From NCBI GenBank assembly GCA_030673845.1, contig JAUTCQ010000017.1, positions 372,001-436,000 on the forward strand: 64,000 nt of DNA. The letters are read 5' to 3'. This stretch comes from Verrucomicrobiota bacterium JB022 (GTDB taxonomy: Bacteria; Verrucomicrobiota; Verrucomicrobiia; Opitutales; Oceanipulchritudinaceae). A program made the translations under genes and the position numbers. The notes beneath the pieces were generated by a model, which saw only the letters and a program-made list of their open reading frames with translations, made no database searches and had not been told where the DNA came from. The stretch's first letter is position 1; every line of letters starts with the position of its first letter. This document shows, one piece after another, positions 1-64,000 of this stretch.

Positions 1-224
1 CCTATGATGAGCTCATCAGCACCGGTAATGCTGCAGGTACTGCTGAGTGGGATCTTCCTTACCTCAAGACTATCCAACCTGCTTCCCGCGAAGACTATAC
101 TGGTCTGACCGTTTTCGAAGAAGGCGGTTGGCTTAAGGTTTCGTTGGACGGTTCGACGACAGAGTCTCTTTCCGGCACAACGACACCTTCGACCGACAGT
201 TCCGTCATCATCTGGGAATACTAG
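1..224 (+). CDS. C-terminal fragment of a pilin-like secreted protein (5' end outside window)
   Basis: The frame is open from base 3 to a TAG at 222-224 and encodes 73 residues. The end reads SSVIIWEY, and an internal EDYTGLTVFEEGG block closely matches the last 50 residues of the protein at 57442-58941 (EDYSGLIIYAEGG ... SVIWEY). That paralogue carries a type IV pilin-like helix just before this region. Opitutae pseudopilins often end with a similar Tyr-rich strand, so this is probably the tail of a pseudopilin-like protein. The function of the missing part cannot be judged. A strong terminator follows the stop. Confidence 0.6.
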   Translation, partial: YDELISTGNAAGTAEWDLPYLKTIQPASREDYTGLTVFEEGGWLKVSLDGSTTESLSGTTTPSTDSSVIIWEY

Positions 225-261
225 TCCCAGCCCTGAAGCAGTTTTTATAGATGCTTTTGGA

Positions 262-289
262 GCCCGCCGTTTTGGCGGGCTTCTTCTTT
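262..289 (+). terminator. Rho-independent terminator
   Basis: A 7-bp GC-only stem (GCCCGCC / GGCGGGC) with a short T-rich loop is followed by TTCTTCTTT. It lies 38 bp after the stop of the pilin-like gene and just before the next gene. Confidence 0.85.
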
Positions 290-335
290 GTACGGCCCTT
301 GCCAAGCAGACGGCAGGTTGCCAACGTCTAGGCCC

Positions 336-1040
336 ATGTCATCTTCATCGGATCAGCCCCGTTCGCTGCTGCAGTCGCTGTTGCCGCTCATTATTGTGGG
401 CGGGATTGGCGCGCTGGTGGTCGGCGCGCTCTGGATTGGCCTCGGCACGGATCGTTTGATCGCCTGGGTGGGCACGGCCAGCCGAGGGGTGCAAGACTGG
501 CTGCAGGTGATCCCGCCGTGGGCGTATTGGCTGTGCTTTGCACTCCTCCCCGCGCTGGGGGTGCCGCTGACCTTCTTTTACCTCACCGCGATCCCGGTGA
601 TGGGGGCATACGGGCCTGCTTGGGCGATTGTGGCGGCCGGAGGGGCCGTGTTTGCCAATATGTGGCTGAGCTACGTGCTGACAGATAGCGCCTTGCGCCC
701 GCATCTGCAACGCCTGCTGGAGAGCCGGGGCTGGAGCATCCCGCGCCTGCCGCCGAGCGAGATGGTGCAGACGATCCTGACGATCCGTCTTTCGCCCATG
801 CCCTACGCGATGCAAAACTACCTGCTCGGGCTGAGCGAGTGTGGTTTGCGCCGCTATCTTACGTATTCCTTTCCGCCGCAAATGCTTATCGGCACGCTGG
901 TCATGCTGATGGGCGACAGCATATTGAAGGGCAACTTCGGGCTGCTGATTCTCGGGATTTTCCTGTTTCTGCTCTTGAGCATCGCCCTGCGTTACCTGCG
1001 CCGTTACCTCAAGGCCAAGGCAGAGCCTCGCAATGCGTGA
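336..1040 (+). CDS. VTT/DedA-type (TVP38/TMEM64 family) inner-membrane protein
   Basis: The 234-residue product has an N-terminal membrane segment (about residues 15-37), several central segments, and a C-terminal helix followed by an Arg/Lys-rich tail. The stretch RLSPMPYAMQNYLLGLS fits the SNARE-associated/VTT signature (Arg, Pro-x2-Pro, Asn-Tyr, Gly). Family members are thought to act in lipid scrambling or membrane homeostasis, but the bacterial substrate is often unknown. The ATG at 336 is preferred over an upstream ATG at 288 because the extra 16 residues overlap the terminator region and look non-coding. The gene overlaps xseA by 8 bp, suggesting co-translation. A DedA label is equally defensible. 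Confidence 0.75.
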   Translation: MSSSSDQPRSLLQSLLPLIIVGGIGALVVGALWIGLGTDRLIAWVGTASRGVQDWLQVIPPWAYWLCFALLPALGVPLTFFYLTAIPVMGAYGPAWAIVAAGGAVFANMWLSYVLTDSALRPHLQRLLESRGWSIPRLPPSEMVQTILTIRLSPMPYAMQNYLLGLSECGLRRYLTYSFPPQMLIGTLVMLMGDSILKGNFGLLILGIFLFLLLSIALRYLRRYLKAKAEPRNA

Positions 1041-2340
1041 CGCGCTGATCAGCACGGTGCAGCAGGCCCTGAGCGTTTCGGAGCTGACTGAAAAGATCCG
1101 CGAGACCCTGGAGACCGGCTTTGGCGAGATCTGGGTGCGCGGCGAGGTCAGCAACCTGCGCAACCAGAGCAGCGGGCACGTCTATTTTTCGCTGAAAGAT
1201 GCCGGCGCGCAGATCAGTGCGGTGGCCTTTCGCCAAGTCGCTGCGCGGTTGCCCTTCCAGCTCAAGGACGGGCAGCAGGTGGTGGCATTCGGTCGTCTCT
1301 CGGTCTTCCCTCCCCGGGGCGGCTACCAGCTCGTGGTGCAACTCGTCGTCGAGGAAGGCCTGGGGCGTCTGCAGGCCAAGTTCGAGGCGCTCAAGCGCAA
1401 GCTCGCCGATGAAGGCCTGTTCGACCCTGAGCGCAAGCAGCCGATCCCACCGCTGCCGCGCACCGTGGGCTTTGTCACCTCTCCCACCGGTGCAGCCCTG
1501 CGCGACTTTGTCAGCATTCTGCAGCGCCGAGGCTGGGCAGGCACGCTGCGGGTCTTCCCCGCTCGGGTGCAAGGGCAGGGGGCAGCCGAGGAAATCGCCC
1601 GTCAGATCCACCGGGCCGATCAAGGAAGCTTGTGCGACCTGTTGGTGATCGGACGGGGTGGGGGCAGCCTTGAAGACCTCTGGCCCTTTAACGAAGAGAT
1701 CGTGGTGCGCGCGGTGGCGGAGTGCTCGCTGCCGGTCATCTCTGCGGTCGGCCACGAGATCGACTATGCCTTGAGCGACTTCGCGGCTGACCGCCGTGCG
1801 GAGACGCCTTCCGCTGCCGCCGAGCTGATCAGCAGCGCCTTCCTGGAGCAGCGCGAGCGGATGCTGGCGCTCGCTGAGCGCCTCGACCAGACGGTCGACC
1901 TCGGGCTGGAGCGCCGGAGCGTGCGCTTCGAGCGTCTGCGCCACCGCTGGCAGCAACAGGCTCCACGCCACCGGCTGGAGCAGGGCTGGCTGCGCCTCGA
2001 CGATTTGACGAACCGGCTCGGCGGAGCAGGGCAGCGCCACCTTTCGCGACTGGAGCAGACCCTTTACCGCCTGGAGCGACGCTTCCGTGAGCTGCACCCC
2101 GAGGTGGCCGTGCGACTGGGCCGCGAGCGCCTGCGCCAACTGGCCTTGCGCCTGCGCGCGAGCAGCCCCGAGCAGATCCTCCAGCGCGGCTACATCCTTG
2201 CGACCGACCTGAAGGGCCGCCCCATCACCGATTCTGCCAGGATCCGCCCGGAGCAGTCCTTCAACCTCCGATTCCGCGATGGTGAGATCCAGGTGCGTCG
2301 GGAGGTTCGGACCGAGCAGACGGAGTTGGGCCTCGAGTAG
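1033..2340 (+). CDS. xseA: Exodeoxyribonuclease VII large subunit
   Basis: The 435-residue protein is close to the usual XseA length. It has an N-terminal OB-fold (about residues 12-110, with WVRGEVSNLR and HVYFSLKD), then the catalytic domain with VGFVTSPTGAALRDF (145-159), GRGGGSLEDLWPFNEE (207-222), VGHEID (239-244) and the RAETPSAAAE motif (255-264), followed by a long Arg/Leu-rich helical region. ExoVII degrades single-stranded DNA to oligonucleotides in the cytoplasm. The small subunit xseB is not adjacent in this window. The start overlaps the upstream membrane-protein gene, and mutM follows after 20 bp, so a three-gene operon with a DNA-repair theme is plausible. Confidence 0.95.
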   Translation: MRDALISTVQQALSVSELTEKIRETLETGFGEIWVRGEVSNLRNQSSGHVYFSLKDAGAQISAVAFRQVAARLPFQLKDGQQVVAFGRLSVFPPRGGYQLVVQLVVEEGLGRLQAKFEALKRKLADEGLFDPERKQPIPPLPRTVGFVTSPTGAALRDFVSILQRRGWAGTLRVFPARVQGQGAAEEIARQIHRADQGSLCDLLVIGRGGGSLEDLWPFNEEIVVRAVAECSLPVISAVGHEIDYALSDFAADRRAETPSAAAELISSAFLEQRERMLALAERLDQTVDLGLERRSVRFERLRHRWQQQAPRHRLEQGWLRLDDLTNRLGGAGQRHLSRLEQTLYRLERRFRELHPEVAVRLGRERLRQLALRLRASSPEQILQRGYILATDLKGRPITDSARIRPEQSFNLRFRDGEIQVRREVRTEQTELGLE

Positions 2341-2360
2341 AACTGGATTACATTACTGCC

Positions 2361-3194
2361 ATGCCCGAATTGGCTGAAGTCGAGTTTTTCCGCAAAGTCT
2401 GGAACCCCGGGCTCGGGCACCGCATCGAGCGCGTCCACCTGCACCACGGCAAGCGGCTGTTGCGTGGTGTGGATACGAGCGCCCTCGTCGCTGGCTTGAC
2501 CGGGGCCGTGCTGGAGCGCTCGGAGGCAAAGGCCAAGCAAATGCTTTTCACCTTTTCAACGCCCGCCCACCTCGGTATCCACCTGGGTATGACGGGGCGG
2601 ATGCTCGTCGAGGCCGTCGACTTCCAGCCGGGCAAGCACGACCACCTTGTGCTGTACCAAGCAGAGCGCGCGCTGGTGTTTCGCGACCCCCGGCTCTTCG
2701 GTCGGGTGCAATACGACGAAGGCCCTGAGCCCCCCGCTTACTGGCAGACGATCCCCTTTGCGATCACGGACGGGCGCTTTACGGTGGAGGTGGTGGAGGC
2801 CTTTCTGCAGCGCCGCCGCAAGAGCCCGCTCAAGGCCGTGCTGCTGATGCAGGAACGCTTCCCGGGCATCGGCAACTGGATGGCCGATGAGATCCTCTGG
2901 CGCGCTCGCCTCAAGCCACATGCCCCCGCCGGTTCACTGAGTGCCCCGGAGGTCCACACGCTGCATGAAAAGGTGCAGGAGGTGGCGCGCGATGCCCTCG
3001 AGGTGATTGCCGGACGCGACGAAGACGACCTGCCGCATTACATGAACGAGCGCATCCCCGAGAGTTGGCTCTTCAATCACCGCTGGCGCGACGGCGGCAC
3101 TTGCCCGCAGACGGGTAAGCCGCTGGAGCGTGAGCAAATCGGCGGCCGCACCACGTGTTGGAGCCCCGCCTGGCAAACCAAGCCGGCGGACTAA
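2361..3194 (+). CDS. mutM: Formamidopyrimidine-DNA glycosylase family protein with a degenerate zinc finger
   Basis: The 277-residue product starts MPELAEVE, giving the N-terminal Pro nucleophile and Glu3 after Met removal. Residue 5 is Ala where Fpg has Pro. The catalytic Lys is around residue 59 (AKQMLF), IHLGMTGR is conserved, and PGIGNWMADE carries the DNA-binding Asn. The C-terminal finger normally has four Cys. Here only Cys248 and Cys266 remain, with Thr251 and Pro269 at the expected partner positions, while the key Arg (263) is kept. Such 'zincless' fingers are known in eukaryotic NEIL1 and plant Fpg. It probably excises oxidised bases with AP-lyase activity. It ends tail-to-tail with the next gene, with a 4-bp overlap of stop codons. 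Confidence 0.88.
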   Translation: MPELAEVEFFRKVWNPGLGHRIERVHLHHGKRLLRGVDTSALVAGLTGAVLERSEAKAKQMLFTFSTPAHLGIHLGMTGRMLVEAVDFQPGKHDHLVLYQAERALVFRDPRLFGRVQYDEGPEPPAYWQTIPFAITDGRFTVEVVEAFLQRRRKSPLKAVLLMQERFPGIGNWMADEILWRARLKPHAPAGSLSAPEVHTLHEKVQEVARDALEVIAGRDEDDLPHYMNERIPESWLFNHRWRDGGTCPQTGKPLEREQIGGRTTCWSPAWQTKPAD

Positions 3195-4471
3195 CTCGCG
3201 GCGGGCGCTTCTTGTTTCGGCGCGGCGGCTTTCTTCTTCTTGCTCTTGCCGAAGAAGCGGCGCCATGCGAGCGCGAACCCGGTCCACACGAGCACCAGCG
3301 CGGCGACGCAGGCGAGGAAGCCGATGACTTGGCCGATGGGGCCCGCCACGGTGGAGGTATGGATCGCGCGGATCGACTGGCGCAGCTTGAGGCGCAGCGG
3401 CAGGTCTTTGGCCGACTCCAGCTGGAGGACCTCTGCGGTGACCGGGTGCAGGTAAAGTTTGGAAGGGCTGGCCGGGAAGGAGATCTTGCTGTCCTTCACA
3501 TTGACCACGATCGGTTGGGGGCCACTGGGCGCTTCGGCCCGGCGCCCTTCGCCGCTTGGAGCCTGTCGCGGCTGGCCTTCCGGGCGAGGCCCGCCTTCGG
3601 CACGGCCGGAGCCGCTACCATCGCGGGGGCCTTGACCGCCTCCAGGGCCACGACCGCCGCCTTCGCGCAGGGTCAGCTGGATTTCCGACCAGGTCGGCAC
3701 TTCGGTCGAAGCGGCGGCAACGATGGCCGAGGGGGAGGGGCGTTGGTGCAGTTGTTCGGGCGTCAACTCCAGTTGGAAGGCGGGTGCCTCCGGTTGCGGC
3801 CCACCCAGCCAGGTAAAGAAGTCGCGCCCCCAGCTATACGACCAGTTGATGGCCGTGAGGGTAAAGATCAGGAGGGGCAACGCGGCCCAAAAGCCCAGCA
3901 CATTGTGCCAGTTGAAGTCGCGCGCCTTGCCCTTCACGCTGCGGAACCACAGCTGGCCGCGCAGCACCTTGGAGGTCCAGCGCCGGGGCCACCAGAGGTA
4001 GATGCCCGTTACGATCAGCACGACGAAGGCGAGGTTGGAGGCACCCGTGATGGCCTTGCCCACCTCGCGTTGCTCGCCGCCCATCGCCAGCCAGCGGTGC
4101 CACACCATCATGGTGCGCATAAAGCCACTGGCAGCGGTTTCTTCCGGCGCGGTCAGCTCCCCCGTGTAGGGGTTGAGATACTGGTAGTCGCGGCGGCCGA
4201 AATTGACGCGCAGTAGGCGGTCTTCGTCGCGGTAAAAGGTCAGGCTCTGGGCGGGCTGCTCCGTTGCGTTGGCGCGCGCCACCAGTTCGTCCACGCTCAG
4301 CGGCTCTTCCCCAGCGGGCGGGGTGAAGTGGGTCTGCGCGTGTTGCGACCACTCGATCACGTCGTGCTCGAAAACGAGCACCGCACCCGTGAAGGACATG
4401 ATGGCCACGATGACGCCGCAGACGATACCAGCAATCAGGTGAAGCCAGAAGAGCACTTTACGAAAGCTCAT
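3191..4471 (-). CDS. PepSY-associated transmembrane protein (iron-uptake linked)
   Basis: The 426-residue protein has an N-terminal helix (about 8-35, LHLIAGIVCGVIVAIMSF), a periplasmic PepSY-like region, two central helices (VVLIVTGIYLWWPRRW and the FWAALPLLIFTLTAINW segment) and a C-terminal helix ending in a Lys-rich tail. This is the layout of PepSY_TM proteins (PiuB type), often found with siderophore receptors and proposed to help reduce or release iron at the inner membrane. A Gly/Pro/Arg-rich low-complexity linker near residues 275-320 is unusually long. A Fur-like palindrome lies about 80 bp upstream of the ATG, supporting the iron role. No receptor is adjacent; one lies at 37.9-40.1 kb. 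Confidence 0.85.
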   Translation of the reverse strand: MSFRKVLFWLHLIAGIVCGVIVAIMSFTGAVLVFEHDVIEWSQHAQTHFTPPAGEEPLSVDELVARANATEQPAQSLTFYRDEDRLLRVNFGRRDYQYLNPYTGELTAPEETAASGFMRTMMVWHRWLAMGGEQREVGKAITGASNLAFVVLIVTGIYLWWPRRWTSKVLRGQLWFRSVKGKARDFNWHNVLGFWAALPLLIFTLTAINWSYSWGRDFFTWLGGPQPEAPAFQLELTPEQLHQRPSPSAIVAAASTEVPTWSEIQLTLREGGGRGPGGGQGPRDGSGSGRAEGGPRPEGQPRQAPSGEGRRAEAPSGPQPIVVNVKDSKISFPASPSKLYLHPVTAEVLQLESAKDLPLRLKLRQSIRAIHTSTVAGPIGQVIGFLACVAALVLVWTGFALAWRRFFGKSKKKKAAAPKQEAPAAS

Positions 4472-4548
4472 GATCAGAAGGAGAAAGCGAAGGTGAGCGC
4501 GAAGCGTCTGTTGCTATGGCATGAGGCGACCCCATGGCAAGTGCATTG

Positions 4549-4563
4549 TGAGAACAAATCTCA
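4549..4563 (-). promoter_or_regulatory. Fur-like operator candidate upstream of the PepSY gene
   Basis: On the minus strand the site reads TGAGATTTGTTCTCA, an imperfect 7-1-7 palindrome matching TGATAATNATTATCA at most anchor bases. It lies 78-92 bp upstream of the PepSY ATG. A similar site precedes the siderophore receptor (40183-40197), and both share the 10-mer AATCTCATTC on the plus strand. Confidence 0.5.
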
Positions 4564-4639
4564 TTCGCGAATGTCGAGCCTGCAACTCTCTTGTGGCTCG
4601 CGATTTGCCAAAGGCTACCCTCCCGCCTAGGCTACAGCG

Positions 4640-5311
4640 ATGCAAAGGGTCGTTGAGCCTGAGATATTAGATGGTCTGGCCTGGGACGATCCGGCTGCTT
4701 TAGGCAACCGCCGCGATCTACGCACTATCAACGCACTGATGGGCAACTTCTCGTGGTTTGGGCAAGAGCTGCGGATGCACCTGCGGCCCGATGAGCACAT
4801 TATCGAGCTGGCGGCGGGAGACGGCGCGCTCGGGCGCTATCTGGAGCGGCACATCATCGCGCCCTTCGGCTACCGTGGCGGCTATGCGGGGCTGGACCGC
4901 ATCCCGCGCCCCCAGCGTTGGCCCGAAGACTGGGAGTGGCTGGAGACGGATTTGGCGAACTGGTGCGAAAGTGGCGGTTGCCCGGTGGTAATCGGCAACT
5001 TCATCCTGCATCAGCTCACCGATGAAGAGCTGCGATCGCTGGGTGAAAAACTGCGCTGCGCCCGCGTCCTGCTCTTCAACGAGACGGCGCGCTGCCGCTC
5101 CGCACTTTGTCTGGCCTACCTTGGTTATGTCCTTGGCTTCAACCGGGTTTCCCGCCACGATGCGCCCGTGAGCGTGCGAGCGGGATTTCAAGGCAGGGAA
5201 TTGGCCGACCTTTTGGGGTTGGACGACGAGACGTGGAGCATCCATGCGTGGACGACGCCCATGGGCAGCTATCGGCTGAAGGCGATCCGGAAGGAGGAGC
5301 CGAGCGCTTGA
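4640..5311 (+). CDS. Class I SAM-dependent methyltransferase (type III PKS operon)
   Basis: The 223-residue protein has a Rossmann SAM-binding motif IIELAAGDGALGRYLE at residues 54-69, an acidic segment near residue 103 and a hydrophobic block VVIGNFILHQL typical of motif IV/post-I strands. It is the first gene of a three-gene set. Its TGA overlaps the ATG of the flavoprotein by one base, and a strong AAGGAGGAG ribosome site for that gene lies inside its 3' end, so the two are translationally coupled. In other bacterial type III PKS clusters, methyltransferases O- or C-methylate resorcinol or pyrone products. A polyketide substrate is therefore inferred from context only. Confidence 0.8.
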   Translation: MQRVVEPEILDGLAWDDPAALGNRRDLRTINALMGNFSWFGQELRMHLRPDEHIIELAAGDGALGRYLERHIIAPFGYRGGYAGLDRIPRPQRWPEDWEWLETDLANWCESGGCPVVIGNFILHQLTDEELRSLGEKLRCARVLLFNETARCRSALCLAYLGYVLGFNRVSRHDAPVSVRAGFQGRELADLLGLDDETWSIHAWTTPMGSYRLKAIRKEEPSA

Positions 5312-6339
5312 TGCGGCCTCTCCACGTCATGGGAGGGGGGCTCGCGGGGCTGGCCCTAGGCATCGGCCTGCGTCGGCACGACATCCCAGTGCAGATTCGC
5401 GAGGCCGGCGATTACCCACGCCACCGCGTGTGCGGCGAGTTCCTGGCCGGGATCCGCCCGGAGACGCTGCAATACTTCGGCATCAGCGACTTGTTTCAGG
5501 ATGCCCTGCGCCTGGAGACCACCCGCTGGTACCGTGGCGACAACCTGATTTACGAGCGCCAGTTGCCCGAACCTGCGCTGGCGATTTCGCGCTACGAACT
5601 GGATGCGCGCCTCAGCCGCCGCTTTCACCAACTGGGTGGCGACTTGATGCAGCGTTCGCGCGTCAACTTGAGCGAAAACCAGGAAGGCGTCATCTGGGCT
5701 ACCGGGCGTCGGAGGGCAACCAACCAGGCCCGTAAGCGCTGGCTGGGCCTGAAGATCCACGCCGTAGAGCTGGAACTGACGAGCGATCTCGAGCTACATT
5801 TTGGGCGAGGCGGCTACATCGGGCTCTCTCGCCTACCCAAGCACCGGGTCAACATCTGTGGGCTCTTCGAGCTGCAAAGCTCGTTGCAAGGGCGCGATGC
5901 CGATCTGATCCTCGCCTACCTGCAGCACGTCGGGCTCAAGAAGCTCAGCCACCGCCTGCGCTACGAGTCGCTCGACCCCGCTACCTTCCAGTCCGTCACC
6001 GCGATGGACTACAGTCGCCATCGCCCCCCGCCGGGCTACTTTTGCGTGGGCGACTGCTGGAGCCTGATGCCGCCCTTTACTGGCAACGGTATGACGCGCG
6101 CCCTTGAGCACGCCGCCGTCGCTACACCACTCTTGACCTACTATGCCACCCAGCAAATGAGCTGGAAGGAAGCGCTGAAAGGGCTGACCTCCGACAGCCA
6201 AAAGACCTTTGGCGGACGGCTGCGACGGGCCCAGATCCTGCATCATCTGTTGCTTAGCTCGCTGGGGCAGGGAGGCGTCGCCTTTCTGGCACGCCGCAAC
6301 TGGCTGCCTTTCGACCAGCTTTACCACGCTCTCCATTAG
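5311..6339 (+). CDS. FAD-dependent oxidoreductase (geranylgeranyl-reductase/PHBH-like, type III PKS operon)
   Basis: The 342-residue protein begins with a dinucleotide-binding beta-alpha-beta fold (VMGGGLAGLALGIGL, residues 6-20) and an early RVCGEFLAG segment. A late GDCWSLMPPFTGNGM block (248-261) corresponds to the GD motif that contacts FAD ribityl phosphate in flavoprotein monooxygenases. It is translationally coupled to the methyltransferase (TGATG overlap) and sits 6 bp before the polyketide synthase. In phenolic-lipid clusters such as srs of Streptomyces, a flavoprotein hydroxylates the resorcinol toward a quinone. That job is inferred here. A reductase acting on a prenyl or alkyl chain is an alternative. 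Confidence 0.82.
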   Translation: MRPLHVMGGGLAGLALGIGLRRHDIPVQIREAGDYPRHRVCGEFLAGIRPETLQYFGISDLFQDALRLETTRWYRGDNLIYERQLPEPALAISRYELDARLSRRFHQLGGDLMQRSRVNLSENQEGVIWATGRRRATNQARKRWLGLKIHAVELELTSDLELHFGRGGYIGLSRLPKHRVNICGLFELQSSLQGRDADLILAYLQHVGLKKLSHRLRYESLDPATFQSVTAMDYSRHRPPPGYFCVGDCWSLMPPFTGNGMTRALEHAAVATPLLTYYATQQMSWKEALKGLTSDSQKTFGGRLRRAQILHHLLLSSLGQGGVAFLARRNWLPFDQLYHALH

Positions 6340-6345
6340 GACATC

Positions 6346-7395
6346 ATGTATCTTACCGGCATTGCCACGGCCCTGCCTTCACGTTGCTACCGTCAAGAGG
6401 ACCTCTGGCATGTCTACGAACACTCTGCGTTGCGTGATCGATTACGCCCCCGTTCAACCGAGCTGCTGGGCAAGATCCTGCTTGGCGACAATGGGATCGA
6501 GACGCGTTACCTTGCGGCCGAGCGAGTAGGCGAGATCTTCGACCTCGACGCCCAGGCGCTCAACCGCACCTTCGAGGCTGCCGCCCCACCGCTGGCCGAG
6601 CAGGCGCTGCGCCCGGCATTGGAGAACGCGGGGGTGCCTCCCGGAGAGCTGGACGCCCTTTACGTCTGTACCTGCACAGGCTACCTCTGCCCGGGGCTCA
6701 CGAGCTACCTCAGCGAACGCCTTGGTCTGCGGGCCGACGCCTATCTGCAGGACTTGGTGGGCCTGGGGTGTGGTGCTGCCATCCCGACTTTGCGCTCGGC
6801 TGCCCATCACGTGGCCGCCCACCCAGAGGCCAAGGTGGCAGTCGTAGCGGTCGAGATCTGCAGTGCGGCCTTTTACCTCGACGACGATCCGGGGGTGATC
6901 ATCAGTGCCTGCCTCTTTGGCGACGGTGCCGCCGCCACCATCTGGACCGGCACCCCGCCCGCTGCTGGCCCGTCCTGGCGCTGCGGTGCCTTCGATACCG
7001 TGGTGATTCCCGAAAAACGCGACATCCTGCGCTTCGAGAATCGCGAGGGCAAGCTGCGCAACCTGCTTCACCGCTCCGTGCCTCGCGAAGCAGGCAACGC
7101 CGTGCGCCAGTTGTTCGAAAGGGATCAGGCCCGTGGCCATGCGCGTCCGGATGCCCTGATCCTCCACGCAGGCGGTCGGGATGTGCTGGACGCGATCGAG
7201 CAGACAGTCCCCGGCTACACCAGCCCGTGGTCGCGCGAAGTCTTGCGCCAGTGCGGCAATATGAGCAGCCCCAGCGTGCTCTTTGCCTTGGAACGTTTTC
7301 TAACCGACAAAAAAGCCAAAGACGCACAACGTCTTTGGCTCAGCAGTTTCGGCGCCGGCTTCTCCGCCCACAGCTGCGCGCTGGAGCGGGAGTAG
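6346..7395 (+). CDS. Type III polyketide synthase (chalcone synthase-like)
   Basis: The 349-residue protein shows the full Cys-His-Asn triad: Cys142 in GLGCGAAIP, His274 in LILHAGGRDVLDAIE and Asn305 in CGNMSSPSVLFAL. Length and fold fit bacterial type III PKSs, which condense an acyl starter with malonyl-CoA to alkylresorcinols, pyrones or related phenolics. It closes the methyltransferase-flavoprotein-PKS operon, so a methylated, hydroxylated or quinone phenolic lipid is the likely product (inference). No acyl carrier or transporter is adjacent. Its 3' coding end contains a perfect 11-bp inverted repeat (7314-7340) that looks like the terminator of the convergent gene. Confidence 0.92.
   Translation: MYLTGIATALPSRCYRQEDLWHVYEHSALRDRLRPRSTELLGKILLGDNGIETRYLAAERVGEIFDLDAQALNRTFEAAAPPLAEQALRPALENAGVPPGELDALYVCTCTGYLCPGLTSYLSERLGLRADAYLQDLVGLGCGAAIPTLRSAAHHVAAHPEAKVAVVAVEICSAAFYLDDDPGVIISACLFGDGAAATIWTGTPPAAGPSWRCGAFDTVVIPEKRDILRFENREGKLRNLLHRSVPREAGNAVRQLFERDQARGHARPDALILHAGGRDVLDAIEQTVPGYTSPWSREVLRQCGNMSSPSVLFALERFLTDKKAKDAQRLWLSSFGAGFSAHSCALERE
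7309..7340 (-). terminator. Minus-strand terminator embedded in the PKS coding sequence
   Basis: On the minus strand an 11-bp perfect stem (AGCCAAAGACG / CGTCTTTGGCT) with a 5-nt loop is followed by six T. It lies 71 bp beyond the stop of the convergent gene at 7411-8097 and inside the last 30 codons of the type III PKS. Confidence 0.8.
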
Positions 7396-7410
7396 AGGAG
7401 GTGGCGCGGG

Positions 7411-8097
7411 TTAGTTAGGGTAGACCCAAATCCAGCTACCGCCCGCCCATTCCTGAGAAACATCATCCCATATGGCAAACCAATTCCAGCCGCTTCGAAG
7501 GGGCTCTGTCATCTGGTAGGTTAGCCAAGTATATCCCTTGGCAGGTGTGGTCACTTGTTGCCACTCGCCTCCTACCCACGTTTGGTCATCTTCATTCCAG
7601 ACATTCAGAAAGGTCCACCCGGAATAGGCTATGTTGTTCCAGTTTCTGAAGCTGATCTCAACTTCAGGCATGTCGCCTTCAATGACCGACCAAGGGTAAA
7701 CTTCCGACTCCACCACTTGCAGTCCTGAATCGTTACCTCCAACGTAAAAGTCCACCCGAGCGTCAGGGTAATAGCCTGCGAAAAAACCGTCAATTATAAG
7801 CGATACTGGCCCTTCGGTGTCGCAGGTGAAGGTGTAGCTTTGATCAAGAGTTTCCCGGTACGAGGCGTATATGTTGTAGCTGCTGCCAGGAAGGCGAGGC
7901 GTCGATAAAAAGCTGAAGCGGACAGTCCAATTTTCTCCTCCCCCGCTAGCGCTAAGGTCGGTGATGAGCTGATAATTGACCTCCACGGACTGACCAACCC
8001 GTGGGGTATAGTCTGAAAGGTTTGTAATCACCAAGTCAACGGGTTGGGCGCAAAGGGAAGAACCCAAAGCCAAGAAGAGGGGAAGGATTTGTTTCAT
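7411..8097 (-). CDS. Secreted protein of unknown function with Trp-rich C-terminal repeats
   Basis: The 228-residue protein starts with a signal peptide (MKQILPLFLALGSSLCA). A first part (about 20-120) looks like a beta-sandwich, possibly CARDB-like (VDLVITNLSDYTPRVGQSVEVNYQ). The C-terminal 95 residues hold two copies of a Trp-rich unit (WTFLNVWNEDDQTWVGGEW and WNWFAIWDDVSQEWAGGSW). The base composition is visibly more AT-rich than neighbouring genes, so recent acquisition is possible. It is monocistronic and convergent to the PKS operon. No enzymatic motif is visible; an extracellular or surface role is inferred. Confidence 0.75.
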   Translation of the reverse strand: MKQILPLFLALGSSLCAQPVDLVITNLSDYTPRVGQSVEVNYQLITDLSASGGGENWTVRFSFLSTPRLPGSSYNIYASYRETLDQSYTFTCDTEGPVSLIIDGFFAGYYPDARVDFYVGGNDSGLQVVESEVYPWSVIEGDMPEVEISFRNWNNIAYSGWTFLNVWNEDDQTWVGGEWQQVTTPAKGYTWLTYQMTEPLRSGWNWFAIWDDVSQEWAGGSWIWVYPN

Positions 8098-8201
8098 TAG
8101 GTAAAGGGATTTTTAACAGAGTTATATTACGTGAGTGCAGTTTGATAATGAACTTCGTTGTCTTGCTTTACAAGCAGGATTTTCCTTAAGTTAAGGGCGT
8201 G

Positions 8202-8285
8202 ATGATTAGATCTAAGGATGCTTATTCCTTATTAGCCTGTATTGCAGCAATATCCGTCTTTGGTGGAGCCTACTATTGCGGGTAG
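8202..8285 (+). CDS. Possible 27-residue hydrophobic peptide
   Basis: A short frame in the gap between 8098 and 8346 encodes MIRSKDAYSLLACIAAISVF plus GGAYYCG. It has a charged start, one hydrophobic segment long enough to enter a membrane, and an AGGG 4 bp before the ATG. No homologue is known to me and the frame could be chance. The rest of the gap holds only AT-rich sequence, presumably the promoter of the minus-strand secreted protein. Confidence 0.25.
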   Translation: MIRSKDAYSLLACIAAISVFGGAYYCG

Positions 8286-8346
8286 GCGTTGGCCGTTCCA
8301 CTGGAGGGCAAGGGTGTTGTCATTGCAAAAAAACCTCAGGACACGA

Positions 8347-8401
8347 GATCGAACCAGCGACCAAGTGGTTAATCCCGCCTTGGCGGGACTCTACCGCTGA
8401 G
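8347..8401 (-). pseudogene. Truncated third tRNA-Asn-like fragment
   Basis: This marks the outer end of the tandem array. It matches the D-loop block, the 16-nt hairpin and the tRNA from anticodon loop to T loop, then diverges abruptly at base 8346, so the acceptor strand and CCA are lost. Confidence 0.75.
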
Positions 8402-8659
8402 GAGTTCGCGTCGGATGCGTGCGGCTGACTTCCATGCCTTGATCTCGCGTTCTCGGCGTACGGCGCTGGAGCGGTCTGGATGCGCTTCTTGCCAGACGAG
8501 TTCCCACGGTCCGTTTTTACGGGTGTATTTGCCTGCGCTACAATCGGTGGAGTTATGACTCTCTAGGCGTGCAACAAGATCGGTGCTCTGGCCGATATAG
8601 AAGCGTCCGGCTGGGTTTTGCAGGATGTAAACGTAACAATCCATCGCTTCCAAAACCAT
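8369..8659 (-). CDS. GIY-YIG family endonuclease, distal tandem copy
   Basis: The 96-residue protein has CYVYILQNPAGRFYIGQS (the GIY and YIG strands), an Arg-x3-His segment (ARLESHN) and a late REREIKAWK with the metal-binding Glu, as in small stand-alone GIY-YIG proteins (COG2827/UPF0213 type). The ATG at 8659 uses the terminal A of a pseudo-tRNA CCA; a second ATG at 8644 is equally possible. The last ten residues (LLSGRVPPRR plus Asp) and the stop are encoded by the tRNA-like hairpin region. It differs from the proximal copy at five residues (including Glu for Lys and Asp for Ser near the start). Longer frames that read upstream through the tRNA sequence are artefacts. Confidence 0.75.
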   Translation of the reverse strand: MVLEAMDCYVYILQNPAGRFYIGQSTDLVARLESHNSTDCSAGKYTRKNGPWELVWQEAHPDRSSAVRREREIKAWKSAARIRRELLSGRVPPRRD

Positions 8660-8730
8660 GGCTGCTCGGGCTGGGATCGAACCAGCGACCAAGTGGTTAA
8701 TCCCGCCTTGGCGGGACTCTACCGCTGAGC
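8659..8730 (-). pseudogene. tRNA-Asn-like fragment between the two GIY-YIG genes
   Basis: Read on the minus strand, this has the D-loop block GCTCAGCGGTAGAG, a foreign 16-nt hairpin, and then 42 nt identical to tRNA-Asn from the anticodon loop through CCA. The acceptor 5' strand and the 5' half of the anticodon stem are missing and the anticodon position would read ATT, so it cannot fold as a working tRNA. Confidence 0.8.
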
Positions 8731-8987
8731 AATGCGCGTCGTATGCGTGCGGCAGACTTCCATGCCTTGATCTCGCGTTCTCGGCGCATGGCGCTGGAGC
8801 GGTCTGGATGCGCTTCTTGCCAAACGAGTTCCCACGGTCCGTTTTTGCGGGTGTATTTGCCTGCGCTACGATCGGTGGAGTTATGACTCTCTAGGCGTGC
8901 AACAAGATCGGTGCTCTGCCCGATATAGAAGCGTCCGGCTGGGTTTTGCAGGATGTAAACGTAGCAAGACATCGCTTTCAAAACCAT
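8697..8987 (-). CDS. GIY-YIG family endonuclease, tRNA-proximal tandem copy
   Basis: The 96-residue protein is near-identical to its tandem neighbour and carries the same GIY-YIG landmarks (YVYIL, FYIG, ARLESHN, REREIKAWK). Its ATG at 8987 shares its A with the last base of the genome-encoded CCA of tRNA-Asn; an internal ATG at 8972 gives the more typical family N-terminus (MSCYVYIL). There is no separate promoter, so transcription would have to continue from the tRNA and processing at the CCA end would free the mRNA. The TAA stop lies in the anticodon-loop position of the following pseudo-tRNA. GIY-YIG proteins of this size are nucleases in mobile introns, repair and restriction; a role in mobility is inferred from the layout. 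Confidence 0.8.
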   Translation of the reverse strand: MVLKAMSCYVYILQNPAGRFYIGQSTDLVARLESHNSTDRSAGKYTRKNGPWELVWQEAHPDRSSAMRREREIKAWKSAARIRRALLSGRVPPRRD

Positions 8988-9061
8988 GGCTGCTCGGGCT
9001 GGGATCGAACCAGCGACCAAGTGGTTAACAGCCACCTGCTCTACCGCTGAGCTACCGAGCA
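8987..9061 (-). tRNA. tRNA-Asn (anticodon GTT)
   Basis: The 75-nt sequence folds completely: acceptor TGCTCGG/CCGAGCA, D stem GCTC/GAGC, anticodon stem GGTGG/CCACT with loop CTGTTAA, five-nt variable region, T stem GCTGG/CCAGC with TTCGATC loop, discriminator G and encoded CCA. The anticodon GTT specifies Asn. It is the only intact tRNA seen in this window and its 3' half is duplicated twice downstream. Confidence 0.97.
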
Positions 9062-9177
9062 ACTGCGGATTTTCCTGTCGAGGAAAAGCCCTGAATGAAG
9101 TCAGGGAGATGGAGGTGTGTCAAAGATAAATTTACGCGGGTGGGTACTTTTTTTGCGTTTCCGCCCGCGAGGCAGTG

Positions 9178-9588
9178 TCAATAGGCGAGGAAGCGGTTGC
9201 GGACTTCAGGGGCGGGCACGTAGGTGTGGTCGATGGTGCCGACGGCGCGGGAGAGGGTGGGGCGGTTTTGGGAGACGCCTTCGTAGGGGATGTCGCGCAG
9301 GGCTTTGGGCACGAAGCGCAGGCGGCGGAGGGTGCGCCAGGGCTGTTTGCAGTAGCTGAGGGCGCGCAGCACGGCGTCGGACTTGAAATGAGCGTGTTGC
9401 GGTTCGATCAGCACGACGGATTTGATGTAATCTTCGTCGATATCGTGCTCGCGCAGCAGTTGTCTGCCGGGCTCGCTCTGGAGTGGAGCGTAGTGGAGGT
9501 GCCCGGCCGGGTCGTGTTGCACGAGCCAGTGGACGGCGGCGCGGCAGAAGTTGCAATCGCCATCGAAGAGTAAAACGGGGTGGGACAT
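9178..9588 (-). CDS. DCC family thiol-disulfide oxidoreductase-like protein
   Basis: The 136-residue protein begins MSHPVLLFDGDCNFCRAAV, giving the family signature D-G-x-C-x2-C at residues 9-15, followed by helices with LHYAPLQSE and VVLIEPQHAHFKSDAVLRAL as in DUF393/DCC proteins. These small cytoplasmic proteins have a thioredoxin-like fold and a presumed redox role; the partner is unknown. The ATG at 9588 places the motif at the canonical position, so longer upstream frames are rejected. It is divergent from menC with about 90 bp between starts, leaving room for a shared promoter region. Confidence 0.85.
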   Translation of the reverse strand: MSHPVLLFDGDCNFCRAAVHWLVQHDPAGHLHYAPLQSEPGRQLLREHDIDEDYIKSVVLIEPQHAHFKSDAVLRALSYCKQPWRTLRRLRFVPKALRDIPYEGVSQNRPTLSRAVGTIDHTYVPAPEVRNRFLAY

Positions 9589-9677
9589 GCCATGAGGTAC
9601 GCAGGTTCCATGCACACGGCGACGGATCGCGACACCGAGTGCTTGCGAAATACGAATCGGAGGCCTTGTGTCGGCAG

Positions 9678-10682
9678 GTGGCAAATTGGCAACTGGACTG
9701 GGTGCCTTACGAGCGATCGTTTGTCGTCCCCCTGAACACCGCGCATGGGCCGTGGTTTGAGCGGCGGGGCGTGCTGCTGCGCCTGCGCGACCCGGAGGGG
9801 CGGACGGGGTACGGCGAGGTGGCACCAGTGCCGGAGTTTGGCAGCGAAAATTGGACGCAGGTGGTGGCGTTTCTGGAGCAATCGGCCTCTCAGGTGGCGG
9901 GGGATCCCACGCTCGTGCCGGCTGCGCTGCCGGCGACCCGTTTTGCGCTGGATGTCGCTCGCTGGAGCCTCGATGCCCCGCCCGCACAGTTCGATTTCGA
10001 GAATACGGCCTTGTTGCCGGGTGGCGATACGGCGCTGGAGACTTTGCGCCAGCTACGGGCGGAGGGCTTTCGTTGCTTCAAGGTGAAGCTGGGGGTGCAG
10101 TCGGCGGCGGAAGAGTTGGCACTGGTCGAATCGTTGTGGGATGCCTTGCCCGACGACGGGGAGCTGCGGCTGGATGCCAATGCCAGCTTTATGGGCACAG
10201 AGCTGGACTGGTGGGGCGAGCACCTGCAAGGGCTGGACCGCATCGGCTTTCTGGAGCAGCCCTTGCCGCCGGGGCAGGAGCAAGACATGCGGGCGGCCAT
10301 GCTGCGCTGGGGCGTGCCGCTGGCCCTGGATGAATCGCTGGCCCTGCACGGCGGGTTGAAGCGGGCTTTGCAGACGGGCTGGCCTGGGCCGCTCGTGCTC
10401 AAGCTCTCGCTGTTGGGCGATTTACAGGCCTTGCGGTCGCAGCTGGCAGGGGCAAGGGCTCCGCTGATGGCATCTTCGGTCTTCGAGACGGGCATCGGTC
10501 TGTATCAGACGCTGCGCATCGCGGCGGAGCTGGGCGTGAATCGGCGTGTGGGGTATGGCACAATCGCCTACTTTGATGACGGTTGGAATGGATTTGAGAA
10601 CACCCCACGTTTGACCTCGGCGGAAGTTTGTGACGAACTTTTTACCGAGTTATGGAATCGCGCATGTCATCGCTGGTCCTGA
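9678..10682 (+). CDS. menC: o-Succinylbenzoate synthase (enolase superfamily)
   Basis: From the GTG at 9678 the protein is 334 residues. N-terminal YERSFVVPLNTAHGPWFERR, the Lys pair in FKVKLGV (135/137), Asp165 in RLDANAS, Glu193 in FLEQPLP, Asp218 in LALDES and Lys242 in LVLKLSL give the complete metal and acid/base set of OSBS enzymes. It dehydrates SHCHC to o-succinylbenzoate in menaquinone synthesis. The start is uncertain: no good Shine-Dalgarno is present, and an in-frame TTG at 9666 or an upstream GTG are alternatives. It overlaps menE by 31 bp. Promiscuous N-acylamino-acid racemase activity is possible in this family, but the menE neighbour supports OSBS. Confidence 0.88.
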   Translation: MANWQLDWVPYERSFVVPLNTAHGPWFERRGVLLRLRDPEGRTGYGEVAPVPEFGSENWTQVVAFLEQSASQVAGDPTLVPAALPATRFALDVARWSLDAPPAQFDFENTALLPGGDTALETLRQLRAEGFRCFKVKLGVQSAAEELALVESLWDALPDDGELRLDANASFMGTELDWWGEHLQGLDRIGFLEQPLPPGQEQDMRAAMLRWGVPLALDESLALHGGLKRALQTGWPGPLVLKLSLLGDLQALRSQLAGARAPLMASSVFETGIGLYQTLRIAAELGVNRRVGYGTIAYFDDGWNGFENTPRLTSAEVCDELFTELWNRACHRWS

Positions 10683-11914
10683 AACTGGCCGCCTGGGGCT
10701 GGACCCCGGATGTGCCGGAGGACTCCGAGTGCATTAACCGACACCTGAGGCGGGTGGCGGTAACTTCTCCGCAAAACTACTTCGAGCAGATCGTAGGCAG
10801 CATTTCGCTCGGGCAATCGGTCGTGCTGCGCCCGCAGGGGCTGGCCTACGCCGAAGATCCCGCGGTGGAGGTGTTGCGCGATTTCGTGCCGCCCGATGGG
10901 CTGGGGCCGTGCATCCTCATCGGCACCGGGGGGACGAGCGGGCAGATGCGCTTTGCCATCCACACGCTGGACACGTTGTTGACGGCGGCGGAAGGCTATG
11001 CGGCGCAGTTCCCGCACTGGCCGGCCAATCATATTTCGCCGCTGCCGATGGAGCACGTGGGCGGGCTCATGCCGGTCTTTCGCGCTTTGGCGGCTAATGG
11101 GGAGGTGCGCTTTGCCCAGTACAAGGACTGGATGGAAGGGCCGCCTCCCGAAGTGCTGTCGCCGGCGGTGGTCTCGCTGGTACCCACCCAGTTGCACCGC
11201 CTGATGGACGACGCGCAGGGGCGAGCGTGGCTCCAGCGTTTCCAGTGTATCCTGATCGGTGGGGCGGCGCTCGAAGCGGCCGATCGCCAGCGTGCGCGTA
11301 GCCTGGGCCTGCGGCTGGCCCCTTGCTATGGTATGACGGAGACGGCGGCGATGATCACGGTGACGCCGCCGGAGGCCTTCCTGGCGGGCGATGAATCGGT
11401 GGGGCTCCCGATGCCGCATGCGCGCGTCACCCTGCTGCCGCCGGAGCAGCGTATCGTGGTGATGGGCGACATGCTCTGCCACGGCTATTGGCCGCCTCGT
11501 GCCGACTTTTTACGCGATCCGTTTTACACGGGTGATCAGGGCATGTGGTTGCCGGGTGGGCACCTGCGCGTGCAGGGTCGCCTCGATCGCGTGGTGAACA
11601 CCGGGGGCGAAAAGGTCGACCCGGGCGTGGTCGAGCGGCGCGTGCAGGCGCTGCCGGGCGTGACGGAGGCGATTGCCTTTGGCCTCGACGATCCGGATTG
11701 GGGGCAGCGCCTCGTCATCGCAGTGGCCGGCGAGCTGAGCGTGACCCAGGAGCGCGTGTGGCAGGCCCTGTATTCGACCGAGCGCCGCTGCGAGGTGCCC
11801 AAAGAGCTACGTCTCTGGCCTTGGCGCCTGCCGCGCACGGGCACCGGCAAGCCCAACTGGCGCCGCCTTCGCAACGCCTTTAACACCGAAGCCGCGCCGG
11901 AGACGGAAGCTTAG
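10652..11914 (+). CDS. menE: o-Succinylbenzoate-CoA ligase-like AMP-binding enzyme
   Basis: The 420-residue ANL-superfamily enzyme has the P-loop ILIGTGGTSGQMRF (88-101), the A5 motif YGMTETAAM, the A7 YTGDQG, the hinge GRLDRVVNTGGEKV and the terminal catalytic Lys in PRTGTGKPNWRRL. It would adenylate o-succinylbenzoate and transfer it to CoA, the step after MenC. It begins inside menC (31-bp overlap; an alternative ATG at 10664 shortens it by four residues), so the pair is co-translated. At 420 residues it is a little short for MenE. It ends with a 4-bp stop-stop overlap with the convergent oxidoreductase. Other men genes are not in the window. Confidence 0.88.
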   Translation: MESRMSSLVLKLAAWGWTPDVPEDSECINRHLRRVAVTSPQNYFEQIVGSISLGQSVVLRPQGLAYAEDPAVEVLRDFVPPDGLGPCILIGTGGTSGQMRFAIHTLDTLLTAAEGYAAQFPHWPANHISPLPMEHVGGLMPVFRALAANGEVRFAQYKDWMEGPPPEVLSPAVVSLVPTQLHRLMDDAQGRAWLQRFQCILIGGAALEAADRQRARSLGLRLAPCYGMTETAAMITVTPPEAFLAGDESVGLPMPHARVTLLPPEQRIVVMGDMLCHGYWPPRADFLRDPFYTGDQGMWLPGGHLRVQGRLDRVVNTGGEKVDPGVVERRVQALPGVTEAIAFGLDDPDWGQRLVIAVAGELSVTQERVWQALYSTERRCEVPKELRLWPWRLPRTGTGKPNWRRLRNAFNTEAAPETEA

Positions 11915-13071
11915 ACCTCAACCATCTTGGTCCAGCGGCTGTCGTGGGCGGCGCTTTCGACTGCGGTGGCGATGAAGCGCAGGCCCTCCAGGCCGTCTTC
12001 GACGGTGGGGAAGTCGTAAGGCCCATCGTCGCGGTCCGCCTGCCGGTCGCGCACGGCGCGGGCAAACTCGCGGTAGAGGTTGGCGAAGGCTTCCAGAAAG
12101 GCTTCCGGGTGGCCCGGCGGGATGCGCGAGCCGGCCTGCGCATGCGGGCTCAGGTAGCCGTTGCCTGTTTTCAGGATCTGGCGCGGCTGGTCGGGGAACT
12201 TCAGGATCAGCTCGTTGGGGTCTTCCTGCCGCCATTCCAGCGAGGCCTTGGTCCCGTAGACGCGCAGGCGCAGGGCGTTTTCTTCCCCGGCGGAGACTTG
12301 GGAGGCAAATAGCAGGCCCTTCATGCCGTTTTCGTAGCGTAAAAAGAGCTGGGCATCGTCCTCCAGTTGGCGCCCCGGCACGAGTGTCGTAAAGTCCGCG
12401 CTTACCTGAGCGATTTTCTGACCCGTGACGTAGTGCACGAGGTTTTCGGCGTGGGTGCCGATGTCGCCGAGGCAGCCCGCTGCACCCGCCAGCTTAGGGT
12501 CGGTGCGCCAGGCTGCCTGTTTATTCCCCTCGGCTTCCACGTTGCCGAGCAGCCAGCCCTGCGTGTATTCGACTACGACTTTCACCAGCTCGCCCAGTTC
12601 GCCCCGGCTCACGCGCTCGCGTGCCTCTCGCACCATGGGGTAACCGGTGTAATTGTGGGTGAGGGCAAAGAGCCGACCGCTCTGGCGCACGAGGTCGCGC
12701 AGGGCTACGGCATCTTCCATCCGGTGTGTCACCGGCTTGTCGCACACCACATGGAAGCCGTGCTGCAGGAAGCATCGCGCCACCGGGTAATGAAGGTGGT
12801 TGGGCGTCACGATGCTGACAAAGTCGATGCGCTGGCCTTCGGGCAAGGCGGCTTCCTTTGCGGCCATCTCCTCGTAAGAGGTGTAGACGCGGCCCGGGTC
12901 GACAAACAGGTCTTCGCCCGACTGGCGGGCGCGTTCGGGATCCGAAGAAAAGGCGCCCGCGACGAGTTCGATCTGGCCATCGAGCCGGGAGGCCATGCGG
13001 TGGACTTCACCGATGAAGGCGCCACGGCCTCCACCGACCATGCCCATACGGAGTTTGCGGGGGGCGGTCAT
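11911..13071 (-). CDS. Gfo/Idh/MocA family oxidoreductase
   Basis: The 386-residue protein has an N-terminal NAD(P) Rossmann fold ([15 protein letters not shown], 10-24) and the substrate-domain signature [12 protein letters not shown] (110-121), where DKP replaces the common EKP catalytic Lys motif. It also has [16 protein letters not shown] with the catalytic His. Family enzymes oxidise or epimerise sugars or inositols. It lies 2 bp downstream of a sugar isomerase/epimerase-type gene in the same direction, a pairing very common in Verrucomicrobiota carbohydrate catabolism. The substrate cannot be deduced. The ATG at 13071 fits the family; the longer frame merges into the upstream gene. Confidence 0.88.
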
Positions 13072-13073
13072 GT

Positions 13074-14111
13074 CTATTGGTTGTCGCGGTTGAAGGCGGC
13101 GTCGAAAGCCACCTGGTTGCGGGGGAAGTCGATGGCGCGGGCAAAGTCGCACGATTCGCGCGCACCGAACTCGCGGTCCATCCGCCCGTCCTCCCACTCG
13201 ATGGAGAGCGGCCCTTGGTAGGCGATGTCGTTAAGCGCCACGATGATGTCTTCAAAATCGATATGCCCTCGGCCGACCGAGCGGAACTCCCAGTAGCGGC
13301 GCGGGTCGCCAAACTCTGTGTGGCCGCCGAAGACGCCTACCGTGCCGTCGCCACGCCCCCACCAGACATCCTTGAGGTGCACGTGGAAGATGCGGTCGTA
13401 AAACGTGCGGATAAACTGCACGTAGTCCACCCCCTGATAGCCCAGATGGCTCGGGTCGTAGTTGAAGCCGAAACGCTTATGGTGGTCGACGGCTTCCAGC
13501 GCCCGCTGAGCGCTCGCAATGTCGAACGCGATTTCCGTCGGGTGCACTTCGAGGGCGAAGTTGACGTCGACTTCCTCAAACACGTCGAGGATCGGCGTCC
13601 AGCGGGCGGCGAAGTCGTCGAAACCCTTCTGGATCAGGCCCGGCGGGGTAGGCGGGAAGCTGTAGAGCAGGTGCCAGATGGCCGAGCCGGTGAAGCCGTT
13701 GACCGTGGCGGCAAAGTCGCCCTCGTGGTCGTCGGGGCGGAGATCGAAAAAGCGCCGCGCGGCCCGGGCCGTCTGCTTCATCTCCTCCGCCGCACGCTGG
13801 CGCACGCCCTCCGGCTCCCCGTCGCCAAAAACTCGGGCTGGGAGAATGGCCTGATGTCGCTCGTCGATCCGGTCGCACACCGCTTGGCCCACGAGGTGGT
13901 TGGAAATGGCGTAGCAGGTCAGCCCGTGCTGCTCCAGCAACTCCCAGCGGCGGCGAAGATAGGCCTCGTCCTCGGCCTTGGAGACATCGAAGTGGTCGCC
14001 CCAGCAGGCCAGTTCGAGGCCGTCGTAACCCATGGCTGCCGCGAGCGGGGCGAGCTTGGCGAGAGGGAGGTCGGCCCATTGGCCGGTGAAGAGCGTAACA
14101 GGTCGGGGCAT
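13074..14111 (-). CDS. Xylose isomerase-like TIM-barrel sugar phosphate isomerase/epimerase
   Basis: The 345-residue protein begins [20 protein letters not shown] and carries the AP-endonuclease-2/xylose-isomerase-like barrel landmarks: [26 protein letters not shown] (metal Glu), [11 protein letters not shown] (Asp-His) and [10 protein letters not shown] (His). These enzymes interconvert keto sugars or inososes using a divalent metal. It is the first gene of a two-gene operon with the Gfo/Idh/MocA oxidoreductase, suggesting a joint oxidation/isomerisation step in sugar or cyclitol catabolism (inference). The ATG at 14111 is preferred over an upstream in-frame ATG. Confidence 0.87.
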
Positions 14112-14160
14112 GGCTCTACCGATAACCCTTGCCGCAGTTTCTCGCAAGGCCGCACGGGCC

Positions 14161-15267
14161 TCAGTTGCCCACCGCGTGGTTGAGCACCGGCACGCGCTGC
14201 ATCACGGCCGTCGCTACCAGGCTCAGTAGCAGCGTCACGAGCGTCAAGGCCGGCACGCCTACCGCCGTGGAGAGCTGCGCGCTGTTGTAGCCGAGGCGGG
14301 CCAGCCCTTCGAGGAAGATCGGGTGGATCAGGTAGATCCCGAGCGAGGCCGAGGCGACAAAGTTCAGGACCCGGCCCGTGGTGGCAGAGGGGTAGCGCTT
14401 GTGCCCAAACTGCATGCGAATGAGCATGAACAGCCCGACCGCCTCCATCGCCATGCCGGGGAACAGATAGTTGAAGAAGATCGATTCACGCCCCGTCTCC
14501 GCTTCCATCCAGCCGTTGCCGAAGGCCGTCAAGGCCCAGCCCCCTGCCGCCAGAGCCCAGGCCAGCCCTTGATGCCGCTTCAGGTCCTGATGGCGGTAGA
14601 GCACATAGCCGAGCACGTAAAAACCGAGATAGGGGGCAAAGCGGTTCAGCGCCGTCATCTGGATCTCTGCGCCGAGTGCCCATTGCAGCACGATGTCGAG
14701 CGAAGCCAGCCCCAGGCAGAGGCACCCTAGGTAGAGCGCCCACCGCTGGCCCGCCGCCGCGATAAAGCGCTGTAGAAACGGAGTCACCAGATACAAGCCG
14801 GCGAGGATGTAGAGAAAATACAAATGCCAGAACGGCTCGCCTACGCCGACTTCGTGCAGTGCGAAGACCAGCGGGTTGCTCTCCTTCACCTGCCCGGCGA
14901 CCCAGCGCAACCCCAGGTAGAGGACCGTCCAGAAGGCCAGCGGGATGCCCACCCGGTGCAGCCGACGGCGATAAAAGTCGGGCAGCTCCTGCTTGCGCGG
15001 GCGCAGGAGCAAGGCCCCGCTCACCATTACGAAGAGGGCAGGGGCCGTGCGCACCAAGGCGTTCAGGGCGTTCAACAGCCAGAATTCCTCCGCGTTGGCC
15101 GCCGTGTAATCCACCTGAAACCGCGAGCACACATGCACGAGGATCACCCCGAGCGCGCCCGCGATCCGCAGAAAGTCCAAGTCCCAATAGCGCCGGGCGA
15201 GAGCCGGTGCTGGTCGGGAGGTATCGGCAGGTCGGGAGGCAGAGAGAGTGGAAGCGGATGCGTCCAT
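14161..15267 (-). CDS. Acyltransferase 3 family integral membrane protein
   Basis: The 368-residue protein has about ten hydrophobic segments. It shows the family start ([20 protein letters not shown], with the catalytic His in the first helix) and the [18 protein letters not shown] region typical of acyltransferase 3 (OafA/NodX-type). Such enzymes add acetyl or other acyl groups to surface polysaccharides, lipids or exported glycans on either side of the inner membrane. The ATG at 15267 is used; a GTG at 15279 adds four residues. It ends 49 bp upstream of the isomerase operon on the same strand, so read-through is possible but a functional link is not evident. Confidence 0.85.
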
Positions 15268-15494
15268 GGTCGCTACCACCGGGGGGCGAAAATGCCCTCA
15301 CGTCAAACCGCCAGACCGATCCCTGACCAATTGGGGGTGCTTTCTTGCAGCCCCGGGGGCAGCTGCTCCTCCTTCTGGGCAAAATGCCCGAAGGGGCGCG
15401 TTCGCTCGACCCCGTCGTCGCGACTTTAGGCTCGTTTTTCGAGGATGCGGGTACCATGCTGGCCACAATCTCCCCTTATCAGACCGTATTTGTT

Positions 15495-17345
15495 ATGTCC
15501 GCACCCATTAATACCTTCCTTCTTTCCAATGGACTGGACCTGCGCAGCAATCCCTGCGTCAGCCCCGACTTCTGCCTCGACTGGGCTCGCTGCCAGGGCC
15601 GCCTGAGCGCCGGCGCGTTCCAGGAATACCCGGCCAGCGCCATCAAGCTGCCGCAAGGCACGCTGACCCTCGTCGAAGACGACCAGGGCGACCACGCGTG
15701 GAAGCTGGCGGGCAACGGTGCGGGCCTGCTCGACGAAGGCGCTGAAATCTCCGGCGCCTGGTTCTTCCCGGCCTCCTTTGCTAACCTGCTCAAGCTCAAG
15801 AACGTGCTGCAGGAAGCCGACGCCGGTTGCACGGTGTTCCCGACGGCTGGCGGCCAACTCGGCCAAAAGACCATCGGCGTGGGCGCGCGCTTCACCACGC
15901 TGCACTGGCCGGCGGTCGAGTGGGCCATGGCGCACCTCGGCGTAGGCATGACGGCCAACCAGAACAGCATCCCGCGCGAGCTCGTCTACGACGTCAACGC
16001 TATGCTCGCCGGCACGCTCGAGTCTGTCCCGTTCCCCTTCATCGGCACCAACGTGCCGGAAGGCCACCAGGGCCAGAGCGTGGAAGGCATGAGCCACGGT
16101 AGCATCATCTCCAAGCTCAAGACCGGCTTCCATCAGCGCAAGATCGCCTGGAGCTTCAACGCGGACCACCAGCCCATTGGCGGCAAGTTCGACGTGCGCG
16201 AAGACCAGCTCGTGGCCGGCTGCCTCCTGGCCAGCTACATCACGTTCGACCTCTCGCCCGAGCTGGCGATCACCAAGCTGCCGGAGGGCCTTGAAGCCCG
16301 CCAGGCCTACATTGCCGCCAACGTGCCCGCCGAGATCGTCAAGACCGTGCGCGACCGCGTGGCCGCCGTGGGCCTGAAGGTCGACGAAGCCGCCTTTGCC
16401 GAGCTTCTCTGCCGCGTGTGGCCCTCGATGCTCAAGATGAAGCGCCGCGACGAGAAGTACGCCGCCATCCGCAACCAGCACTTTACCACCGATGTGGGCC
16501 GCGCTTACCTGCGCGAGCTTTCCATCGACGAGCTGCCCGGCCTCACCACGCCGGAAACGACCGCCGTCATGCTCGCCTTCTGCGAAGCGATGGACATGCC
16601 GGTCAACTTCGTGGCCCCCGCCTTCGGCTTCCAGAAGAACACGCCCTACGACGACCAGGCCGAGCTGCGCCGCCTGATCGAAGCCCAATGGGCCGTGTGC
16701 GAGCGCTTCGGCGTCTCCATTGGCTTCCACTCCGGCTCCGGCAAGTCGGCTGAGAACTACCGCCTGATGGGCGAGATCACGGGCTCGAACCTCGAGATCA
16801 AGACCAGTGGCCGCTACACCTACGAAATGGGTGTGGCCCTCTCCGCCTCCGAAAACCCGGAAGACAAGAAGCTGTGGGCCGACTGGTATGCCTTCACCGT
16901 CGAGCTGTCGCTGCTCGGCGCTTTCGCCGCCGACCCGGTGGAGCAAAAGGCCGCCCGCTCGTTCATCGTCGCCAGCCTGCCCAAGGGCACCGACGAGAAG
17001 GCGCTCTTTGCCAGCCCGGAAGCCTGCCGCAAGGTGCTCGAAGGCCTCGAGCCCTCGGCCGACCACATGCTCTTCTTCGAGTATAACTTCCTCTACGTGC
17101 TTGCCGCCAATGGCAAGGCGGAGAAGGCGGCCCTCGGCGACCACACCGCTGCCGGCTACAACCAGCGCGCCCGCTTCTACTCCATCAGCGACGAAGCCCG
17201 CCTCAAGTATGCCCAGCGCGTGGCCGAATACCTGATCTTCCTCACCGAATGCACCGGCATCGTGACGGCGGAAAAGGCCGCCAAGGTCAGCCAGGAACTC
17301 GCCAGCTACAAGACCTACAACGAGTTGGTGGCCTCCATTGCGTAG
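15495..17345 (+). CDS. Tagaturonate epimerase family protein (UxaE-like)
   Basis: The protein is about 616 residues from the ATG at 15495. Landmarks include HWPAVEWAMAHLGVGMTANQ, SWSFNADHQPIGGKFD (about 219-234, likely metal/substrate site) and FGVSIGFHSGSGKSAENYR (about 408-426), as I recall for the Thermotoga UxaE family. That enzyme epimerises D-tagaturonate to D-fructuronate in galacturonate breakdown. Codon choice is strongly biased (AAG, GAC, CTC, GCC), suggesting high expression. No uronate isomerase is adjacent. The start is uncertain because no Shine-Dalgarno is visible; an ATG at 15456 is an alternative. A strong terminator follows. Confidence 0.75.
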   Translation: MSAPINTFLLSNGLDLRSNPCVSPDFCLDWARCQGRLSAGAFQEYPASAIKLPQGTLTLVEDDQGDHAWKLAGNGAGLLDEGAEISGAWFFPASFANLLKLKNVLQEADAGCTVFPTAGGQLGQKTIGVGARFTTLHWPAVEWAMAHLGVGMTANQNSIPRELVYDVNAMLAGTLESVPFPFIGTNVPEGHQGQSVEGMSHGSIISKLKTGFHQRKIAWSFNADHQPIGGKFDVREDQLVAGCLLASYITFDLSPELAITKLPEGLEARQAYIAANVPAEIVKTVRDRVAAVGLKVDEAAFAELLCRVWPSMLKMKRRDEKYAAIRNQHFTTDVGRAYLRELSIDELPGLTTPETTAVMLAFCEAMDMPVNFVAPAFGFQKNTPYDDQAELRRLIEAQWAVCERFGVSIGFHSGSGKSAENYRLMGEITGSNLEIKTSGRYTYEMGVALSASENPEDKKLWADWYAFTVELSLLGAFAADPVEQKAARSFIVASLPKGTDEKALFASPEACRKVLEGLEPSADHMLFFEYNFLYVLAANGKAEKAALGDHTAAGYNQRARFYSISDEARLKYAQRVAEYLIFLTECTGIVTAEKAAKVSQELASYKTYNELVASIA

Positions 17346-17369
17346 AGCCCTCGGGCAGATTGTTTTTCG

Positions 17370-17402
17370 ACGCGCCGGGGTCAGTTCCCCGGCGCGTTTT
17401 TT
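17370..17402 (+). terminator. Rho-independent terminator after the epimerase gene
   Basis: A 10-bp perfect GC stem (CGCGCCGGGG / CCCCGGCGCG) with a 6-nt loop is followed by six T, 25 bp after the stop codon. Confidence 0.92.
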
Positions 17403-17544
17403 ATGCTCGGGTGTCGCCATGCGAAAATCCCGGCCGGCAGTGGCAGGAGGGCGTTTTGCCCGGGCGGGCAGCAGGTGCACCCGCTGCAGCTCCGGGTTTC
17501 GCCGCGTTTGGAGCCTCTGGTATGCCGCCTGCAACAGGTCGCTC

Positions 17545-17790
17545 ATGGCATCCATGGTCCAGCTCAACCCCTACATCCCCGTCTCTACGCCCCTGGGCAC
17601 CGGCCTGGCGCTGCTCATCATCGACTACGGGATGAGCGTCAACTCCTGCTGGGTGGTCGCTTTGAAGGAAGATGGCCGTATCAAGCACTTCGACAGCAAC
17701 GACGTCTTCCTGCGCCCCAACTACACCTACGGCATGAACCTCCAGGGCGCCGCCCCCGAGCCGGGCAAGCCGGGCGACGACGCGCTTTAA
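17545..17790 (+). CDS. Small conserved-looking hypothetical protein
   Basis: The 81-residue product (MASMVQLNPYIPVSTPLGTG, then a LALLIIDYGMSVNSCWVVAL strand and a KHFDSNDVFLRPNYTYG tail) has a compact beta-rich look. I recall similar small proteins of unknown function from other bacteria, but assign nothing. The upstream part of the open frame reads through the terminator and is rejected. The start could be 17545 or 17554. It converges on the glycosyltransferase with a TTAA stop-stop overlap. Confidence 0.65.
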   Translation: MASMVQLNPYIPVSTPLGTGLALLIIDYGMSVNSCWVVALKEDGRIKHFDSNDVFLRPNYTYGMNLQGAAPEPGKPGDDAL

Positions 17791-19583
17791 GCCTGCTGCG
17801 TAACCTCATCCTGCCAGACGCGGCGGATGGCGGTGTAGAAGGCCCGCGACGGGAGAGCATGCTGCCGCAGGGGCGAGGCTTCGACCTTTTGATGCAGTGT
17901 CTGGCGGTAAGCGTTGAGGCGCTCGACGTCGCGGCCCAACTCGATGGCTTTGGCCACGTAGGCCTCTTCGTTCTCGGCCACCAGCTCCGGGCAACCCAGC
18001 AAGTGCAGCATGGAGGCGGCACGGCGACTGGCGAGGCGGCGGCCAGCCAGCGTGATCATGGGCACCCCGGCATAAAGGCTGTCCATCGTCGTGGCATCCC
18101 CGCTGAAAGGGAAACTGTCGAGCACGCAATCGATCCGTTGCCAGATGGCGAGGGTGGCAATGGCGCCGTGGTCGGGCAGCAGGTGCACACGCCCCTGCGG
18201 GAGGCAATGCCGCTTCAGTTTTTCGGCAAAGTCGGCGCAGGTGGGCGGATCCTGGAAATTATCGCGTGCGAGCACGAGGTGGGCGTTCGGCAGAGCTTCC
18301 AGAATCTGGCGAAAGGCGGCCAGTACCCCGTCGTTGTATTTGGCGAGGTGGTGGATGGCCCCAAAAGTGACGTGGCCGGCGGACAGCGCGGGCGTCTCGA
18401 AGATGAGCCGGGCCGGCTTGGGCGGCGGAGTATACATGTGGTAACCGCCCTCCAGCCGAATGATCTTTTCCGCGCTGGCGGCATCCGCTTCGCCCGGCGG
18501 CTCGGAGATGACGTCCGAGATCCGGTAATCCATCGCGCGCAAGCCGGTGGTGACGGCGTTACCGTAATAGTGCACCTGGATGGGTGCGGCGCGGCGGGCA
18601 AAGACTCCCAACCGCCCGTCGTTCGCGTATTCGTTGAAATCGACGAGGATGTCGATCTGGTCGGCGCGGATCCGCTCGCAGGCGGCTTGGTCGGTGAGCT
18701 TGGAAATATCCGTGAACGAGTCGGACAGCCGCTTCATCTCCTCCGTCACCTCGTCGTTCACGTCGTTAGCGGCGTAGAGGTGCAGCGTGCACTCGTCGGC
18801 GGAGGGGCGATTTTGCATCAACGCCAACTGTTGCAGGCCCACGTTTTGCCGCCGCATGCGGGTATTGACCAAGCCGATGCGCAGGGGGCGGTCGGGCAGA
18901 GGATCGCGCAAGGGCAAGTCGTCTACCTTGGCCGGACCGAAGGAGCGATCCCATACGCGCGCGGCGGCGAGCAGGTCGGCCCCCGTCACCGCCGGGTCGT
19001 AGACCATCGCCCGGATCCGCAAGGCTGCCACTTCGTGGTTGCGGTTGAACAGCGAACCTTGATCGAGCGGGGCCTGCTGAATCGTCCGGTAGTCGCCCGA
19101 CTCGAATTTGGTGGCGGCGTAGAGCGGGAACCAGGCAGGGTGCGAGCGGACGCTGTTGGGCGCGGCCTCCAATCGCTCAATCACCTTGCCGTGGTGTCGA
19201 CCTTTGCGCAGCCGTCCGATCAGGTTGAAAAAGGCAGGCCCATGGCTCGGCTCCAGACTCACGGCCTTGGCGTAAGCCTGAAAGGCGCCCTTTTGCTCGC
19301 CCGCACTTTCGAGGCATACGCCCATGCCAAACCAGATGGCGGCGTTGTCGCGGTCGAGCTGGGCCGCCTGGGCGTAGGCACCGGCGGCGGCTCCGTATTG
19401 GCGCAGGCTGCGCAAGACCCCAGCCTGGATCACATGGAGATCCGGGTTGCCGGGGAACTGCTCCAGCGCGGCTTCAATTTCCTCCAGCGCACTTTCCCCT
19501 TGCCCGTTTCGGCAGAGGATTTGCATCCGTTCCGCAAAAACGGGGCTGAAAATGTGCAATTGGTCTGAACTGAAGTGCGTCAA
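17787..19583 (-). CDS. TPR plus GT41 (O-GlcNAc transferase-like) glycosyltransferase
   Basis: The 598-residue protein has about three N-terminal TPR-like helix pairs (residues 15-145, e.g. ALEEIEAALEQFPGNPDLHV, AIWFGMGVCLESAG). These are followed by an OGT/SPINDLY catalytic region: LRIGLVNTRMRRQNV, VDFNEYANDGRLGVFARRAAPIQ-like segment, TFGAIHHLAKYNDGVLAAF, and the UDP-sugar site DSFPFSGDATTMDSLYAGVP with LAGRRLASRRAASML. Bacterial GT41 enzymes glycosylate proteins in the cytoplasm. The start is uncertain: TTG at 19583 keeps a full first TPR helix, while the first ATG is at 19526. A PEP-CTERM gene lies 15 bp upstream on the same strand, so the pair may be co-transcribed. Confidence 0.85.
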   Translation of the reverse strand: MTHFSSDQLHIFSPVFAERMQILCRNGQGESALEEIEAALEQFPGNPDLHVIQAGVLRSLRQYGAAAGAYAQAAQLDRDNAAIWFGMGVCLESAGEQKGAFQAYAKAVSLEPSHGPAFFNLIGRLRKGRHHGKVIERLEAAPNSVRSHPAWFPLYAATKFESGDYRTIQQAPLDQGSLFNRNHEVAALRIRAMVYDPAVTGADLLAAARVWDRSFGPAKVDDLPLRDPLPDRPLRIGLVNTRMRRQNVGLQQLALMQNRPSADECTLHLYAANDVNDEVTEEMKRLSDSFTDISKLTDQAACERIRADQIDILVDFNEYANDGRLGVFARRAAPIQVHYYGNAVTTGLRAMDYRISDVISEPPGEADAASAEKIIRLEGGYHMYTPPPKPARLIFETPALSAGHVTFGAIHHLAKYNDGVLAAFRQILEALPNAHLVLARDNFQDPPTCADFAEKLKRHCLPQGRVHLLPDHGAIATLAIWQRIDCVLDSFPFSGDATTMDSLYAGVPMITLAGRRLASRRAASMLHLLGCPELVAENEEAYVAKAIELGRDVERLNAYRQTLHQKVEASPLRQHALPSRAFYTAIRRVWQDEVTQQA

Positions 19584-19598
19584 AATGAAGGGTGTGCG

Positions 19599-20285
19599 TT
19601 AGCTACGGCGCGGTTGGCGCAGGCGCTTGCGGGCAGCAACTAAGAGGCCAATGCCGCCGAGCACCAGCGCGGCGTGCGCGGGCTCCGGCACGGCCGCGCC
19701 CGGGATAACCGTCGAGGCGCCAGCCACGTCTTCGTAGGCCCAGCGATAGACGGAAACATTGCCGTTTTCGGCAAAGGAAAGCTCCATCCAGCCGTAGTTG
19801 TAGAGGTCGGACGAGCCTTTATCGCGGAAGCCGTAGCCGAGGTAGAAAACGTCGCCAGCGGTGTAGCTGTTGCCCACAAAGTCAAATGACAGGCCGCCAA
19901 CGAAGGACGCTGTGTCCGCGCTTACGAGATCGCCTTCGCTGAGGAAAGTGGGGTGATTGGACGTGTAGCAGCCCCGATTGACGGAATAGGCGTCAAAGAT
20001 ATACTCACGAGCGCTATCCATCGAAGTAATGATCCCTGAGGTGCCTTGCAGGCTGCTGCTGAGGCAGAGCAACAGGCCGCTTTCAAAGCCCGGCCCAATT
20101 GTTGCCCCTGCCACATCGATATGGTGGACGTAGACGCCGGCATAAGCACCCTCGTAAGGGGCGGGGTTGGGCACGAAAATCTGGACGGCAGCGGAAGCCT
20201 CGCTGGCCAAAAGAGCCATCGCGGCCGCGATACCGGCAGCATTGGCGGGAGAGGAAGAAACGGGAGACGTAAGGCGGGTGGACAT
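19599..20285 (-). CDS. PEP-CTERM sorting-domain protein
   Basis: The 228-residue protein has an atypical N-terminus (MSTRLTSPVSSSPANAAGIA) leading into an Ala-rich hydrophobic signal segment. Its passenger is beta-rich (VQIFVPNPAPYEGAYAGVYV, DVFYLGYGFRDKGSSDLYNYGWMEL), and its perfect C-terminal sorting signal is VPEPAHAAL followed by a hydrophobic helix and Arg/Lys tail. Exosortase would cleave at PEP and attach or release the protein at the cell surface, usually with exopolysaccharide. No exosortase gene is in the window. The passenger matches no family I recognise. Confidence 0.87.
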   Translation of the reverse strand: MSTRLTSPVSSSPANAAGIAAAMALLASEASAAVQIFVPNPAPYEGAYAGVYVHHIDVAGATIGPGFESGLLLCLSSSLQGTSGIITSMDSAREYIFDAYSVNRGCYTSNHPTFLSEGDLVSADTASFVGGLSFDFVGNSYTAGDVFYLGYGFRDKGSSDLYNYGWMELSFAENGNVSVYRWAYEDVAGASTVIPGAAVPEPAHAALVLGGIGLLVAARKRLRQPRRS

Positions 20286-20569
20286 AGGCTATTCTTCCTA
20301 GCCGAACGGCGGTTGAAATCAATGCGAATTCGTTAATGAATGCTATTAGATCAGTTTTACACAGAGGAGAAGATGAAACACTCTAAAAATGGAACCCATA
20401 ACGCGATTCGGGTCGAGTTCGAAGACTCTTCGCCTCCGCCCCCACCTTTGCTGCAGAGGTGGTTTGAGGGTCGTTTACCTAACACGTTTTAGGCTCGACG
20501 GTCCTGTGCGGGTACGTTCAGATCGCGGGGTTTCCGCCGCTTCCCCCTTTGTTTGCGATCCGTTTTGCC

Positions 20570-21592
20570 ATGACTTTCCCCACGCCCGCTTCGGTGACGC
20601 TTCCCCCCATTGTTTTCGGCACGAGCTGCCTCGGCAACCTCTACGCCGTCGTGCCCGAAGAAACGAAAACCCGCATCGCGCAAGAGTGGTTTGCGCACTC
20701 GCCCGCGCCCGTGACGCTGGATTCGGCTGGCAAATATGGGGCCGGCCTCGCGCTGGAGAAGATTGGCGAAAACCTGCGCCGCCTGGGCATCGCACCCGGT
20801 CAGGTGCAGATCAGCAACAAGCTGGGCTGGTACCGCGTGCCATTACAGGGTGCCGAACCGACTTTTGAGAAGGGCGTCTGGGAAGGCCTGGAGAACGACG
20901 CCGAGCAGCGCATTTCCGCCAAGGGCATCCTCGAGTGCTGGGAGCAGGGCTGCGAACTGCTAGGTGATTACCAGCCTTCGCTGCTCTCCGTGCACGACCC
21001 GGATGAATACCTCGCCGCCGCCTCGAACGAAGCCGAGCGGGCACGCCGCCACGAAGACGTGCTCGGCGCCTACCAAAGCCTCTTCGACCTCAAGGCCAAG
21101 GGGCAGGCGCAAGCCATCGGCGTGGGCTCCAAGGACTGGCGCGTGATCCGCGACCTTGCGCAGGAAGTGCCGTTCGACTGGGTGATGCTCGCCTGCAGCT
21201 ATACGATTATGCACCACCCCGCCGAGCTGCTCGAATTCATGCGCGAGCTGGAGGCCCGGGGCGTCACGATCATCAACTCGGCCGTCTTCCACGCCGGCTT
21301 CCTCACGGGGGGCAAGTTTTTCGACTACCGCCTGCCAGACCCCTCCAAGCCGGAAGACGCTGCGCTCTTTACCTGGCGCGAGCGCTTCCAGGCCATCTGT
21401 GCGCGCCATCAGGTATCGCCCGCCGCCGCCGCCGTGCAGTTCGGCCTGCGCGGCCCGGCGATCAAGGCAGTCGCCCTCAATACCGGCAACCCGGCCCGCA
21501 TCCAGGAAAACGTCGAGATGACCCTGCATGAGCTGCCGCAACCGTTCTGGGACGAGATGCTCGCCGCCGGCCTGATCCAGATCCAACTTTAA
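20570..21592 (+). CDS. Aldo/keto reductase, probable L-fucose-type aldose dehydrogenase
   Basis: The 340-residue protein has the AKR barrel with [11 protein letters not shown], the catalytic Asp/Tyr in [18 protein letters not shown], the Lys in [10 protein letters not shown] and the His in LSVHDPDEY. Many D-threo-aldose/L-fucose dehydrogenases of this type precede a lactonase, as here: the next gene (13 bp away) encodes an amidohydrolase of the fuconolactonase type and the third a zinc dehydrogenase. It would oxidise L-fucose, or a related 6-deoxy sugar, to the lactone. The ATG at 20570 matches family alignment. The 284 bp upstream (20286-20569) hold no recognisable gene and presumably carry the divergent promoters. 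Confidence 0.85.
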
Positions 21593-21605
21593 GCGCCCGC
21601 TCCTC

Positions 21606-22436
21606 ATGCGCATCGACGCCCACCACCACCTCTGGCATTACGACCCCGTCGCCTACGACTGGATCGACGACAGCATGGCGGTCATCCGCCGCGACTTTCT
21701 GCCGAACGACCTCGCCGAGACCACGACAGCCGCGGGCATCGACGGCGTCATCTCCGTCCAGGCCCGCCAGATGGAGGAAGAAACGCGCTGGCTGCTGGAG
21801 CTGGCCGCCGATTCGAGCCTCATCCGGGGCGTCGTCGGCTGGTTGCCGCTGATTTCGCCGGAGCTGCCCGCCTTGCTGGACAGCTACGCCGCCCCCAAGC
21901 TCGTGGGCCTGCGCCACGTCCTGCAGGGTGAGCCCGACCCGGCCTACATGCTGGGCGCGGACTTCAACCGGGGCATCGCCGAGCTGACCAAGCGCGACTT
22001 GGCCTATGACATCCTGATCCTGGAGCATCAACTGCCACAGGCGATCGAGCTGGTCGACCGCCACCCGCAGCAGCGCTTCATCGTCGACCATATCGCCAAG
22101 CCCCGCATCCGCGACGGTGAACTCCAGCCTTGGGCCGACCGCATGCGCGACCTCGCCCGTCGCCCCAACGTGTGGTGCAAGCTCTCCGGGGTGGTGACTG
22201 AAGCCGACCCGAGCGCCTGGACCCCCGAGCAACTGAGGCCCTACATGGAGACCGCCCTTGAATGCTTCGGGCCCCAGCGCCTGATGTTTGGCAGCGACTG
22301 GCCCGTGTGTCTCGTCGGTATGGAGTATGCCCGTTGGGTCGCGCTGGTGGAGGACCTCGTCTCCCGCCTCTCCCCAGACGAGCAAACCGCCTTTTGGGCA
22401 AGTAACGCCACACGCGCCTACCGCCTCGACCGCTAA
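21606..22436 (+). CDS. Amidohydrolase family 2 protein, probable L-fuconolactonase
   Basis: The 276-residue TIM-barrel hydrolase starts [14 protein letters not shown] (the His-x-His metal site) and contains [47 protein letters not shown] and [10 protein letters not shown]. This is the pattern of lactonases such as fuconolactonase and related sugar lactonases. It would open the lactone made by the upstream aldose dehydrogenase. It sits between the dehydrogenase (13 bp) and the zinc dehydrogenase (20 bp), so the three form an operon. Related lactones (rhamnono-, galactono-) cannot be excluded. Confidence 0.86.
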
Positions 22437-22456
22437 ACGATTTCTTTTTTTTGCAG

Positions 22457-23476
22457 ATGAAAGCCTTCCAAATCACGGCCCCCGGCGAAAGCCGGATCAC
22501 CGATGTCCCTGAGCCCACCGTGAGCGCGGGCCAAGTGCTGCTCCGCGTCCGCCAAGTCGGCTTCTGCGGCTCCGACCTCAGCACCTTCCAGGGGCGCAAC
22601 CCCATGGTCACCTACCCCCGCATCCCGGGCCACGAAATCGGCGCCGAGATCGTGGAAGTGGGCGACGGCGTGCCCGCCGAGCTGCGCCCCGGCCAGGCTG
22701 TGACCGTGGTGCCGTATTCCAACTGCGGCGAGTGCGCTTCGTGCCGTCGCGGCCGCGCCTATGCCTGCAAGCACAACCAGACCCTCGGCGTGCAGCGCGA
22801 TGGGGCCATGACCGAGTGGATCGTCGCCCCGTGGGAGAAGATTATCGCGGTGCCCGGCCTCGGCGTGCGCGAGCTGGCCCTCGTCGAGCCCCTCACTGTC
22901 GGCTTCCACGCGGCGGCCCGCGGCCGCGCCGAAAAGGGTGACATCGCCGCCGTGTTTGGCTGCGGCATGATCGGCCTCGGGGCGATTGCCGGCGCCGCCG
23001 CCGCAGGTGCCACCGTCATCGCGATCGACATCGACGACCAGAAGCTGGCCCTGGCCAAGAAGCTCGGCGCCACCCACGGTATCAATTCCCGCACCCAAGA
23101 CCTCCATGCACGCCTGCAGGAGCTGACTGGCGGCCATGGCCCCGACCTCATCATCGAAGCCGTCGGCCACCCCGCGACCTACCGCGCCGCCGTCGATGAG
23201 GTGGCCTTCACGGGCCGCGTCGTCTGCATCGGCTACGCGAAAGACGAAGTCAGCTTCGCCACCAAGCTCTTTGTGCAAAAGGAGATCGACATCATGGGCT
23301 CGCGCAATGCCTCCGCCGACGACTTCCGCGCCGTCTGCGCCTACCTGCAACAGCCCGGTTTCCCCTACGATGAAGTCATCACCCGCACCGTCTCGCTCGA
23401 TGGCGCCGGTGAAGCCCTCGCCGCCTGGTCGGCCAACCCCGGTGCCGTCACCAAGATCCACGTAACCCTCGCTTAG
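22457..23476 (+). CDS. Zinc-dependent medium-chain alcohol dehydrogenase (sugar acid/polyol type)
   Basis: The 339-residue protein has the catalytic zinc ligands (Cys in GFCGSD, GHEIGAE), the structural zinc lobe [15 protein letters not shown] and a nucleotide-binding segment [20 protein letters not shown]. It resembles RspB and L-galactonate/fuconate-type dehydrogenases. As the last gene of the fucose-type operon it may oxidise the sugar acid or a downstream keto-deoxy acid; the exact step is inferred. The expected fuconate dehydratase and aldolase are not in the window. The ATG at 22457 directly follows a T-tract with no Shine-Dalgarno. A strong terminator follows. Confidence 0.84.
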
Positions 23477-23506
23477 GGTAGGGGCGGCTTTTGCCTTTAT
23501 GAATTG

Positions 23507-23535
23507 CCTCCCGGGTGTTTCCGGGAGGTTTTTTT
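23507..23535 (+). terminator. Rho-independent terminator of the deoxysugar operon
   Basis: An 8-bp perfect stem (CCTCCCGG / CCGGGAGG) with a GTGTTT loop is followed by seven T. Confidence 0.92.
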
Positions 23536-23592
23536 GCGCCTGTGTGTCTGTGGCAGTCCTGCCATGAGAAGGCGAAAGCGCACGTTTGCTTA

Positions 23593-23625
23593 CAAAAAAA
23601 TCCCCCCGGCATGGTGACCGGAGGG
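23593..23625 (-). terminator. Terminator of the amtB-glnK operon (minus strand)
   Basis: On the minus strand an 8-bp stem (CCCTCCGG / CCGGGGGG, one G-U pair) is followed by A and seven T, 37 bp past the P-II stop. Confidence 0.88.
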
Positions 23626-23661
23626 AAGGTTTGAGAAGGAATCGCGCTGGAAGCAGTGGCC

Positions 23662-24003
<342 letters not shown>

Positions 24004-24068
24004 TCAGATCCTAGAGTTCGCGTTTTTATAGAGGTGATACGCGTTGGATTCAAGCTCGCAAGCAAAGC

Positions 24069-25415
24069 TTAGTGAGCGCTTTGGAAGTCGGGGTAGGCTT
24101 CTTGGCCGTGTTCGCCCACGTCCAGGCCGCCCACTTCTTCTTCCTCGCTGACGCGCAGGCCCATGGCCATCTTGATCACGAAGAAGATTGCGAAAGAGGT
24201 GACGAAGGCAAGAGCACCGACGGAGAGGGAGCCGACGAGCTGGGTCACGATGCTGTAATCGCCACCCACGCCGAAGAGCGCAACCGCCCAGGTGCCCCAG
24301 AGGCCGCACACGCCGTGCACGGAGATGGCACCCACCGGGTCGTCGATCTTGATCTTGTCGAAGAACAGGACGGAGAAGACCACGATGACACCGGCGATGA
24401 AGCCGACGACGAGAGCCGACCAGGGGCCCATTTGGTCCGCACCGGCGGTGATGCCCACGAGGCCGGCGAGGATGCCGTTGAGGGACATCGAGAGGTCGGG
24501 CTTCTTCAGCACCACCCACGAGGTGAACATCGAGGCGAGGCCGCCACCGCAAGCTGCGATCATCGTGGTGGTGAACACCAGCGAGGTGAGGGCAGGATCG
24601 GCGCTGAGCACGGAGCCACCATTGAACCCGAACCAGCCGAGCACGAGGAGGAACACACCAATCGTCACCAGCGGCATCGAGTGGCCGAGCACCGGCTTGA
24701 TCTTGCCACCGGGCAGATACTTGCCCTTGCGCGGCCCGAGGACGAGCACTGCGGCGAGAGCGGCGAAACCACCGAAGGCGTGCACGAGCGTGGAGCCCGC
24801 AAAGTCGTAGAAGCCCATCGCGTCGAGCCAGCCGCCGCCCCACTTCCAGAAGCCGGAGATCGGGTAGATGAAGGTCACGAGGAGGGTCGCGCCCACCATG
24901 AAGCTGCCGAGCTTGATACGCTCAGCCACGGCACCGGAGACGATCGTCGCGGCGGTGGCGGCAAACATGGCCTGGAAGATAAAGTCGGCCCAGTAGGTGT
25001 AGTCGGCGTAGTCGCGCGTCATCGAATCGGCGCCGGTTGCATCCAGAGCGTTCGGGATCGGGCTGCCGAAGGCAATGAAGGCATTGGTGGCGCCGTCGCC
25101 AGGATACATCGCGTTGAAGCCCCAGGCAGCGTAAACGACGATGCCCATGCAAATGATGAAGGCATTCTTGAACAGGATGTTGACCGTGTTCTTGCTTTGG
25201 GCGAGGCCGGATTCGACCGTCGAGAAGCCCAAGTGCATGATAAACACGAGGCCTGCTGCAATCAGGATCCAGAGGTTGTCGGTACGGAACGCGGCGTCAG
25301 CAATGGCCGAAGCGGTATCGGTGTCTTGCGCCGAGAGCGAGCTGGTAAGGGCTCCTGAGGCCATCAGGAGGGGAAGCATCCACCAGACTCGAGGGTGTTT
25401 GAGGTGCTGCATCAT
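24069..25415 (-). CDS. amtB: Ammonium transporter
   Basis: The 448-residue protein has a cleavable-looking signal peptide (ending LTSSLSAQ) and eleven expected transmembrane segments. Amt hallmarks are FSTVESGLAQSKNTVNILFKN, the pore twin-His (LVHAFGGFAALA and SVHGVCGLWGTWA), the binding Asp in FYDFAGST and a conserved cytosolic tail ending GLDVGEHG. It conducts ammonium/ammonia into the cell and is gated by P-II, encoded next to it. It starts with two consecutive ATG codons. A sigma-54 promoter candidate lies 64-79 bp upstream. A second Amt at 55162-57354 shares these signatures but carries a signalling domain. Confidence 0.95.
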   Translation of the reverse strand: MMQHLKHPRVWWMLPLLMASGALTSSLSAQDTDTASAIADAAFRTDNLWILIAAGLVFIMHLGFSTVESGLAQSKNTVNILFKNAFIICMGIVVYAAWGFNAMYPGDGATNAFIAFGSPIPNALDATGADSMTRDYADYTYWADFIFQAMFAATAATIVSGAVAERIKLGSFMVGATLLVTFIYPISGFWKWGGGWLDAMGFYDFAGSTLVHAFGGFAALAAVLVLGPRKGKYLPGGKIKPVLGHSMPLVTIGVFLLVLGWFGFNGGSVLSADPALTSLVFTTTMIAACGGGLASMFTSWVVLKKPDLSMSLNGILAGLVGITAGADQMGPWSALVVGFIAGVIVVFSVLFFDKIKIDDPVGAISVHGVCGLWGTWAVALFGVGGDYSIVTQLVGSLSVGALAFVTSFAIFFVIKMAMGLRVSEEEEVGGLDVGEHGQEAYPDFQSAH

Positions 25416-25478
25416 CTTGTGTTAAGTTATGTTGATCAAATAGATATGAACAGACGAGGCTTGGAACACCTCTATTTG

Positions 25479-25494
25479 AGCACCCGATGTGCCA
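25479..25494 (-). promoter_or_regulatory. Sigma-54 (RpoN) -24/-12 promoter candidate for amtB-glnK
   Basis: On the minus strand the site reads TGGCACATCGGGTGCT. It matches TGGCAC-N5-TTGCW with only one mismatch in the -12 box and has the invariant GG and GC at exact spacing. Transcription would begin around 25468, leaving a leader of about 50 nt. Control of amtB by RpoN is well established in other bacteria. Confidence 0.65.
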
Positions 25495-25679
25495 GCACTG
25501 GGGGTGGATGGCTAAATTTTACCGCGAGACCGATTTAAAGCGCTGATAGGCAATCGCTAAAGTGCCTGTACGTTTTTGAGGGACACCCTTTATGCGCTCA
25601 CGATCATAAGTGCCCAGCCTAGCGTGATATAGGATGTATGTGGTCAATTTTGTACACCCCGAAATAGGCACCCGGACAC

Positions 25680-25710
25680 AAAAAAGACCTCTCCTACGAG
25701 TGGAGAGGCC
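25680..25710 (-). terminator. Terminator of aspS (minus strand)
   Basis: On the minus strand the stem GGCCTCTCC / GGAGAGGTC (outermost pair weak) with a 7-nt loop is followed by six T, about 35 bp after the aspS stop. Confidence 0.9.
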
Positions 25711-25743
25711 TGAAATAGAGGGCTGGCAATTTTTGAGCAGCAG

Positions 25744-27549
25744 TTATTCCGCTGCGTCTTCCTCGAGGTCGACCGTTTCGATGCAGAGATCGCGCAGTTG
25801 CTTGGCCGTCACCGGGGTGGGCGAGTCGGCCATCAGGTCCTGACCCTTTTGGGTCTTGGGGAAGGCGATGACTTCGCGGATCGAGGTGGCGCCCGTCATG
25901 AGGGTGATCATGCGGTCGAAGCCGAAGGCGATGCCGCCGTGGGGCGGGGCGCCGTAGCGGAAGGCATTGAGCATGTAGCCAAAGCGTTCCTGCACTACGT
26001 CTTTCGGGATCTGCAGCACGTCTTCGAACACCTTCTTCTGCACCTCGGGCTGGTGGATACGAATGGAGCCGCCGCCGATTTCCCAACCATTGAGCACCAA
26101 GTCGTAGTGCTGGCCGCGCACGGCGCGCGGGTTGGAATCGAGCAGCTCCAGGTCTTCCGGCACGGGGGCGGTAAAGGGGTGGTGGGCGGCCACGTAGCGG
26201 CCCGCGTCTTCATCATACAACATCAGCGGGAATTCGAGCACCCAAAGGAAGTTGTATTGCGAGGCGGAGATCTCCAGCTTGCCGCGCTTCACGAGCAGCT
26301 TGGCGCACTCGAGGCGCACGCGGCCGAGGATGGTGCAGGCACGCTCCCACTCGGCGGCGGCGAACAGCACGAGGTCGCCCGGCTGGATGTCGAGGCGGCT
26401 CTGCAGGGCTGCCTTCTCCTCTTCGCTGAAGAACTTGAGGATGGGGCTCTTCCACTCGCCGGTCTCGTCGATGCGGATAAAGGCAAGGCCCTTGGCGCCG
26501 AAGTTCTTGGCCGTGTTTTCGAGGTCGCGGTGTTCGCCCTGGGTCAGGTCGGCGAGGTCCGGCACCTTCATGGCCTTGATCGCACCGCCTTCGCTGTTGG
26601 CCACGCTGTTGAAGACCTTGAACGAGCTGCTCTTGAAGTCTTCGGTGAAGTCCTCGAAGGTGAGGCCGAAACGCGTGTCCGGCTTGTCGATGCCGTAGCG
26701 GTTCATCGCTTCGAAGTACGACATGCGCGGGAACGGCGTCTGCAGGTCGATGCCCAGCACGTCCTTCCAGATTGCCTTCATCAGGCCCTCCATCGTCGCG
26801 TACATGTCTTCGCGGTCGATGAACGACATTTCGATGTCGATCTGGGTAAACTCGGGCTGGCGGTCCGCACGCAGGTCTTCGTCGCGGAAGCAGCGGGCGA
26901 GCTGGTAGTAGCGCTCGATCCCGGCCACCATCAGCATTTGCTTGTACTGCTGCGGGCTCTGGTTGAGCGCGTAAAACTTCCCGGGGTTGAGGCGGCTGGG
27001 CACGAGGAACTCGCGCGCGCCTTCGGGCGTGCTCTTGAAGAGGCTGGGCGTCTCGATTTCCAGGAACTCCTGGCTGTCGAGGTAGTCACGCATGGCCTTG
27101 GCCGCCTTGCTGCGGATGCGCAGGTTGCGGTACATGCCCGGGCGGCGCAGGTCGAGGTAGCGGTACTGCAGGCGCAGGTCTTCGTTAACCTTGTTGGCCT
27201 TGTCGTCGTCGAGCGGGAAGGGCGGGGTCTCGGCGATGTTGTGGATCACGAGCTTGGCCGCCACGACTTCGATCTGGCCGGTGGGCAGCTTGGCGTTGAT
27301 CTCGTTCTCGCCGCGGGCCCGCACGGTGCCGGTCACCTCGATCACCGATTCCGGGCGGATGCGGTCCGCTTGCGCGGTCAGCTCGGCATCGTCATTGGTG
27401 AAGAGGATTTGCGTGATGCCTTCGCGGTCGCGAAGGTCGACGAACTGGATGCCGCCGTGGTCGCGCCGGACGTCGACCCAACCAATGAGGGTGACTTCCT
27501 GGCCGACGTTGTCGCGGCGGAGGGCGTTGCAGGTATGCGTGCGCTTCAT
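25744..27549 (-). CDS. aspS: Aspartyl-tRNA synthetase
   Basis: The 601-residue class II synthetase has the N-terminal anticodon-binding OB-fold (GWVDVRRDHGGIQFVDLRDR), motif 2 (ARCFRDEDLRADRQPEFTQID), a GAD insertion domain in the middle, GWEIGGGSIRIHQ, and motif 3 (YGAPPHGGIAFGFDRM). Size and the presence of the GAD domain are of the bacterial type. The bacterial type is often non-discriminating where Asp-tRNA(Asn) amidation is used; no gatCAB or asnS is in the window to decide. The ATG at 27549 starts MKRTHTCNALRRDNVGQEV, which fits the family. The upstream open extension is spurious. Confidence 0.96.
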   Translation of the reverse strand: MKRTHTCNALRRDNVGQEVTLIGWVDVRRDHGGIQFVDLRDREGITQILFTNDDAELTAQADRIRPESVIEVTGTVRARGENEINAKLPTGQIEVVAAKLVIHNIAETPPFPLDDDKANKVNEDLRLQYRYLDLRRPGMYRNLRIRSKAAKAMRDYLDSQEFLEIETPSLFKSTPEGAREFLVPSRLNPGKFYALNQSPQQYKQMLMVAGIERYYQLARCFRDEDLRADRQPEFTQIDIEMSFIDREDMYATMEGLMKAIWKDVLGIDLQTPFPRMSYFEAMNRYGIDKPDTRFGLTFEDFTEDFKSSSFKVFNSVANSEGGAIKAMKVPDLADLTQGEHRDLENTAKNFGAKGLAFIRIDETGEWKSPILKFFSEEEKAALQSRLDIQPGDLVLFAAAEWERACTILGRVRLECAKLLVKRGKLEISASQYNFLWVLEFPLMLYDEDAGRYVAAHHPFTAPVPEDLELLDSNPRAVRGQHYDLVLNGWEIGGGSIRIHQPEVQKKVFEDVLQIPKDVVQERFGYMLNAFRYGAPPHGGIAFGFDRMITLMTGATSIREVIAFPKTQKGQDLMADSPTPVTAKQLRDLCIETVDLEEDAAE

Positions 27550-27661
27550 GGGGCGGTAACTGCGGTTGCAGGCAAAGCTCGTGACCTTGCGGCATGTGAG
27601 GGCGCGGCGCAAGAAAGGAAAAGGCTCTGGGGCCAAAAAGCGGCGATTCGCGTACGCAAGA

Positions 27662-27690
27662 ACGCCCGGGTGTCTCACGCCCGGGCGTTT
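27662..27690 (-). terminator. Hairpin downstream of the 27805 gene, possible terminator
   Basis: A 9-bp GC-rich inverted repeat (ACGCCCGGG / CCCGGGCGT) lies about 115 bp past the stop of the hypothetical gene and 113 bp upstream of aspS. The T-tract is weak on both strands, so it may be a terminator or part of the aspS leader. Confidence 0.45.
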
Positions 27691-27804
27691 CAGCTATGAA
27701 AACCTCAAACTACTGCTTTCTCTCTGTCTCTCTCATCTCATTCAAACCAATCCGGTGATGAAAGGTTTCACTCACCTGAAGAAATCGGTTCGAAAGGAAA
27801 ATTT

Positions 27805-28257
27805 TTAACGGAAATCGTAATCCTCACCGTCTTCCTCGGCCTGCGCCTCCGGTTCTTCACCGGCTAGCGCCCGCCGCGGGGCCCAGGAAACGATCTCCAC
27901 CTCCAACGTGCGCAAGGCGTCCAGCACGTCTGGCAGGCGCTCTTCAAAAGGCGTCGCCTGCTGGATCAAGCGGGCCACTCGCAGGTAGAGCAGGGGCCAG
28001 TTAACCGTCTCGGCTTCCGCCAGCACGGCAATCACCGCCAGCTCTTCCAGCAAGGCATGCAAGGCGTCCGGGTGGAAGAGTTCGCCCCGACGCAGCACGC
28101 CATTGGCCACGGTCTGTAGACGCTGCCCGATTGCTCCTACCCCTCGGGTCGAGCTGACGAAGGTTTGAGGTTGGCTCACTTCCTGGCCGGGAGCACCATA
28201 GCGGAAGCGGGCATCATACTGGCTTTGAAAGTCGGAACGTCGCATGCCCCAATACAT
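27805..28257 (-). CDS. Hypothetical protein, acidic C-terminus
   Basis: The 150-residue protein has a polar N-terminus (MYWGMRRSDFQSQYDARFRY), a helical middle with Leu-rich segments (HALLEELAVIAVLAEAE, LLYLRVARLIQQATPFEERL) and a strongly acidic tail (EEPEAQAEEDGEDYDFR). No signal peptide, membrane segment or catalytic motif is visible. I do not recognise the family. It is monocistronic, 114 bp from the large secreted protein gene on the same strand. An alternative ATG is at 28245. Confidence 0.7.
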   Translation of the reverse strand: MYWGMRRSDFQSQYDARFRYGAPGQEVSQPQTFVSSTRGVGAIGQRLQTVANGVLRRGELFHPDALHALLEELAVIAVLAEAETVNWPLLYLRVARLIQQATPFEERLPDVLDALRTLEVEIVSWAPRRALAGEEPEAQAEEDGEDYDFR

Positions 28258-28371
28258 GCAGGAGACGTGCCAGCTTGGGTGTCTGCAACTCGTTGATAAA
28301 TGCTGCTTTGTGCGGTATTAGAGCCGGCGCAGTGTGACAACCCCGCGCCAGCCTGTCCCGGTGGGTAGCTC

Positions 28372-30123
28372 CTACTCGGCTTCGGGGCTCACCCAGACCC
28401 GCAACAGTTGCACCTGTTGAGATACCGGCACCTGGTAGGTGAAGGCTTCGTCCGGCGTCGTCCAGGTCTCGGTAGAAGGGTCCCATAGCTGTGCCTGCAG
28501 ACTCAAGCTCGCCGTGCCGCTTTCCGGCTGGAGGACAAAGCCCTGATCGAGCACGAGCTCAGCGATCGCCTCTTCCGGGTAGAGCCCGTAATCGGCCGAA
28601 TTGTCGATCACCTGTTGCTGGCCTTGCTCGACGCGGGCCTGAATATAGGCAGCCAAGGCCGTGTCGGCCACGGTGGGGGACAAAAAGGCGTGTTGGGTTT
28701 CTTCGAAGTCGTTGAAGCCGTCGCCGTCGGTGTCGGAGTCGTTGGGATTGGTACCGTAGACGACGATTTCCTGGTAGTTTGTCAGCCCGTCGGCATCGTC
28801 GTCTGCTTCGTCCTGGGCAAAGTAGGCAATGACGTTGGTGTCTTGTGCTACGGTGATGGTAAAGCTGCTGGGCTGGTTATTGTATGGGTATTCCCATTGG
28901 GCAAATACGTAACCCGGTTGAGGGAGCGCAGAAAGGGAGATTTCGCTTCCGGCTGCATATTCCCCGAGGCCGTAGATGGTCCCTTGGCTGGCCGGGCTCG
29001 CTTCGCCGCTAAGCGTCACGAGTTCGCCGGCGCCTTCCAGGTCCTGCAACAAGAAGGCGTGTTGGCTGGTGCGGTTGTAGGGCTGCGGATCCGTAATCGA
29101 TGTGGTGAAGGTATACCAGCCAAGCACCGTGCCGCCGCTACTCATGGACACCAGTTCGATATCGCCCACGTCTACTTCGGTTGCGGGCACGCCGTTAAAG
29201 TCGAGCTGGTCTTCCCAGTCCGGGACGAGTTGTTCCAGCGTCTGCAGGCCAGCGCCGCCCAGCCAGACGCGATTGCCGATCAAGGCCAGTTGGTTGTTTG
29301 CGGCAATCGTAATGGGGGCGAGGGGGATCCCGGGCACAGTTGGGACTTCCGCATTGAGCACGCTAAAGCCGTCCGTCGGGGTCCAGCGGAAGAGACGCAC
29401 AGTATTGGGGGCCAGAGCGTTGCTGAAGTAGCCGATGACGAGGTTGCCGTCATTGGAGACTTCGTAATCCCGCAGCTGGTATGTCTCGTCGGGTAGGATG
29501 GAAACCCAGGTGACCGAGTTCTCGCCTTCGCTCCATTTCCAGATCTGGTGGCGATGCTGAGCCTCCGCACTGCTACGGTCCACGGCGGCTCCGTAGACCG
29601 TAGGGGTCTCCGTAATAGCGATGTCGCTGGCATAGAGCCGGGGCTCTCCGGAGACTGGAATGGTTATTTTGGTGCCAAGGGCGTAATAAAACGGCCGGGC
29701 CGCGTCGGTGAGTTGAGGCAGAGGCTGATCGATCCCGTCGTATTCGTAGCCGACGAGATAGTTGCCCACCGCATCCATTTCCAGGCCAACCGCAGAAGGG
29801 CTCTGGCCGTCCGGATACACGATCTGCGCTGATTTGTGGATCTCCAGCTGGAAGTCGGTGCTGACGAGGAAGGTATCGGCATTACCGTATTGCTGGATCG
29901 AAGCGACTCCAAGGTCTTTGGAATCCGCCCCGGTCAGTCCGCGTGCAATGTAATATGCGGGACCGGTATATTGGAATTTGCGGATGACTTGCTGGCCATC
30001 GGCACTGATGAATTGGGGGTAGCTATCCCAGTCCCAATCAAGGATACGGTTATTCGTCAGTTCCACCCAATCGGCGGCCTGAACGGAGCTTAAGAGAAAT
30101 AGAAAAGCGAAGCGTGAGAGCAT
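28372..30123 (-). CDS. Large secreted protein with InlB-type and thrombospondin-3 repeats
   Basis: The 583-residue protein has a signal peptide (MLSRFAFLFLLSSVQA). Residues about 20-370 look like a beta-propeller-type region of the extracellular-repeat/HAF kind (LRDYEVSNDGNLVIGYFS, MDAVGNYLVGYEY). Then comes a divergent InlB B-repeat (SLSALPQPGYVFAQWEYPYN ... VIAYFAQDE), followed by calcium-binding type-3 repeats (DDDADGLTNYQEIVVYGTNP, DSDTDGDGFNDFEE). A final beta domain has no anchor. The layout is common in Verrucomicrobiota cell-surface or exported proteins. No enzymatic function is evident; adhesion or matrix binding is inferred. Monocistronic. Confidence 0.8.
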   Translation of the reverse strand: MLSRFAFLFLLSSVQAADWVELTNNRILDWDWDSYPQFISADGQQVIRKFQYTGPAYYIARGLTGADSKDLGVASIQQYGNADTFLVSTDFQLEIHKSAQIVYPDGQSPSAVGLEMDAVGNYLVGYEYDGIDQPLPQLTDAARPFYYALGTKITIPVSGEPRLYASDIAITETPTVYGAAVDRSSAEAQHRHQIWKWSEGENSVTWVSILPDETYQLRDYEVSNDGNLVIGYFSNALAPNTVRLFRWTPTDGFSVLNAEVPTVPGIPLAPITIAANNQLALIGNRVWLGGAGLQTLEQLVPDWEDQLDFNGVPATEVDVGDIELVSMSSGGTVLGWYTFTTSITDPQPYNRTSQHAFLLQDLEGAGELVTLSGEASPASQGTIYGLGEYAAGSEISLSALPQPGYVFAQWEYPYNNQPSSFTITVAQDTNVIAYFAQDEADDDADGLTNYQEIVVYGTNPNDSDTDGDGFNDFEETQHAFLSPTVADTALAAYIQARVEQGQQQVIDNSADYGLYPEEAIAELVLDQGFVLQPESGTASLSLQAQLWDPSTETWTTPDEAFTYQVPVSQQVQLLRVWVSPEAE

Positions 30124-30189
30124 AGCCAAACTAGGGGCTACCTCGCATCGATAGTCAATCTATATAAAACCCCGTTTGAGGGCTTCCCG

Positions 30190-31575
30190 TTACAGCCCTG
30201 CGGTGAAGCGCTCCAGGCGGGCGAGCACGCGGTCGCGGCCAAGCACGGCAATCATGGGGATAAAGTCGGGGCCGCTGGTGGTGCCGCTGAGGGCAAAGCG
30301 CGTGATCGGCCACCAGCCGAAGGGCTTGTCTTGCTGGTGGGCCAGGGCGAGCTGCTGGAAGGCTTCGGCGATGTTCGAATCTTCCCACTGCTCGTCGCTC
30401 AGCTTGGCAAGGGCGGCGTGGACTTCCTGCAGGCGTGCCTTGGGGTCGCCCTTCTTGAGCAGCTTTTCACGGCCCTTTTCGTCTTCCGTGTATTCTTCGC
30501 TGAAGAAGTAGCGGGTAAACGAGGGCAGGTTTTCGAGCGCGTCGACTTTTTCCTGGCAGAGCGCAAGCACGCGCTGCAGGTAATCCTCGTCGGCGTCTTC
30601 GGCGAGGAGGCCGGCCTCGGTCAGGACGGGACGGGCCTGCCAGGCGTAGGTCTCGACCGGCAGGGTTTTCAGGTATTCCTGATTGAGGTGGGCCATCTTC
30701 TTTTCGTCGAAGCGGGCGGCACCTTTCTGGATGTCCTTCAGCTCAAATTTTTCGATGATCTCGGCGATGTCCAGCTTCTCGCGGTCGTCCTTGGGCGACC
30801 AACCGAGCAGGGCGAGGAAGTTGCGCACGGCGGCGGGGAGGAAGTGGCGCTGCTGGTATTCCTCGATCAAGGCACCACGGTCGCGCTTGCTCATCTTGCC
30901 CTTGCCGTCCTGCGGGTCTTTCAGGATCAGGGGCAAGTGGGCGTATTGGGGCACGGGGGCACCAAAGGCATTGAAGATCTCGATGTGCTTGCTCGTGTTG
31001 GAGAGGTGGTCTTCGCCGCGCACCACGTGGGTGATCTTCATCTCGATATCGTCCACCACGTTCACGAAGTGGAAGGTGGGGCTGCCGTCGGCGCGGCAGA
31101 TCACGAAGTCGCGGGTTTCGGCACGCACCACCTTGCCGCGGATCGCGTCGTCGATCTCGACCGGCGCGGCCTTCACTTTTTCGACTTCGGCCTTCAGGTA
31201 TTCGTCGTATTCGGTGTAGCGTTCGCCTTCGAGGCGGAAGAAGATGGCACCGTCTTGCTCGTAGGTGCGCCCTGCATCCTTGAGCTGCTGGAGGTAGCGG
31301 GCGTAGATGTCGTTACGCTGGCTCTGGAAATACGGGCCGTAGGGGCCGCCGACTTCGGGGCCTTCGTCCCAGTCCATGCCCAGCCAACGCATGCTGTTGT
31401 AAATGATGTCGAGGTATTCGGGGCGGTTCCGCTCGTGGTCGGTGTCCTCGATGCGCAGGATAAACGTGCCGCCGGTGTGGCGGGCATACAGCCAATTGAA
31501 CAAGGCCGTGCGGGCACTGCCAATGTGGAAGAAACCGGTGGGGCTCGGCGCAAAACGGACACGCGTCTCAGTCAT
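30190..31575 (-). CDS. gltX: Glutamyl-tRNA synthetase
   Basis: The 461-residue class I synthetase has the HIGH motif as HIGS ([19 protein letters not shown], residues 9-27), [15 protein letters not shown] and the KMSKR loop (GKMSKRDRG), plus the helical anticodon-binding C-terminus. It charges tRNA-Glu. The ATG at 31575 matches the family start [14 protein letters not shown]; four upstream residues of the open frame are not needed. Length is on the short side for bacterial GltX. An intergenic inverted-repeat element separates it from the upstream secreted-protein gene on the same strand. Confidence 0.96.
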
Positions 31576-31628
31576 CCCGCCAAGCAAGTCGCCTCACGCC
31601 AGACAGGCAAGAACAAACAGGGGGATGA

Positions 31629-31751
31629 GAACAGGAGTGAAAAGGAGTTAAAAAGAGTTTTGCCCAATTTTATTACCGTTCGGCCTGCCGCACTTTGCGT
31701 TCTTCGTGTTCTTCTGTTTAAAACTCCTTTTCCTCCTTTTAACTCCTGTTC
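31629..31751. repeat. Intergenic element with about 32-bp terminal inverted repeats and a 9-bp-period purine run
   Basis: The left arm (31629-31661) and right arm (31720-31751) are imperfect inverted copies rich in GGAGTTAAAA / TTTTAACTCC blocks. Between them, on the minus strand, is a run with roughly 9-bp period (AAACAGAAG, AACACGAAG, AACGCAAAG). The right arm begins 4 bp after the stop of the 31755 gene. A related-looking element lies at 44782-44882. No coding capacity. Confidence 0.7.
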
Positions 31752-31754
31752 AAT

Positions 31755-33956
31755 TTATTCTTCCTCTTCGATCTCGAAGCGCAGGGGCAGCACGGCCATT
31801 TGACCGGCTTCGTCGCGGACTTCGACCCGCGTGTGGTAGACGCCGGGGGCGTAGTCGTAGAAGCGCAGGGTGAAGCGCTCTTTCGTGCTGTCGAAGCTGC
31901 CGTCTTCGGGCATCAAGGGCTGGTAGGGCGAGCCGTCGAGGTTGTAGAAGGCATCTGCGATCGGGCTCCAGTCGTCGATTGCCTGCACCACGATGACCAC
32001 GTTGTTACCCTCCTGCTCGCGCTCGACTTCTTTCAGCTGCGGCGGCTCGTTGTCGATCAGGAACTGGCGGCTGCGGGCTTGGGCGAGGCGGTAAGGGTCG
32101 GGCTCGGCGTCGTCGTTGATGCCGTCTCGGCTCTCGATCTTCACCTGATAGTAGCCCGATTCGAGACCCTTGACCGGGAAGCTCCAATATGGGTCGGGCA
32201 GGCCTTGGGCGAGCGGCTGCCATTCGTTTTCTCCCGTGCGCCGGAGGGATACGTTGTGCAGTAGCGGGTCGCCATTGGGGTCGTAGGCTTTCCAGATCAC
32301 GGAATACCAGCCGGCGGCTTCGAGGCGATTGACCTTGTAGCGGGTCTGGGTTTCACCCTCGACGAAGGTCTGCAGGCCGCGCGCGGTAAAGAGGGCATCG
32401 AAATCGGTATTCGCGTTAGCGCGATTCACATTTTCCTGCAGCTCGATGGGGAAGGGCAGCACTTCGACGCCGCTGAGCATCGGGCCCACATTTTCCAGCG
32501 TATAAAAGGCGCGCACGCGGAAGATTTCGCCCTTGGCCGTGCCGTCGGTCACTTCGATGCGGTATTGGAAGAAGCGGCCAAAATGGGACTCCAGCAATGT
32601 GTAGACGGCTTTGGTCGGGTCGTTGGATTCTTGCTCCAGCTCCAGCCACGCACCCCAGGTAGAGTCGGGCTTGGCGGTGTCGCCGATACGCACTTCCACC
32701 TTCAGCGGCAGGCCTTGGCTGCGGAGCACCTCGACGCGCGACCATTGGGCGATTTGGCGCACATCCTTGACCTTCGAGGTCAGCTTGGCCGCCGCGTCGC
32801 TCTTGCCGCCGATCTTCCAGAGGCCGGCGGGGCGGCTGGTGAAGAGGAAATTCTCGCTCGCCTTGTTGCCGGGCAGGATCACGGAGATCTCGGAGGCGCC
32901 GGGCACCTGGTGGAGTAGCGACCAGTTATTGCCGTCCTGCAGGGCCACGAGGCGTGCGCCGTCGCTGAGGCCGAGCAGCACGAGGCTGTCGTCGATCTGG
33001 CTGAGGGCGTTGATGCCGGAGCGCCCGCTGCGCCAGATTGGCTGGGCAAAGCCGCTGGGCGTGATGCGGTAGAGGTCGCCCGTGCCAGCGTTGCTCTCGC
33101 CAAGGCTGTCGTCGGCGGTCACCACGATGGGCGGCAGGCTGTTGGCGTCGCTGCCGGAGCTGCTGCTGTCGCTCTTTTTGCCGGAGCGGTAGGTCGTGAA
33201 GAGGCCTCCGCCGTCGCCGAGGGCCAGCACATGATTTACTTCCGCGCTGTCGGTGGCATAGAGCGCGTAGCCGGCCTGCGGGTCGTGCAGGTAATAGACG
33301 ACACCGTCGGGCGTGCTGCCGAGCCAGAAGTCGCCTTCTTCATCGCGTGAAAGGGTGGTAAAGCTGGCGTTGGGGTTGTCGAGCTTGCCCCAGCTCTCGG
33401 GCTCGGCGCCCACTTCGGCGTCGGCGGGCAAGTGGAGCAGAGCTGCCGGGCTGCCGGTGGCGATCCAGAGGCCATCTTCATCCCACCGCAGGTCCCAGAC
33501 ATAAGTCGCGTCGGTTTTGGTCCACAGCTCCGCACGTTCGCCACCCGGGGGCAGGCGATAGATCGAGCCACCCGGGTTCACGCCGATAAAGAGCCCGCCC
33601 TCGTCGTCCAGCGCCAGCGCACGGATCAGCGGCTGCGGGGCCTTGAAAATCTCCTTCGCCTCGCCCTCGGGGGTGATATGGAAGACCTGTCCCTCGCTGC
33701 CCACTGCGGCGTAGAAGCTGCCATCGGGCGCGCGCACGGCATCCCACACGCGGCCGCCCGGCAATTCGGCTACTTTGGTCAAGGCGGGGGCGGTCTCCAG
33801 AGTGCCGAAGTTGCTCAGGGCGAAGTTTTCCAGCTCGCTGAGATAAAACGCGGCGTAGCCTTCATCGACCACCGCCTGGGTGGTGCTGGCTTGGAGGAAG
33901 GAAGGGAGCGCGAGGCCGCCGGCAAGGCAGCCCAAAAGCAAGGAACGAGCAAACAT
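31755..33956 (-). CDS. Secreted beta-propeller protein of unknown function
   Basis: The 733-residue protein has a signal peptide (MFARSLLLGCLAGGLALPSF). The N-terminal half (about 40-350) has repeated propeller blades (GRVWDAVRAPDGSFYAAVGS, LALDDEGGLFIGVNPGGSIY, DLRWDEDGLWIATGSPAALL) with a Ser/Asp-rich loop near 268-280. The C-terminal half is beta-sandwich-like (EVRIGDTAKPDSTWGAWLEL, YYQVKIESRDGINDDAEP). The blades resemble NHL/SMP-30 or WD40-type sensors. It lies 3 bp downstream of the S55 peptidase-like gene, so the pair is an operon and may work together in the periplasm or outside. A specific function is not assigned. Confidence 0.8.
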   Translation of the reverse strand: MFARSLLLGCLAGGLALPSFLQASTTQAVVDEGYAAFYLSELENFALSNFGTLETAPALTKVAELPGGRVWDAVRAPDGSFYAAVGSEGQVFHITPEGEAKEIFKAPQPLIRALALDDEGGLFIGVNPGGSIYRLPPGGERAELWTKTDATYVWDLRWDEDGLWIATGSPAALLHLPADAEVGAEPESWGKLDNPNASFTTLSRDEEGDFWLGSTPDGVVYYLHDPQAGYALYATDSAEVNHVLALGDGGGLFTTYRSGKKSDSSSSGSDANSLPPIVVTADDSLGESNAGTGDLYRITPSGFAQPIWRSGRSGINALSQIDDSLVLLGLSDGARLVALQDGNNWSLLHQVPGASEISVILPGNKASENFLFTSRPAGLWKIGGKSDAAAKLTSKVKDVRQIAQWSRVEVLRSQGLPLKVEVRIGDTAKPDSTWGAWLELEQESNDPTKAVYTLLESHFGRFFQYRIEVTDGTAKGEIFRVRAFYTLENVGPMLSGVEVLPFPIELQENVNRANANTDFDALFTARGLQTFVEGETQTRYKVNRLEAAGWYSVIWKAYDPNGDPLLHNVSLRRTGENEWQPLAQGLPDPYWSFPVKGLESGYYQVKIESRDGINDDAEPDPYRLAQARSRQFLIDNEPPQLKEVEREQEGNNVVIVVQAIDDWSPIADAFYNLDGSPYQPLMPEDGSFDSTKERFTLRFYDYAPGVYHTRVEVRDEAGQMAVLPLRFEIEEEE

Positions 33957-33959
33957 GCG

Positions 33960-35726
33960 TTAACGAATGGTAAGGAGAGCGGAATACGAGCCCTGAAAGA
34001 TACCGGGGAGGGAAAAGGCTTTTTCGTCGACCACCATTTCGGTGATGGGACGGCTGAGGCGTGCGGGGTTGCGCTCGGCGAGCTGCTGGAGCACGCTGGG
34101 CGGCAGGTTGGGCAGGGAAGCGCCCTCTACGCCGAGGCCGTCGGTCGGCTGCACGAGGGCGGCGTAAAGGCGACCCGGCACGCGTTCGAGGCGCCAGCTT
34201 TGGGCGATGTCTTCGAGGCTGCCCGGCACCCCGGCGGCGCGCTGGAAGTGGCGGTCGAAAGCCTGCCCATCGGCAATGACGAGCGAGTAGCTCTCGCCCT
34301 CCGTCGCGTAGGGCGGGATCATCAAGTTCAGCTTCAGCGTGCGCTCGTCGCCCCGGTAGTTGAGCAGTTTCAGCTCCACCTGCACCTCGTCGCCCGGGCG
34401 GGGCTGCTCGGGGTAGATGCTGACGCCGCGCAGGGTGCTGAGCTGCCAAGCGTCGACCACTTCGAGGTCCAGCTCGATCCGGTCGAGCGTCACGGGTTCG
34501 AACGGGTTGTCGAGCAAGTCGTAGAGCTGTCCAAAGAGTTGCTGGGCGAGCATCTGGCCCGCCATCGGCCCGGTGGCCACGCGTTCAAAGGCGATGCTGT
34601 TCATGCCCTTGGGGTAGATGTGGCCGTAGAGGTGGAAGGTCTGGCGCTCGCCGGCGGTCATGGCGCTGCTGGCGGTTTCGAGCACCGTCGTGGCGGCGAG
34701 CATGGCCGTCCATTGAGGGTGCTGGACGAGGTCGGCCTCGTAGGTTTCGCGCCAGCCGTGGCCGTTGCTCACCTTCAACTCCAGCGCGGTCATGGGCGGG
34801 ATCGGCCCGATGCGGCCCGCAATTCCCGGCGCGCGGTCCTGGAAAATCGTGCCCACAATGTCGCCAAATTTGCTCAGCTTGAACGACAGGCGCTGGTTGT
34901 TGACGATCGTCAGCACTTCGGCGCCCGCCAGCGGTACGGAGACGTTGCCTGCGCCGAGGAAGCTGTGGCCAAAGCCCAGCATGCGGTCGCCCTCGCGCCA
35001 CGTGACCGTGCCCGTGGCGGCGGCATTGAAGTCGCCCTTCATCAACACGGCGGCCATGGCCTGCCCGGGTTGCAATTCGGACGTCTCGACGGCGCCGTCG
35101 GCCGCGCCCATGCCGGTCGCGATGGGCAGGTGCCAGCCGATCTTTTCAAACTCCGGGCGCAGCGCCTCCAGCGTCCGGGCGGAGATGCCGCCAAAGGCCA
35201 GTGGGGTGGGGACCGGTTGCGGCGAAAATTCCACGATGCTGCCCGCCGAGGCTGGGGCGGGCGTGCTCTGGGCGACCGGTGCGGCAAAGGGCGAAAGCGT
35301 CTGGAAGCCCTTCTGCTCACCCAGGTCGAAACCGTTCACGAGCTTGAACATCTGCTCGATGGGCGTGATGCCGACGAAGGCCTGATCCTTCGACCAGGTA
35401 TAGGTGTAGGAATACGCGCCAAGCAGTTTGCCGTCGATATACACCGGGCTGCCGCTCATGCCGGCGACGCCGCCCGTGCGGATCATCTCCGGGTCGGTCC
35501 CCAGGCCGACGATGGTCGACCAGCCCGGCCCGAGGCCCTCCGGCACGGTGCCGAGGATCTCGAGCTGGTATTCCTTCAATTCCGTGCCGCGCACGACCGT
35601 ACGCCAAGTCGCCTTCATGCCCGGGCGGACTTCGCTGAGCGGAAAGATTTCCTCCGCTCGCACGCCCGACAGGAAAAAGACCAGACTGAGCCCCCACATC
35701 CAGATGCCTCGCATCATACCATCCAT
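33960..35726 (-). CDS. SpoIVB-type (peptidase S55 domain) secreted protein
   Basis: The 588-residue protein has an N-terminal hydrophobic leader (MRGIWMWGLSLVFFLSGVRA) after a possible upstream start. Next is an S55-like domain: FPLSEVRPGMKATWRTVVRG, then TGGVAGMSGSPVYIDGKLLG (85-104) with the GMSGSP serine signature of SpoIVB, and LGFGHSFLGAGNV (His-containing). SpoIVB is a signalling serine protease of sporulation; in Verrucomicrobiota its homologues have no known role and may be inactive. The C-terminal 250 residues form beta-rich domains. The start could be 35726, 35717 or 35714. It is co-transcribed with the propeller protein (3-bp gap). Confidence 0.82.
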   Translation of the reverse strand: MDGMMRGIWMWGLSLVFFLSGVRAEEIFPLSEVRPGMKATWRTVVRGTELKEYQLEILGTVPEGLGPGWSTIVGLGTDPEMIRTGGVAGMSGSPVYIDGKLLGAYSYTYTWSKDQAFVGITPIEQMFKLVNGFDLGEQKGFQTLSPFAAPVAQSTPAPASAGSIVEFSPQPVPTPLAFGGISARTLEALRPEFEKIGWHLPIATGMGAADGAVETSELQPGQAMAAVLMKGDFNAAATGTVTWREGDRMLGFGHSFLGAGNVSVPLAGAEVLTIVNNQRLSFKLSKFGDIVGTIFQDRAPGIAGRIGPIPPMTALELKVSNGHGWRETYEADLVQHPQWTAMLAATTVLETASSAMTAGERQTFHLYGHIYPKGMNSIAFERVATGPMAGQMLAQQLFGQLYDLLDNPFEPVTLDRIELDLEVVDAWQLSTLRGVSIYPEQPRPGDEVQVELKLLNYRGDERTLKLNLMIPPYATEGESYSLVIADGQAFDRHFQRAAGVPGSLEDIAQSWRLERVPGRLYAALVQPTDGLGVEGASLPNLPPSVLQQLAERNPARLSRPITEMVVDEKAFSLPGIFQGSYSALLTIR

Positions 35727-35807
35727 TCTATAACCGAATATCGCAGATCGTTGCGACCCAAAAAGCCGCTACGTCATTTTTCCGGTCTGCGGCCCAGGTT
35801 TTCCGGT

Positions 35808-37094
35808 TTACGCAAGGCTCAGATGCTCCCGGGTGCGGACCAGTTGCTCGATGAGGTGAAAGATGATTTCGGCGTGGTCGAGCGATACCTGGCGCTCATA
35901 ACGCAACTGGTACAGCGCCACTTCGAGGGCCGCTTGGGCGGAGGCGCGCAGGGACTCGTCGTGGCATACGGCATCGGGTGCGGCGGACTCATCCAGCGAT
36001 TCGCAGAGAAAGGCGGAGAGGAACTGCGGCTGCGCGTGGGCATAGAGCTGCGCGCCGAGGTGGAAGATACGGCGGCCCAATGGCTGCAAGGCTGGCTGAT
36101 ACTGAGTCTGCCAGGCGCGGTAAAGCGCCATGGCCTCGTCGGCGAGGTCGCTGGCGGCAAAATAAAGGTCGTCGGTATCCACCTTCTGGCCGAGCAGGGG
36201 CACGAGCAAGGTGAGCGCCTGCAGCTCGGCGCGGGCGGCCTGCAGGGCCACTTCGGCCCAACCCGCGTTGTCGTGAGCCAAGGGGCGGGCCAGCTCCCAG
36301 CCTTCGCGCGCACAGCGCCGGGCCTTGCCGAGGTGGCTCTCGTCTTCGTAGGTCGTCAGCAGATTGGCGCGGTTGGCGAAGGCGGCTGCGAGTTCCAGCG
36401 AGGGGTCGCTCGTCTGCAAATCGCCAATCACACGGTCCAGATCGGCCAGCGCACGGCCCGTCTCGCCCAGTTGGGTGAGCGTATTGGCGCGGTTGAGCCA
36501 GATGCGGATGCGCAAGGCGTCGAAGGACTGGCCCTGCGTATGGTGCTCCCTGCCGGTAAGTACCGCCTCCGCCTCATCGTAGGCGGCGACGGCTTCGGCA
36601 TGGCGCTCCAGCAGTTGCTCGCAGTTGGCGAGGTTGAGCCAGGTGCCGGCGACGCGGTGGAGGTAACGAGGGACGTCGGGCAGGCCCTTGAGGTGTTGGA
36701 GCGCCACCTGATAGCAGCCCCGGGCAGCCTGCCACGAGCTGGGATTATCCGGCAGCTGGAAGGTGTGGGCAAGATTGGCCCAGGCGGCAGAGCGCTCGAC
36801 CGCGTAGTCATCGATCAGCGGTTCGGGCAGCAAGTCGAAATGGGCAATTGCCTGCCGATAGGCTTCGCTGGCGGCTTGCAGGTTCAGCCGGTTATCGAGC
36901 CGCAGCAGGCCGTTGCCGTAGTTGATCCAGGCGCAGGCCAGCTCAAAGCGCGTGGCGGCTTCTCCGGCGTCGAGATGAGGCTGCAGGGCGTCGATCGCGC
37001 CCACCAGCAAGCTGACTGCATTTTCGAGGTCGGCCGGGCCGCCTTGTTTCAGCAGGTCCTCGGCGGTGCGACAGTTGGCGAGGATGGCTTGCAT
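35808..37094 (-). CDS. TPR-like helical repeat protein
   Basis: The 428-residue protein is all-helical with TPR-type pairs throughout (AWINYGNGLLRLDNRLNLQA, AAWANLAHTFQLPDNPSSWQ, TWLNLANCEQLLERHAEAVA, IWLNRANTLTQLGETGRALA, AFANRANLLTTYEDESHLGK). It has no signal peptide or membrane segment, so it is probably cytoplasmic and acts as a protein-interaction scaffold. The first ATG is at 37094; the longer frame starts with TTG. The start lies only 23 bp below the terminator of the iron-uptake genes, which would insulate it from them. The partner is unknown. Confidence 0.78.
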   Translation of the reverse strand: MQAILANCRTAEDLLKQGGPADLENAVSLLVGAIDALQPHLDAGEAATRFELACAWINYGNGLLRLDNRLNLQAASEAYRQAIAHFDLLPEPLIDDYAVERSAAWANLAHTFQLPDNPSSWQAARGCYQVALQHLKGLPDVPRYLHRVAGTWLNLANCEQLLERHAEAVAAYDEAEAVLTGREHHTQGQSFDALRIRIWLNRANTLTQLGETGRALADLDRVIGDLQTSDPSLELAAAFANRANLLTTYEDESHLGKARRCAREGWELARPLAHDNAGWAEVALQAARAELQALTLLVPLLGQKVDTDDLYFAASDLADEAMALYRAWQTQYQPALQPLGRRIFHLGAQLYAHAQPQFLSAFLCESLDESAAPDAVCHDESLRASAQAALEVALYQLRYERQVSLDHAEIIFHLIEQLVRTREHLSLA

Positions 37095-37116
37095 GGGACA
37101 GGTGAATTCTGGATGC

Positions 37117-37150
37117 AAAAAACGGAGACGCCGAGCAAAAGCGTCCCCGT
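37117..37150 (-). terminator. Terminator of the siderophore receptor-PKHD operon
   Basis: On the minus strand a 10-bp stem (ACGGGGACGC / GCGTCTCCGT, one G-U pair) is followed by six T, 36 bp past the PKHD stop. Confidence 0.9.
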
Positions 37151-37185
37151 AGGTCTTGTCTAGCGCTAACTATTAATAAAGCAGC

Positions 37186-37866
37186 TCACATTTCCGCCCA
37201 CTGGCGCAGCAGGTTATGGTAAACGCCTGTGATCTGGACGGCCGACGGGTGATCGGGGTGGTCCTGATTGAGGCGCTGCAAGCCCAGGTCGAGATCGAAC
37301 ATCAGGGAGCGCTTGCCGTCGTCGCGGATCATGCTCTGGATCCAGAAAAAGGAGCAGAGTCGCGTGCCGCGGGTGACGGGCGTTACGTGGTGCAGGCTGG
37401 TGGCCGGGTAGAGCACCATGTGACCGGCGGGCAGCTTGACCTGTTGCACGCCGTAGGTGTCTTCCACGCACAGTTCGCCGCCGTCGTATTCATCCGGTTC
37501 GTAGAAGAAGAGCGTGGCGGAGAGGTCGGTGCGGATCCGGCGCGAGCTGTCCGGGAACTGGCGGATGGCATTGTCCACGTGGGTGTGGAACTGCTGGCCA
37601 CCGGAGTAGCGGTTGAACAGCGGGGGCAACACGTGCAGCGGCAGCGCGGCCGACATGAAGAGCGCATTGCGGCCCAGCGCGCGCAGGATCATGTCGCCCA
37701 CCTGCTGGGCCACGGGGTGATCCTGCGGGATCTGCATGTTGTCCTTGGCGCGACGGGCCTGGTGGCCGGAGGTCACGTTGCCGTCGACCCAATCGGCACT
37801 TTCGAGCGCCGCCCGGGCTTGGGCCACCTGTTCAGGACTCAGAACGTCTGGGATGCGGATGAGCAT
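37186..37866 (-). CDS. Fe(II)/2-oxoglutarate dioxygenase of the PKHD (PiuC/YbiX) family
   Basis: The 226-residue protein matches PKHD-type hydroxylases: [35 protein letters not shown], the facial triad His96-x-Asp98 (QFHTHVDN) with His159 (SLHHVTPV), and the 2-oxoglutarate Arg in RGTRL, ending in a long Leu/Asp-rich helix. In E. coli ybiX lies beside the catecholate receptor gene fiu, and in Pseudomonas piuC lies beside piuA. Here it is 7 bp downstream of a Fiu/PiuA-like receptor. It probably hydroxylates a siderophore-related substrate in the cytoplasm; the substrate is unknown. It is expected to be iron-repressed with the receptor. Confidence 0.93.
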
Positions 37867-37873
37867 AAATCGA

Positions 37874-40132
37874 CTAGTAGCTGAAGGAGGCCGTGAGCGT
37901 GTAGTTGCGGGTTTCGCCCGGGGTGAAGTGGCCGCCGTAGCCGCGCTCGATGTATTCCTCGTTGCCGAGGTTCTCGATGTTGAAGCGCAGGGCGATGTTT
38001 TCCGTTACGCTGTAAGACACCATGGCGTTGAAGAGCCAGTATTCGGTGTTGTCCGGCACCGTGTCGTCGCCTGCAGTGGTCGAGTAGTAGTAGTTACCCG
38101 AATATTGCGCGCCGAGGCCCACTTGCAGCTTCGGGTCGATCTGGTAGGTCGTCCAGAGGCTGAAGGAATGCTCCGGAGCATAGGCCAGCTCGTGGCCCTC
38201 TTCCTCGGTGTTCCGGGACTCCTTGACGTCCGTGTCCATGAAGGCATAGCCGCCATAGACGCTCCACTTTTCGGTCAGACTACCAGATACGCTCAACTCG
38301 ATGCCCTGCACGATCTGTTCGCCAGAGAGGGTATAGGGCTCGTCGTTGTCGAGGCGGGTTCGGGCGTTGGTCTTCTCGGTGCGGAAGAGCGAGACGCCGG
38401 TCATGAAGCCCTTGCCTGCGGGTTCCCATTTTGCGCCCACTTCGTAGGTGCGGGTTTCTTCCGGCTCGATGTTCGGGTTGTTCGCCGCCGTGCCCCCTCG
38501 GCCACCGCCGGTGCTCAGCGTGAGGCTTTCGCCAGCCGGGTTGAAAGAGGTCGAAGCGCCGCCGTAGAGCGTCACTGAAGTGACCGGCTTGTAGAGCAAG
38601 GCGGCGCGCCAGCTCACCATGTCGTCTTCGCGCTGAAGGTCGTCGACGGTAGGATCACTGTTTTCGACTTCTGCGTCAAAGTTTTCCCAGCGCAGGCCGC
38701 CGGTGACGGACCAGTGATCCGTCAGTTTGAGGGTATCGAAGGCATAGAGTGCAATCGTATCGCCGGTACCTTTTACGACACTTCCATTGCGCCCGGTGGT
38801 GCCTTCCCACGGCTCGTAAGGATCGGGATTATAAACGTCGGTTGGCTGCAGGGTGGCATCGTGGCTACGGCCATAGTTGGTGTATTCTTCCCGCGTCAGC
38901 TCCAGTCCGCTCACCAGGGTATGCACCACAGAGCCGGTGGCGAAGTCCCAAGTCACGTTCGTCTGATTACCCAGCATTTCGAATTCGCGATCCTGCTGCT
39001 TGACGTCGTTGCGGCGAACAAGGCCTGTGCTGGCATCATTGTCCACGAATCGCGGCGACGTGACTACCGCGTCACGGCTAGTCTTGCTGTATTGCGAGAG
39101 GTTGCGCAGCGTCAGGCCTTCGCCGAAGTTGTGGCGGATTTCCCCAGATACGACGTCGGACTCGATCTTCTCGTAGTCGCGGTTGACGAGACCGTAGAAG
39201 TTCGAGCGCGGTACATCGCTGCCAGAAGCGAGGGCACCGGGCTGGCCGAAGTCGGGGATGTTGTCCTGCTCGGCGTGCTCGTAGCTGACGACTGCTTCGG
39301 TGCGCTCGCCCAGGCCGAAAGCGATGGAGGGAGCAATGCCCCAACCTTCGTTCTGGACGGCATCGCGACCGGGGACGCCGCCCTCGTGCCACATGGTGTT
39401 GAGGCGTACGGCAATGCCCTTTTCGGCGTCGACCACCTGGTTGGCGTCAAAGGTGAAACGCTTCTGGTCGGCGCTGCCAAAGCTGGCGGAGCCGTTGTAG
39501 CCGTCGCGCTGGTAAGGGCTCTTCGTCACGAGGTTGACGGAGCCGCCCGTGGTGCCGCGACCGCCGATGGCCGACGACGGGCCCTTGGCCACTTCCACCT
39601 GCTCCAGATTATAGGAGTCGCGCGAATATTGGGCGCTGTTGCGGAAGCCGTTGACGAAAATGTCGTTGCTGGCAGAGAAGCCGCGGATGAAGAGGTTGTC
39701 TCCCGGGGCGCTGCCACCTTCACCGGCCTGGAAGGTAATGCCGGGGCTGTTGCGCAGCACGTCGCGCAGGCTGGTGGCCTGTTGCTGCTCGAAGACTTCC
39801 GCCGGGATCACGTTGACCATCTGCGGCACGTCGCGCAGCGGCAGGGTGAACTTCGGCGACTTGAGCTGGACCTGGTCGTCCTGCACGCGCTCGGGCGGCA
39901 GGTCGATCGGATTGTCGCCATTGGTGGCTTCGTTGCTGGTCGCCTGACCATGCAGGGACGCGCCGGCCATCACGAGCGAGCCGAGCAGCGCCGCATTGCG
40001 GGGGGCGCGGTAGGCGTGCGTGAGGCCGTCCGGCGATGCGAGCAGCGAAGCGCCGAGGCTCGGCTGCAGGGCATCCGTCGAGCGGAGCGAAGTGGACGTG
40101 GAAGAGACGGGGACCGACGAGGTGTCTTTCAT
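37874..40132 (-). CDS. TonB-dependent siderophore receptor (Fiu/PiuA-like)
   Basis: The mature architecture is a signal segment ([19 protein letters not shown]), a plug domain ([69 protein letters not shown]) and a 22-strand barrel ending in aromatic TLTASFSY. From the ATG at 40132 it is 752 residues; ATGs at 40183 and 40198 are possible but would put the Fur-like site inside the gene. Together with the PKHD hydroxylase it forms the fiu-ybiX/piuA-piuC arrangement, which imports ferric catecholates across the outer membrane. Divergent from the ABC ATPase gene at 40301. Confidence 0.93.
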
Positions 40133-40182
40133 GACAAAGCTGAAAAGAGACGCACTGATAGGGATCAGTGACTGAGGGGACA

Positions 40183-40197
40183 TGAAACTGAATCTCA
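40183..40197 (-). promoter_or_regulatory. Fur-like operator candidate upstream of the siderophore receptor
   Basis: On the minus strand TGAGATTCAGTTTCA is a 7-1-7 imperfect palindrome, 51-65 bp upstream of the chosen ATG. It shares the TGAGATT half with the site before the PepSY gene (4549-4563). Iron-dependent repression of both genes is expected. Confidence 0.5.
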
Positions 40198-40300
40198 TTC
40201 GTATTGAGGCAAGGATAAATTCAAGAATGTGTCTCAGTTGCGGTGCTAATATGTGGCCTGGGCTTGCACTTGCGTCGGGGTCGATTCACCCTAGCGCTGC

Positions 40301-41089
40301 ATGGACGACGGAGGCGCGCGCATTGAGGTAAAGGATCTGACGATGGCGTACGGCAGCTTTGTCGTGCAGCGCGACGTCGGCTTTTCCGTCCGCGCAGGGG
40401 AAATTCTCGCCATCATGGGCGGCTCCGGCTGCGGCAAGAGCACCCTGCTCAAGCACCTCATCGGGCTCAAGGAGCCGGCCAAGGGCGAAGTGTTCTACGA
40501 CGGCAAGAGCTTCACCCAAGCCGGCCCGGACGGTCGCAACGCCATGCAGCGCCGCTTTGGCGTGCTCTACCAGCAGGGCGCGCTCTGGAGCTCCATGACG
40601 GTGGCGGAAAATGTCGCACTGCCCCTGCAGGAATACACGCAGCTCGGCCCCCGCGAGATTGCCCACATCGTCAGCTACAAGCTGGCGCTCGTCGGCCTGC
40701 GAGGGTTCGAAAACTACTACCCCAGCGGCCTCAGCGGCGGCATGCGCAAGCGCGCCGGCCTCGCCCGCGCCATGGCCCTCGACCCCGACATCCTGTTCTT
40801 CGACGAGCCCTCTGCCGGTCTCGATCCCATCACCTCACGCCGGCTCGACGACACCATCCTGCAACTGCGGGACAGCCTCGGCGCCACGGTGGTGATCGTG
40901 ACGCACGAGCTTTCCAGCATCTTCGCCATCGTCGACCGCGCGATCTTCCTCGACGCGAAGGAGCGCACGCTGACGGCCGTCGGCAACCCTCGCGAACTGC
41001 TCGCCAACCCACCCAACGAAGCGGTCTACGACTTCCTCACCCGCAACCGCACCGAAAACCTGGCGGAAGCGCAGCAACCGCAAAGGTAA
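40301..41089 (+). CDS. ABC transporter ATP-binding protein, MlaF-like
   Basis: The 262-residue ATPase has Walker A GGSGCGKST (40-48), the Q-loop LYQQGALWSSMTVAENV, the signature LSGGMRKRAGLARAM, Walker B ILFFDEPSAGLDP and the H-loop VTHELSS. GALWSSMTVAEN and SGGMRKR are typical of MlaF/Ttg2A, which power phospholipid movement between the inner membrane and MCE proteins. No MlaE permease or MCE gene is adjacent, which is unusual since these are normally clustered. It is divergent from the receptor gene. The ATG at 40301 is the first in the family-aligned region. Confidence 0.88.
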   Translation: MDDGGARIEVKDLTMAYGSFVVQRDVGFSVRAGEILAIMGGSGCGKSTLLKHLIGLKEPAKGEVFYDGKSFTQAGPDGRNAMQRRFGVLYQQGALWSSMTVAENVALPLQEYTQLGPREIAHIVSYKLALVGLRGFENYYPSGLSGGMRKRAGLARAMALDPDILFFDEPSAGLDPITSRRLDDTILQLRDSLGATVVIVTHELSSIFAIVDRAIFLDAKERTLTAVGNPRELLANPPNEAVYDFLTRNRTENLAEAQQPQR

Positions 41090-41219
41090 CGGGTAATAGC
41101 CAATACATAGTGAGATTTCTGTGTGTTTGTGCGTTAGGCGTAGCGTGGTACGTTTTACAAGTTCTTACCACCCTTTAGGCTAGACGCAGTTGCATTTTGC
41201 CTTCGATATCTGTTGGCGT

Positions 41220-41858
41220 ATGCGACTATCTTCTCTTCTCGCCCTCTTCCTCTTGCCGGTGGCTTCCGCTTCAGCGTCCATTGAGCTCAGCTTCAGCTTC
41301 CAGCCCAGCACGACGGAAGATTCTTACGGCCTGGTGGGCTCCACGTTCACCTATACGATGATCACCGCCTCCGACGTCTATTTCGAGAACGCGAATGGCG
41401 ATCCGAGCCTGGCCCTCGCCTCGGTGCAGTTGACGATCGAAAATTCTTCGGGCGGTCTTGATGGGACTTACGATCTCCAGCTAGCTGAATCGTTTCCGGT
41501 GATCGTAGTTTTTGCGGGGGGCGGTTACCTGCCGATCCAGGCACCCTCCGCATTTCCCACCTGGACCACCGAGGAGGGCATCACCATCACCTCAGGCCTT
41601 GGGTTGCTCGATAGTCTGGGGAAGACCGTGCTTCCTGGAGATATAGCCGTGGCCAGCGATTTCGATGGCCTGGGTGTCTTTACATGGCCCTTTACTTTTG
41701 AGGCCAACGACAGTGGCGCGGTCAGCTACGATGCCTCGTCGGCGACGCTCAGCGCCGCGCCTTACTCGGCTGCTGTGCCCGAGCCCGCGACCTATGCCGC
41801 CTTGGGTGGGCTTGCCGCGCTGGGCCTCGTCGCCTGGCGCCGCCGTCAGCAGCGTTAA
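41220..41858 (+). CDS. PEP-CTERM sorting-domain protein
   Basis: The 212-residue protein has a signal peptide (MRLSSLLALFLLPVASASAS), a beta-rich passenger (IELSFSFQPSTTEDSYGLVG, VQLTIENSSGGLDGTYDLQL) and a C-terminal VPEPATYAALGGLAALGLVA helix with a basic WRRRQQR tail. Exosortase processing to the surface is expected. This signal is much closer to consensus than that of the protein at 19599-20285. Monocistronic, with its own terminator. The function of the passenger is unknown. Confidence 0.9.
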   Translation: MRLSSLLALFLLPVASASASIELSFSFQPSTTEDSYGLVGSTFTYTMITASDVYFENANGDPSLALASVQLTIENSSGGLDGTYDLQLAESFPVIVVFAGGGYLPIQAPSAFPTWTTEEGITITSGLGLLDSLGKTVLPGDIAVASDFDGLGVFTWPFTFEANDSGAVSYDASSATLSAAPYSAAVPEPATYAALGGLAALGLVAWRRRQQR

Positions 41859-41882
41859 TCGCGTTTACAGTGCTCTTGCCCC

Positions 41883-41913
41883 GACCGCTTTTCCTGAGGA
41901 GAAGCGGTCTTTT
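41883..41913 (+). terminator. Terminator of the PEP-CTERM gene
   Basis: An 8-bp perfect stem (GACCGCTT / AAGCGGTC) with an 11-nt loop is followed by TTTT, 25 bp after the stop. Confidence 0.8.
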
Positions 41914-42021
41914 CATGCCTGGGCGCAGAAGGATAGGGATAACGCATTTTGCGATCGACCCACCGCCCGCCCGCGAAAAACCCTTGCGCCTCTCCGCGCG
42001 CGTGGCAGTCTGACGCTTCTC

Positions 42022-43290
42022 ATGCTGGACCTGAAGTATTTCCGGGATAACGTGGAGTCGATCCGGGCCGCGCTGGCCACCAAGAAGTTCGAGGTCGACC
42101 TCGACCGCGTGGTGGAGCTGGACCGGCAGCGCCGCGAGATGGTGACCGAGTTTGAAACCCTGCGCGCGCAGCAAAAGGCGGCCAACCAGGAGATGGCGCA
42201 ACTCAAGAAGGGCTCCCCGGAGTTCCTCGCCAAGGTCCAGGAGATGAAGGCGATTTCGGGCCAGGTCAAAGAGCTCGAAGCCAAGCAGGATGAGGCCGAA
42301 AAGGCTTTCCAGGCCGCTTACCTGCAGGTGCCCAACATCCCGCACCCCAGTGTGCCGGTGGGCCACAACGAGAGCGACAACGTCGTCCACAGCACCTGGG
42401 GCGACATCGCGAGCCTCAGCGCCCACGCCCGCCCGCACTACGACATCGAGTGGTTCTCGAAGTATGTCGACCTCGAGCGCGGCACCAAGGTCACCGGCAG
42501 CGGTTTCCCGTTCTTCGTCGGCCCCGTCGCGCGCCTCGTGCGCTCGCTGCTCAATTTCTTCCTCGATGAAAACACGGCCGCCGGCTTCACCGAAGTCATG
42601 CCGCCCATCGTGGTCAACCCCGCCAGCGCCCTCGCCACCGGCCAGCTGCCGGACAAGGAGGGCCAGATGTACCACGCCACCGGCGACGACCTCTACCTCA
42701 TCCCGACGGCTGAGGTGCCGGTGACGAATCTCTACCGCGACGAGATTCTCGACGCCGCCCAACTGCCCGTCTACGCCTGCGCCTACACCCCCTGCTTCCG
42801 CCGCGAAGCCGGCAGCTACGGCAAGGACGTGCGCGGCCTCAACCGCGTGCACCAGTTCGACAAGGTGGAGCTGGTCAAGTGGGTCCACCCCGACAAGAGC
42901 TTCGACGAGCTGGAGCACCTGCGCGCCCATGCCGAGACGCTCCTGCAAAAGCTGGGCCTGCCCTACCGCGTGCTCTCGATCTGCAGCGGCGACATCGGCT
43001 TCCCCCACTCGAAGCAGTACGACCTCGAAGTCTGGGCTGCCGGGCAAAAGCGTTGGCTCGAAGTCTCCAGCATCAGCAACTTTACGGACTTCCAGGCCCG
43101 CCGCGCCAACATCCGCTTCCGCGAAGGTCAGGACAAGCCCCGCGTCGTGCACACGCTTAACGGCTCCGGCCTCGCCATCCCGCGCGTGCTCGGCTCGATC
43201 CTCGAAAACTTCCTCAACGAAGACGGCAGCGTCACGATCCCCGAAGTCCTGCGCGACCGCTTCGGCAGCGACACGCTGCGCGTGCAGTAG
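42022..43290 (+). CDS. serS: Seryl-tRNA synthetase
   Basis: The 422-residue class II synthetase has the N-terminal tRNA-binding coiled coil (about residues 25-100, VVELDRQRREMVTEFETLRA ... ELEAKQDEAEKAFQ) and the linker VPNIPHPSVPVGHNESDN. The catalytic domain has TEVMPPIVVNPASALATGQL, motif 2 (CFRREAGSYGKDVRGLNRVH) and motif 3 (NGSGLAIPRVLGSILENF). It charges tRNA-Ser and tRNA-Sec. The ATG at 42022 fits the conserved start MLDLKYFRDN; the longer open frame overlaps the previous terminator and is rejected. Monocistronic. Confidence 0.97.
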   Translation: MLDLKYFRDNVESIRAALATKKFEVDLDRVVELDRQRREMVTEFETLRAQQKAANQEMAQLKKGSPEFLAKVQEMKAISGQVKELEAKQDEAEKAFQAAYLQVPNIPHPSVPVGHNESDNVVHSTWGDIASLSAHARPHYDIEWFSKYVDLERGTKVTGSGFPFFVGPVARLVRSLLNFFLDENTAAGFTEVMPPIVVNPASALATGQLPDKEGQMYHATGDDLYLIPTAEVPVTNLYRDEILDAAQLPVYACAYTPCFRREAGSYGKDVRGLNRVHQFDKVELVKWVHPDKSFDELEHLRAHAETLLQKLGLPYRVLSICSGDIGFPHSKQYDLEVWAAGQKRWLEVSSISNFTDFQARRANIRFREGQDKPRVVHTLNGSGLAIPRVLGSILENFLNEDGSVTIPEVLRDRFGSDTLRVQ

Positions 43291-43313
43291 GGGAAGACGC
43301 CCAGAGCTTTTTC

Positions 43314-43349
43314 ACCCGCTGCATCCCGAAGAAGGGCGGCGGGTTTTTT
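43314..43349 (+). terminator. Terminator of serS
   Basis: A 9-bp stem (ACCCGCTGC / GCGGCGGGT, one G-U pair) with a 13-nt loop is followed by six T, 23 bp past the stop. Confidence 0.85.
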
Positions 43350-43397
43350 ATGCTTGGCACTCGCCAAGCGGCCCGGGTTTCGCCTATGGGTAGAGCC

Positions 43398-44768
43398 ATG
43401 TTCGATCCCGTCGCGGCCATCCAGGAATTTATCCGCCACCCCAGCGTCTCCACCGACCCGTCTTACAACGACGGCATGGCGGGAGCCCGCGATTTCATCG
43501 CCGGGCTGCTGCGCGATATCGGCTTTGAGGTCGATATCCTCGCGACGCCGCTGCACCCAGTCGTGCTCGCTCACCGCGACGGTCCGAAGGAGTGGCCGCA
43601 CGTTATCATTTACGGCCACTACGACGTGCAGCCGGCCGACCCCTTCAACCTCTGGCACACGAAGCCCTTCGACCCGGTGATCAAGGACGGGCGCCTCTAT
43701 GGGCGCGGTGCGGCCGACAACAAGGGCCCGCTGATGGTCCACGTGGCAGCGGTCGCCCGCCTGCTCGAGCGCCAACCCGACTTGCCCTTGCGCATCTCGT
43801 TCCTGATCGAGGGCGAGGAAGAGATCGGCAGCCCGTCGTTCCCGAAGATCCTCGAAGACTACAAGGACCGCCTGCAGGCCGATTTCGTGCTGCTGACCGA
43901 TACCCTCAGCCCCAGCACGGAGCAGATCGCGATCACCACGGCGCTGCGCGGCATCGTGACGCTCGAAGTCGAAGTGACCGGTCCGAACAGCGACTTGCAC
44001 AGCGGCATTCACGGCGGCGCGGTCATGAACCCCATCGTGGCGCTCTCCCGCCTCTGCGCTTCGCTGCACAACGAAGACGGCAGCGTCAACGTCCCCGGCT
44101 TCTATGACGACGTGGTCGAGACGCACCAGTGGGAGCGTGACGAGATCGGCCGCCTCTCCGCGGATCAGGAAGCCTACCAGCAGCGCCTCGGCGTGAACGA
44201 TTTTTACACCGTCAAGGGTGTGCCCCCGGCTGAAGCGACCCGCCTCTGGCCCACGCTGGAGTTCAACGGCATCGGCGGCGGCTACCAGGGCGAAGGCAGC
44301 AAGACGATCGTGCCCTCCAAGGCATTCGTGAAGATCAGCTGCCGCCTCGTGGCCAGCCAGACCGCCGACGACATCGCCTCGAAAGTGGCGAAAGCCCTTG
44401 AAGAGCGTTGCCCGCCGCAAGTGAAGCTGAAGGTCGTGCGCGGCCACAACGGCAACCCCTACCGCGTGGTGCCGCCCCATCGCCCGGATACCCCGGAGGA
44501 CCAGCACCCCTCGCTCGCCCGCGCCTTCGACGGGGCAGACGCCGCGATCCGCGAGATCTTCCCCAAGCCGCCGCTCTACCTGCGCGAAGGCGGCAGCGTG
44601 CCGATCATTGGCGACCTGAAGCGCGTGCTGGGCGTCGACTCGCTCATGTTTGGCATGTTCACGCCGGTCGACAACCTCCACGCGCCCAACGAGAGCTTCG
44701 ACCTGCAGATGTTCGAACGCGGCATCGGCGTCAGCGAACGCATCCTGCAAGCCGTGGCCGAAAGGTAG
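43398..44768 (+). CDS. M20 family metallopeptidase (dipeptidase)
   Basis: The 456-residue protein carries the di-zinc aminopeptidase motifs: His-Asp in IIYGHYDVQPADP, the bridging Asp in YGRGAADNKGPLM, the catalytic Glu pair in IEGEEEIGS, and a late His-containing segment, with the dimerisation domain in between (SDLHSGIHGGAVMNPIVAL). This is the M20A/CPG2-type dipeptidase group (carnosinase-like), likely cytoplasmic peptide hydrolysis. ATG 43398 (MFDPVAAIQEF) is favoured; 43386 adds four residues. It converges on the FmdB-like gene across an inverted-repeat element. Confidence 0.92.
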   Translation: MFDPVAAIQEFIRHPSVSTDPSYNDGMAGARDFIAGLLRDIGFEVDILATPLHPVVLAHRDGPKEWPHVIIYGHYDVQPADPFNLWHTKPFDPVIKDGRLYGRGAADNKGPLMVHVAAVARLLERQPDLPLRISFLIEGEEEIGSPSFPKILEDYKDRLQADFVLLTDTLSPSTEQIAITTALRGIVTLEVEVTGPNSDLHSGIHGGAVMNPIVALSRLCASLHNEDGSVNVPGFYDDVVETHQWERDEIGRLSADQEAYQQRLGVNDFYTVKGVPPAEATRLWPTLEFNGIGGGYQGEGSKTIVPSKAFVKISCRLVASQTADDIASKVAKALEERCPPQVKLKVVRGHNGNPYRVVPPHRPDTPEDQHPSLARAFDGADAAIREIFPKPPLYLREGGSVPIIGDLKRVLGVDSLMFGMFTPVDNLHAPNESFDLQMFERGIGVSERILQAVAER

Positions 44769-44781
44769 GCTGGACGTGGGG

Positions 44782-44882
44782 ATTAACCAGAAAAAACAGA
44801 AAAGACAGAAAGGGCTTCAGGAAAGGGTTATGCTGACCGTCAGCTTCTCAACCTCTCCTTTTTTCTGAATTTTCTGGTTAAT
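44782..44882. repeat. Intergenic element with 13-bp perfect inverted repeat and 9-bp-period run
   Basis: ATTAACCAGAAAA (44782-44794) is repeated inverted at 44870-44882. After the left arm the sequence has a 9-bp beat ending in CAG (ATTAACCAG, AAAAAACAG, AAAAGACAG). The element fills the gap between two convergent genes and may terminate both. It resembles the element at 31629-31751. Confidence 0.7.
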
Positions 44883-44903
44883 GAGTAGACCGTTCATGAT
44901 GCC

Positions 44904-45209
44904 TCAATTGGGCTTGAAGGTCTGCGGGCCTTGCTTGCCGGCGACGCGGTGGTAGGTGCCGGTGAGCTTGTCGCGCTCGTATTTGGTAAAGCCCGCCTTT
45001 TCGACGTTCTTGTTGTCGAGGCGGGATTTTTCTTTGCCCGGCGTGTGTTTGGTCGAGAGGTTGGGGGAGAGGATGACGCGGCGCACCGGCTCGCCGGTCA
45101 GCGGATGCTCCGTCAACGCGGCCTCTTTCATCGACTGCTGCAGCTCAAAACGGTCGCCACCGCTGCCATCGGGCAAGACCACTTCGTACACGTAAATTGG
45201 CATACCCAT
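44904..45209 (-). CDS. FmdB-like protein lacking zinc-ribbon cysteines
   Basis: The roughly 100-residue protein starts MPIYVYEVVLPDGSGGDRFE (from ATG 45203; 45209 adds two residues) and continues LQQSMKEAALTEHPLTGEPV with RRVILSPNL. This follows the FmdB regulatory-protein fold (MPIYEY..., QS/MSD..L..CP..G), but all four CxxC cysteines are replaced and the protein has no Cys. The Lys-rich tail ends HRVAGKQGPQTFKPN. FmdB family function is poorly known; loss of zinc sites argues against simple metal binding. Divergent from the hybrid kinase gene, with about 125 bp between starts. Confidence 0.75.
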   Translation of the reverse strand: MGMPIYVYEVVLPDGSGGDRFELQQSMKEAALTEHPLTGEPVRRVILSPNLSTKHTPGKEKSRLDNKNVEKAGFTKYERDKLTGTYHRVAGKQGPQTFKPN

Positions 45210-45333
45210 ATTACTAGGCGATTCTCCCGGGGTGACAAGCATTGCCAAGCCTTCGGATGCGGCTTACGAAGGCATTGTCGTTGATAATCCTTTTGCGCAC
45301 ACCCTTACGTTCCATTTGGGTGGATATGAAGTT

Positions 45334-48300
45334 ATGTCTCGATTTTTTGCTCTTCGCCAACCCAGGTTGACCCCCAGGAATGCTCGTGCCGGGCTAGAGT
45401 ATCTCCTGAAGTTCATCCTCTGTGTCGCGCTGTATCTGGGTGCGGGCGGGATGGGGCTGGAAGTGGCGTTGTGGGAGCAATTCGCCCCACTGATCTGGCC
45501 GCCAGCCGGTTTGGGCCTGCTCATCGTCCTGCGTGGTGGCTACCGCTACCTCTGGGCGGTGGCAGCCGGTGCCTTTTGCGTGCGCTTCCTCGAAGGGGCG
45601 GGCAGCGTGCCCTCGGCCCTCGTGTCGTCCATCGGCTACGTGCTCACTGCGGGGGTCAGCGCGTTTGTCTTGAAGGAGATCGCGCGCTTCGATGCAGCGA
45701 TGGAGCGGTTGCAGGACGTGATCTGGTTCCTGCTGGCGGCGGTGATTGCAGCCCCCATCATCAGCTCCTACCTCTCCATCTACAGTTTAAAATACCTGCA
45801 CCTCGATATGCACCGCAGCTTCGAGCAGATGTGGGCGGTGCGCTGGCTCAGCGACGCACTCGGGGTGCTCGTGGTGACGCCGGTGCTGCTCGTCTGGCAT
45901 GCGCGCACGCGGATCAACTGGCGCAACGCTCAGACGCTGGAGGTATTGGTATGGCTGGCCCTGCTCATTTTCCTCGGCGCGCTCATTTTCCGCAACTGGG
46001 CCCCCAGCGACACCCTCCGCTACCCGCTGGAGCTGACGATGTTCCCCCTCATGGCGTGGGCGGCCATCCGCTTTGGCCAACGTGGGGCGACAGTCGGCAT
46101 CTTTATCGTGGCGATGATGGCGGTCTGGGAGCTGCGGGAGGTCATCGGGCCGGAGGCGACCAAAACGATCACGCAGCCTCCCGGTTATCTATGGGTCTTC
46201 GTGGGCGTGCTCAGCACCACTGCACTGTTCCTTGCCGCCGTGCTCACCGAAGTCAAAAACCGCGAAGATCACGTGCGCATCAACGAAGAGCGTCTGCGCG
46301 GCTTTATTGAGGCCATGCCCGATCTCGCTTTTGTGGTCGACGAACGCGGCGTGTATCAGGAGGTGTTCGTGCCCCGCACCGGCTTCTTCCGTGAGCGCGC
46401 GGCACGTCTCAAGGGCCTGCGGATGTACGACATCTACCCCCAGGACACTTGCGACCAGTTTATGCGCGTCGTCCACCGGGCGCTGGAAAGCCGCGAGCTG
46501 CAGATCTACCGCTACAGCATGGAGTTCAACGGGCGCCGCCTGTGGTTTGAAGGGCGCATTGCTGCCATGGCGCAGAGCGAGGGGCAGCTGCCATGCGTCA
46601 TCTGGGTGGCCTACGACATCACGCAGACGCAATTTATCACGAGCCAGCTGCGCGCACGCGACCAACTGCTGCAAGCCGTAACCGAGGCGGAGGAAAACCT
46701 GCTGAAGGTCAAGAATTTCGAAACGGGCATTGCGACCACCTTGCGCCTGATCGGCCAAGGCCTGGAGCTCGACCGCGTGGGCCTCTACGAAAACGGGCGC
46801 GACTCCGAAACACAGGACCGCCTGAGCTCTCTGCGCTACGAGTGGGCCAGCGAACCCGCTTTTGCCACCCAAGAGCACGACCCGGCCCGCACATTGCTTT
46901 ACGATTCGCACCTCCCTGCCTGGTACCCCACCCTGCAAAGCGGCGCCCCTCAAGTCTACGGGCGCGAGCAATGCCCCGCCGGCTTGCGAGATTGGCTGGC
47001 CCGCACTCGCACGCGTAGCGCGCTCGCGGTGCCCGTCTTTGTCGCGGGCGATCTGTGGGGCTTCCTCAACCTTGGCAGCTGCCGCGATGATCGCGATTGG
47101 GACACGCAGACTCGCCGCGCTCTCAGCAGCCTCGCCGGCAGTATCGGCGGCTACCTCGAAACGAAACGAATCGAAGACGCGCTCAAGACGGCGAAAGAAG
47201 CGGCCGACAGCGCCAATCAGGCCAAGAGCATGTTCCTGGCGATGATGAGCCACGAGATCCGTACGCCCATGAACGCCATCCTTGGCTTTACGGACTTGTT
47301 GGCGCAGACCGAGTTGAAGCCCGAGCAGGAGGAATACCTCAACATCGTCAATCGTAGCGGCCGCGACCTGTTGGAGCTGATCAACAACATCCTCGACTTT
47401 TCCAAGCTCGAAAGCACGCAGGTCGATCTCGAGTTCACCACCTTCCGCCTCGAAACCTGCATCATGGAGGTGCTCGAAATCTTCCTCGCCAAGGCGAAGG
47501 AGAAGGGCCTGAAGCTGGATTACGATATCGAGGACGACTCCGACGGCCTCTACATTGGCGATCCCCTGCGTTTTCGCCAAATCGTGCTCAATCTGGTAAG
47601 CAACGCGGTCAAGTTTACCCCCAAGGGCTCCGTGCACGTGCGCGTCAAGGTGATCCCCGTCGACGACCGGCAGTCCGAGATCTACCTGCAGGTGCGCGAC
47701 ACCGGGATCGGCATCCCCGAAAACAAACTGGGCGACCTCTTCGAAGCCTTTACTCAGGTCGATTCTTCCACCACCCGCGAATACGGCGGCACCGGCCTCG
47801 GGTTGACGATCTGCCGCCGCCTGGCGGAGCGCATGGGCGGGCGCGTCTGGGTCAACAGCGAGGTGGGGCAGGGCAGCGTCTTCCATGTCACCGTAATGAT
47901 GGAACATGGCGGTTCACGCTCTTCCAACACGTTGGCGACTTCCGAAACCCGTGAGCTGGATCGCAGCTTTGCCGAGCGCTACCCGCTGCGCCTGCTCCTG
48001 GCTGAAGACGACGCCGTAAACAGCAGGCTCGCCCGAGAGGTGCTGCTCAAGCTCGGCTACTCTCCCGACCTGGTGCAGGATGGGCGCGAACTGCTTTCCG
48101 CCATTGCCGCCCGCCCCTACGATGCCGTGCTGCTCGACGTCCAGATGGCCTACCTCGACGGCATTGAAGTGACCCGCCGCTTGCGACGCGGAGATGCGGG
48201 CGAATCTCAACGCGGCATCCACATTATCGCCCTCACGGCCCTGGCCCTGAAGGAAGATCGCGAACGCTGCCTCGCGGCCGGGGTCGACGATTACTTGACC

Positions 48301-48384
48301 AAACCCATTGTCATCTCCCGCCTTAAGGAAGCCCTCAGTGCTGCCGCTATTGGAATGGGCGAACAAAACGATCGCCTGCAATGA
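45334..48384 (+). CDS. MASE1-PAS-GAF hybrid sensor histidine kinase with receiver
   Basis: The 1016-residue protein has an N-terminal MASE1-type integral-membrane sensor (residues about 15-300, [20 protein letters not shown] ... [28 protein letters not shown]). A PAS domain (about 315-430) and a GAF-like domain (about 455-600) follow. HisKA has His640 in [16 protein letters not shown], HATPase has [20 protein letters not shown] and GGTGLGLTI, and the C-terminal receiver has phospho-acceptor Asp935 ([12 protein letters not shown]). It probably relays phosphate internally and then to an unlinked phosphotransfer partner. The ligand is unknown. The start is placed at 45334 ([10 protein letters not shown]); an upstream in-frame start at 45232 is possible. 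Confidence 0.9.
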
Positions 48385-48482
48385 TCTTCACTTTAGGGCT
48401 TGCATCCTAGCGATGGAGACTTAATGATTTATCTCACCCTGACTGGCCGTACTAAGTCACCATCATACCTTCACGTTCCAAC

Positions 48483-49604
48483 ATGTTCATCTCTCGATTG
48501 CAAACTCCCCAAAAGGCATTGGCTGTAGCAGTGATGGCCGGTCTGCCTCTGCTCGCGCACGCAGAAACCACCTCCTTCACCGCCACGACCACTGGTTTCA
48601 AGCCGGCAACTACCCTGGACCAAGTCCTTTCCGGCGCCTCCCTCGATTTCCTCGTTTCGACCGCCGCGGACGCTTCCGCATCCACCCACATCCTGGTCAC
48701 TGACCTGATGCCGGTGGGTGACTCCGATACCGTCTACGAAGGCGAATACACGGGTGTGACTCTTTCCAGCGGCGCCACCGCCGATACCGGTAAGGTCGTG
48801 CTCAAGCTCGACGCCGCTGTGCCGGTTCCGAGCGGCAGCGTGTCCTCCCCGATCGTGGGCATCATCCCCCGCGCCGGTGCGTTCCCTGAAGCTGCTTCCC
48901 TGAACCCCCTCGACGCGGGTGAAGGCGAAAGCACCGTTAACACCGACACCGATACGATTGCTCTCTCGTTCAGCGCGGGCGGCAGCACGTATACCGGTAA
49001 TGCCACTTACACGGTTAAGAGCCAAAGCGAGATCGAACTCTCCGCTTTCGCCCTGACCGACGGCACCTCGACCTGGCAGTTCGAAGCGACGACCTTCGAG
49101 CGTTCCTACGCGACTTTGACCGGCTTCGCCAGCCTGAGCGACGCCTCGGCTTCGGCTGACATGGCCGTGACGAAGTTCGTCCTGAACTACTTCGTGGACA
49201 AGGACACCGACATGGTGCCTGACTTCATGGACAGCAATGTGGGCGAACAACCGACGTTGACGCCTGACGACGAAGAGTGGGTGTTCAACCCGAACCTCTT
49301 CCGCTGGTTCTATAACAACGGCGACGACTGGACCTTCACCGACGGCATGAGCTGGTTCTACACCGCTTCCTTCCCGTGGATCTACTCGCCCGAATGGGGC
49401 TGGGTGCTCTTCGGTGAAGCGGCTCCCCAATCCGCTGCCGCTTACCTCTGGATCGACGAGTTGAGCACCTGGGTCTACACCAAGACCACTCGTAACCAAG
49501 GTGAAGCGAAGTTCTTCTATGCCTTCGAACAGCAGCAAAACGGTTCCTGGCGCAATGCCAACCCGGATGCTTCGACCGGCCTGATCTCCCGTCCGGCCCT
49601 TTAA
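48483..49604 (+). CDS. Secreted protein with Trp-rich C-terminal domain, probably abundant
   Basis: The 373-residue protein has a signal peptide (about residues 1-27, ending LPLLAHA), then a beta-rich Ser/Thr/Ala-rich body (28-250) and a linker (VDKDTDMVPDFMDSNVG) like a calcium-binding type-3 repeat. The C-terminal 110 residues are packed with Trp/Tyr/Phe (FRWFYNNGDDWTFTDGMSWF, FPWIYSPEWGWVLFGEAAP). Codon use is strongly biased, suggesting high expression. A 13-bp terminator follows. I do not recognise a named family; the Trp-rich end resembles tails of other Opitutae exported proteins and may be an anchoring or assembly module (inference). Confidence 0.8.
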   Translation: MFISRLQTPQKALAVAVMAGLPLLAHAETTSFTATTTGFKPATTLDQVLSGASLDFLVSTAADASASTHILVTDLMPVGDSDTVYEGEYTGVTLSSGATADTGKVVLKLDAAVPVPSGSVSSPIVGIIPRAGAFPEAASLNPLDAGEGESTVNTDTDTIALSFSAGGSTYTGNATYTVKSQSEIELSAFALTDGTSTWQFEATTFERSYATLTGFASLSDASASADMAVTKFVLNYFVDKDTDMVPDFMDSNVGEQPTLTPDDEEWVFNPNLFRWFYNNGDDWTFTDGMSWFYTASFPWIYSPEWGWVLFGEAAPQSAAAYLWIDELSTWVYTKTTRNQGEAKFFYAFEQQQNGSWRNANPDASTGLISRPAL

Positions 49605-49633
49605 GCACTCGTTTTTTCGAAGCTTATTTTTCA

Positions 49634-49663
49634 AAAAGCCCGACCACTTTTGGTCGGGCTTTT
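49634..49663 (+). terminator. Strong Rho-independent terminator
   Basis: A 13-bp perfect stem (AAAAGCCCGACCA / TGGTCGGGCTTTT) with a 4-nt loop, 30 bp after the stop. Confidence 0.95.
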
Positions 49664-49734
49664 CTGTTTTCTCACCGGCGTCCATGGAGGTCATTTGCCT
49701 TGCCAGTAAACATGAGAAGTGTTTTTATGTTCAC

Positions 49735-50163
49735 ATGAATCAGTCCGGTGCAGATATCTCCAAGTTGGACGACTACCGGTCGCTACTGCCGGTGGGGCAG
49801 GTGTGGTTTAGTGTGCAGGAGGTGGCGGAAATCCTGGAAGTGAGCCCCCAGTATGTGCGTGACGCCTTTGAGCAGCGCAAGCTCCTGGGGCACCGCCACA
49901 ACGGCAGATCGGGTCGGGGCAAGGAACAGCGGCGGCGCATCTCCATTCGCCGCGACAGTTTGCTGCTCTACCTGGCCGGTTCTGCGAACTACGACTTCGG
50001 GCTCTACCGCGAGCGTATTGGCGAGCTGCTATCGGCCTTGCCCGATGGCTGGCTGGAAGAAGTACCCGCCTTGGTGGAAAGCCTCCAGCGCCGACGCGAG
50101 GAGAAAAACGCGATCCGGCGTGGACATGCCACCACCTCGGCGTATTCTGGCGCAAGGGCATGA
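49735..50163 (+). CDS. Helix-turn-helix DNA-binding protein at head of MoxR operon
   Basis: The 142-residue protein has an excisionase/MerR-like helix-turn-helix near its start ([20 protein letters not shown], then [11 protein letters not shown]), a basic stretch ([20 protein letters not shown]) and a helical C-terminus rich in Glu/Arg. Its stop overlaps the moxR start (ATGA), so it is translationally coupled and likely regulates or accompanies the operon. ATG 49735 ([13 protein letters not shown]) is preferred because the family-like part begins shortly after; an ATG at 49684 adds 17 residues. The DNA target is unknown. Confidence 0.75.
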
Positions 50164-51125
50164 AAGCTAGCGTCATACCGACACCACGCGTCAAAGCGGC
50201 ACTCGACCGCGTTCGCACCAACATCACGCAAGTCATCAAAGGCAAAGACCAGGTGGTGGAGCGCGTGCTCATCGGCCTGCTGGCGGGCGGCCACCTGTTG
50301 ATGGAAGACTTGCCCGGGCTCGGCAAAACGACCTTGGCCTATTCGCTGGCCCGCTCCATCGACTGTGATTTTGCCCGCGTGCAGTTTACCAGCGATCTGT
50401 TGCCGAGCGACGTAATTGGCGTCTCGGTTTACGACGAGCGCCAGCGGGAGTTCGTCTTCAAGCGCGGCCCCCTCTTTACCAACATCCTCCTGGCCGACGA
50501 AATCAACCGGACGACGCCGAAGACCCAGTCGGCGCTGCTTGAGGCCATGGACCGGGGCAAGGTATCTGTCGACGGCCAGACCCACGCGGTGGGCGAGCCA
50601 TTTATGGTCTTTGCGACCCAAAATCCCGTCGACTACGAAGGCACCTTTCCCTTGCCCGAGAGCCAGATGGACCGTTTTCTCCTGCGCCTCGAAATGGGCT
50701 ACCCGCAATTCGAGGACGAGCTGCGGATCCTCCAGCGCGGCTTCCAGCACTACGACGCGATCCCGACTGAGCCGGTAATCACCCGCGAGGAGGTGCTGGA
50801 GCTGCAAGGCTACGTGCAACATGTCTTTTGCGAGCCTACGGTGTTGGATTACCTGCTGAAGATCGTCAGTGCCACCCGCACCGAGTCCGAATTTCGTGCC
50901 GGGGTATCGACCCGTGGCAGCATCGCGCTCAAGACTGCCGCCCAAGCCTGTGCCCTCCTGCGCGGCCGCTCCTTCATCACCCCGCAGGACGTGGCCGACA
51001 TGGTGCCGCCGGTGCTGGCCCACCGCCTGACTTTGCACCGACCGGCCACCGACAGCCTGGAGGCGCACCGCTTGGTCGAAGCGGCGCTGCACCGCATCCT
51101 CGACCACCTGCCGCAGCCGGTTTAA
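50160..51125 (+). CDS. MoxR-family AAA+ ATPase
   Basis: The 321-residue protein has Walker [16 protein letters not shown] (about 53-67), the sensor and Walker B region [20 protein letters not shown], the arginine-finger stretch [22 protein letters not shown] and the lid domain. MoxR ATPases act as chaperones for complex assembly and are regularly encoded with DUF58 and TgpA transglutaminase-like proteins, as here. The start overlaps the HTH gene stop. The acetyltransferase gene interrupts the usual moxR-DUF58 adjacency. Confidence 0.94.
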
Positions 51126-51138
51126 GCCACTTCTTCTC

Positions 51139-51663
51139 ATGCGCTACGTTACCGACCATCCCGATCTCGTTTTGCGAGCCGCCCAGCCGGCGGATGCTGA
51201 GACTCTGCTGGAGTTGATCCGGGGGCTTGCTATCTACGAGCATCTCGAGCACGAGGTGGAGGCGACGCCCGAGCAGCTGCGCGCCACCTTGTTTGGTGAG
51301 CGACGCTACGCCGAGGCGGTAATCGCGGAGTGGCAGGGGCAGCCGGCGGGCTTCAGCCTGTATTTCCACACCTATTCGACTTTCCTGGGGCGGCCCGGCA
51401 TCTACATCGAGGATATCTTCGTCTTGCCTACCTTGCGGGGGCACGGCATCGGCAGTGCGCTGCTGCGTTTTGTGGCCGCCGTCGCCGTCGAGCGGCAATG
51501 CGGCCGCCTCGAATGGGCGGTGCTGGATTGGAACGAGCCCGCACTGGCCTTCTACCGTGCCAATGGCGCCATGCCGCTCGAAGAATGGACGACCCAGCGC
51601 GTGACGGGTCAGGCTCTGCTCGACTTGGCCGCGCGCAGCCATGCCCGCCCCGATGCCCCCTGA
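51139..51663 (+). CDS. GNAT family N-acetyltransferase
   Basis: The 174-residue protein has the GNAT fold: LVLRAAQPADAETLLELIRG, the acetyl-CoA binding motif IYIEDIFVLPTLRGHGIGSA (R/Q-x2-G-x-G/A) and FYRANGA near the end. It most resembles diamine/spermidine-type acetyltransferases, but the substrate is not determined. It is inserted in the MoxR-DUF58-TgpA operon (13 bp after moxR, 23-bp overlap with DUF58), so it is co-expressed and may act on the same unknown process or be a passenger. Confidence 0.88.
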   Translation: MRYVTDHPDLVLRAAQPADAETLLELIRGLAIYEHLEHEVEATPEQLRATLFGERRYAEAVIAEWQGQPAGFSLYFHTYSTFLGRPGIYIEDIFVLPTLRGHGIGSALLRFVAAVAVERQCGRLEWAVLDWNEPALAFYRANGAMPLEEWTTQRVTGQALLDLAARSHARPDAP

Positions 51664-52810
51664 CCCCGCCGCAGCGCCAAACTGGTGGACGCGTACCGGG
51701 CGCGAGTGGGCCGACCCGGGCTACTTCGTTGGCCGCTCGCCCCTGCGCAACGGCGCTCGGGTGCTCTGGCACATGGTCAAGCCGCCGCGCGGCCACCGCA
51801 CGCGCATGACGCGGATCGGCCTGCTGCTGGTTTTCATCTCGGTTGGGCTGGGCTCGGCTGCCTTCAATACCAGCCACAACATGCTCTATCTGGCGCTGGC
51901 GCTGCTGCTGTCGTGCCTGTTGCTCAGCGGGGTGCTCTCGTGGCTCAACTTCAAAGGGGCGCGCTGGCGGATGCGGGTCGAAGGTCACTTCCGGGTCGGC
52001 GAGACCGCGCCGGTGCAGGTGGAGGTCTTCAACCGCAACCGTTACTTACCCATCTACAGCCTCTGGTTTTACCTGCTCGCGCAAAAGCAGGATGCCGGCA
52101 CGACTCTGCCACTCCTGCGCCCCCTCGGCCCGCAAGAGACGCGGCAGCTCACTTGGCAACTGACGCCCACGCAGCGCGGGCTCGAAACGCTGGGGCTGCA
52201 CAGCATCATTTCCAAGTTCCCCTTCGGCTTTTTGCGCAAGAGTATCGAATGGACGCAGCGCGAAGAGGTCGAGGTGTGGCCCGCTCGGTGCCGCTACTCC
52301 TGGACGCCCGCCGCGAGCTCTCGACACCTGCGGGTGGGGGAGCGCCAGACTCGGGCGGGGGGCGGTGCAGAGCTGATGAACCTGCGCCTTTACCGCCCCG
52401 GCGATGCCCTGCGGCAGGTGAGCTGGAAGGCTACCGCGCGGCAGGGGCGCCTGATGGTGCGCGAGACCGCTGAGGAGAGCCAGGCGCGCTATTGGCTGGA
52501 GGTCGGCAGCTCGTCGCGCGTGTGGGAGCCCGGCCCACAATTCGAGCGCTATTGCAGCTTTGTCGCGACCCTCGCGGAAGACCTTTTCCAGCAAGGGCGG
52601 CTGGCGGGTGTGATCCTTAACGATCAACCGCCGCAGCCTGTGCAGCACCTGCCCGAGCTTCAGCAGGTGCTCAGCGCCCTCTCGCGGCTGGAGCCGACGG
52701 AGCCACCCGCACCTCGCGATTACCCTCACCAACCACGCGTGACTTTCGGCCCCGGTGCCGGGGAGCAAGTCCGCGCCTATATCCATGGCCAACCTGCAGG
52801 CGAAGCTTGA
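51641..52810 (+). CDS. DUF58 domain-containing membrane protein
   Basis: The 389-residue protein has two adjacent membrane helices (about residues 50-90, IGLLLVFISVGLGSAAFN and LYLALALLLSCLLLSGVLSW). The DUF58 signature follows in the cytosolic part (MNLRLYRPGDALRQVSWKAT, ARQGRLMVRETAEE). DUF58 proteins carry a VWA-like fold and co-occur with MoxR ATPases and TgpA-type transglutaminases; their role is unclear. Start 51641 or 51653. It overlaps the acetyltransferase gene upstream and the TgpA gene downstream, indicating tight coupling. Confidence 0.9.
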   Translation: MPAPMPPDPAAAPNWWTRTGREWADPGYFVGRSPLRNGARVLWHMVKPPRGHRTRMTRIGLLLVFISVGLGSAAFNTSHNMLYLALALLLSCLLLSGVLSWLNFKGARWRMRVEGHFRVGETAPVQVEVFNRNRYLPIYSLWFYLLAQKQDAGTTLPLLRPLGPQETRQLTWQLTPTQRGLETLGLHSIISKFPFGFLRKSIEWTQREEVEVWPARCRYSWTPAASSRHLRVGERQTRAGGGAELMNLRLYRPGDALRQVSWKATARQGRLMVRETAEESQARYWLEVGSSSRVWEPGPQFERYCSFVATLAEDLFQQGRLAGVILNDQPPQPVQHLPELQQVLSALSRLEPTEPPAPRDYPHQPRVTFGPGAGEQVRAYIHGQPAGEA

Positions 52811-55025
52811 ATTCCGCTACCTGCAGCAGCTGAAATGGCTGCTGGGTGGTCTGATGGCCCTGATCGCGATGGCGGGGGTCTTCAGCCTCGGGCTGGGTGC
52901 CGAGCTGTGGGTGACGCTTGGGATGCTGGCGGTGGGCGGCGTCATGTTGTGGCCCCAGCTCTCGCGACGGGTCCCGGCATGGGCATGGAAGAGCGTCACC
53001 CCGGTGCTGATCATCATCATCGTGACGGATTTTGTGCTGGCGGCAGGCGACGTCCTCGCCCCGCTGGTGCGCATGATCCTTTTCCTCACGATCTTGCGGG
53101 CGGTGCAGGAGCGCCAGCGGCGGGAAGATCTGCAACTGCTCCTGCTCTGTCTATTTTTAGTCATCGCGACAGGGGTGCTGAGTATGGAGCTGAGTTTCGC
53201 GCTCCAGGTGCTGCTTTTCACGCCGGTAGCGCTGTTCCAGCTCTTTACGATCAACCTGTCCGAGAACTACGTGGACGAGCAGGAGGTCGATCCCGATCGC
53301 TGGAAGCATTTTCGGTGGGTGGAGCTGCTGCGCTACCTGCGGCAGGTGCTGCATCCCCGCCTGCTTGGTCTCAGCACGCTGCTCTTCTTCGGGCTGACGG
53401 GCTTTGCTTCGCTGATCTTCATCTCGCTGCCGCGCTTCGACCTGGGCCAGCAGCTTCCGTTTGCCAGGCTCAGCACGACGGCGGGGCTGCCGGGGTTGAG
53501 CGAAGAGGTGGAGTATGGCGACGTGGTCGACCTGCTCGACGACGAGACGATTGCCTTGCGCGTGGATGTGGGTGGAGATACCCCGCCGTCCAACCCTTAC
53601 TGGCGCATGCTCGTGCTCGACGAGTTTACAGGCGAGGGCTTTCGGGCCTCCCGCTCGCTCCAGGCCACCAGCCGTTTTCGCGACCTGAACAGCTTCTCCG
53701 GCGAGGGCCCTTTTCGTAGCGAAGGCGATACCGGGCAGACGTGGACTTTCTACTTCGAGGGTGGCTTGAGCCGTTACCTGCCGTTGCCCGGCCCCTTTGG
53801 CCAGCTCCGCCTGCAAAGTGAGATGTCGGTCGGCTACAGCTATCCTGCCCGGACGATCCGGCTGCAGGAGGCGCAAAACAACGTGCTCTTTTACCGGCTG
53901 GAAAACTTAGCCCCCAACTCCCGCTACATCCCGGCCTTTACCCGAGAGTTGAACTGGTTTGCGCGGCTGGACCCGGAGCCACTGGAGGAAGAGGCCCCGG
54001 AGGCGGACCGCCTGGGCTATCCCGCCACGACGCTGGCCGGGCCGCAAGAGGCTGCGGCTCGCGCGGCCTTGGCCCGCTGGGTAGCCGAGATTGAAAAGGG
54101 CGAAGATCTGGGGCCGAACACCTTCATCACGCACGCCACCGCCTTTCTCCAACGCGATCGGGGCTATTCGACGAGTGTGACCATGCCCGACGAAGGTTGG
54201 ACGGACAACCGGATCTGCCGCTGGATCGAGGCCGGTCTGCCGGGCCACTGCGAGCTGTATGCCGGGGCGCTGATCCTGCTGGCGCGCGAGGCCGGCATCC
54301 CCGCCCGCATGGTCACGGGCTTTGCGGGCGGCGACTGGAACCCTTACGAGCACTACATCATGGTGCGCAACCGCCACGCGCATGCCTGGGTAGAGTTTTT
54401 CGATCCCGAGCTGGGGTGGGTGCGGGCCGACCCGACGCCCAGCCGCGGCCTGCTGGGTGAGCAGAGCCAGCAGCAGGACCAGGGGCGGCGCGAGAGCCAG
54501 ATCGACGACACGCTGGGGGCCTACATCGACAGCCTGCGCGTGATGTGGTACCGCCGCGTCGTCAGCTTTGACCAGAACCAGCAACAGGCGATGCTCGAAG
54601 GGCTGCGCGACTCCTTTAAAAAGATGGGCCCGTCGTTGCGCGAGCGTTTGGCGGAGTGGTGGCAAGGGCTGCGCACCTGGTGGGCCGAAGGGCTCAGCTG
54701 GGGCAAACTGGGGCACCTCGCCTTGCAGATCCTCATCACCCTGATGGCGTGGCTGGGCCTGCGTATGCTGTGGGTGGCTTGGGCGAAGCATCGAGCCGCG
54801 CGGCCCGGCGGGCTGGAGCCGGCACGCAAGCGGGCGGGCATGTGGCTGCGGCGCCTGGAGGGCCTGCCTGCGGGGGCCGATCCGGAGGCTTCCAGGGCCG
54901 TGTGCGAACAGCTTTTGCTGATCCGCTATGGCGACGCGGAGGCTTGGCCGCGCCCCCAGACTGTTTTTCGACAGGCCCGCAAACTTCGGACCCATCTTAG
55001 GTCGACCCGCAGCCGCACGACTTGA
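52785..55025 (+). CDS. Transglutaminase-like membrane protein (TgpA/DUF3488 type)
   Basis: The 746-residue protein has N-terminal membrane helices (about 15-215), then an exported transglutaminase-like domain with nucleophile Cys489 (GLPGHCELYAG), His in NRHAHAWVEFF and Asp in GWVRADPTPSRG. A membrane helix (ILITLMAWLGLRMLWVAW) and a basic C-terminal DUF4129-like tail follow. TgpA of Pseudomonas is an essential periplasmic transglutaminase whose substrate is unknown. It is the last gene of the HTH-MoxR-GNAT-DUF58-TgpA operon. Confidence 0.9.
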   Translation: MANLQAKLEFRYLQQLKWLLGGLMALIAMAGVFSLGLGAELWVTLGMLAVGGVMLWPQLSRRVPAWAWKSVTPVLIIIIVTDFVLAAGDVLAPLVRMILFLTILRAVQERQRREDLQLLLLCLFLVIATGVLSMELSFALQVLLFTPVALFQLFTINLSENYVDEQEVDPDRWKHFRWVELLRYLRQVLHPRLLGLSTLLFFGLTGFASLIFISLPRFDLGQQLPFARLSTTAGLPGLSEEVEYGDVVDLLDDETIALRVDVGGDTPPSNPYWRMLVLDEFTGEGFRASRSLQATSRFRDLNSFSGEGPFRSEGDTGQTWTFYFEGGLSRYLPLPGPFGQLRLQSEMSVGYSYPARTIRLQEAQNNVLFYRLENLAPNSRYIPAFTRELNWFARLDPEPLEEEAPEADRLGYPATTLAGPQEAAARAALARWVAEIEKGEDLGPNTFITHATAFLQRDRGYSTSVTMPDEGWTDNRICRWIEAGLPGHCELYAGALILLAREAGIPARMVTGFAGGDWNPYEHYIMVRNRHAHAWVEFFDPELGWVRADPTPSRGLLGEQSQQQDQGRRESQIDDTLGAYIDSLRVMWYRRVVSFDQNQQQAMLEGLRDSFKKMGPSLRERLAEWWQGLRTWWAEGLSWGKLGHLALQILITLMAWLGLRMLWVAWAKHRAARPGGLEPARKRAGMWLRRLEGLPAGADPEASRAVCEQLLLIRYGDAEAWPRPQTVFRQARKLRTHLRSTRSRTT

Positions 55026-55046
55026 GCCTCACGAAGGAATCTGCCC

Positions 55047-55115
55047 AAAAATTGCCTGCCCCAAATGTAAAAAGGCGGTGATGCCAACCAACGGTGGTAA
55101 TCTTTAGGCAATTTT
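55047..55115. repeat. Inverted repeat flanking the Amt-chemoreceptor promoter region
   Basis: AAAATTGCCT (55047-55056) is matched inverted by AGGCAATTTT (55106-55115), 49 bp apart. The right arm overlaps the -12 element of a sigma-54-like site. It could be an operator or a weak terminator for the upstream operon. Confidence 0.5.
55095..55110 (+). promoter_or_regulatory. Weak sigma-54-like site before the Amt-chemoreceptor gene
   Basis: TGGTAATCTTTAGGCA has GG and GC dinucleotides at exact -24/-12 spacing, but the -24 box has T and A for two Cs and the -12 box starts AG. It is about 52 bp upstream of the chosen start. Confidence 0.35.
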
Positions 55116-55161
55116 CCTCAGTCGCTCCCGGAGGCATGGCGTATGCCCTATGAGGGGTGCG

Positions 55162-57354
55162 ATGATCACTGCGAGACACATCTATGATTGCTCCGCCCCG
55201 CGTGGATGGCGGAGAGGGGTGACGGGGGGCGCCCTGCTGCTACTGCCCTCCCTTTTGAGTGCGCAAGACATGGCCGAGGGGATTTCGCTCGTCCAGCACC
55301 ACCTCGACCTGGCGTGGATCATGATCGCCAGCGCGCTGGTGTTTCTGATGCAGGCGGGCTTTCTTTGTCTGGAGAGCGGCATGTCGCGCGCGAAAAGCTC
55401 GATCAACGTCGCGGTGAAAAACCTGGGCGACTTCATTCTCGGCGCGCTTCTTTTCTGGCTCTTCGGCTTTGGCCTCATGTTTGGCCACAACCAAGGCTTC
55501 GGCCACCTCTTCGGCACGACGGATTGGATGCCGCACTTTGGCAGCAATGCCGAGCTGGCCGCGTTCTTTTTCTTCCAGACGATGTTTGCCGGCACCAGCG
55601 CCACCATTGTGAGCGGCGCTATTGCCGAGCGCACGCGCTTCTGGGCCTACCTTTGTATTGCCGGTTTCACCATCGCGATCATCTACCCAGTTTTCGGCCA
55701 CTGGGCCTGGGGCAGCCTTTTCTATGGCGACGCGGCGGGCGGCTGGCTGGAGGCACGCGGCTTTCACGACTTTGCGGGCTCGACGGTCGTGCACAGCATT
55801 GGGGGCTGGGTGGCCCTCGCCGCTGCTGTCGTGGTCGGCCCGCGTCGCGAGCGCTTCGATGAGAAGGGCAACGCGCGGCAGATCCAGCCGCACAGCGTGA
55901 TCCTGGTCTACATCGGCGTCTTGCTGCTGTTCTTTGGCTGGTTCGGCTTCAACGCCGGCAGCACGCTCGAAGTGTCGGGCGCCATTGCGAGCATCGCGGT
56001 GAACACCATGCTGGCCGGTTGCGCAGGCTCGCTCTTCGCGGGTATTACCAGTGCGATTTTCGACCCGAGCAAGAAAGTCCAGGCCGTCAGCCTCGCCAAT
56101 GGCACCATCGCGGGCCTCGTGGGGATCACGGCCGGTTGCGACGCAGTGTCGGCGGGTGGGGCGATCATCATCGGCATCGTGGCCGGGGTATTGCTCGAGC
56201 TGGGCGGCAAACTGCTCGAAGCCATGCGCGTCGACGACGTGGTGGGCGCGGTGCCGGCCCACGCCATGTGCGGCGTGTGGGGCACGCTCGCGGTTGGCCT
56301 CTTTGCGGTCGAATTGCCCGAAGATACGACCCGCATCGCCATGATCGGCGTGCAGGCGCTGGGTGCGCTGGTGGCCTTTGGCTGGGCCTTCGGCGGTGCC
56401 TTCGTAGTCTTCAGCCTCCTGAACCGTGTGATGCCGCTGCGGGTCGACCCCGAAGACGAAGCCCTCGGGCTCAACCTGGCCGAGCACGGAAGCAGCTCCA
56501 GTTTGCTCGACTTGGCGGCGTCGATGGAAGACATCTCCCGCTCGGGTAACTACGAGCGTCGCGTGTCCGTCGAAATCGGGACCGAAGTGGGCGACCTTGC
56601 CCGCAGCTTCAACCGCCTCCTTGCCGCCGTCGACAGCGCGCTCGAACGCAACGCACAGATCGTGCAGCGCTCGCAAGCCCACCTGGAGGAGAATCTCCAG
56701 CAGCTGGAGGCCGATACGCGTCAGACGAGCGAACGCCTCGGCGCCGCCCATAGCCATGCCAACGGCATGAACGAAAAGCTGGCCGTGATGAGCCGCAACC
56801 TCGTCGACAACAAGCGCAACCTCGAAAGCTCGACCGAAGACATCCGCGCCAACGCGCAAACCCTCTCCGGGCAGGCTGAGGAAATCCTTTCGACCATCCG
56901 CACCATCGCCGACTCGACCAACCTGCTGGCGCTCAATGCCTCCATCGAGGCCGCCCGGGCCGGGGAAGCCGGGGCCGGGTTTGCGGTGGTGGCCGATGAA
57001 GTGCGCCGCCTCGCCCGCAAGGCCCAACAAGCCGTGGCCGAGATCGACGAGCGCATGGACGCGATGGGCGATCTAAACCGTCAGTTGCTTGACGGGTTGC
57101 TCGGCCAGGCCAGCCAAAGCCGCGAGTCGGCCGGCGCCTGCACCTCCCTGCACGAGGCGACCAGCGAGCTGATGCAAGTGCTGCAAGAGGTGATGGAGGG
57201 CGCACGCCATACGCAAAACAACGTGGAGCAGACCTATGGCCGCCTCAGCGAAATTTACGTGGAGACCAAGCAGAAGGAGGTCGCCCAGCGCGACCGTCCC
57301 TACCTCAAGCGGGTGCCCGTCACCGCTTCGCTCCACGAATCTGCCTTGAGTTAG
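55162..57354 (+). CDS. Ammonium transporter fused to a HAMP and chemoreceptor signalling domain
   Basis: The 730-residue protein has a signal segment, then a full Amt (about 35-440): [20 protein letters not shown], the binding Asp and first pore His in [13 protein letters not shown], the second His in [12 protein letters not shown], and the conserved tail end [13 protein letters not shown]-like region (about 451-490, [15 protein letters not shown]) follows directly, then a long coiled coil whose tip at about 587-620 is the methyl-accepting chemotaxis signature ([20 protein letters not shown] and [15 protein letters not shown]). It should sense or transport ammonium and signal to CheA. Start 55162 is supported by GAGGGGTG five bases upstream; 55150 is possible. 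No che genes are nearby. Confidence 0.92.
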
Positions 57355-57394
57355 TCTCTTCGATTCCGGTCACCTGTCTCCTGTCTCTCGCCTG

Positions 57395-57435
57395 CAGGCT
57401 CCCTCTTTCACCAGAGGGGGCCTGTTCGGTTTCTT
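57395..57435 (+). terminator. Terminator after the Amt-chemoreceptor gene
   Basis: A 12-bp stem (CAGGCTCCCTCT / AGAGGGGGCCTG, one G-U pair) with a 6-nt loop is followed by a T-rich stretch, 41 bp after the stop. Confidence 0.8.
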
Positions 57436-57441
57436 GGACCT

Positions 57442-58941
57442 TTAATACTCCCAGATGACGCTTTCGCCGCCCGGGCCGACGACGTCGAGCACGCCGCCTT
57501 CTGCGTAGATGATCAGCCCGGAATAGTCTTCGCCCGCCACCGGCGCGATCTCGCGCAGGTAGGTTTCACGCAGGAGGGTGGGGTAGTCGACCGATTCCAC
57601 GTCGTTCTCGATGATGTAGCGTTGGCCGGTTTGCGCGATCTGCTTCAGGTTGTTTTCGATTGCGCCCTGCTGGGATGATACCCGAACCGATTGAAAGGCC
57701 GGGATCGCCATGGCCGCGAACATGCCCGCTACAATGGGGGTCGACGTCCCGAGTTGCGGGCTGATGGCACTCTCATTTACGCCGCGGCCTAGCAGACCGT
57801 CTTCTGTCAGCCAGGCGACATGTGCCGACGACTGCATGAGTGGGGCATACAACATTTTGGCCACGTTCGCCCCGGCGGCGGTACTGGGATTCATGGCGGC
57901 CAATTGCGTAAATATTTGATCCGCCAAATTTTGAGCGATGTCTGCATGTACAGGGCTCATGTAGCGCAATAACACTCCTGCGGGCACCTCGCCTTCAAAC
58001 ATGGCGCGGAACTGAGGGTCGTCCTTGAGGCGCGGCCCTTGTGCCCAGTGCTTGAGACCGTCCAGCCCTTCGCTGGAGAAGAGGACATCGCCGCCCGGTT
58101 GCTGAGAAACCAGGACTGCCGGGTTGATCGGCGCGCCTCCTTCCTGCGGGGCAAAGTGGTAAATCTCCCAGCCATCGGCCTCTTCCACCTGGCTGGCCTG
58201 ATTGGCCAAGGTAGGTAGAAGATTTACCATCGCTGCTGCCCCGCCTTTCAGGCGGAGGACGAGGTAGGCACGGGGGATCGCGGGTGCGTCGGGCGCAAGC
58301 TGCCACGGCTCCGCTTCCAAATCGTAATCGAGTGCATAGATGACGGGATACTGGAGGACTTTGAGCACATCTCGCGCCGTCAGCCCCTGTTCGTTCAGCT
58401 CGCGATCCAGCTGCAGATCGAGCAGCACGGGGCCATTTTCACCCATAATCTGGTTGGCGATGGCGTAGACCCCTTGCAACAGCGGTTCGTAGTCCAGTTG
58501 ACCTTCGAAGACGATGTCAGTCCCGGCGGGCAGCCATTCCAGCGAGTCGAATGCACGATTCTCCGCTCCCAGAATCTGCAGGAATTGCGGCACATTTTCG
58601 CCCTGCCAGTGGAGGAAACTACGGTGCCGGTAGAGCCCGTCTTCGATTTTCACCACCGAAGTGCCGTAGGCGTCCATACGGTCGGCGCCGAAAGTCGTGG
58701 CGATGAAGCGGAAGTCGAGCGGCACGGGGATGTTCTGCTGCATGGCCACGCTCTGCCACAACTCGTTGGCGACATCGGCACCGGTCAACACAAAGCCTTC
58801 GATATTCTGGAACTGCAGGGCCTGGCCTTCCAGGTCGAGCTCGGCGGTGACACGCTGGAAGAGGGCGCGGTCGGATTCAGGGGTGGCGGTGAGGGAGGCC
58901 GTGGCCAGCCCCAGGAGGATCAGCGGTAAATGACGCAGCAT
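57442..58941 (-). CDS. Secreted protein with internal pilin-like helix and WEY tail
   Basis: The 499-residue protein starts with a signal peptide (MLRHLPLILLGLATASLTA). Residues 20-400 resemble large extracellular lipoprotein-type domains (DUF3352-like, not certain). Near the end, VAGMFAAMAIPAFQSVRVSS plus an ENNLKQIAQTGQRYI helix looks like the N-terminal helix of Opitutae type IV pilins, but it is internal and lacks a prepilin peptidase site. The last 50 residues match the fragment at 1-224. It may therefore be a pilin-fold fusion that joins a surface fibre or is membrane-embedded by that helix (inference). Confidence 0.75.
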   Translation of the reverse strand: MLRHLPLILLGLATASLTATPESDRALFQRVTAELDLEGQALQFQNIEGFVLTGADVANELWQSVAMQQNIPVPLDFRFIATTFGADRMDAYGTSVVKIEDGLYRHRSFLHWQGENVPQFLQILGAENRAFDSLEWLPAGTDIVFEGQLDYEPLLQGVYAIANQIMGENGPVLLDLQLDRELNEQGLTARDVLKVLQYPVIYALDYDLEAEPWQLAPDAPAIPRAYLVLRLKGGAAAMVNLLPTLANQASQVEEADGWEIYHFAPQEGGAPINPAVLVSQQPGGDVLFSSEGLDGLKHWAQGPRLKDDPQFRAMFEGEVPAGVLLRYMSPVHADIAQNLADQIFTQLAAMNPSTAAGANVAKMLYAPLMQSSAHVAWLTEDGLLGRGVNESAISPQLGTSTPIVAGMFAAMAIPAFQSVRVSSQQGAIENNLKQIAQTGQRYIIENDVESVDYPTLLRETYLREIAPVAGEDYSGLIIYAEGGVLDVVGPGGESVIWEY

Positions 58942-59082
58942 AAATAAAATGTAATTTAACGGTCTGATGCTACCGTTTGGTCGGCATAGTGCGAGGGTTT
59001 TCTGGAGGTTGATATGATGTATATACCCTCATTTTAGGCCCGATGCTTTACAGGGGTTTTATTAGCTCTCATAATGGGCGTT

Positions 59083-62000
59083 ATGTCTCGATCTGCTCTA
59101 CTCCTTCTCTCGATTCTAGGCCTAACGTTCTCTCAGGTGACGGCCAAAGTGGGAGACAACTGGCTCACTACGCGCGGCGACAGCACGCCGCAGCTTCGCT
59201 ACTCGCTCGCGGAGGTCACCACCTCCGGCCGCATCATCGCGATCAACGACCACGGCAGCCTCATGCTCAGCGACAACAATGGCGCGAGCTGGCGCTACGA
59301 CCGGATCGAAGTCGATGGAGTGCCGGTCCGGGGCAGTTTTTCAGAGCTTTACCAAGTGCCGGGCGGCAGCCTCATCGCCGTCATGCGTCGGCTGGAGGAG
59401 TCGAGCGAAGGCTACTTCGACTACTACGTGCGCACCTATTTCGTCACCAGCAACGACAACGGCAACACGTGGTCGCTGGATGCGTTCCCGGTCCGCTCTG
59501 CGCGGCACCAGTTGAGCGGGCGCGAGTATCACGGCGTCGACATCACGGGGTTGATGCAAGGCCCTGGCGGCGAACTGCTGGCCTATGGCACCACGACGGG
59601 GACGAATAACCCCGGCTTTGTCTACTGGAGCATTGGCGGGGCCATTTTCCGGCGGAGCGGCGCTCAATGGGTGCAAGCTCACTTTGGTTATGGGCCGGTG
59701 GGCAAGATCGCGCAGGCGGGTGGCCGGGCGGTGGCGGTGAGCCACAACGCTGTCCTCGACAGTGCCGATGGTGCGGGCTGGAACGGCTACATTATGGGTG
59801 AAGCCCAGGTGACCGTCGAAGGATCATTGATGGATCTGGAGAAGCGCTACCGTCTGCGCCTGATCGATATTGAGGTATTGGAGGGGACTTACATCGCCCA
59901 GGGCGCTACCTTTGTAACCGTTGGTAACAGCGGCCTGATCGATACCAACATCTTTGATGAGACCTTCCTCTTTACGGCCGATGCGCCCTTTGCCGGCTCC
60001 CGGGTGTGGATGGGATCGGAAGAGCCTTACCGGGGCCGCTTTACCAAGATTGGGTCGAGCATCGCGGCGGTGGGCACCGGCGCGGCCTATGTCACCGAAA
60101 CGGGCACCAGCTTTTCGTTGGCTAATAACGAGATGACGGCGGGCGGCCGCACGGTGGCTTTCGACAGTGGCGCGACCGCGTTTGGGGTCGAGTCCAGCGA
60201 ACGGGTGTGGAAGACGACCAACGGCGGCGGCTCCTGGTCCAAGATCCTCGACCTCGAGCCTTTACCCGATCTGGATTTCCTTGGGGCGAGCGCCAGCGTG
60301 CTCTTTGCGCGCGGCGGGGGTTGCCTCTGGGCCAGTTACGACCAAGGCGACTCCTGGCAAGAGGTGCTGGCCAGCTTCAACGGCTATGGCGAGATCGTGA
60401 GGCTGGGCGACGGCACTCTGCTCATCGCCCAGAACGGGGGTGGCAACCTGCTGGTGAGTAGCGACAACGGGCGCACCTGGTCGACCCGGGCGGTCAATGT
60501 GGCCACCGGCTTTTCCGGTTACCTGATGCGCCGCGCCGATTCCGGCCGTATCCTGTTGCCGGCCACCGGGCGAGACATCTCCGGCAATGGCAAATTTTAC
60601 TACAGCGACGACGACGGGAACACCTGGAGCGAGACCACGGTCGGCCTCCCTTGGGGCGAATCTCCGGGCGCGGCTGTGTTTGCCGGTTCGGGGCACTGGA
60701 TCGTCACCAGCAACTCCTTTGCGAGCTTCAACCCCACGCTCTACCTGAGTGCCGATAATGGAGCCACCTGGACGGAAAGCACCTACCTGCGCAGCCTCGA
60801 AGGGCTCGATACCGTGTCTGGCGACCCCTCCACCAAGGTGATCGAGATCCAGAAGCTGGTTGCGGGCTCTTCCGGTCGCGTGGTCGCGCTGGGCGACGAC
60901 GAGATCCTGACCAGTGACGACCACGGCGCGACCTGGAAGGTGCGGTTCAACTTCGACTACGACAACCCCGGCCCCTTTCTCGCCTACGAGATCCGCGACA
61001 TCATCGAAGTGGGCGCGCGCTGGGTCGCCATCGGTCATTACCGCACGCCTTACCCGCAGAGCCGCAACAAGTTTTTCCTCCTCATCAGCGACGACGATGG
61101 GGCCACCTGGGGCCAGCGCCCGTTTGAGACCCGGATGCCCAGCACCTTCCTCTATCACCTGGCGGCGACCGAAGACGGACGCCTGATCATCGCGGGCGAC
61201 AATGGCGCGGTCTTCACGAGCGACCCGGAGCCGCCCCTTGCCGCCAGTGTGCCCGTCCTCACGGTGGGCGAGGGCCGCACAGAGGCTCTCATGATCGAGC
61301 GCCCCGATGCCGACGGCGCCATCGAGGCGTCTTACGTGTTGCGGCAGGATACCGCCCGTGCCGGGATCGACTTTGTCGCCGCTGGGGGCAAGCTGAGCTG
61401 GGCCGCCAACGACTTCGAGCCGAAGCCCGTTACCGTGCAGGCGTTGGACAATCAGACGCCCGACCCGGTGCGCCAGTTGCACCTGCAGCTTGCCTTCGAG
61501 ACCTCCGACGCGTTTGTCGGCACGATCGAGACGCCGATTGCGATCCTCGACGACGAGCAGCGTACCATGGCCGGCCTGCTCTTTGAAGACGTGACCGACC
61601 TCTACACGACGGAGGCGGGTGGCAGCGTCGCCATCGAGTTTGTCCTCGAGCGCAAGCCGACGACCGACGTAACGGTCCACGTCTCCGGGCTCGACGCAAC
61701 CGAAGGCACCCTCTCGGCCCAGGAATTTACCTTTACCCCGGCCAACTATAACCAACTGCAGACGTTGATCGTGACAGGGATCGACGATGCCTTCCCCGAT
61801 GGTGATTCGACTTACGACCTCACCTTCACGGTCGAGACGAGCGATGTCAGTTACGCCGCACTGTCTGCCACCAAGATTTCCGTGACCAATCGGGGCGAAG
61901 AGGCCTATGTGGTCGACGGCGAAACATTGGACGACATTTTCGCGCAACTCACGGAGTCGCTGGAAACGTCGATCGCGGCCGATGGCTCATTGCGGCTTCA

Positions 62001-62187
62001 CGTGCCTGCCAGCCGCTTCGAGCTCGATATCACCTCACAAACCAGCACCGACATGGTCAACTGGTCAGCCGGGCCTGTCCCCACCAAGGGCGAGACCTCC
62101 GGTGGCTACACCTACTACACCGTGCCGGTGGCCAACCCGAGCCAACCCACCTACTTCCGCTTCTACTTCGCCTACCCCGAGGAATAG
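59083..62187 (+). CDS. Large secreted protein with BNR/Asp-box repeats and Calx-beta domains
   Basis: The protein is about 1034 residues. After a signal peptide (MSRSALLLLSILGLTFSQVT) come at least nine Asp-box motifs of the S-x-D-x-G-x-T-W type (SDNNGASW, SNDNGNTW, TTNGGGSW, SYDQGDSW, SSDNGRTW, SDDDGNTW, SADNGATW, SDDHGATW, SDDDGATW), giving a sialidase/photosystem-stability-type propeller. The C-terminal 300 residues hold two Calx-beta-like domains (VGEGRTEALMIERPDADGAI; TTEAGGSVAIEFVLER). No catalytic sialidase Arg/Tyr set could be confirmed, so it is probably a binding or structural surface protein. ATG 59074 adds three residues. Monocistronic. Confidence 0.8.
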   Translation: MSRSALLLLSILGLTFSQVTAKVGDNWLTTRGDSTPQLRYSLAEVTTSGRIIAINDHGSLMLSDNNGASWRYDRIEVDGVPVRGSFSELYQVPGGSLIAVMRRLEESSEGYFDYYVRTYFVTSNDNGNTWSLDAFPVRSARHQLSGREYHGVDITGLMQGPGGELLAYGTTTGTNNPGFVYWSIGGAIFRRSGAQWVQAHFGYGPVGKIAQAGGRAVAVSHNAVLDSADGAGWNGYIMGEAQVTVEGSLMDLEKRYRLRLIDIEVLEGTYIAQGATFVTVGNSGLIDTNIFDETFLFTADAPFAGSRVWMGSEEPYRGRFTKIGSSIAAVGTGAAYVTETGTSFSLANNEMTAGGRTVAFDSGATAFGVESSERVWKTTNGGGSWSKILDLEPLPDLDFLGASASVLFARGGGCLWASYDQGDSWQEVLASFNGYGEIVRLGDGTLLIAQNGGGNLLVSSDNGRTWSTRAVNVATGFSGYLMRRADSGRILLPATGRDISGNGKFYYSDDDGNTWSETTVGLPWGESPGAAVFAGSGHWIVTSNSFASFNPTLYLSADNGATWTESTYLRSLEGLDTVSGDPSTKVIEIQKLVAGSSGRVVALGDDEILTSDDHGATWKVRFNFDYDNPGPFLAYEIRDIIEVGARWVAIGHYRTPYPQSRNKFFLLISDDDGATWGQRPFETRMPSTFLYHLAATEDGRLIIAGDNGAVFTSDPEPPLAASVPVLTVGEGRTEALMIERPDADGAIEASYVLRQDTARAGIDFVAAGGKLSWAANDFEPKPVTVQALDNQTPDPVRQLHLQLAFETSDAFVGTIETPIAILDDEQRTMAGLLFEDVTDLYTTEAGGSVAIEFVLERKPTTDVTVHVSGLDATEGTLSAQEFTFTPANYNQLQTLIVTGIDDAFPDGDSTYDLTFTVETSDVSYAALSATKISVTNRGEEAYVVDGETLDDIFAQLTESLETSIAADGSLRLHVPASRFELDITSQTSTDMVNWSAGPVPTKGETSGGYTYYTVPVANPSQPTYFRFYFAYPEE

Positions 62188-62192
62188 CCCTA

Positions 62193-63173
62193 TTACGCCA
62201 ACGGTAGGTCACTCAAGGCCTGACAACGGGCGTCGTGCAGGTCCATCGCCTGGAGGGCCAGCGGATGGGCCTCGCGCGAGCCGTAGCTGCCAAGGTAGCG
62301 GCAGGCGGCGAACTCGCGGGTGCGGGCATCGTATTGGGCGCACCAAGCTTTCCGCCGCTCCCATGCCTTGCCGGTTACAGGCCAGGCGCGGCTCGGCAGC
62401 CTGCCTTTGACATCCATGCGCCACGGCTTGCCCGTGAGGCGGGCGCGGAAGCACTGCTGCAGTGCGCAGAGGAAGACGAAGCGCAGATCGGCCTGCAGCT
62501 CCTTCAAGGCGGCTTGCGTCTCTGGCGCCCCGGGCGCGAAGAGGCGGTGCAGGGCCATCAGCCGGTAGCCGTTGGGCGTGCGATAGACCCGGAGGTGCCA
62601 GTCGGGGTGCTTTTGGCTGAAGGCCTCAATGCGGGCCAGCGTGCGCTTTTCTTCCTGCTCCCGCTGCTGCTCGGCGGCCCGGCGGTTGGCTTTGTGCGAG
62701 ACGAAACCCCGCACAGCCGAGGCGACCAGCAGGCCGATCCCGGCGTAGAGGATGCCCGCGTTTCCTGTGGCAAAGCCGGTTGCCACGAGCGCGATCCCGG
62801 TGGTCAGCAGCACGCCGACGCCCGAAGGCTTGGGCCGGGGCAGCACGAAATCGACGTCGGCAAAAAGCACGTCGGGCACGTTGAGGCAGTGGGCGCCGTA
62901 GGAGTTACGGGTGATGACACAGCGGCCCACTTCCTCCAGGATCTCTTCCCGGATGGGCGCGCCCTGTTCGGTGCCATACTCATCGAGACGCTCGCGGCGC
63001 TTCAGGTCTTCGCCGGCAAGCACCCGCTGTAGGGCCTCCTGCGCACGGGCTTCGGCCAGTTGCTGGGCGTCGGCCTCGCTCGTTTGCGACCATCCGAAGC
63101 GGCGGATTGTGACCTGCCTTTGACTGTCGCGGTGCTGCACCCGCGCCTCTGCCCAATACCTTGGAACCAGCAT
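62193..63173 (-). CDS. Conserved-looking membrane protein of unknown function
   Basis: The 326-residue protein has a polar N-terminal domain (MLVPRYWAEARVQHRDSQRQ, TIRRFGWSQTSEADAQQLAE), two membrane helices at about 120-155 (VGVLLTTGIALVATGFATGN and ILYAGIGLLVASAVRGFV), an Arg/Glu-rich coiled region, and a C-terminal domain with conserved-looking Trp/Arg and Cys positions (DVKGRLPSRAWPVTGKAW). The N-terminal phrase recurs, as I recall, in other bacterial proteins of unknown role. The ATG at 63173 is favoured; 36 nt of open frame upstream is spurious. Ends 5 bp from the convergent giant gene. Confidence 0.7.
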   Translation of the reverse strand: MLVPRYWAEARVQHRDSQRQVTIRRFGWSQTSEADAQQLAEARAQEALQRVLAGEDLKRRERLDEYGTEQGAPIREEILEEVGRCVITRNSYGAHCLNVPDVLFADVDFVLPRPKPSGVGVLLTTGIALVATGFATGNAGILYAGIGLLVASAVRGFVSHKANRRAAEQQREQEEKRTLARIEAFSQKHPDWHLRVYRTPNGYRLMALHRLFAPGAPETQAALKELQADLRFVFLCALQQCFRARLTGKPWRMDVKGRLPSRAWPVTGKAWERRKAWCAQYDARTREFAACRYLGSYGSREAHPLALQAMDLHDARCQALSDLPLA

Positions 63174-63273
63174 ACGGTCGTATATGGCAAACGGCCCTGC
63201 GCGGGGCAAGCCCGTCGTCTCCGGCCCGCCTTCACGCTTGCTATGCTCTGTTTTCTACGGCTTAGTTTAAACC

Positions 63274-64000
63274 ATGGGAATCGAGACTGCGTCGCAATAT
63301 GAGCAAGTCCAGCAATGGCGGGCCGACTTTCCGCTGCTCAACCAGTTGGTCAACGGCCAACCGCTGGTCTACCTCGACAATGCCGCTACGACCCAAAAGC
63401 CCCAGGTCGTGATCGACCGCCTGCAGCGTTACTACGCGCTGGAAAACGCCAACATCCACCGGGGTGTGCATGCGCTCAGCCAGCGGGCGACGGAAGATTA
63501 TGAAGAGGCGCGCGAAGTCGTGGCCCGCTTCCTTGGGGGGGTAGAGTCGCGCTGCTGCGCCTTCGTGCGCGGCGCGACGGAGGGCATCAACCTCGTGGCC
63601 CACAGCTACTTGCGCCCACGCCTGCAAAAGGGCGACGTGATCTTGCTGACCGGCATGGAACACCACGCCAACATCGTGCCGTGGCAGCTCGTGGCGGAGG
63701 AAAAGGGTGCGCGCATCGAAGTCGTGCCGGTAACGCCCGAGGGCGAACTGGATCTCGACGCGCTGCGCCAGCTGTTACGCGCCCATCCGGTGAAGCTGCT
63801 GGCGTTTGTGCACACTTCCAACTCGCTCGGCACGATCAATCCGGCGCGCGAGATCATCGCCGCCGCGCGCGAGGCCGGGGTGCCCGTGTTGCTCGATGCT
63901 GCCCAGGCGACCCCGCACCAGCCGCTGGATGTGCCCGCGCTCGACCCGGACTTCCTTGTCTTCAGCGGTCACAAGACCTTTGGGCCCACCGGCATCGGCG
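63274..64000 (+). CDS. sufS: Cysteine desulfurase SufS (C-terminus beyond window)
   Basis: The 242 visible codons encode a PLP-dependent desulfurase: [107 protein letters not shown] and [13 protein letters not shown], where the Lys binds PLP. The NIHRGVH and EHHANIVPW blocks mark the SufS/CsdA group rather than IscS. It extracts sulfur from cysteine for Fe-S cluster assembly, normally with SufE/SufU and SufBCD. The catalytic Cys loop lies outside the window. ATG 63274 fits the family start. Confidence 0.93.

Follow-up and report, generated by a model that had tools for sequence, protein, structure and literature searches.

GIY-YIG nuclease genes bracketed by copies of the tRNA-Asn 3' half in a Verrucomicrobiota chromosome: a probable minimal homing-type element

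Transfer RNA genes have long been known as landing sites of integrase-borne islands. In tyrosine-integrase elements with a tRNA 3' end as att site, the intact tRNA is restored, its 3' half is repeated at the far end, and tandem arrays are formed. A GIY-YIG nuclease, SegB of phage T6, is reported to cut inside tRNA genes, with RAWTSGAAC as its motif at 23 of 83 sites; SegB and its nuclease residues are reported to be needed for the tandem amplification of tRNA-Tyr together with segB (PMC13096335). YhbQ and YazA are placed in the family founded by Slx1, and the accessible part of that source does not describe them as mobile or tRNA-linked (PMC7017083).

Here we describe a locus of Verrucomicrobiota bacterium JB022 (contig JAUTCQ010000017.1, C17 below), analysed within a stretch of 64,000 nucleotides that we call the window. 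It shares with the tRNA-att elements an intact tRNA, a far-end repeat of the tRNA 3' half and tandem arrays, but its unit measures only 328 bp, has no integrase (no PF00589 match on contig C17), and ends in a copy that bears a hairpin and follows the host tRNA. With SegB it has the GIY-YIG nuclease in common, and in T4 segB follows tRNA-Ile at a distance of 41 bp and in the same orientation; however, SegB is phage-borne and has 221 aa with an extra C-terminal part, while the window element is chromosomal and its protein has 96. In hhalign the window protein and SegB aligned over 23 columns with a probability of 10.7, which gives no homology outside the core GIY-YIG motif, and no tRNA-Ile 3' piece of 8 nt or more turned up between 100 nt ahead of the T4 segB end and 300 nt past it. 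The UPF0213/Slx1-like proteins (1zg2, 1ywl; YhbQ, YazA) consist of the same single domain. By analogy, SegB appears to be the best precedent for the homing-type mechanism discussed below, and the reverse complement of its motif seems to resemble the tRNA T arm. In the open-access literature, covered through titles and the beginnings of abstracts (subscription papers and bioRxiv lay mostly outside this scope), we found no account of GIY-YIG genes on chromosomes with tRNA 3' ends on either side, although an earlier description may exist.

The tRNA-Asn locus and its nuclease

ARAGORN recognised a single tRNA in the window, tRNA-Asn(gtt) on the minus strand, which is followed by two 328-bp units that are 95% identical (a 300-nt direct repeat with a spacing of 328; Table 1). 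Repeat search, ARAGORN and Pfam agree on this arrangement, which the earlier note had read as two GIY-YIG units with copies of the tRNA 3' half. Beyond that note go the minus-strand layout, the chimeric distal copies and the two ends of the reading frame: the ATG of the GIY-YIG gene starts on the final A of the CCA that the tRNA gene encodes, and the copied anticodon loop supplies the stop codon, TAA. Each unit consists, in this order, of the GIY-YIG ORF, a 14-nt D-arm remnant, the TCCCGCCAAGGCGGGA hairpin and tRNA sequence from position 34; judged by eye, the distal tRNA copies are chimeras of the D-arm remnant and the hairpin, the latter standing for tRNA positions 24-33. A direct repeat of the tRNA 3' end was found at both ends (copies of 42 and 26 nt), and the repeat search placed the 26-nt piece in three in-register copies, at 8347, 8675 and 9003. 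The longest exact matches between the flanks of the ORFs measured 50 and 55 nt, against at most 13 nt in shuffles (30 base shuffles each), and the repeat arrangement is therefore not due to chance. The GIY-YIG gene is the only ORF that spans the unit in the direction of the tRNA. No promoter of its own was detected for it in a scan of positions 8100-9300, where the single promoter-like site lies on the plus strand (0.7 sites expected). The plus-strand neighbours at 4640-7395, assigned by eye, are presumably methyltransferase-like, FAD-dependent oxidoreductase-like and chalcone-synthase-like type III PKS-like genes.

Table 1. Features of the tRNA-Asn locus (positions within the window)
Feature	Positions	Strand	Basis
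tRNA-Asn(gtt), CCA encoded	8987..9061	-	ARAGORN; only full-length tRNA-Asn match of its own genome
Proximal tRNA 3' half (tRNA positions 34-75), left direct repeat	8987..9028	-	Repeat and sequence comparison
GIY-YIG gene copy 1, 96 codons and TAA	8697..8987	-	ORF, Pfam
D-arm remnant GCTCAGCGGTAGAG, identical to own tRNA, inside the ORF reading	8717..8730	-	14-nt repeat
Hairpin TCCCGCCAAGGCGGGA in place of tRNA positions 24-33	8701..8716	-	By eye
Middle copy of tRNA 3' half, 42/42 nt, tRNA positions 34-75	8659..8700	-	Repeat, sequence match
GIY-YIG gene copy 2, protein 95% identical to copy 1	8369..8659	-	ORF, Pfam
D-arm remnant of second unit, 13/14 nt	8389..8402	-	Repeat
Hairpin of second unit	8373..8388	-	Hairpin search
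Distal truncated tRNA copy, 26 nt, positions 34-59, diverging thereafter	8347..8372	-	Repeat

Both ORFs belong to the GIY-YIG superfamily by domain (Pfam PF01541, E = 9.7e-17 and 1.8e-15; 61.5 and 57.4 bits, cut-off 22.6) and by conserved residues. Y10, Y20, G22, R30, H34, T45, E69 and K73 were invariant in 23 aligned relatives, and the alignment indicates that the catalytic residues, which we take to be the Tyr, Tyr, Arg and Glu of the domain, are kept. The nearest solved structures by sequence of this single-domain protein are the UPF0213 proteins 1zg2 (E = 3.8e-17) and 1ywl (3.1e-12), followed by SLX1 (1.1e-6), UvrC and, weakly, the catalytic domain of I-TevI (0.029). The similarity is of UPF0213 type across the domain, as 1zg2 and 1ywl align over profile positions 2-71 of 75; single-domain nucleases of this type presumably correspond to COG2827. 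Searches of other libraries gave the homing endonuclease phrog_314 (PHROGs, E = 6.8e-5), grpIintron_endo as sole NCBIfam match, far under its cut-off, and two weak PDC-S14 matches in the defence library (E = 0.002 and 0.009).

The two window genes look to be under purifying selection, with dN/dS of 0.15 at a dS of 0.13. Selection was tested in 12 nuclease pairs, three of which had saturated synonymous sites. The window pair aside, dN/dS was 0.07-0.20 in 7 of 11 pairs: window against L003 (0.13, dS 1.86) and six others, among them L084-L120 from a clade without tRNAs; the pair at L045 gave 0.76, on 9 changes. The earlier note had proposed that the element inserted twice or was amplified by unequal crossover. 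The low dS of the window pair speaks for a recent event; however, the two tandem copies of the L008 array were saturated (pS 0.90, pN 0.11), and arrays are therefore not always recent duplications.

Occurrence behind tRNA genes and target choice

The nuclease search matched in 74 of the 273 genomes of the order, and a scan of genome_contigs yielded 29 loci. The examined set, order matches with E < 1e-6 plus these 29 loci, comprised 120 loci with 142 domains; with L002 dropped as a repeat of L001, the order sample held 102 domains in 90 loci and the genome_contigs sample 38 domains, each domain of an array being counted singly. The 3' end of a tRNA or tmRNA lay on the same strand, at most 500 bp upstream, in 46 of the 102 order-sample domains; the other orientations were rare (opposite strand upstream 4, same strand downstream 3, opposite strand downstream 4). 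In the genome_contigs sample the same-strand upstream position was found in 30 of 38 domains, against 2, 1 and 0. Distal tRNA copies with an exact match of 16 nt or more were present at 24 of 102 and 30 of 38 domains, respectively; 4 of these 54 copies (L059, L088, L095, L108), which matched an intact downstream tRNA or that of another locus, were excluded later. The targets with a distal copy were Asn, Met, Arg(tct), Arg(cct), Val(tac), Ser and Ile, the last with marked copies only. In answer to the check proposed in the earlier note, homologues recur 3' of tRNA genes with duplicated tRNA ends, at Asn, Met, Arg, Val and Ser; they do adjoin tRNA genes, and its refuting condition of homologues that never neighbour them fails. 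Their occurrence in chromosomes of at least two phyla, Verrucomicrobia and Bacteroidetes, appears to be new.

Three loci (L020, L027, L069) lie 3' of tmRNA, a classic integration site, with the GIY-YIG gene 87-149 bp away. No same-strand tRNA was found within 500 bp of 56 of the 102 order-sample domains, including a clade of 25 rows that has none and looks like a non-mobile relative, and neither a tRNA nor an Asn fragment was found at L007, a member of the Asn clade. In 40 loci, mainly ones that lack a tRNA behind the ORF, Rfam revealed 3 tmRNAs and 2 tRNAs. These 25 unlinked relatives, the UPF0213 proteins as best PDB sequence relatives and the recent origin of the window pair would suit an ordinary UPF0213-type nuclease gene duplicated by chance beside a tRNA through unequal crossover. 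We regard this explanation as highly improbable: the arrangement recurs at several tRNA identities, in Verrucomicrobia as well as Bacteroidetes and with chimeric distal copies, and a chimera pattern led to the nuclease in a previously unseen genome (see below). Recurrence strongly disfavours it.

Relatives were also present in 17 phage records and 1 viral contig, and plasmid matches came from 28 records. No tRNA was found in the fetched stretches of the four phage or viral relatives examined (L205, which begins at a contig end, and L214-L216), and no helper was found; the word "satellite", used in the earlier note, is therefore not retained here.

Several variant arrangements were seen at individual loci. 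Behind tRNA-Asp, Ser, Gln, Val and Ala (L064, L071, L089, L103, L109, L117), other hairpin-rich leader repeats extend from the CCA to the ORF, and an exact distal tRNA copy is absent except at L071. L088 (G139) is mirrored, with a copy of the tRNA-His 5' part and its upstream flank (42 nt exact), then the GIY-YIG ORF and then the intact tRNA-His. In Elizabethkingia and Chryseobacterium (L043, L047, L055, L059) whole tRNA-Pro/tRNA-Arg pairs are duplicated beside the GIY-YIG gene, resembling segmental amplification of the SegB type. In a Zixibacteria MAG (L036) the ORF lies between two hairpin-marked copies that are tRNA-Asp-like by eye and have no close match among the available tRNAs; no intact tRNA was present within 3 kb, and by this eye comparison Zixibacteria is perhaps a further phylum.

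The nuclease tree (125 rows, 77 columns) was built by a quick method, and many of its forks are unresolved. The Asn clade has 16 of 17 rows at Asn (the labels of L034 and of the two rows of L013 were assigned by hand from degenerate copies), the Met clade has 6 of 7 rows at Met, and in a clade of five rows four stand at four Ser isoacceptors. Arg(tct) groups with Val(tac) in a Bacteroidetes clade; Ala, Val(gac), Gln and tmRNA rows are placed in a mixed manner, and L031, a Met row, and L114, an Asn row, are placed outside their clades. Target labels changed 28 times on the tree, against a mean of 69.7 after shuffling, and 0 of 200 shuffles were as low; near-copies and vertical descent contribute to this clustering, and the matching of clade and target could be partly due to vertical inheritance. 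At L032, divergent neighbouring tRNA-Met and tRNA-Asn genes each carry a gene of the matching clade. The tree indicates that several nuclease clades track their target tRNA: a correspondence of nuclease lineage and target site, as in homing elements, is seen for Asn, Met and Ser, with the other clades mixed. This bears out the homing-like logic suggested earlier, and since target choice can be read from the sequence, the tRNA-identity specificity of this tiny nuclease is directly testable.

An intact tRNA, cargo and a repeat of the tRNA 3' end are the geometry of integrase islands, and the genome contains 10 Phage_integrase hits. The unit might accordingly be a cassette that a tyrosine integrase mobilises in trans, with the tRNA 3' half as att site and the nuclease as cargo; as the loci were collected via the nuclease, other cargo would be visible only through pattern searches. 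None of the 10 hits lies on the element's contig in the search of its own genome, in agreement with the earlier statement that an integrase is lacking. Moreover, for Asn, Met and Ser the target tRNA follows from the clade of the nuclease, and the distal copies are chimeric, carry a hairpin and match the host tRNA. We consider an integrase in trans unlikely, and less likely than a homing-type route.

Occupied and empty sites and a candidate mechanism

With one genome per species in the sample, occupancy was compared between species, where it is patchy. The sample's other genome of the same genus, G040, has a tRNA-Asn identical in 75 of 75 positions and no element, and its upstream neighbours are those of the window (82, 57 and 69% aa identity); an empty tRNA-Asn site, which the earlier note had recommended looking for, is thus present within the genus. 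The window's downstream genes are absent from the fetched 9.6 kb of G040, which leaves the right junction of the empty site undefined. In another genus G095 is filled and G105 and G118 are empty, so that occupied and empty alleles were observed in two comparisons, both between species (G000, the filled counterpart of G040, being the first). In G095 the tRNA and its distal copy share a T arm that differs from the one in G105 and G118; the arrival of a tRNA half with subsequent conversion would fit this, as would a lineage-specific change of both. Among the matches examined, Asn-clade genes occur in 2 of 17 genomes of the family. G041 and G071, of one genus, carry Asn elements from different supported subclades. 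By eye, G084 and G167 have decayed or partial GIY-YIG-like genes after tRNA-Asn.

These data also bear on a host-side, toxin-like device, in which the nuclease would act on the tRNA or its gene, the pseudo-tRNA would be a decoy or antidote RNA, and linkage would reflect co-expression instead of mobility. The window's middle tRNA copy folds more stably than shuffled sequences (z = -3.1; 1 of 200 as stable), D-arm remnant bases pairing with the acceptor strand in this fold; the hairpin arms show compensated changes, and pseudo-tRNA arrays exist both with and without a nuclease. Such a device is nonetheless unlikely in view of the congeneric empty site, the small share of family genomes with Asn-clade genes, the stops carried by some copies and the different subclades inside one genus.

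We favour the reading of the locus as a homing-type element, minimal and free-standing, that belongs to the tRNA 3' half; it probably works in a SegB-like manner, although the profile comparison does not place it in the SegB family. The single-domain GIY-YIG nuclease would cut or nick, within the 3' half, a gene for one particular tRNA, Asn in this case. With an occupied copy as template, recombinational repair would then put the nuclease gene directly behind a complete tRNA, and the displaced tRNA 3' part would end up behind the nuclease gene. As the single-copy tRNA would be kept intact, the cost of insertion to the host might be low, and the tRNA promoter may drive transcription of the nuclease gene. 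Direct repeats of 30-42 nt would allow tandem growth and loss, and remnants would decay. We infer the cleavage site, transfer, repair route, self-protection and transcription from the tRNA promoter from the arrangement of the sequences. The unlinked domains, L007, the misplaced rows, the undefined right junction and the L045 pair count against the homing-type reading, and so do three further points. The complete tRNA beside the element would stay a target, and the reconstituted tRNA indeed looks cuttable; the T-arm data of G095 are at odds with a simple model in which the distal copy is the native one, unless conversion followed later; and hairpin-marked tRNA copies occur without a GIY-YIG gene. 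No vehicle for the element was found. If the homing-type reading is correct, tRNA genes house, besides integrase islands, self-spreading units of about 330 bp with one gene, and such units sit in chromosomes of Verrucomicrobia and Bacteroidetes.

Hairpin-marked tRNA copies

Of 50 distal copies, 47 have a perfect stem (5 bp or longer) in the 45 nt ahead of the exact tRNA match, compared to 28% of random segments of the same loci, and in 39 of the 47 the stem ended at most 5 nt from the start of the match. The arm was TCCCG in 28 of the 47 and unrelated in 5; in the other 14 it was shifted or altered on both sides (ATCCC, TTCCG/CGGAA, CCCCG/CGGGG, CTCCG/CGGAG, GCCCC/GGGGC, ATCCG). By eye, the hairpin replaces parts of the anticodon arm and sometimes the T loop or D loop. 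Such marking of displaced tRNA copies by a compensated TCCCG/CGGGA hairpin appears to be new; our guess is that it removes the cut site or is a structure read by the nuclease.

The distal copies were compared with the tRNA of their own host (n = 38; groups with fewer than 4 copies, namely Val, Arg(cct) and Ser, were omitted, and the Arg group comprised 4 distinct tRNA 3' parts). The own-host tRNA was the best fit in 32 copies, tied in 4 and was worse in 2, both at L016; with own-host fit in 32 of 38, the distal copy is derived from, or kept equal to, the host tRNA. The idea that the distal copy of L006 was foreign, raised by an acceptor-stem base fitting another host's tRNA, was rejected, as own-host match is the rule.

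Where a tRNA duplication of 13 nt or more was present, 33 of 49 zones held a TCCCG hairpin within 250 nt downstream of the domain, against 8 of 91 zones that lack a duplication, while 49 control arms, permuted or of the same size, averaged 0.76 per 140 zones (maximum 4); this enrichment is partly circular, since the arm was first noticed in the same loci, and a search with the Asn pattern served as independent check. Applied alone to 387 genomes of the phylum, the Asn-chimera pattern gave 7 matches in 5 genomes, against 0 for the control. The nuclease accompanies tRNA-Asn in three of these genomes, one of which (G460) was previously unseen, belongs to a different family and has a complete element; the matches in the others were an upstream marked copy only (G021) and an array at a contig end (G385). 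A first chimera pattern, whose gap limits miss the window's own type, had matched 39 times in 246 genomes, compared with 7 times for its reversed version. Of 30 loci obtained from these matches, four contain a GIY-YIG domain (L121, L126, L137, L139) and two are pseudo-tRNA-Met arrays without GIY-YIG (L129, L130); the remainder, with neither tRNA nor GIY-YIG, was taken as background.

The association with tRNA duplications bears on the proposal that an unrelated process, a tRNA-targeting palindromic repeat, makes both the duplications and the hairpins, with GIY-YIG genes riding on the hot spot. In all 7 further genomes searched, TCCCG hairpins outnumbered the reversed pattern (from 17 against 4 to 101 against 10), and pseudo-tRNAs occur at Val, Asn and Ala genes without a nuclease. 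However, a general dispersed host repeat was rejected for the element's own genome, where the hairpin was rarer than the reversed pattern (52 against 106 matches, with a slightly wider loop range), and the hairpins are concentrated in the zones with a tRNA duplication. Taken together, we judge the palindromic repeat improbable as the source of these loci.

Tentatively, the observations could instead point to a new class of minimal mobile elements, made up of a single-domain, Slx1-like nuclease and a structured end. Such an element would insert behind a tRNA gene through recognition of tRNA-shaped (hairpin or cruciform) DNA instead of a long sequence and would duplicate the 3' part of the host tRNA, and the conserved, compensated hairpin on each displaced copy would belong to its recognition or immunity. 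If such a shape-reading class exists, pseudo-tRNA arrays that lack the nuclease gene would be traces of its action in trans.

Marked copies upstream of tRNA-Asn, with no nuclease in between, were found in G084, G021, G130, G167 and G175. At L155-L158 and L160, 5' pseudo-copies lie upstream of an intact tRNA-Asn and show the same chimera as the window's distal copies, GAG followed by the hairpin and TTAACC. L129 (G175) and L130 (G139) consist of tandem near-complete pseudo-copies of tRNA-Met, with a unit of 125 bp in L129 and a position upstream of the intact tRNA-Met in L130; in their hairpins, TCCCGC-loop-GCGGGA, the arms are fixed and the 4-nt loops vary. The palindrome TCCCGATAGCTATCGGGA recurs several times in G275, the Bacteroidetes genome behind L038, and no tRNA was found within the stretches fetched around it (L196-L199). 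Among 20 hairpin places fetched from two Bacteroidetes genomes, L185, L186 and L188 are, by eye, clear pseudo-tRNA copies and L194 and L195 possible fragments near tRNAs; the other fetched hairpins resemble terminators or repeats of another kind. Pseudo-tRNAs with the hairpin mark form a conserved structure in their own right and confound tRNA annotation; ARAGORN annotated one of them, at L019, as "tRNA-Ile(gat)" and another, at L186, as "tRNA-Tyr(gta)".
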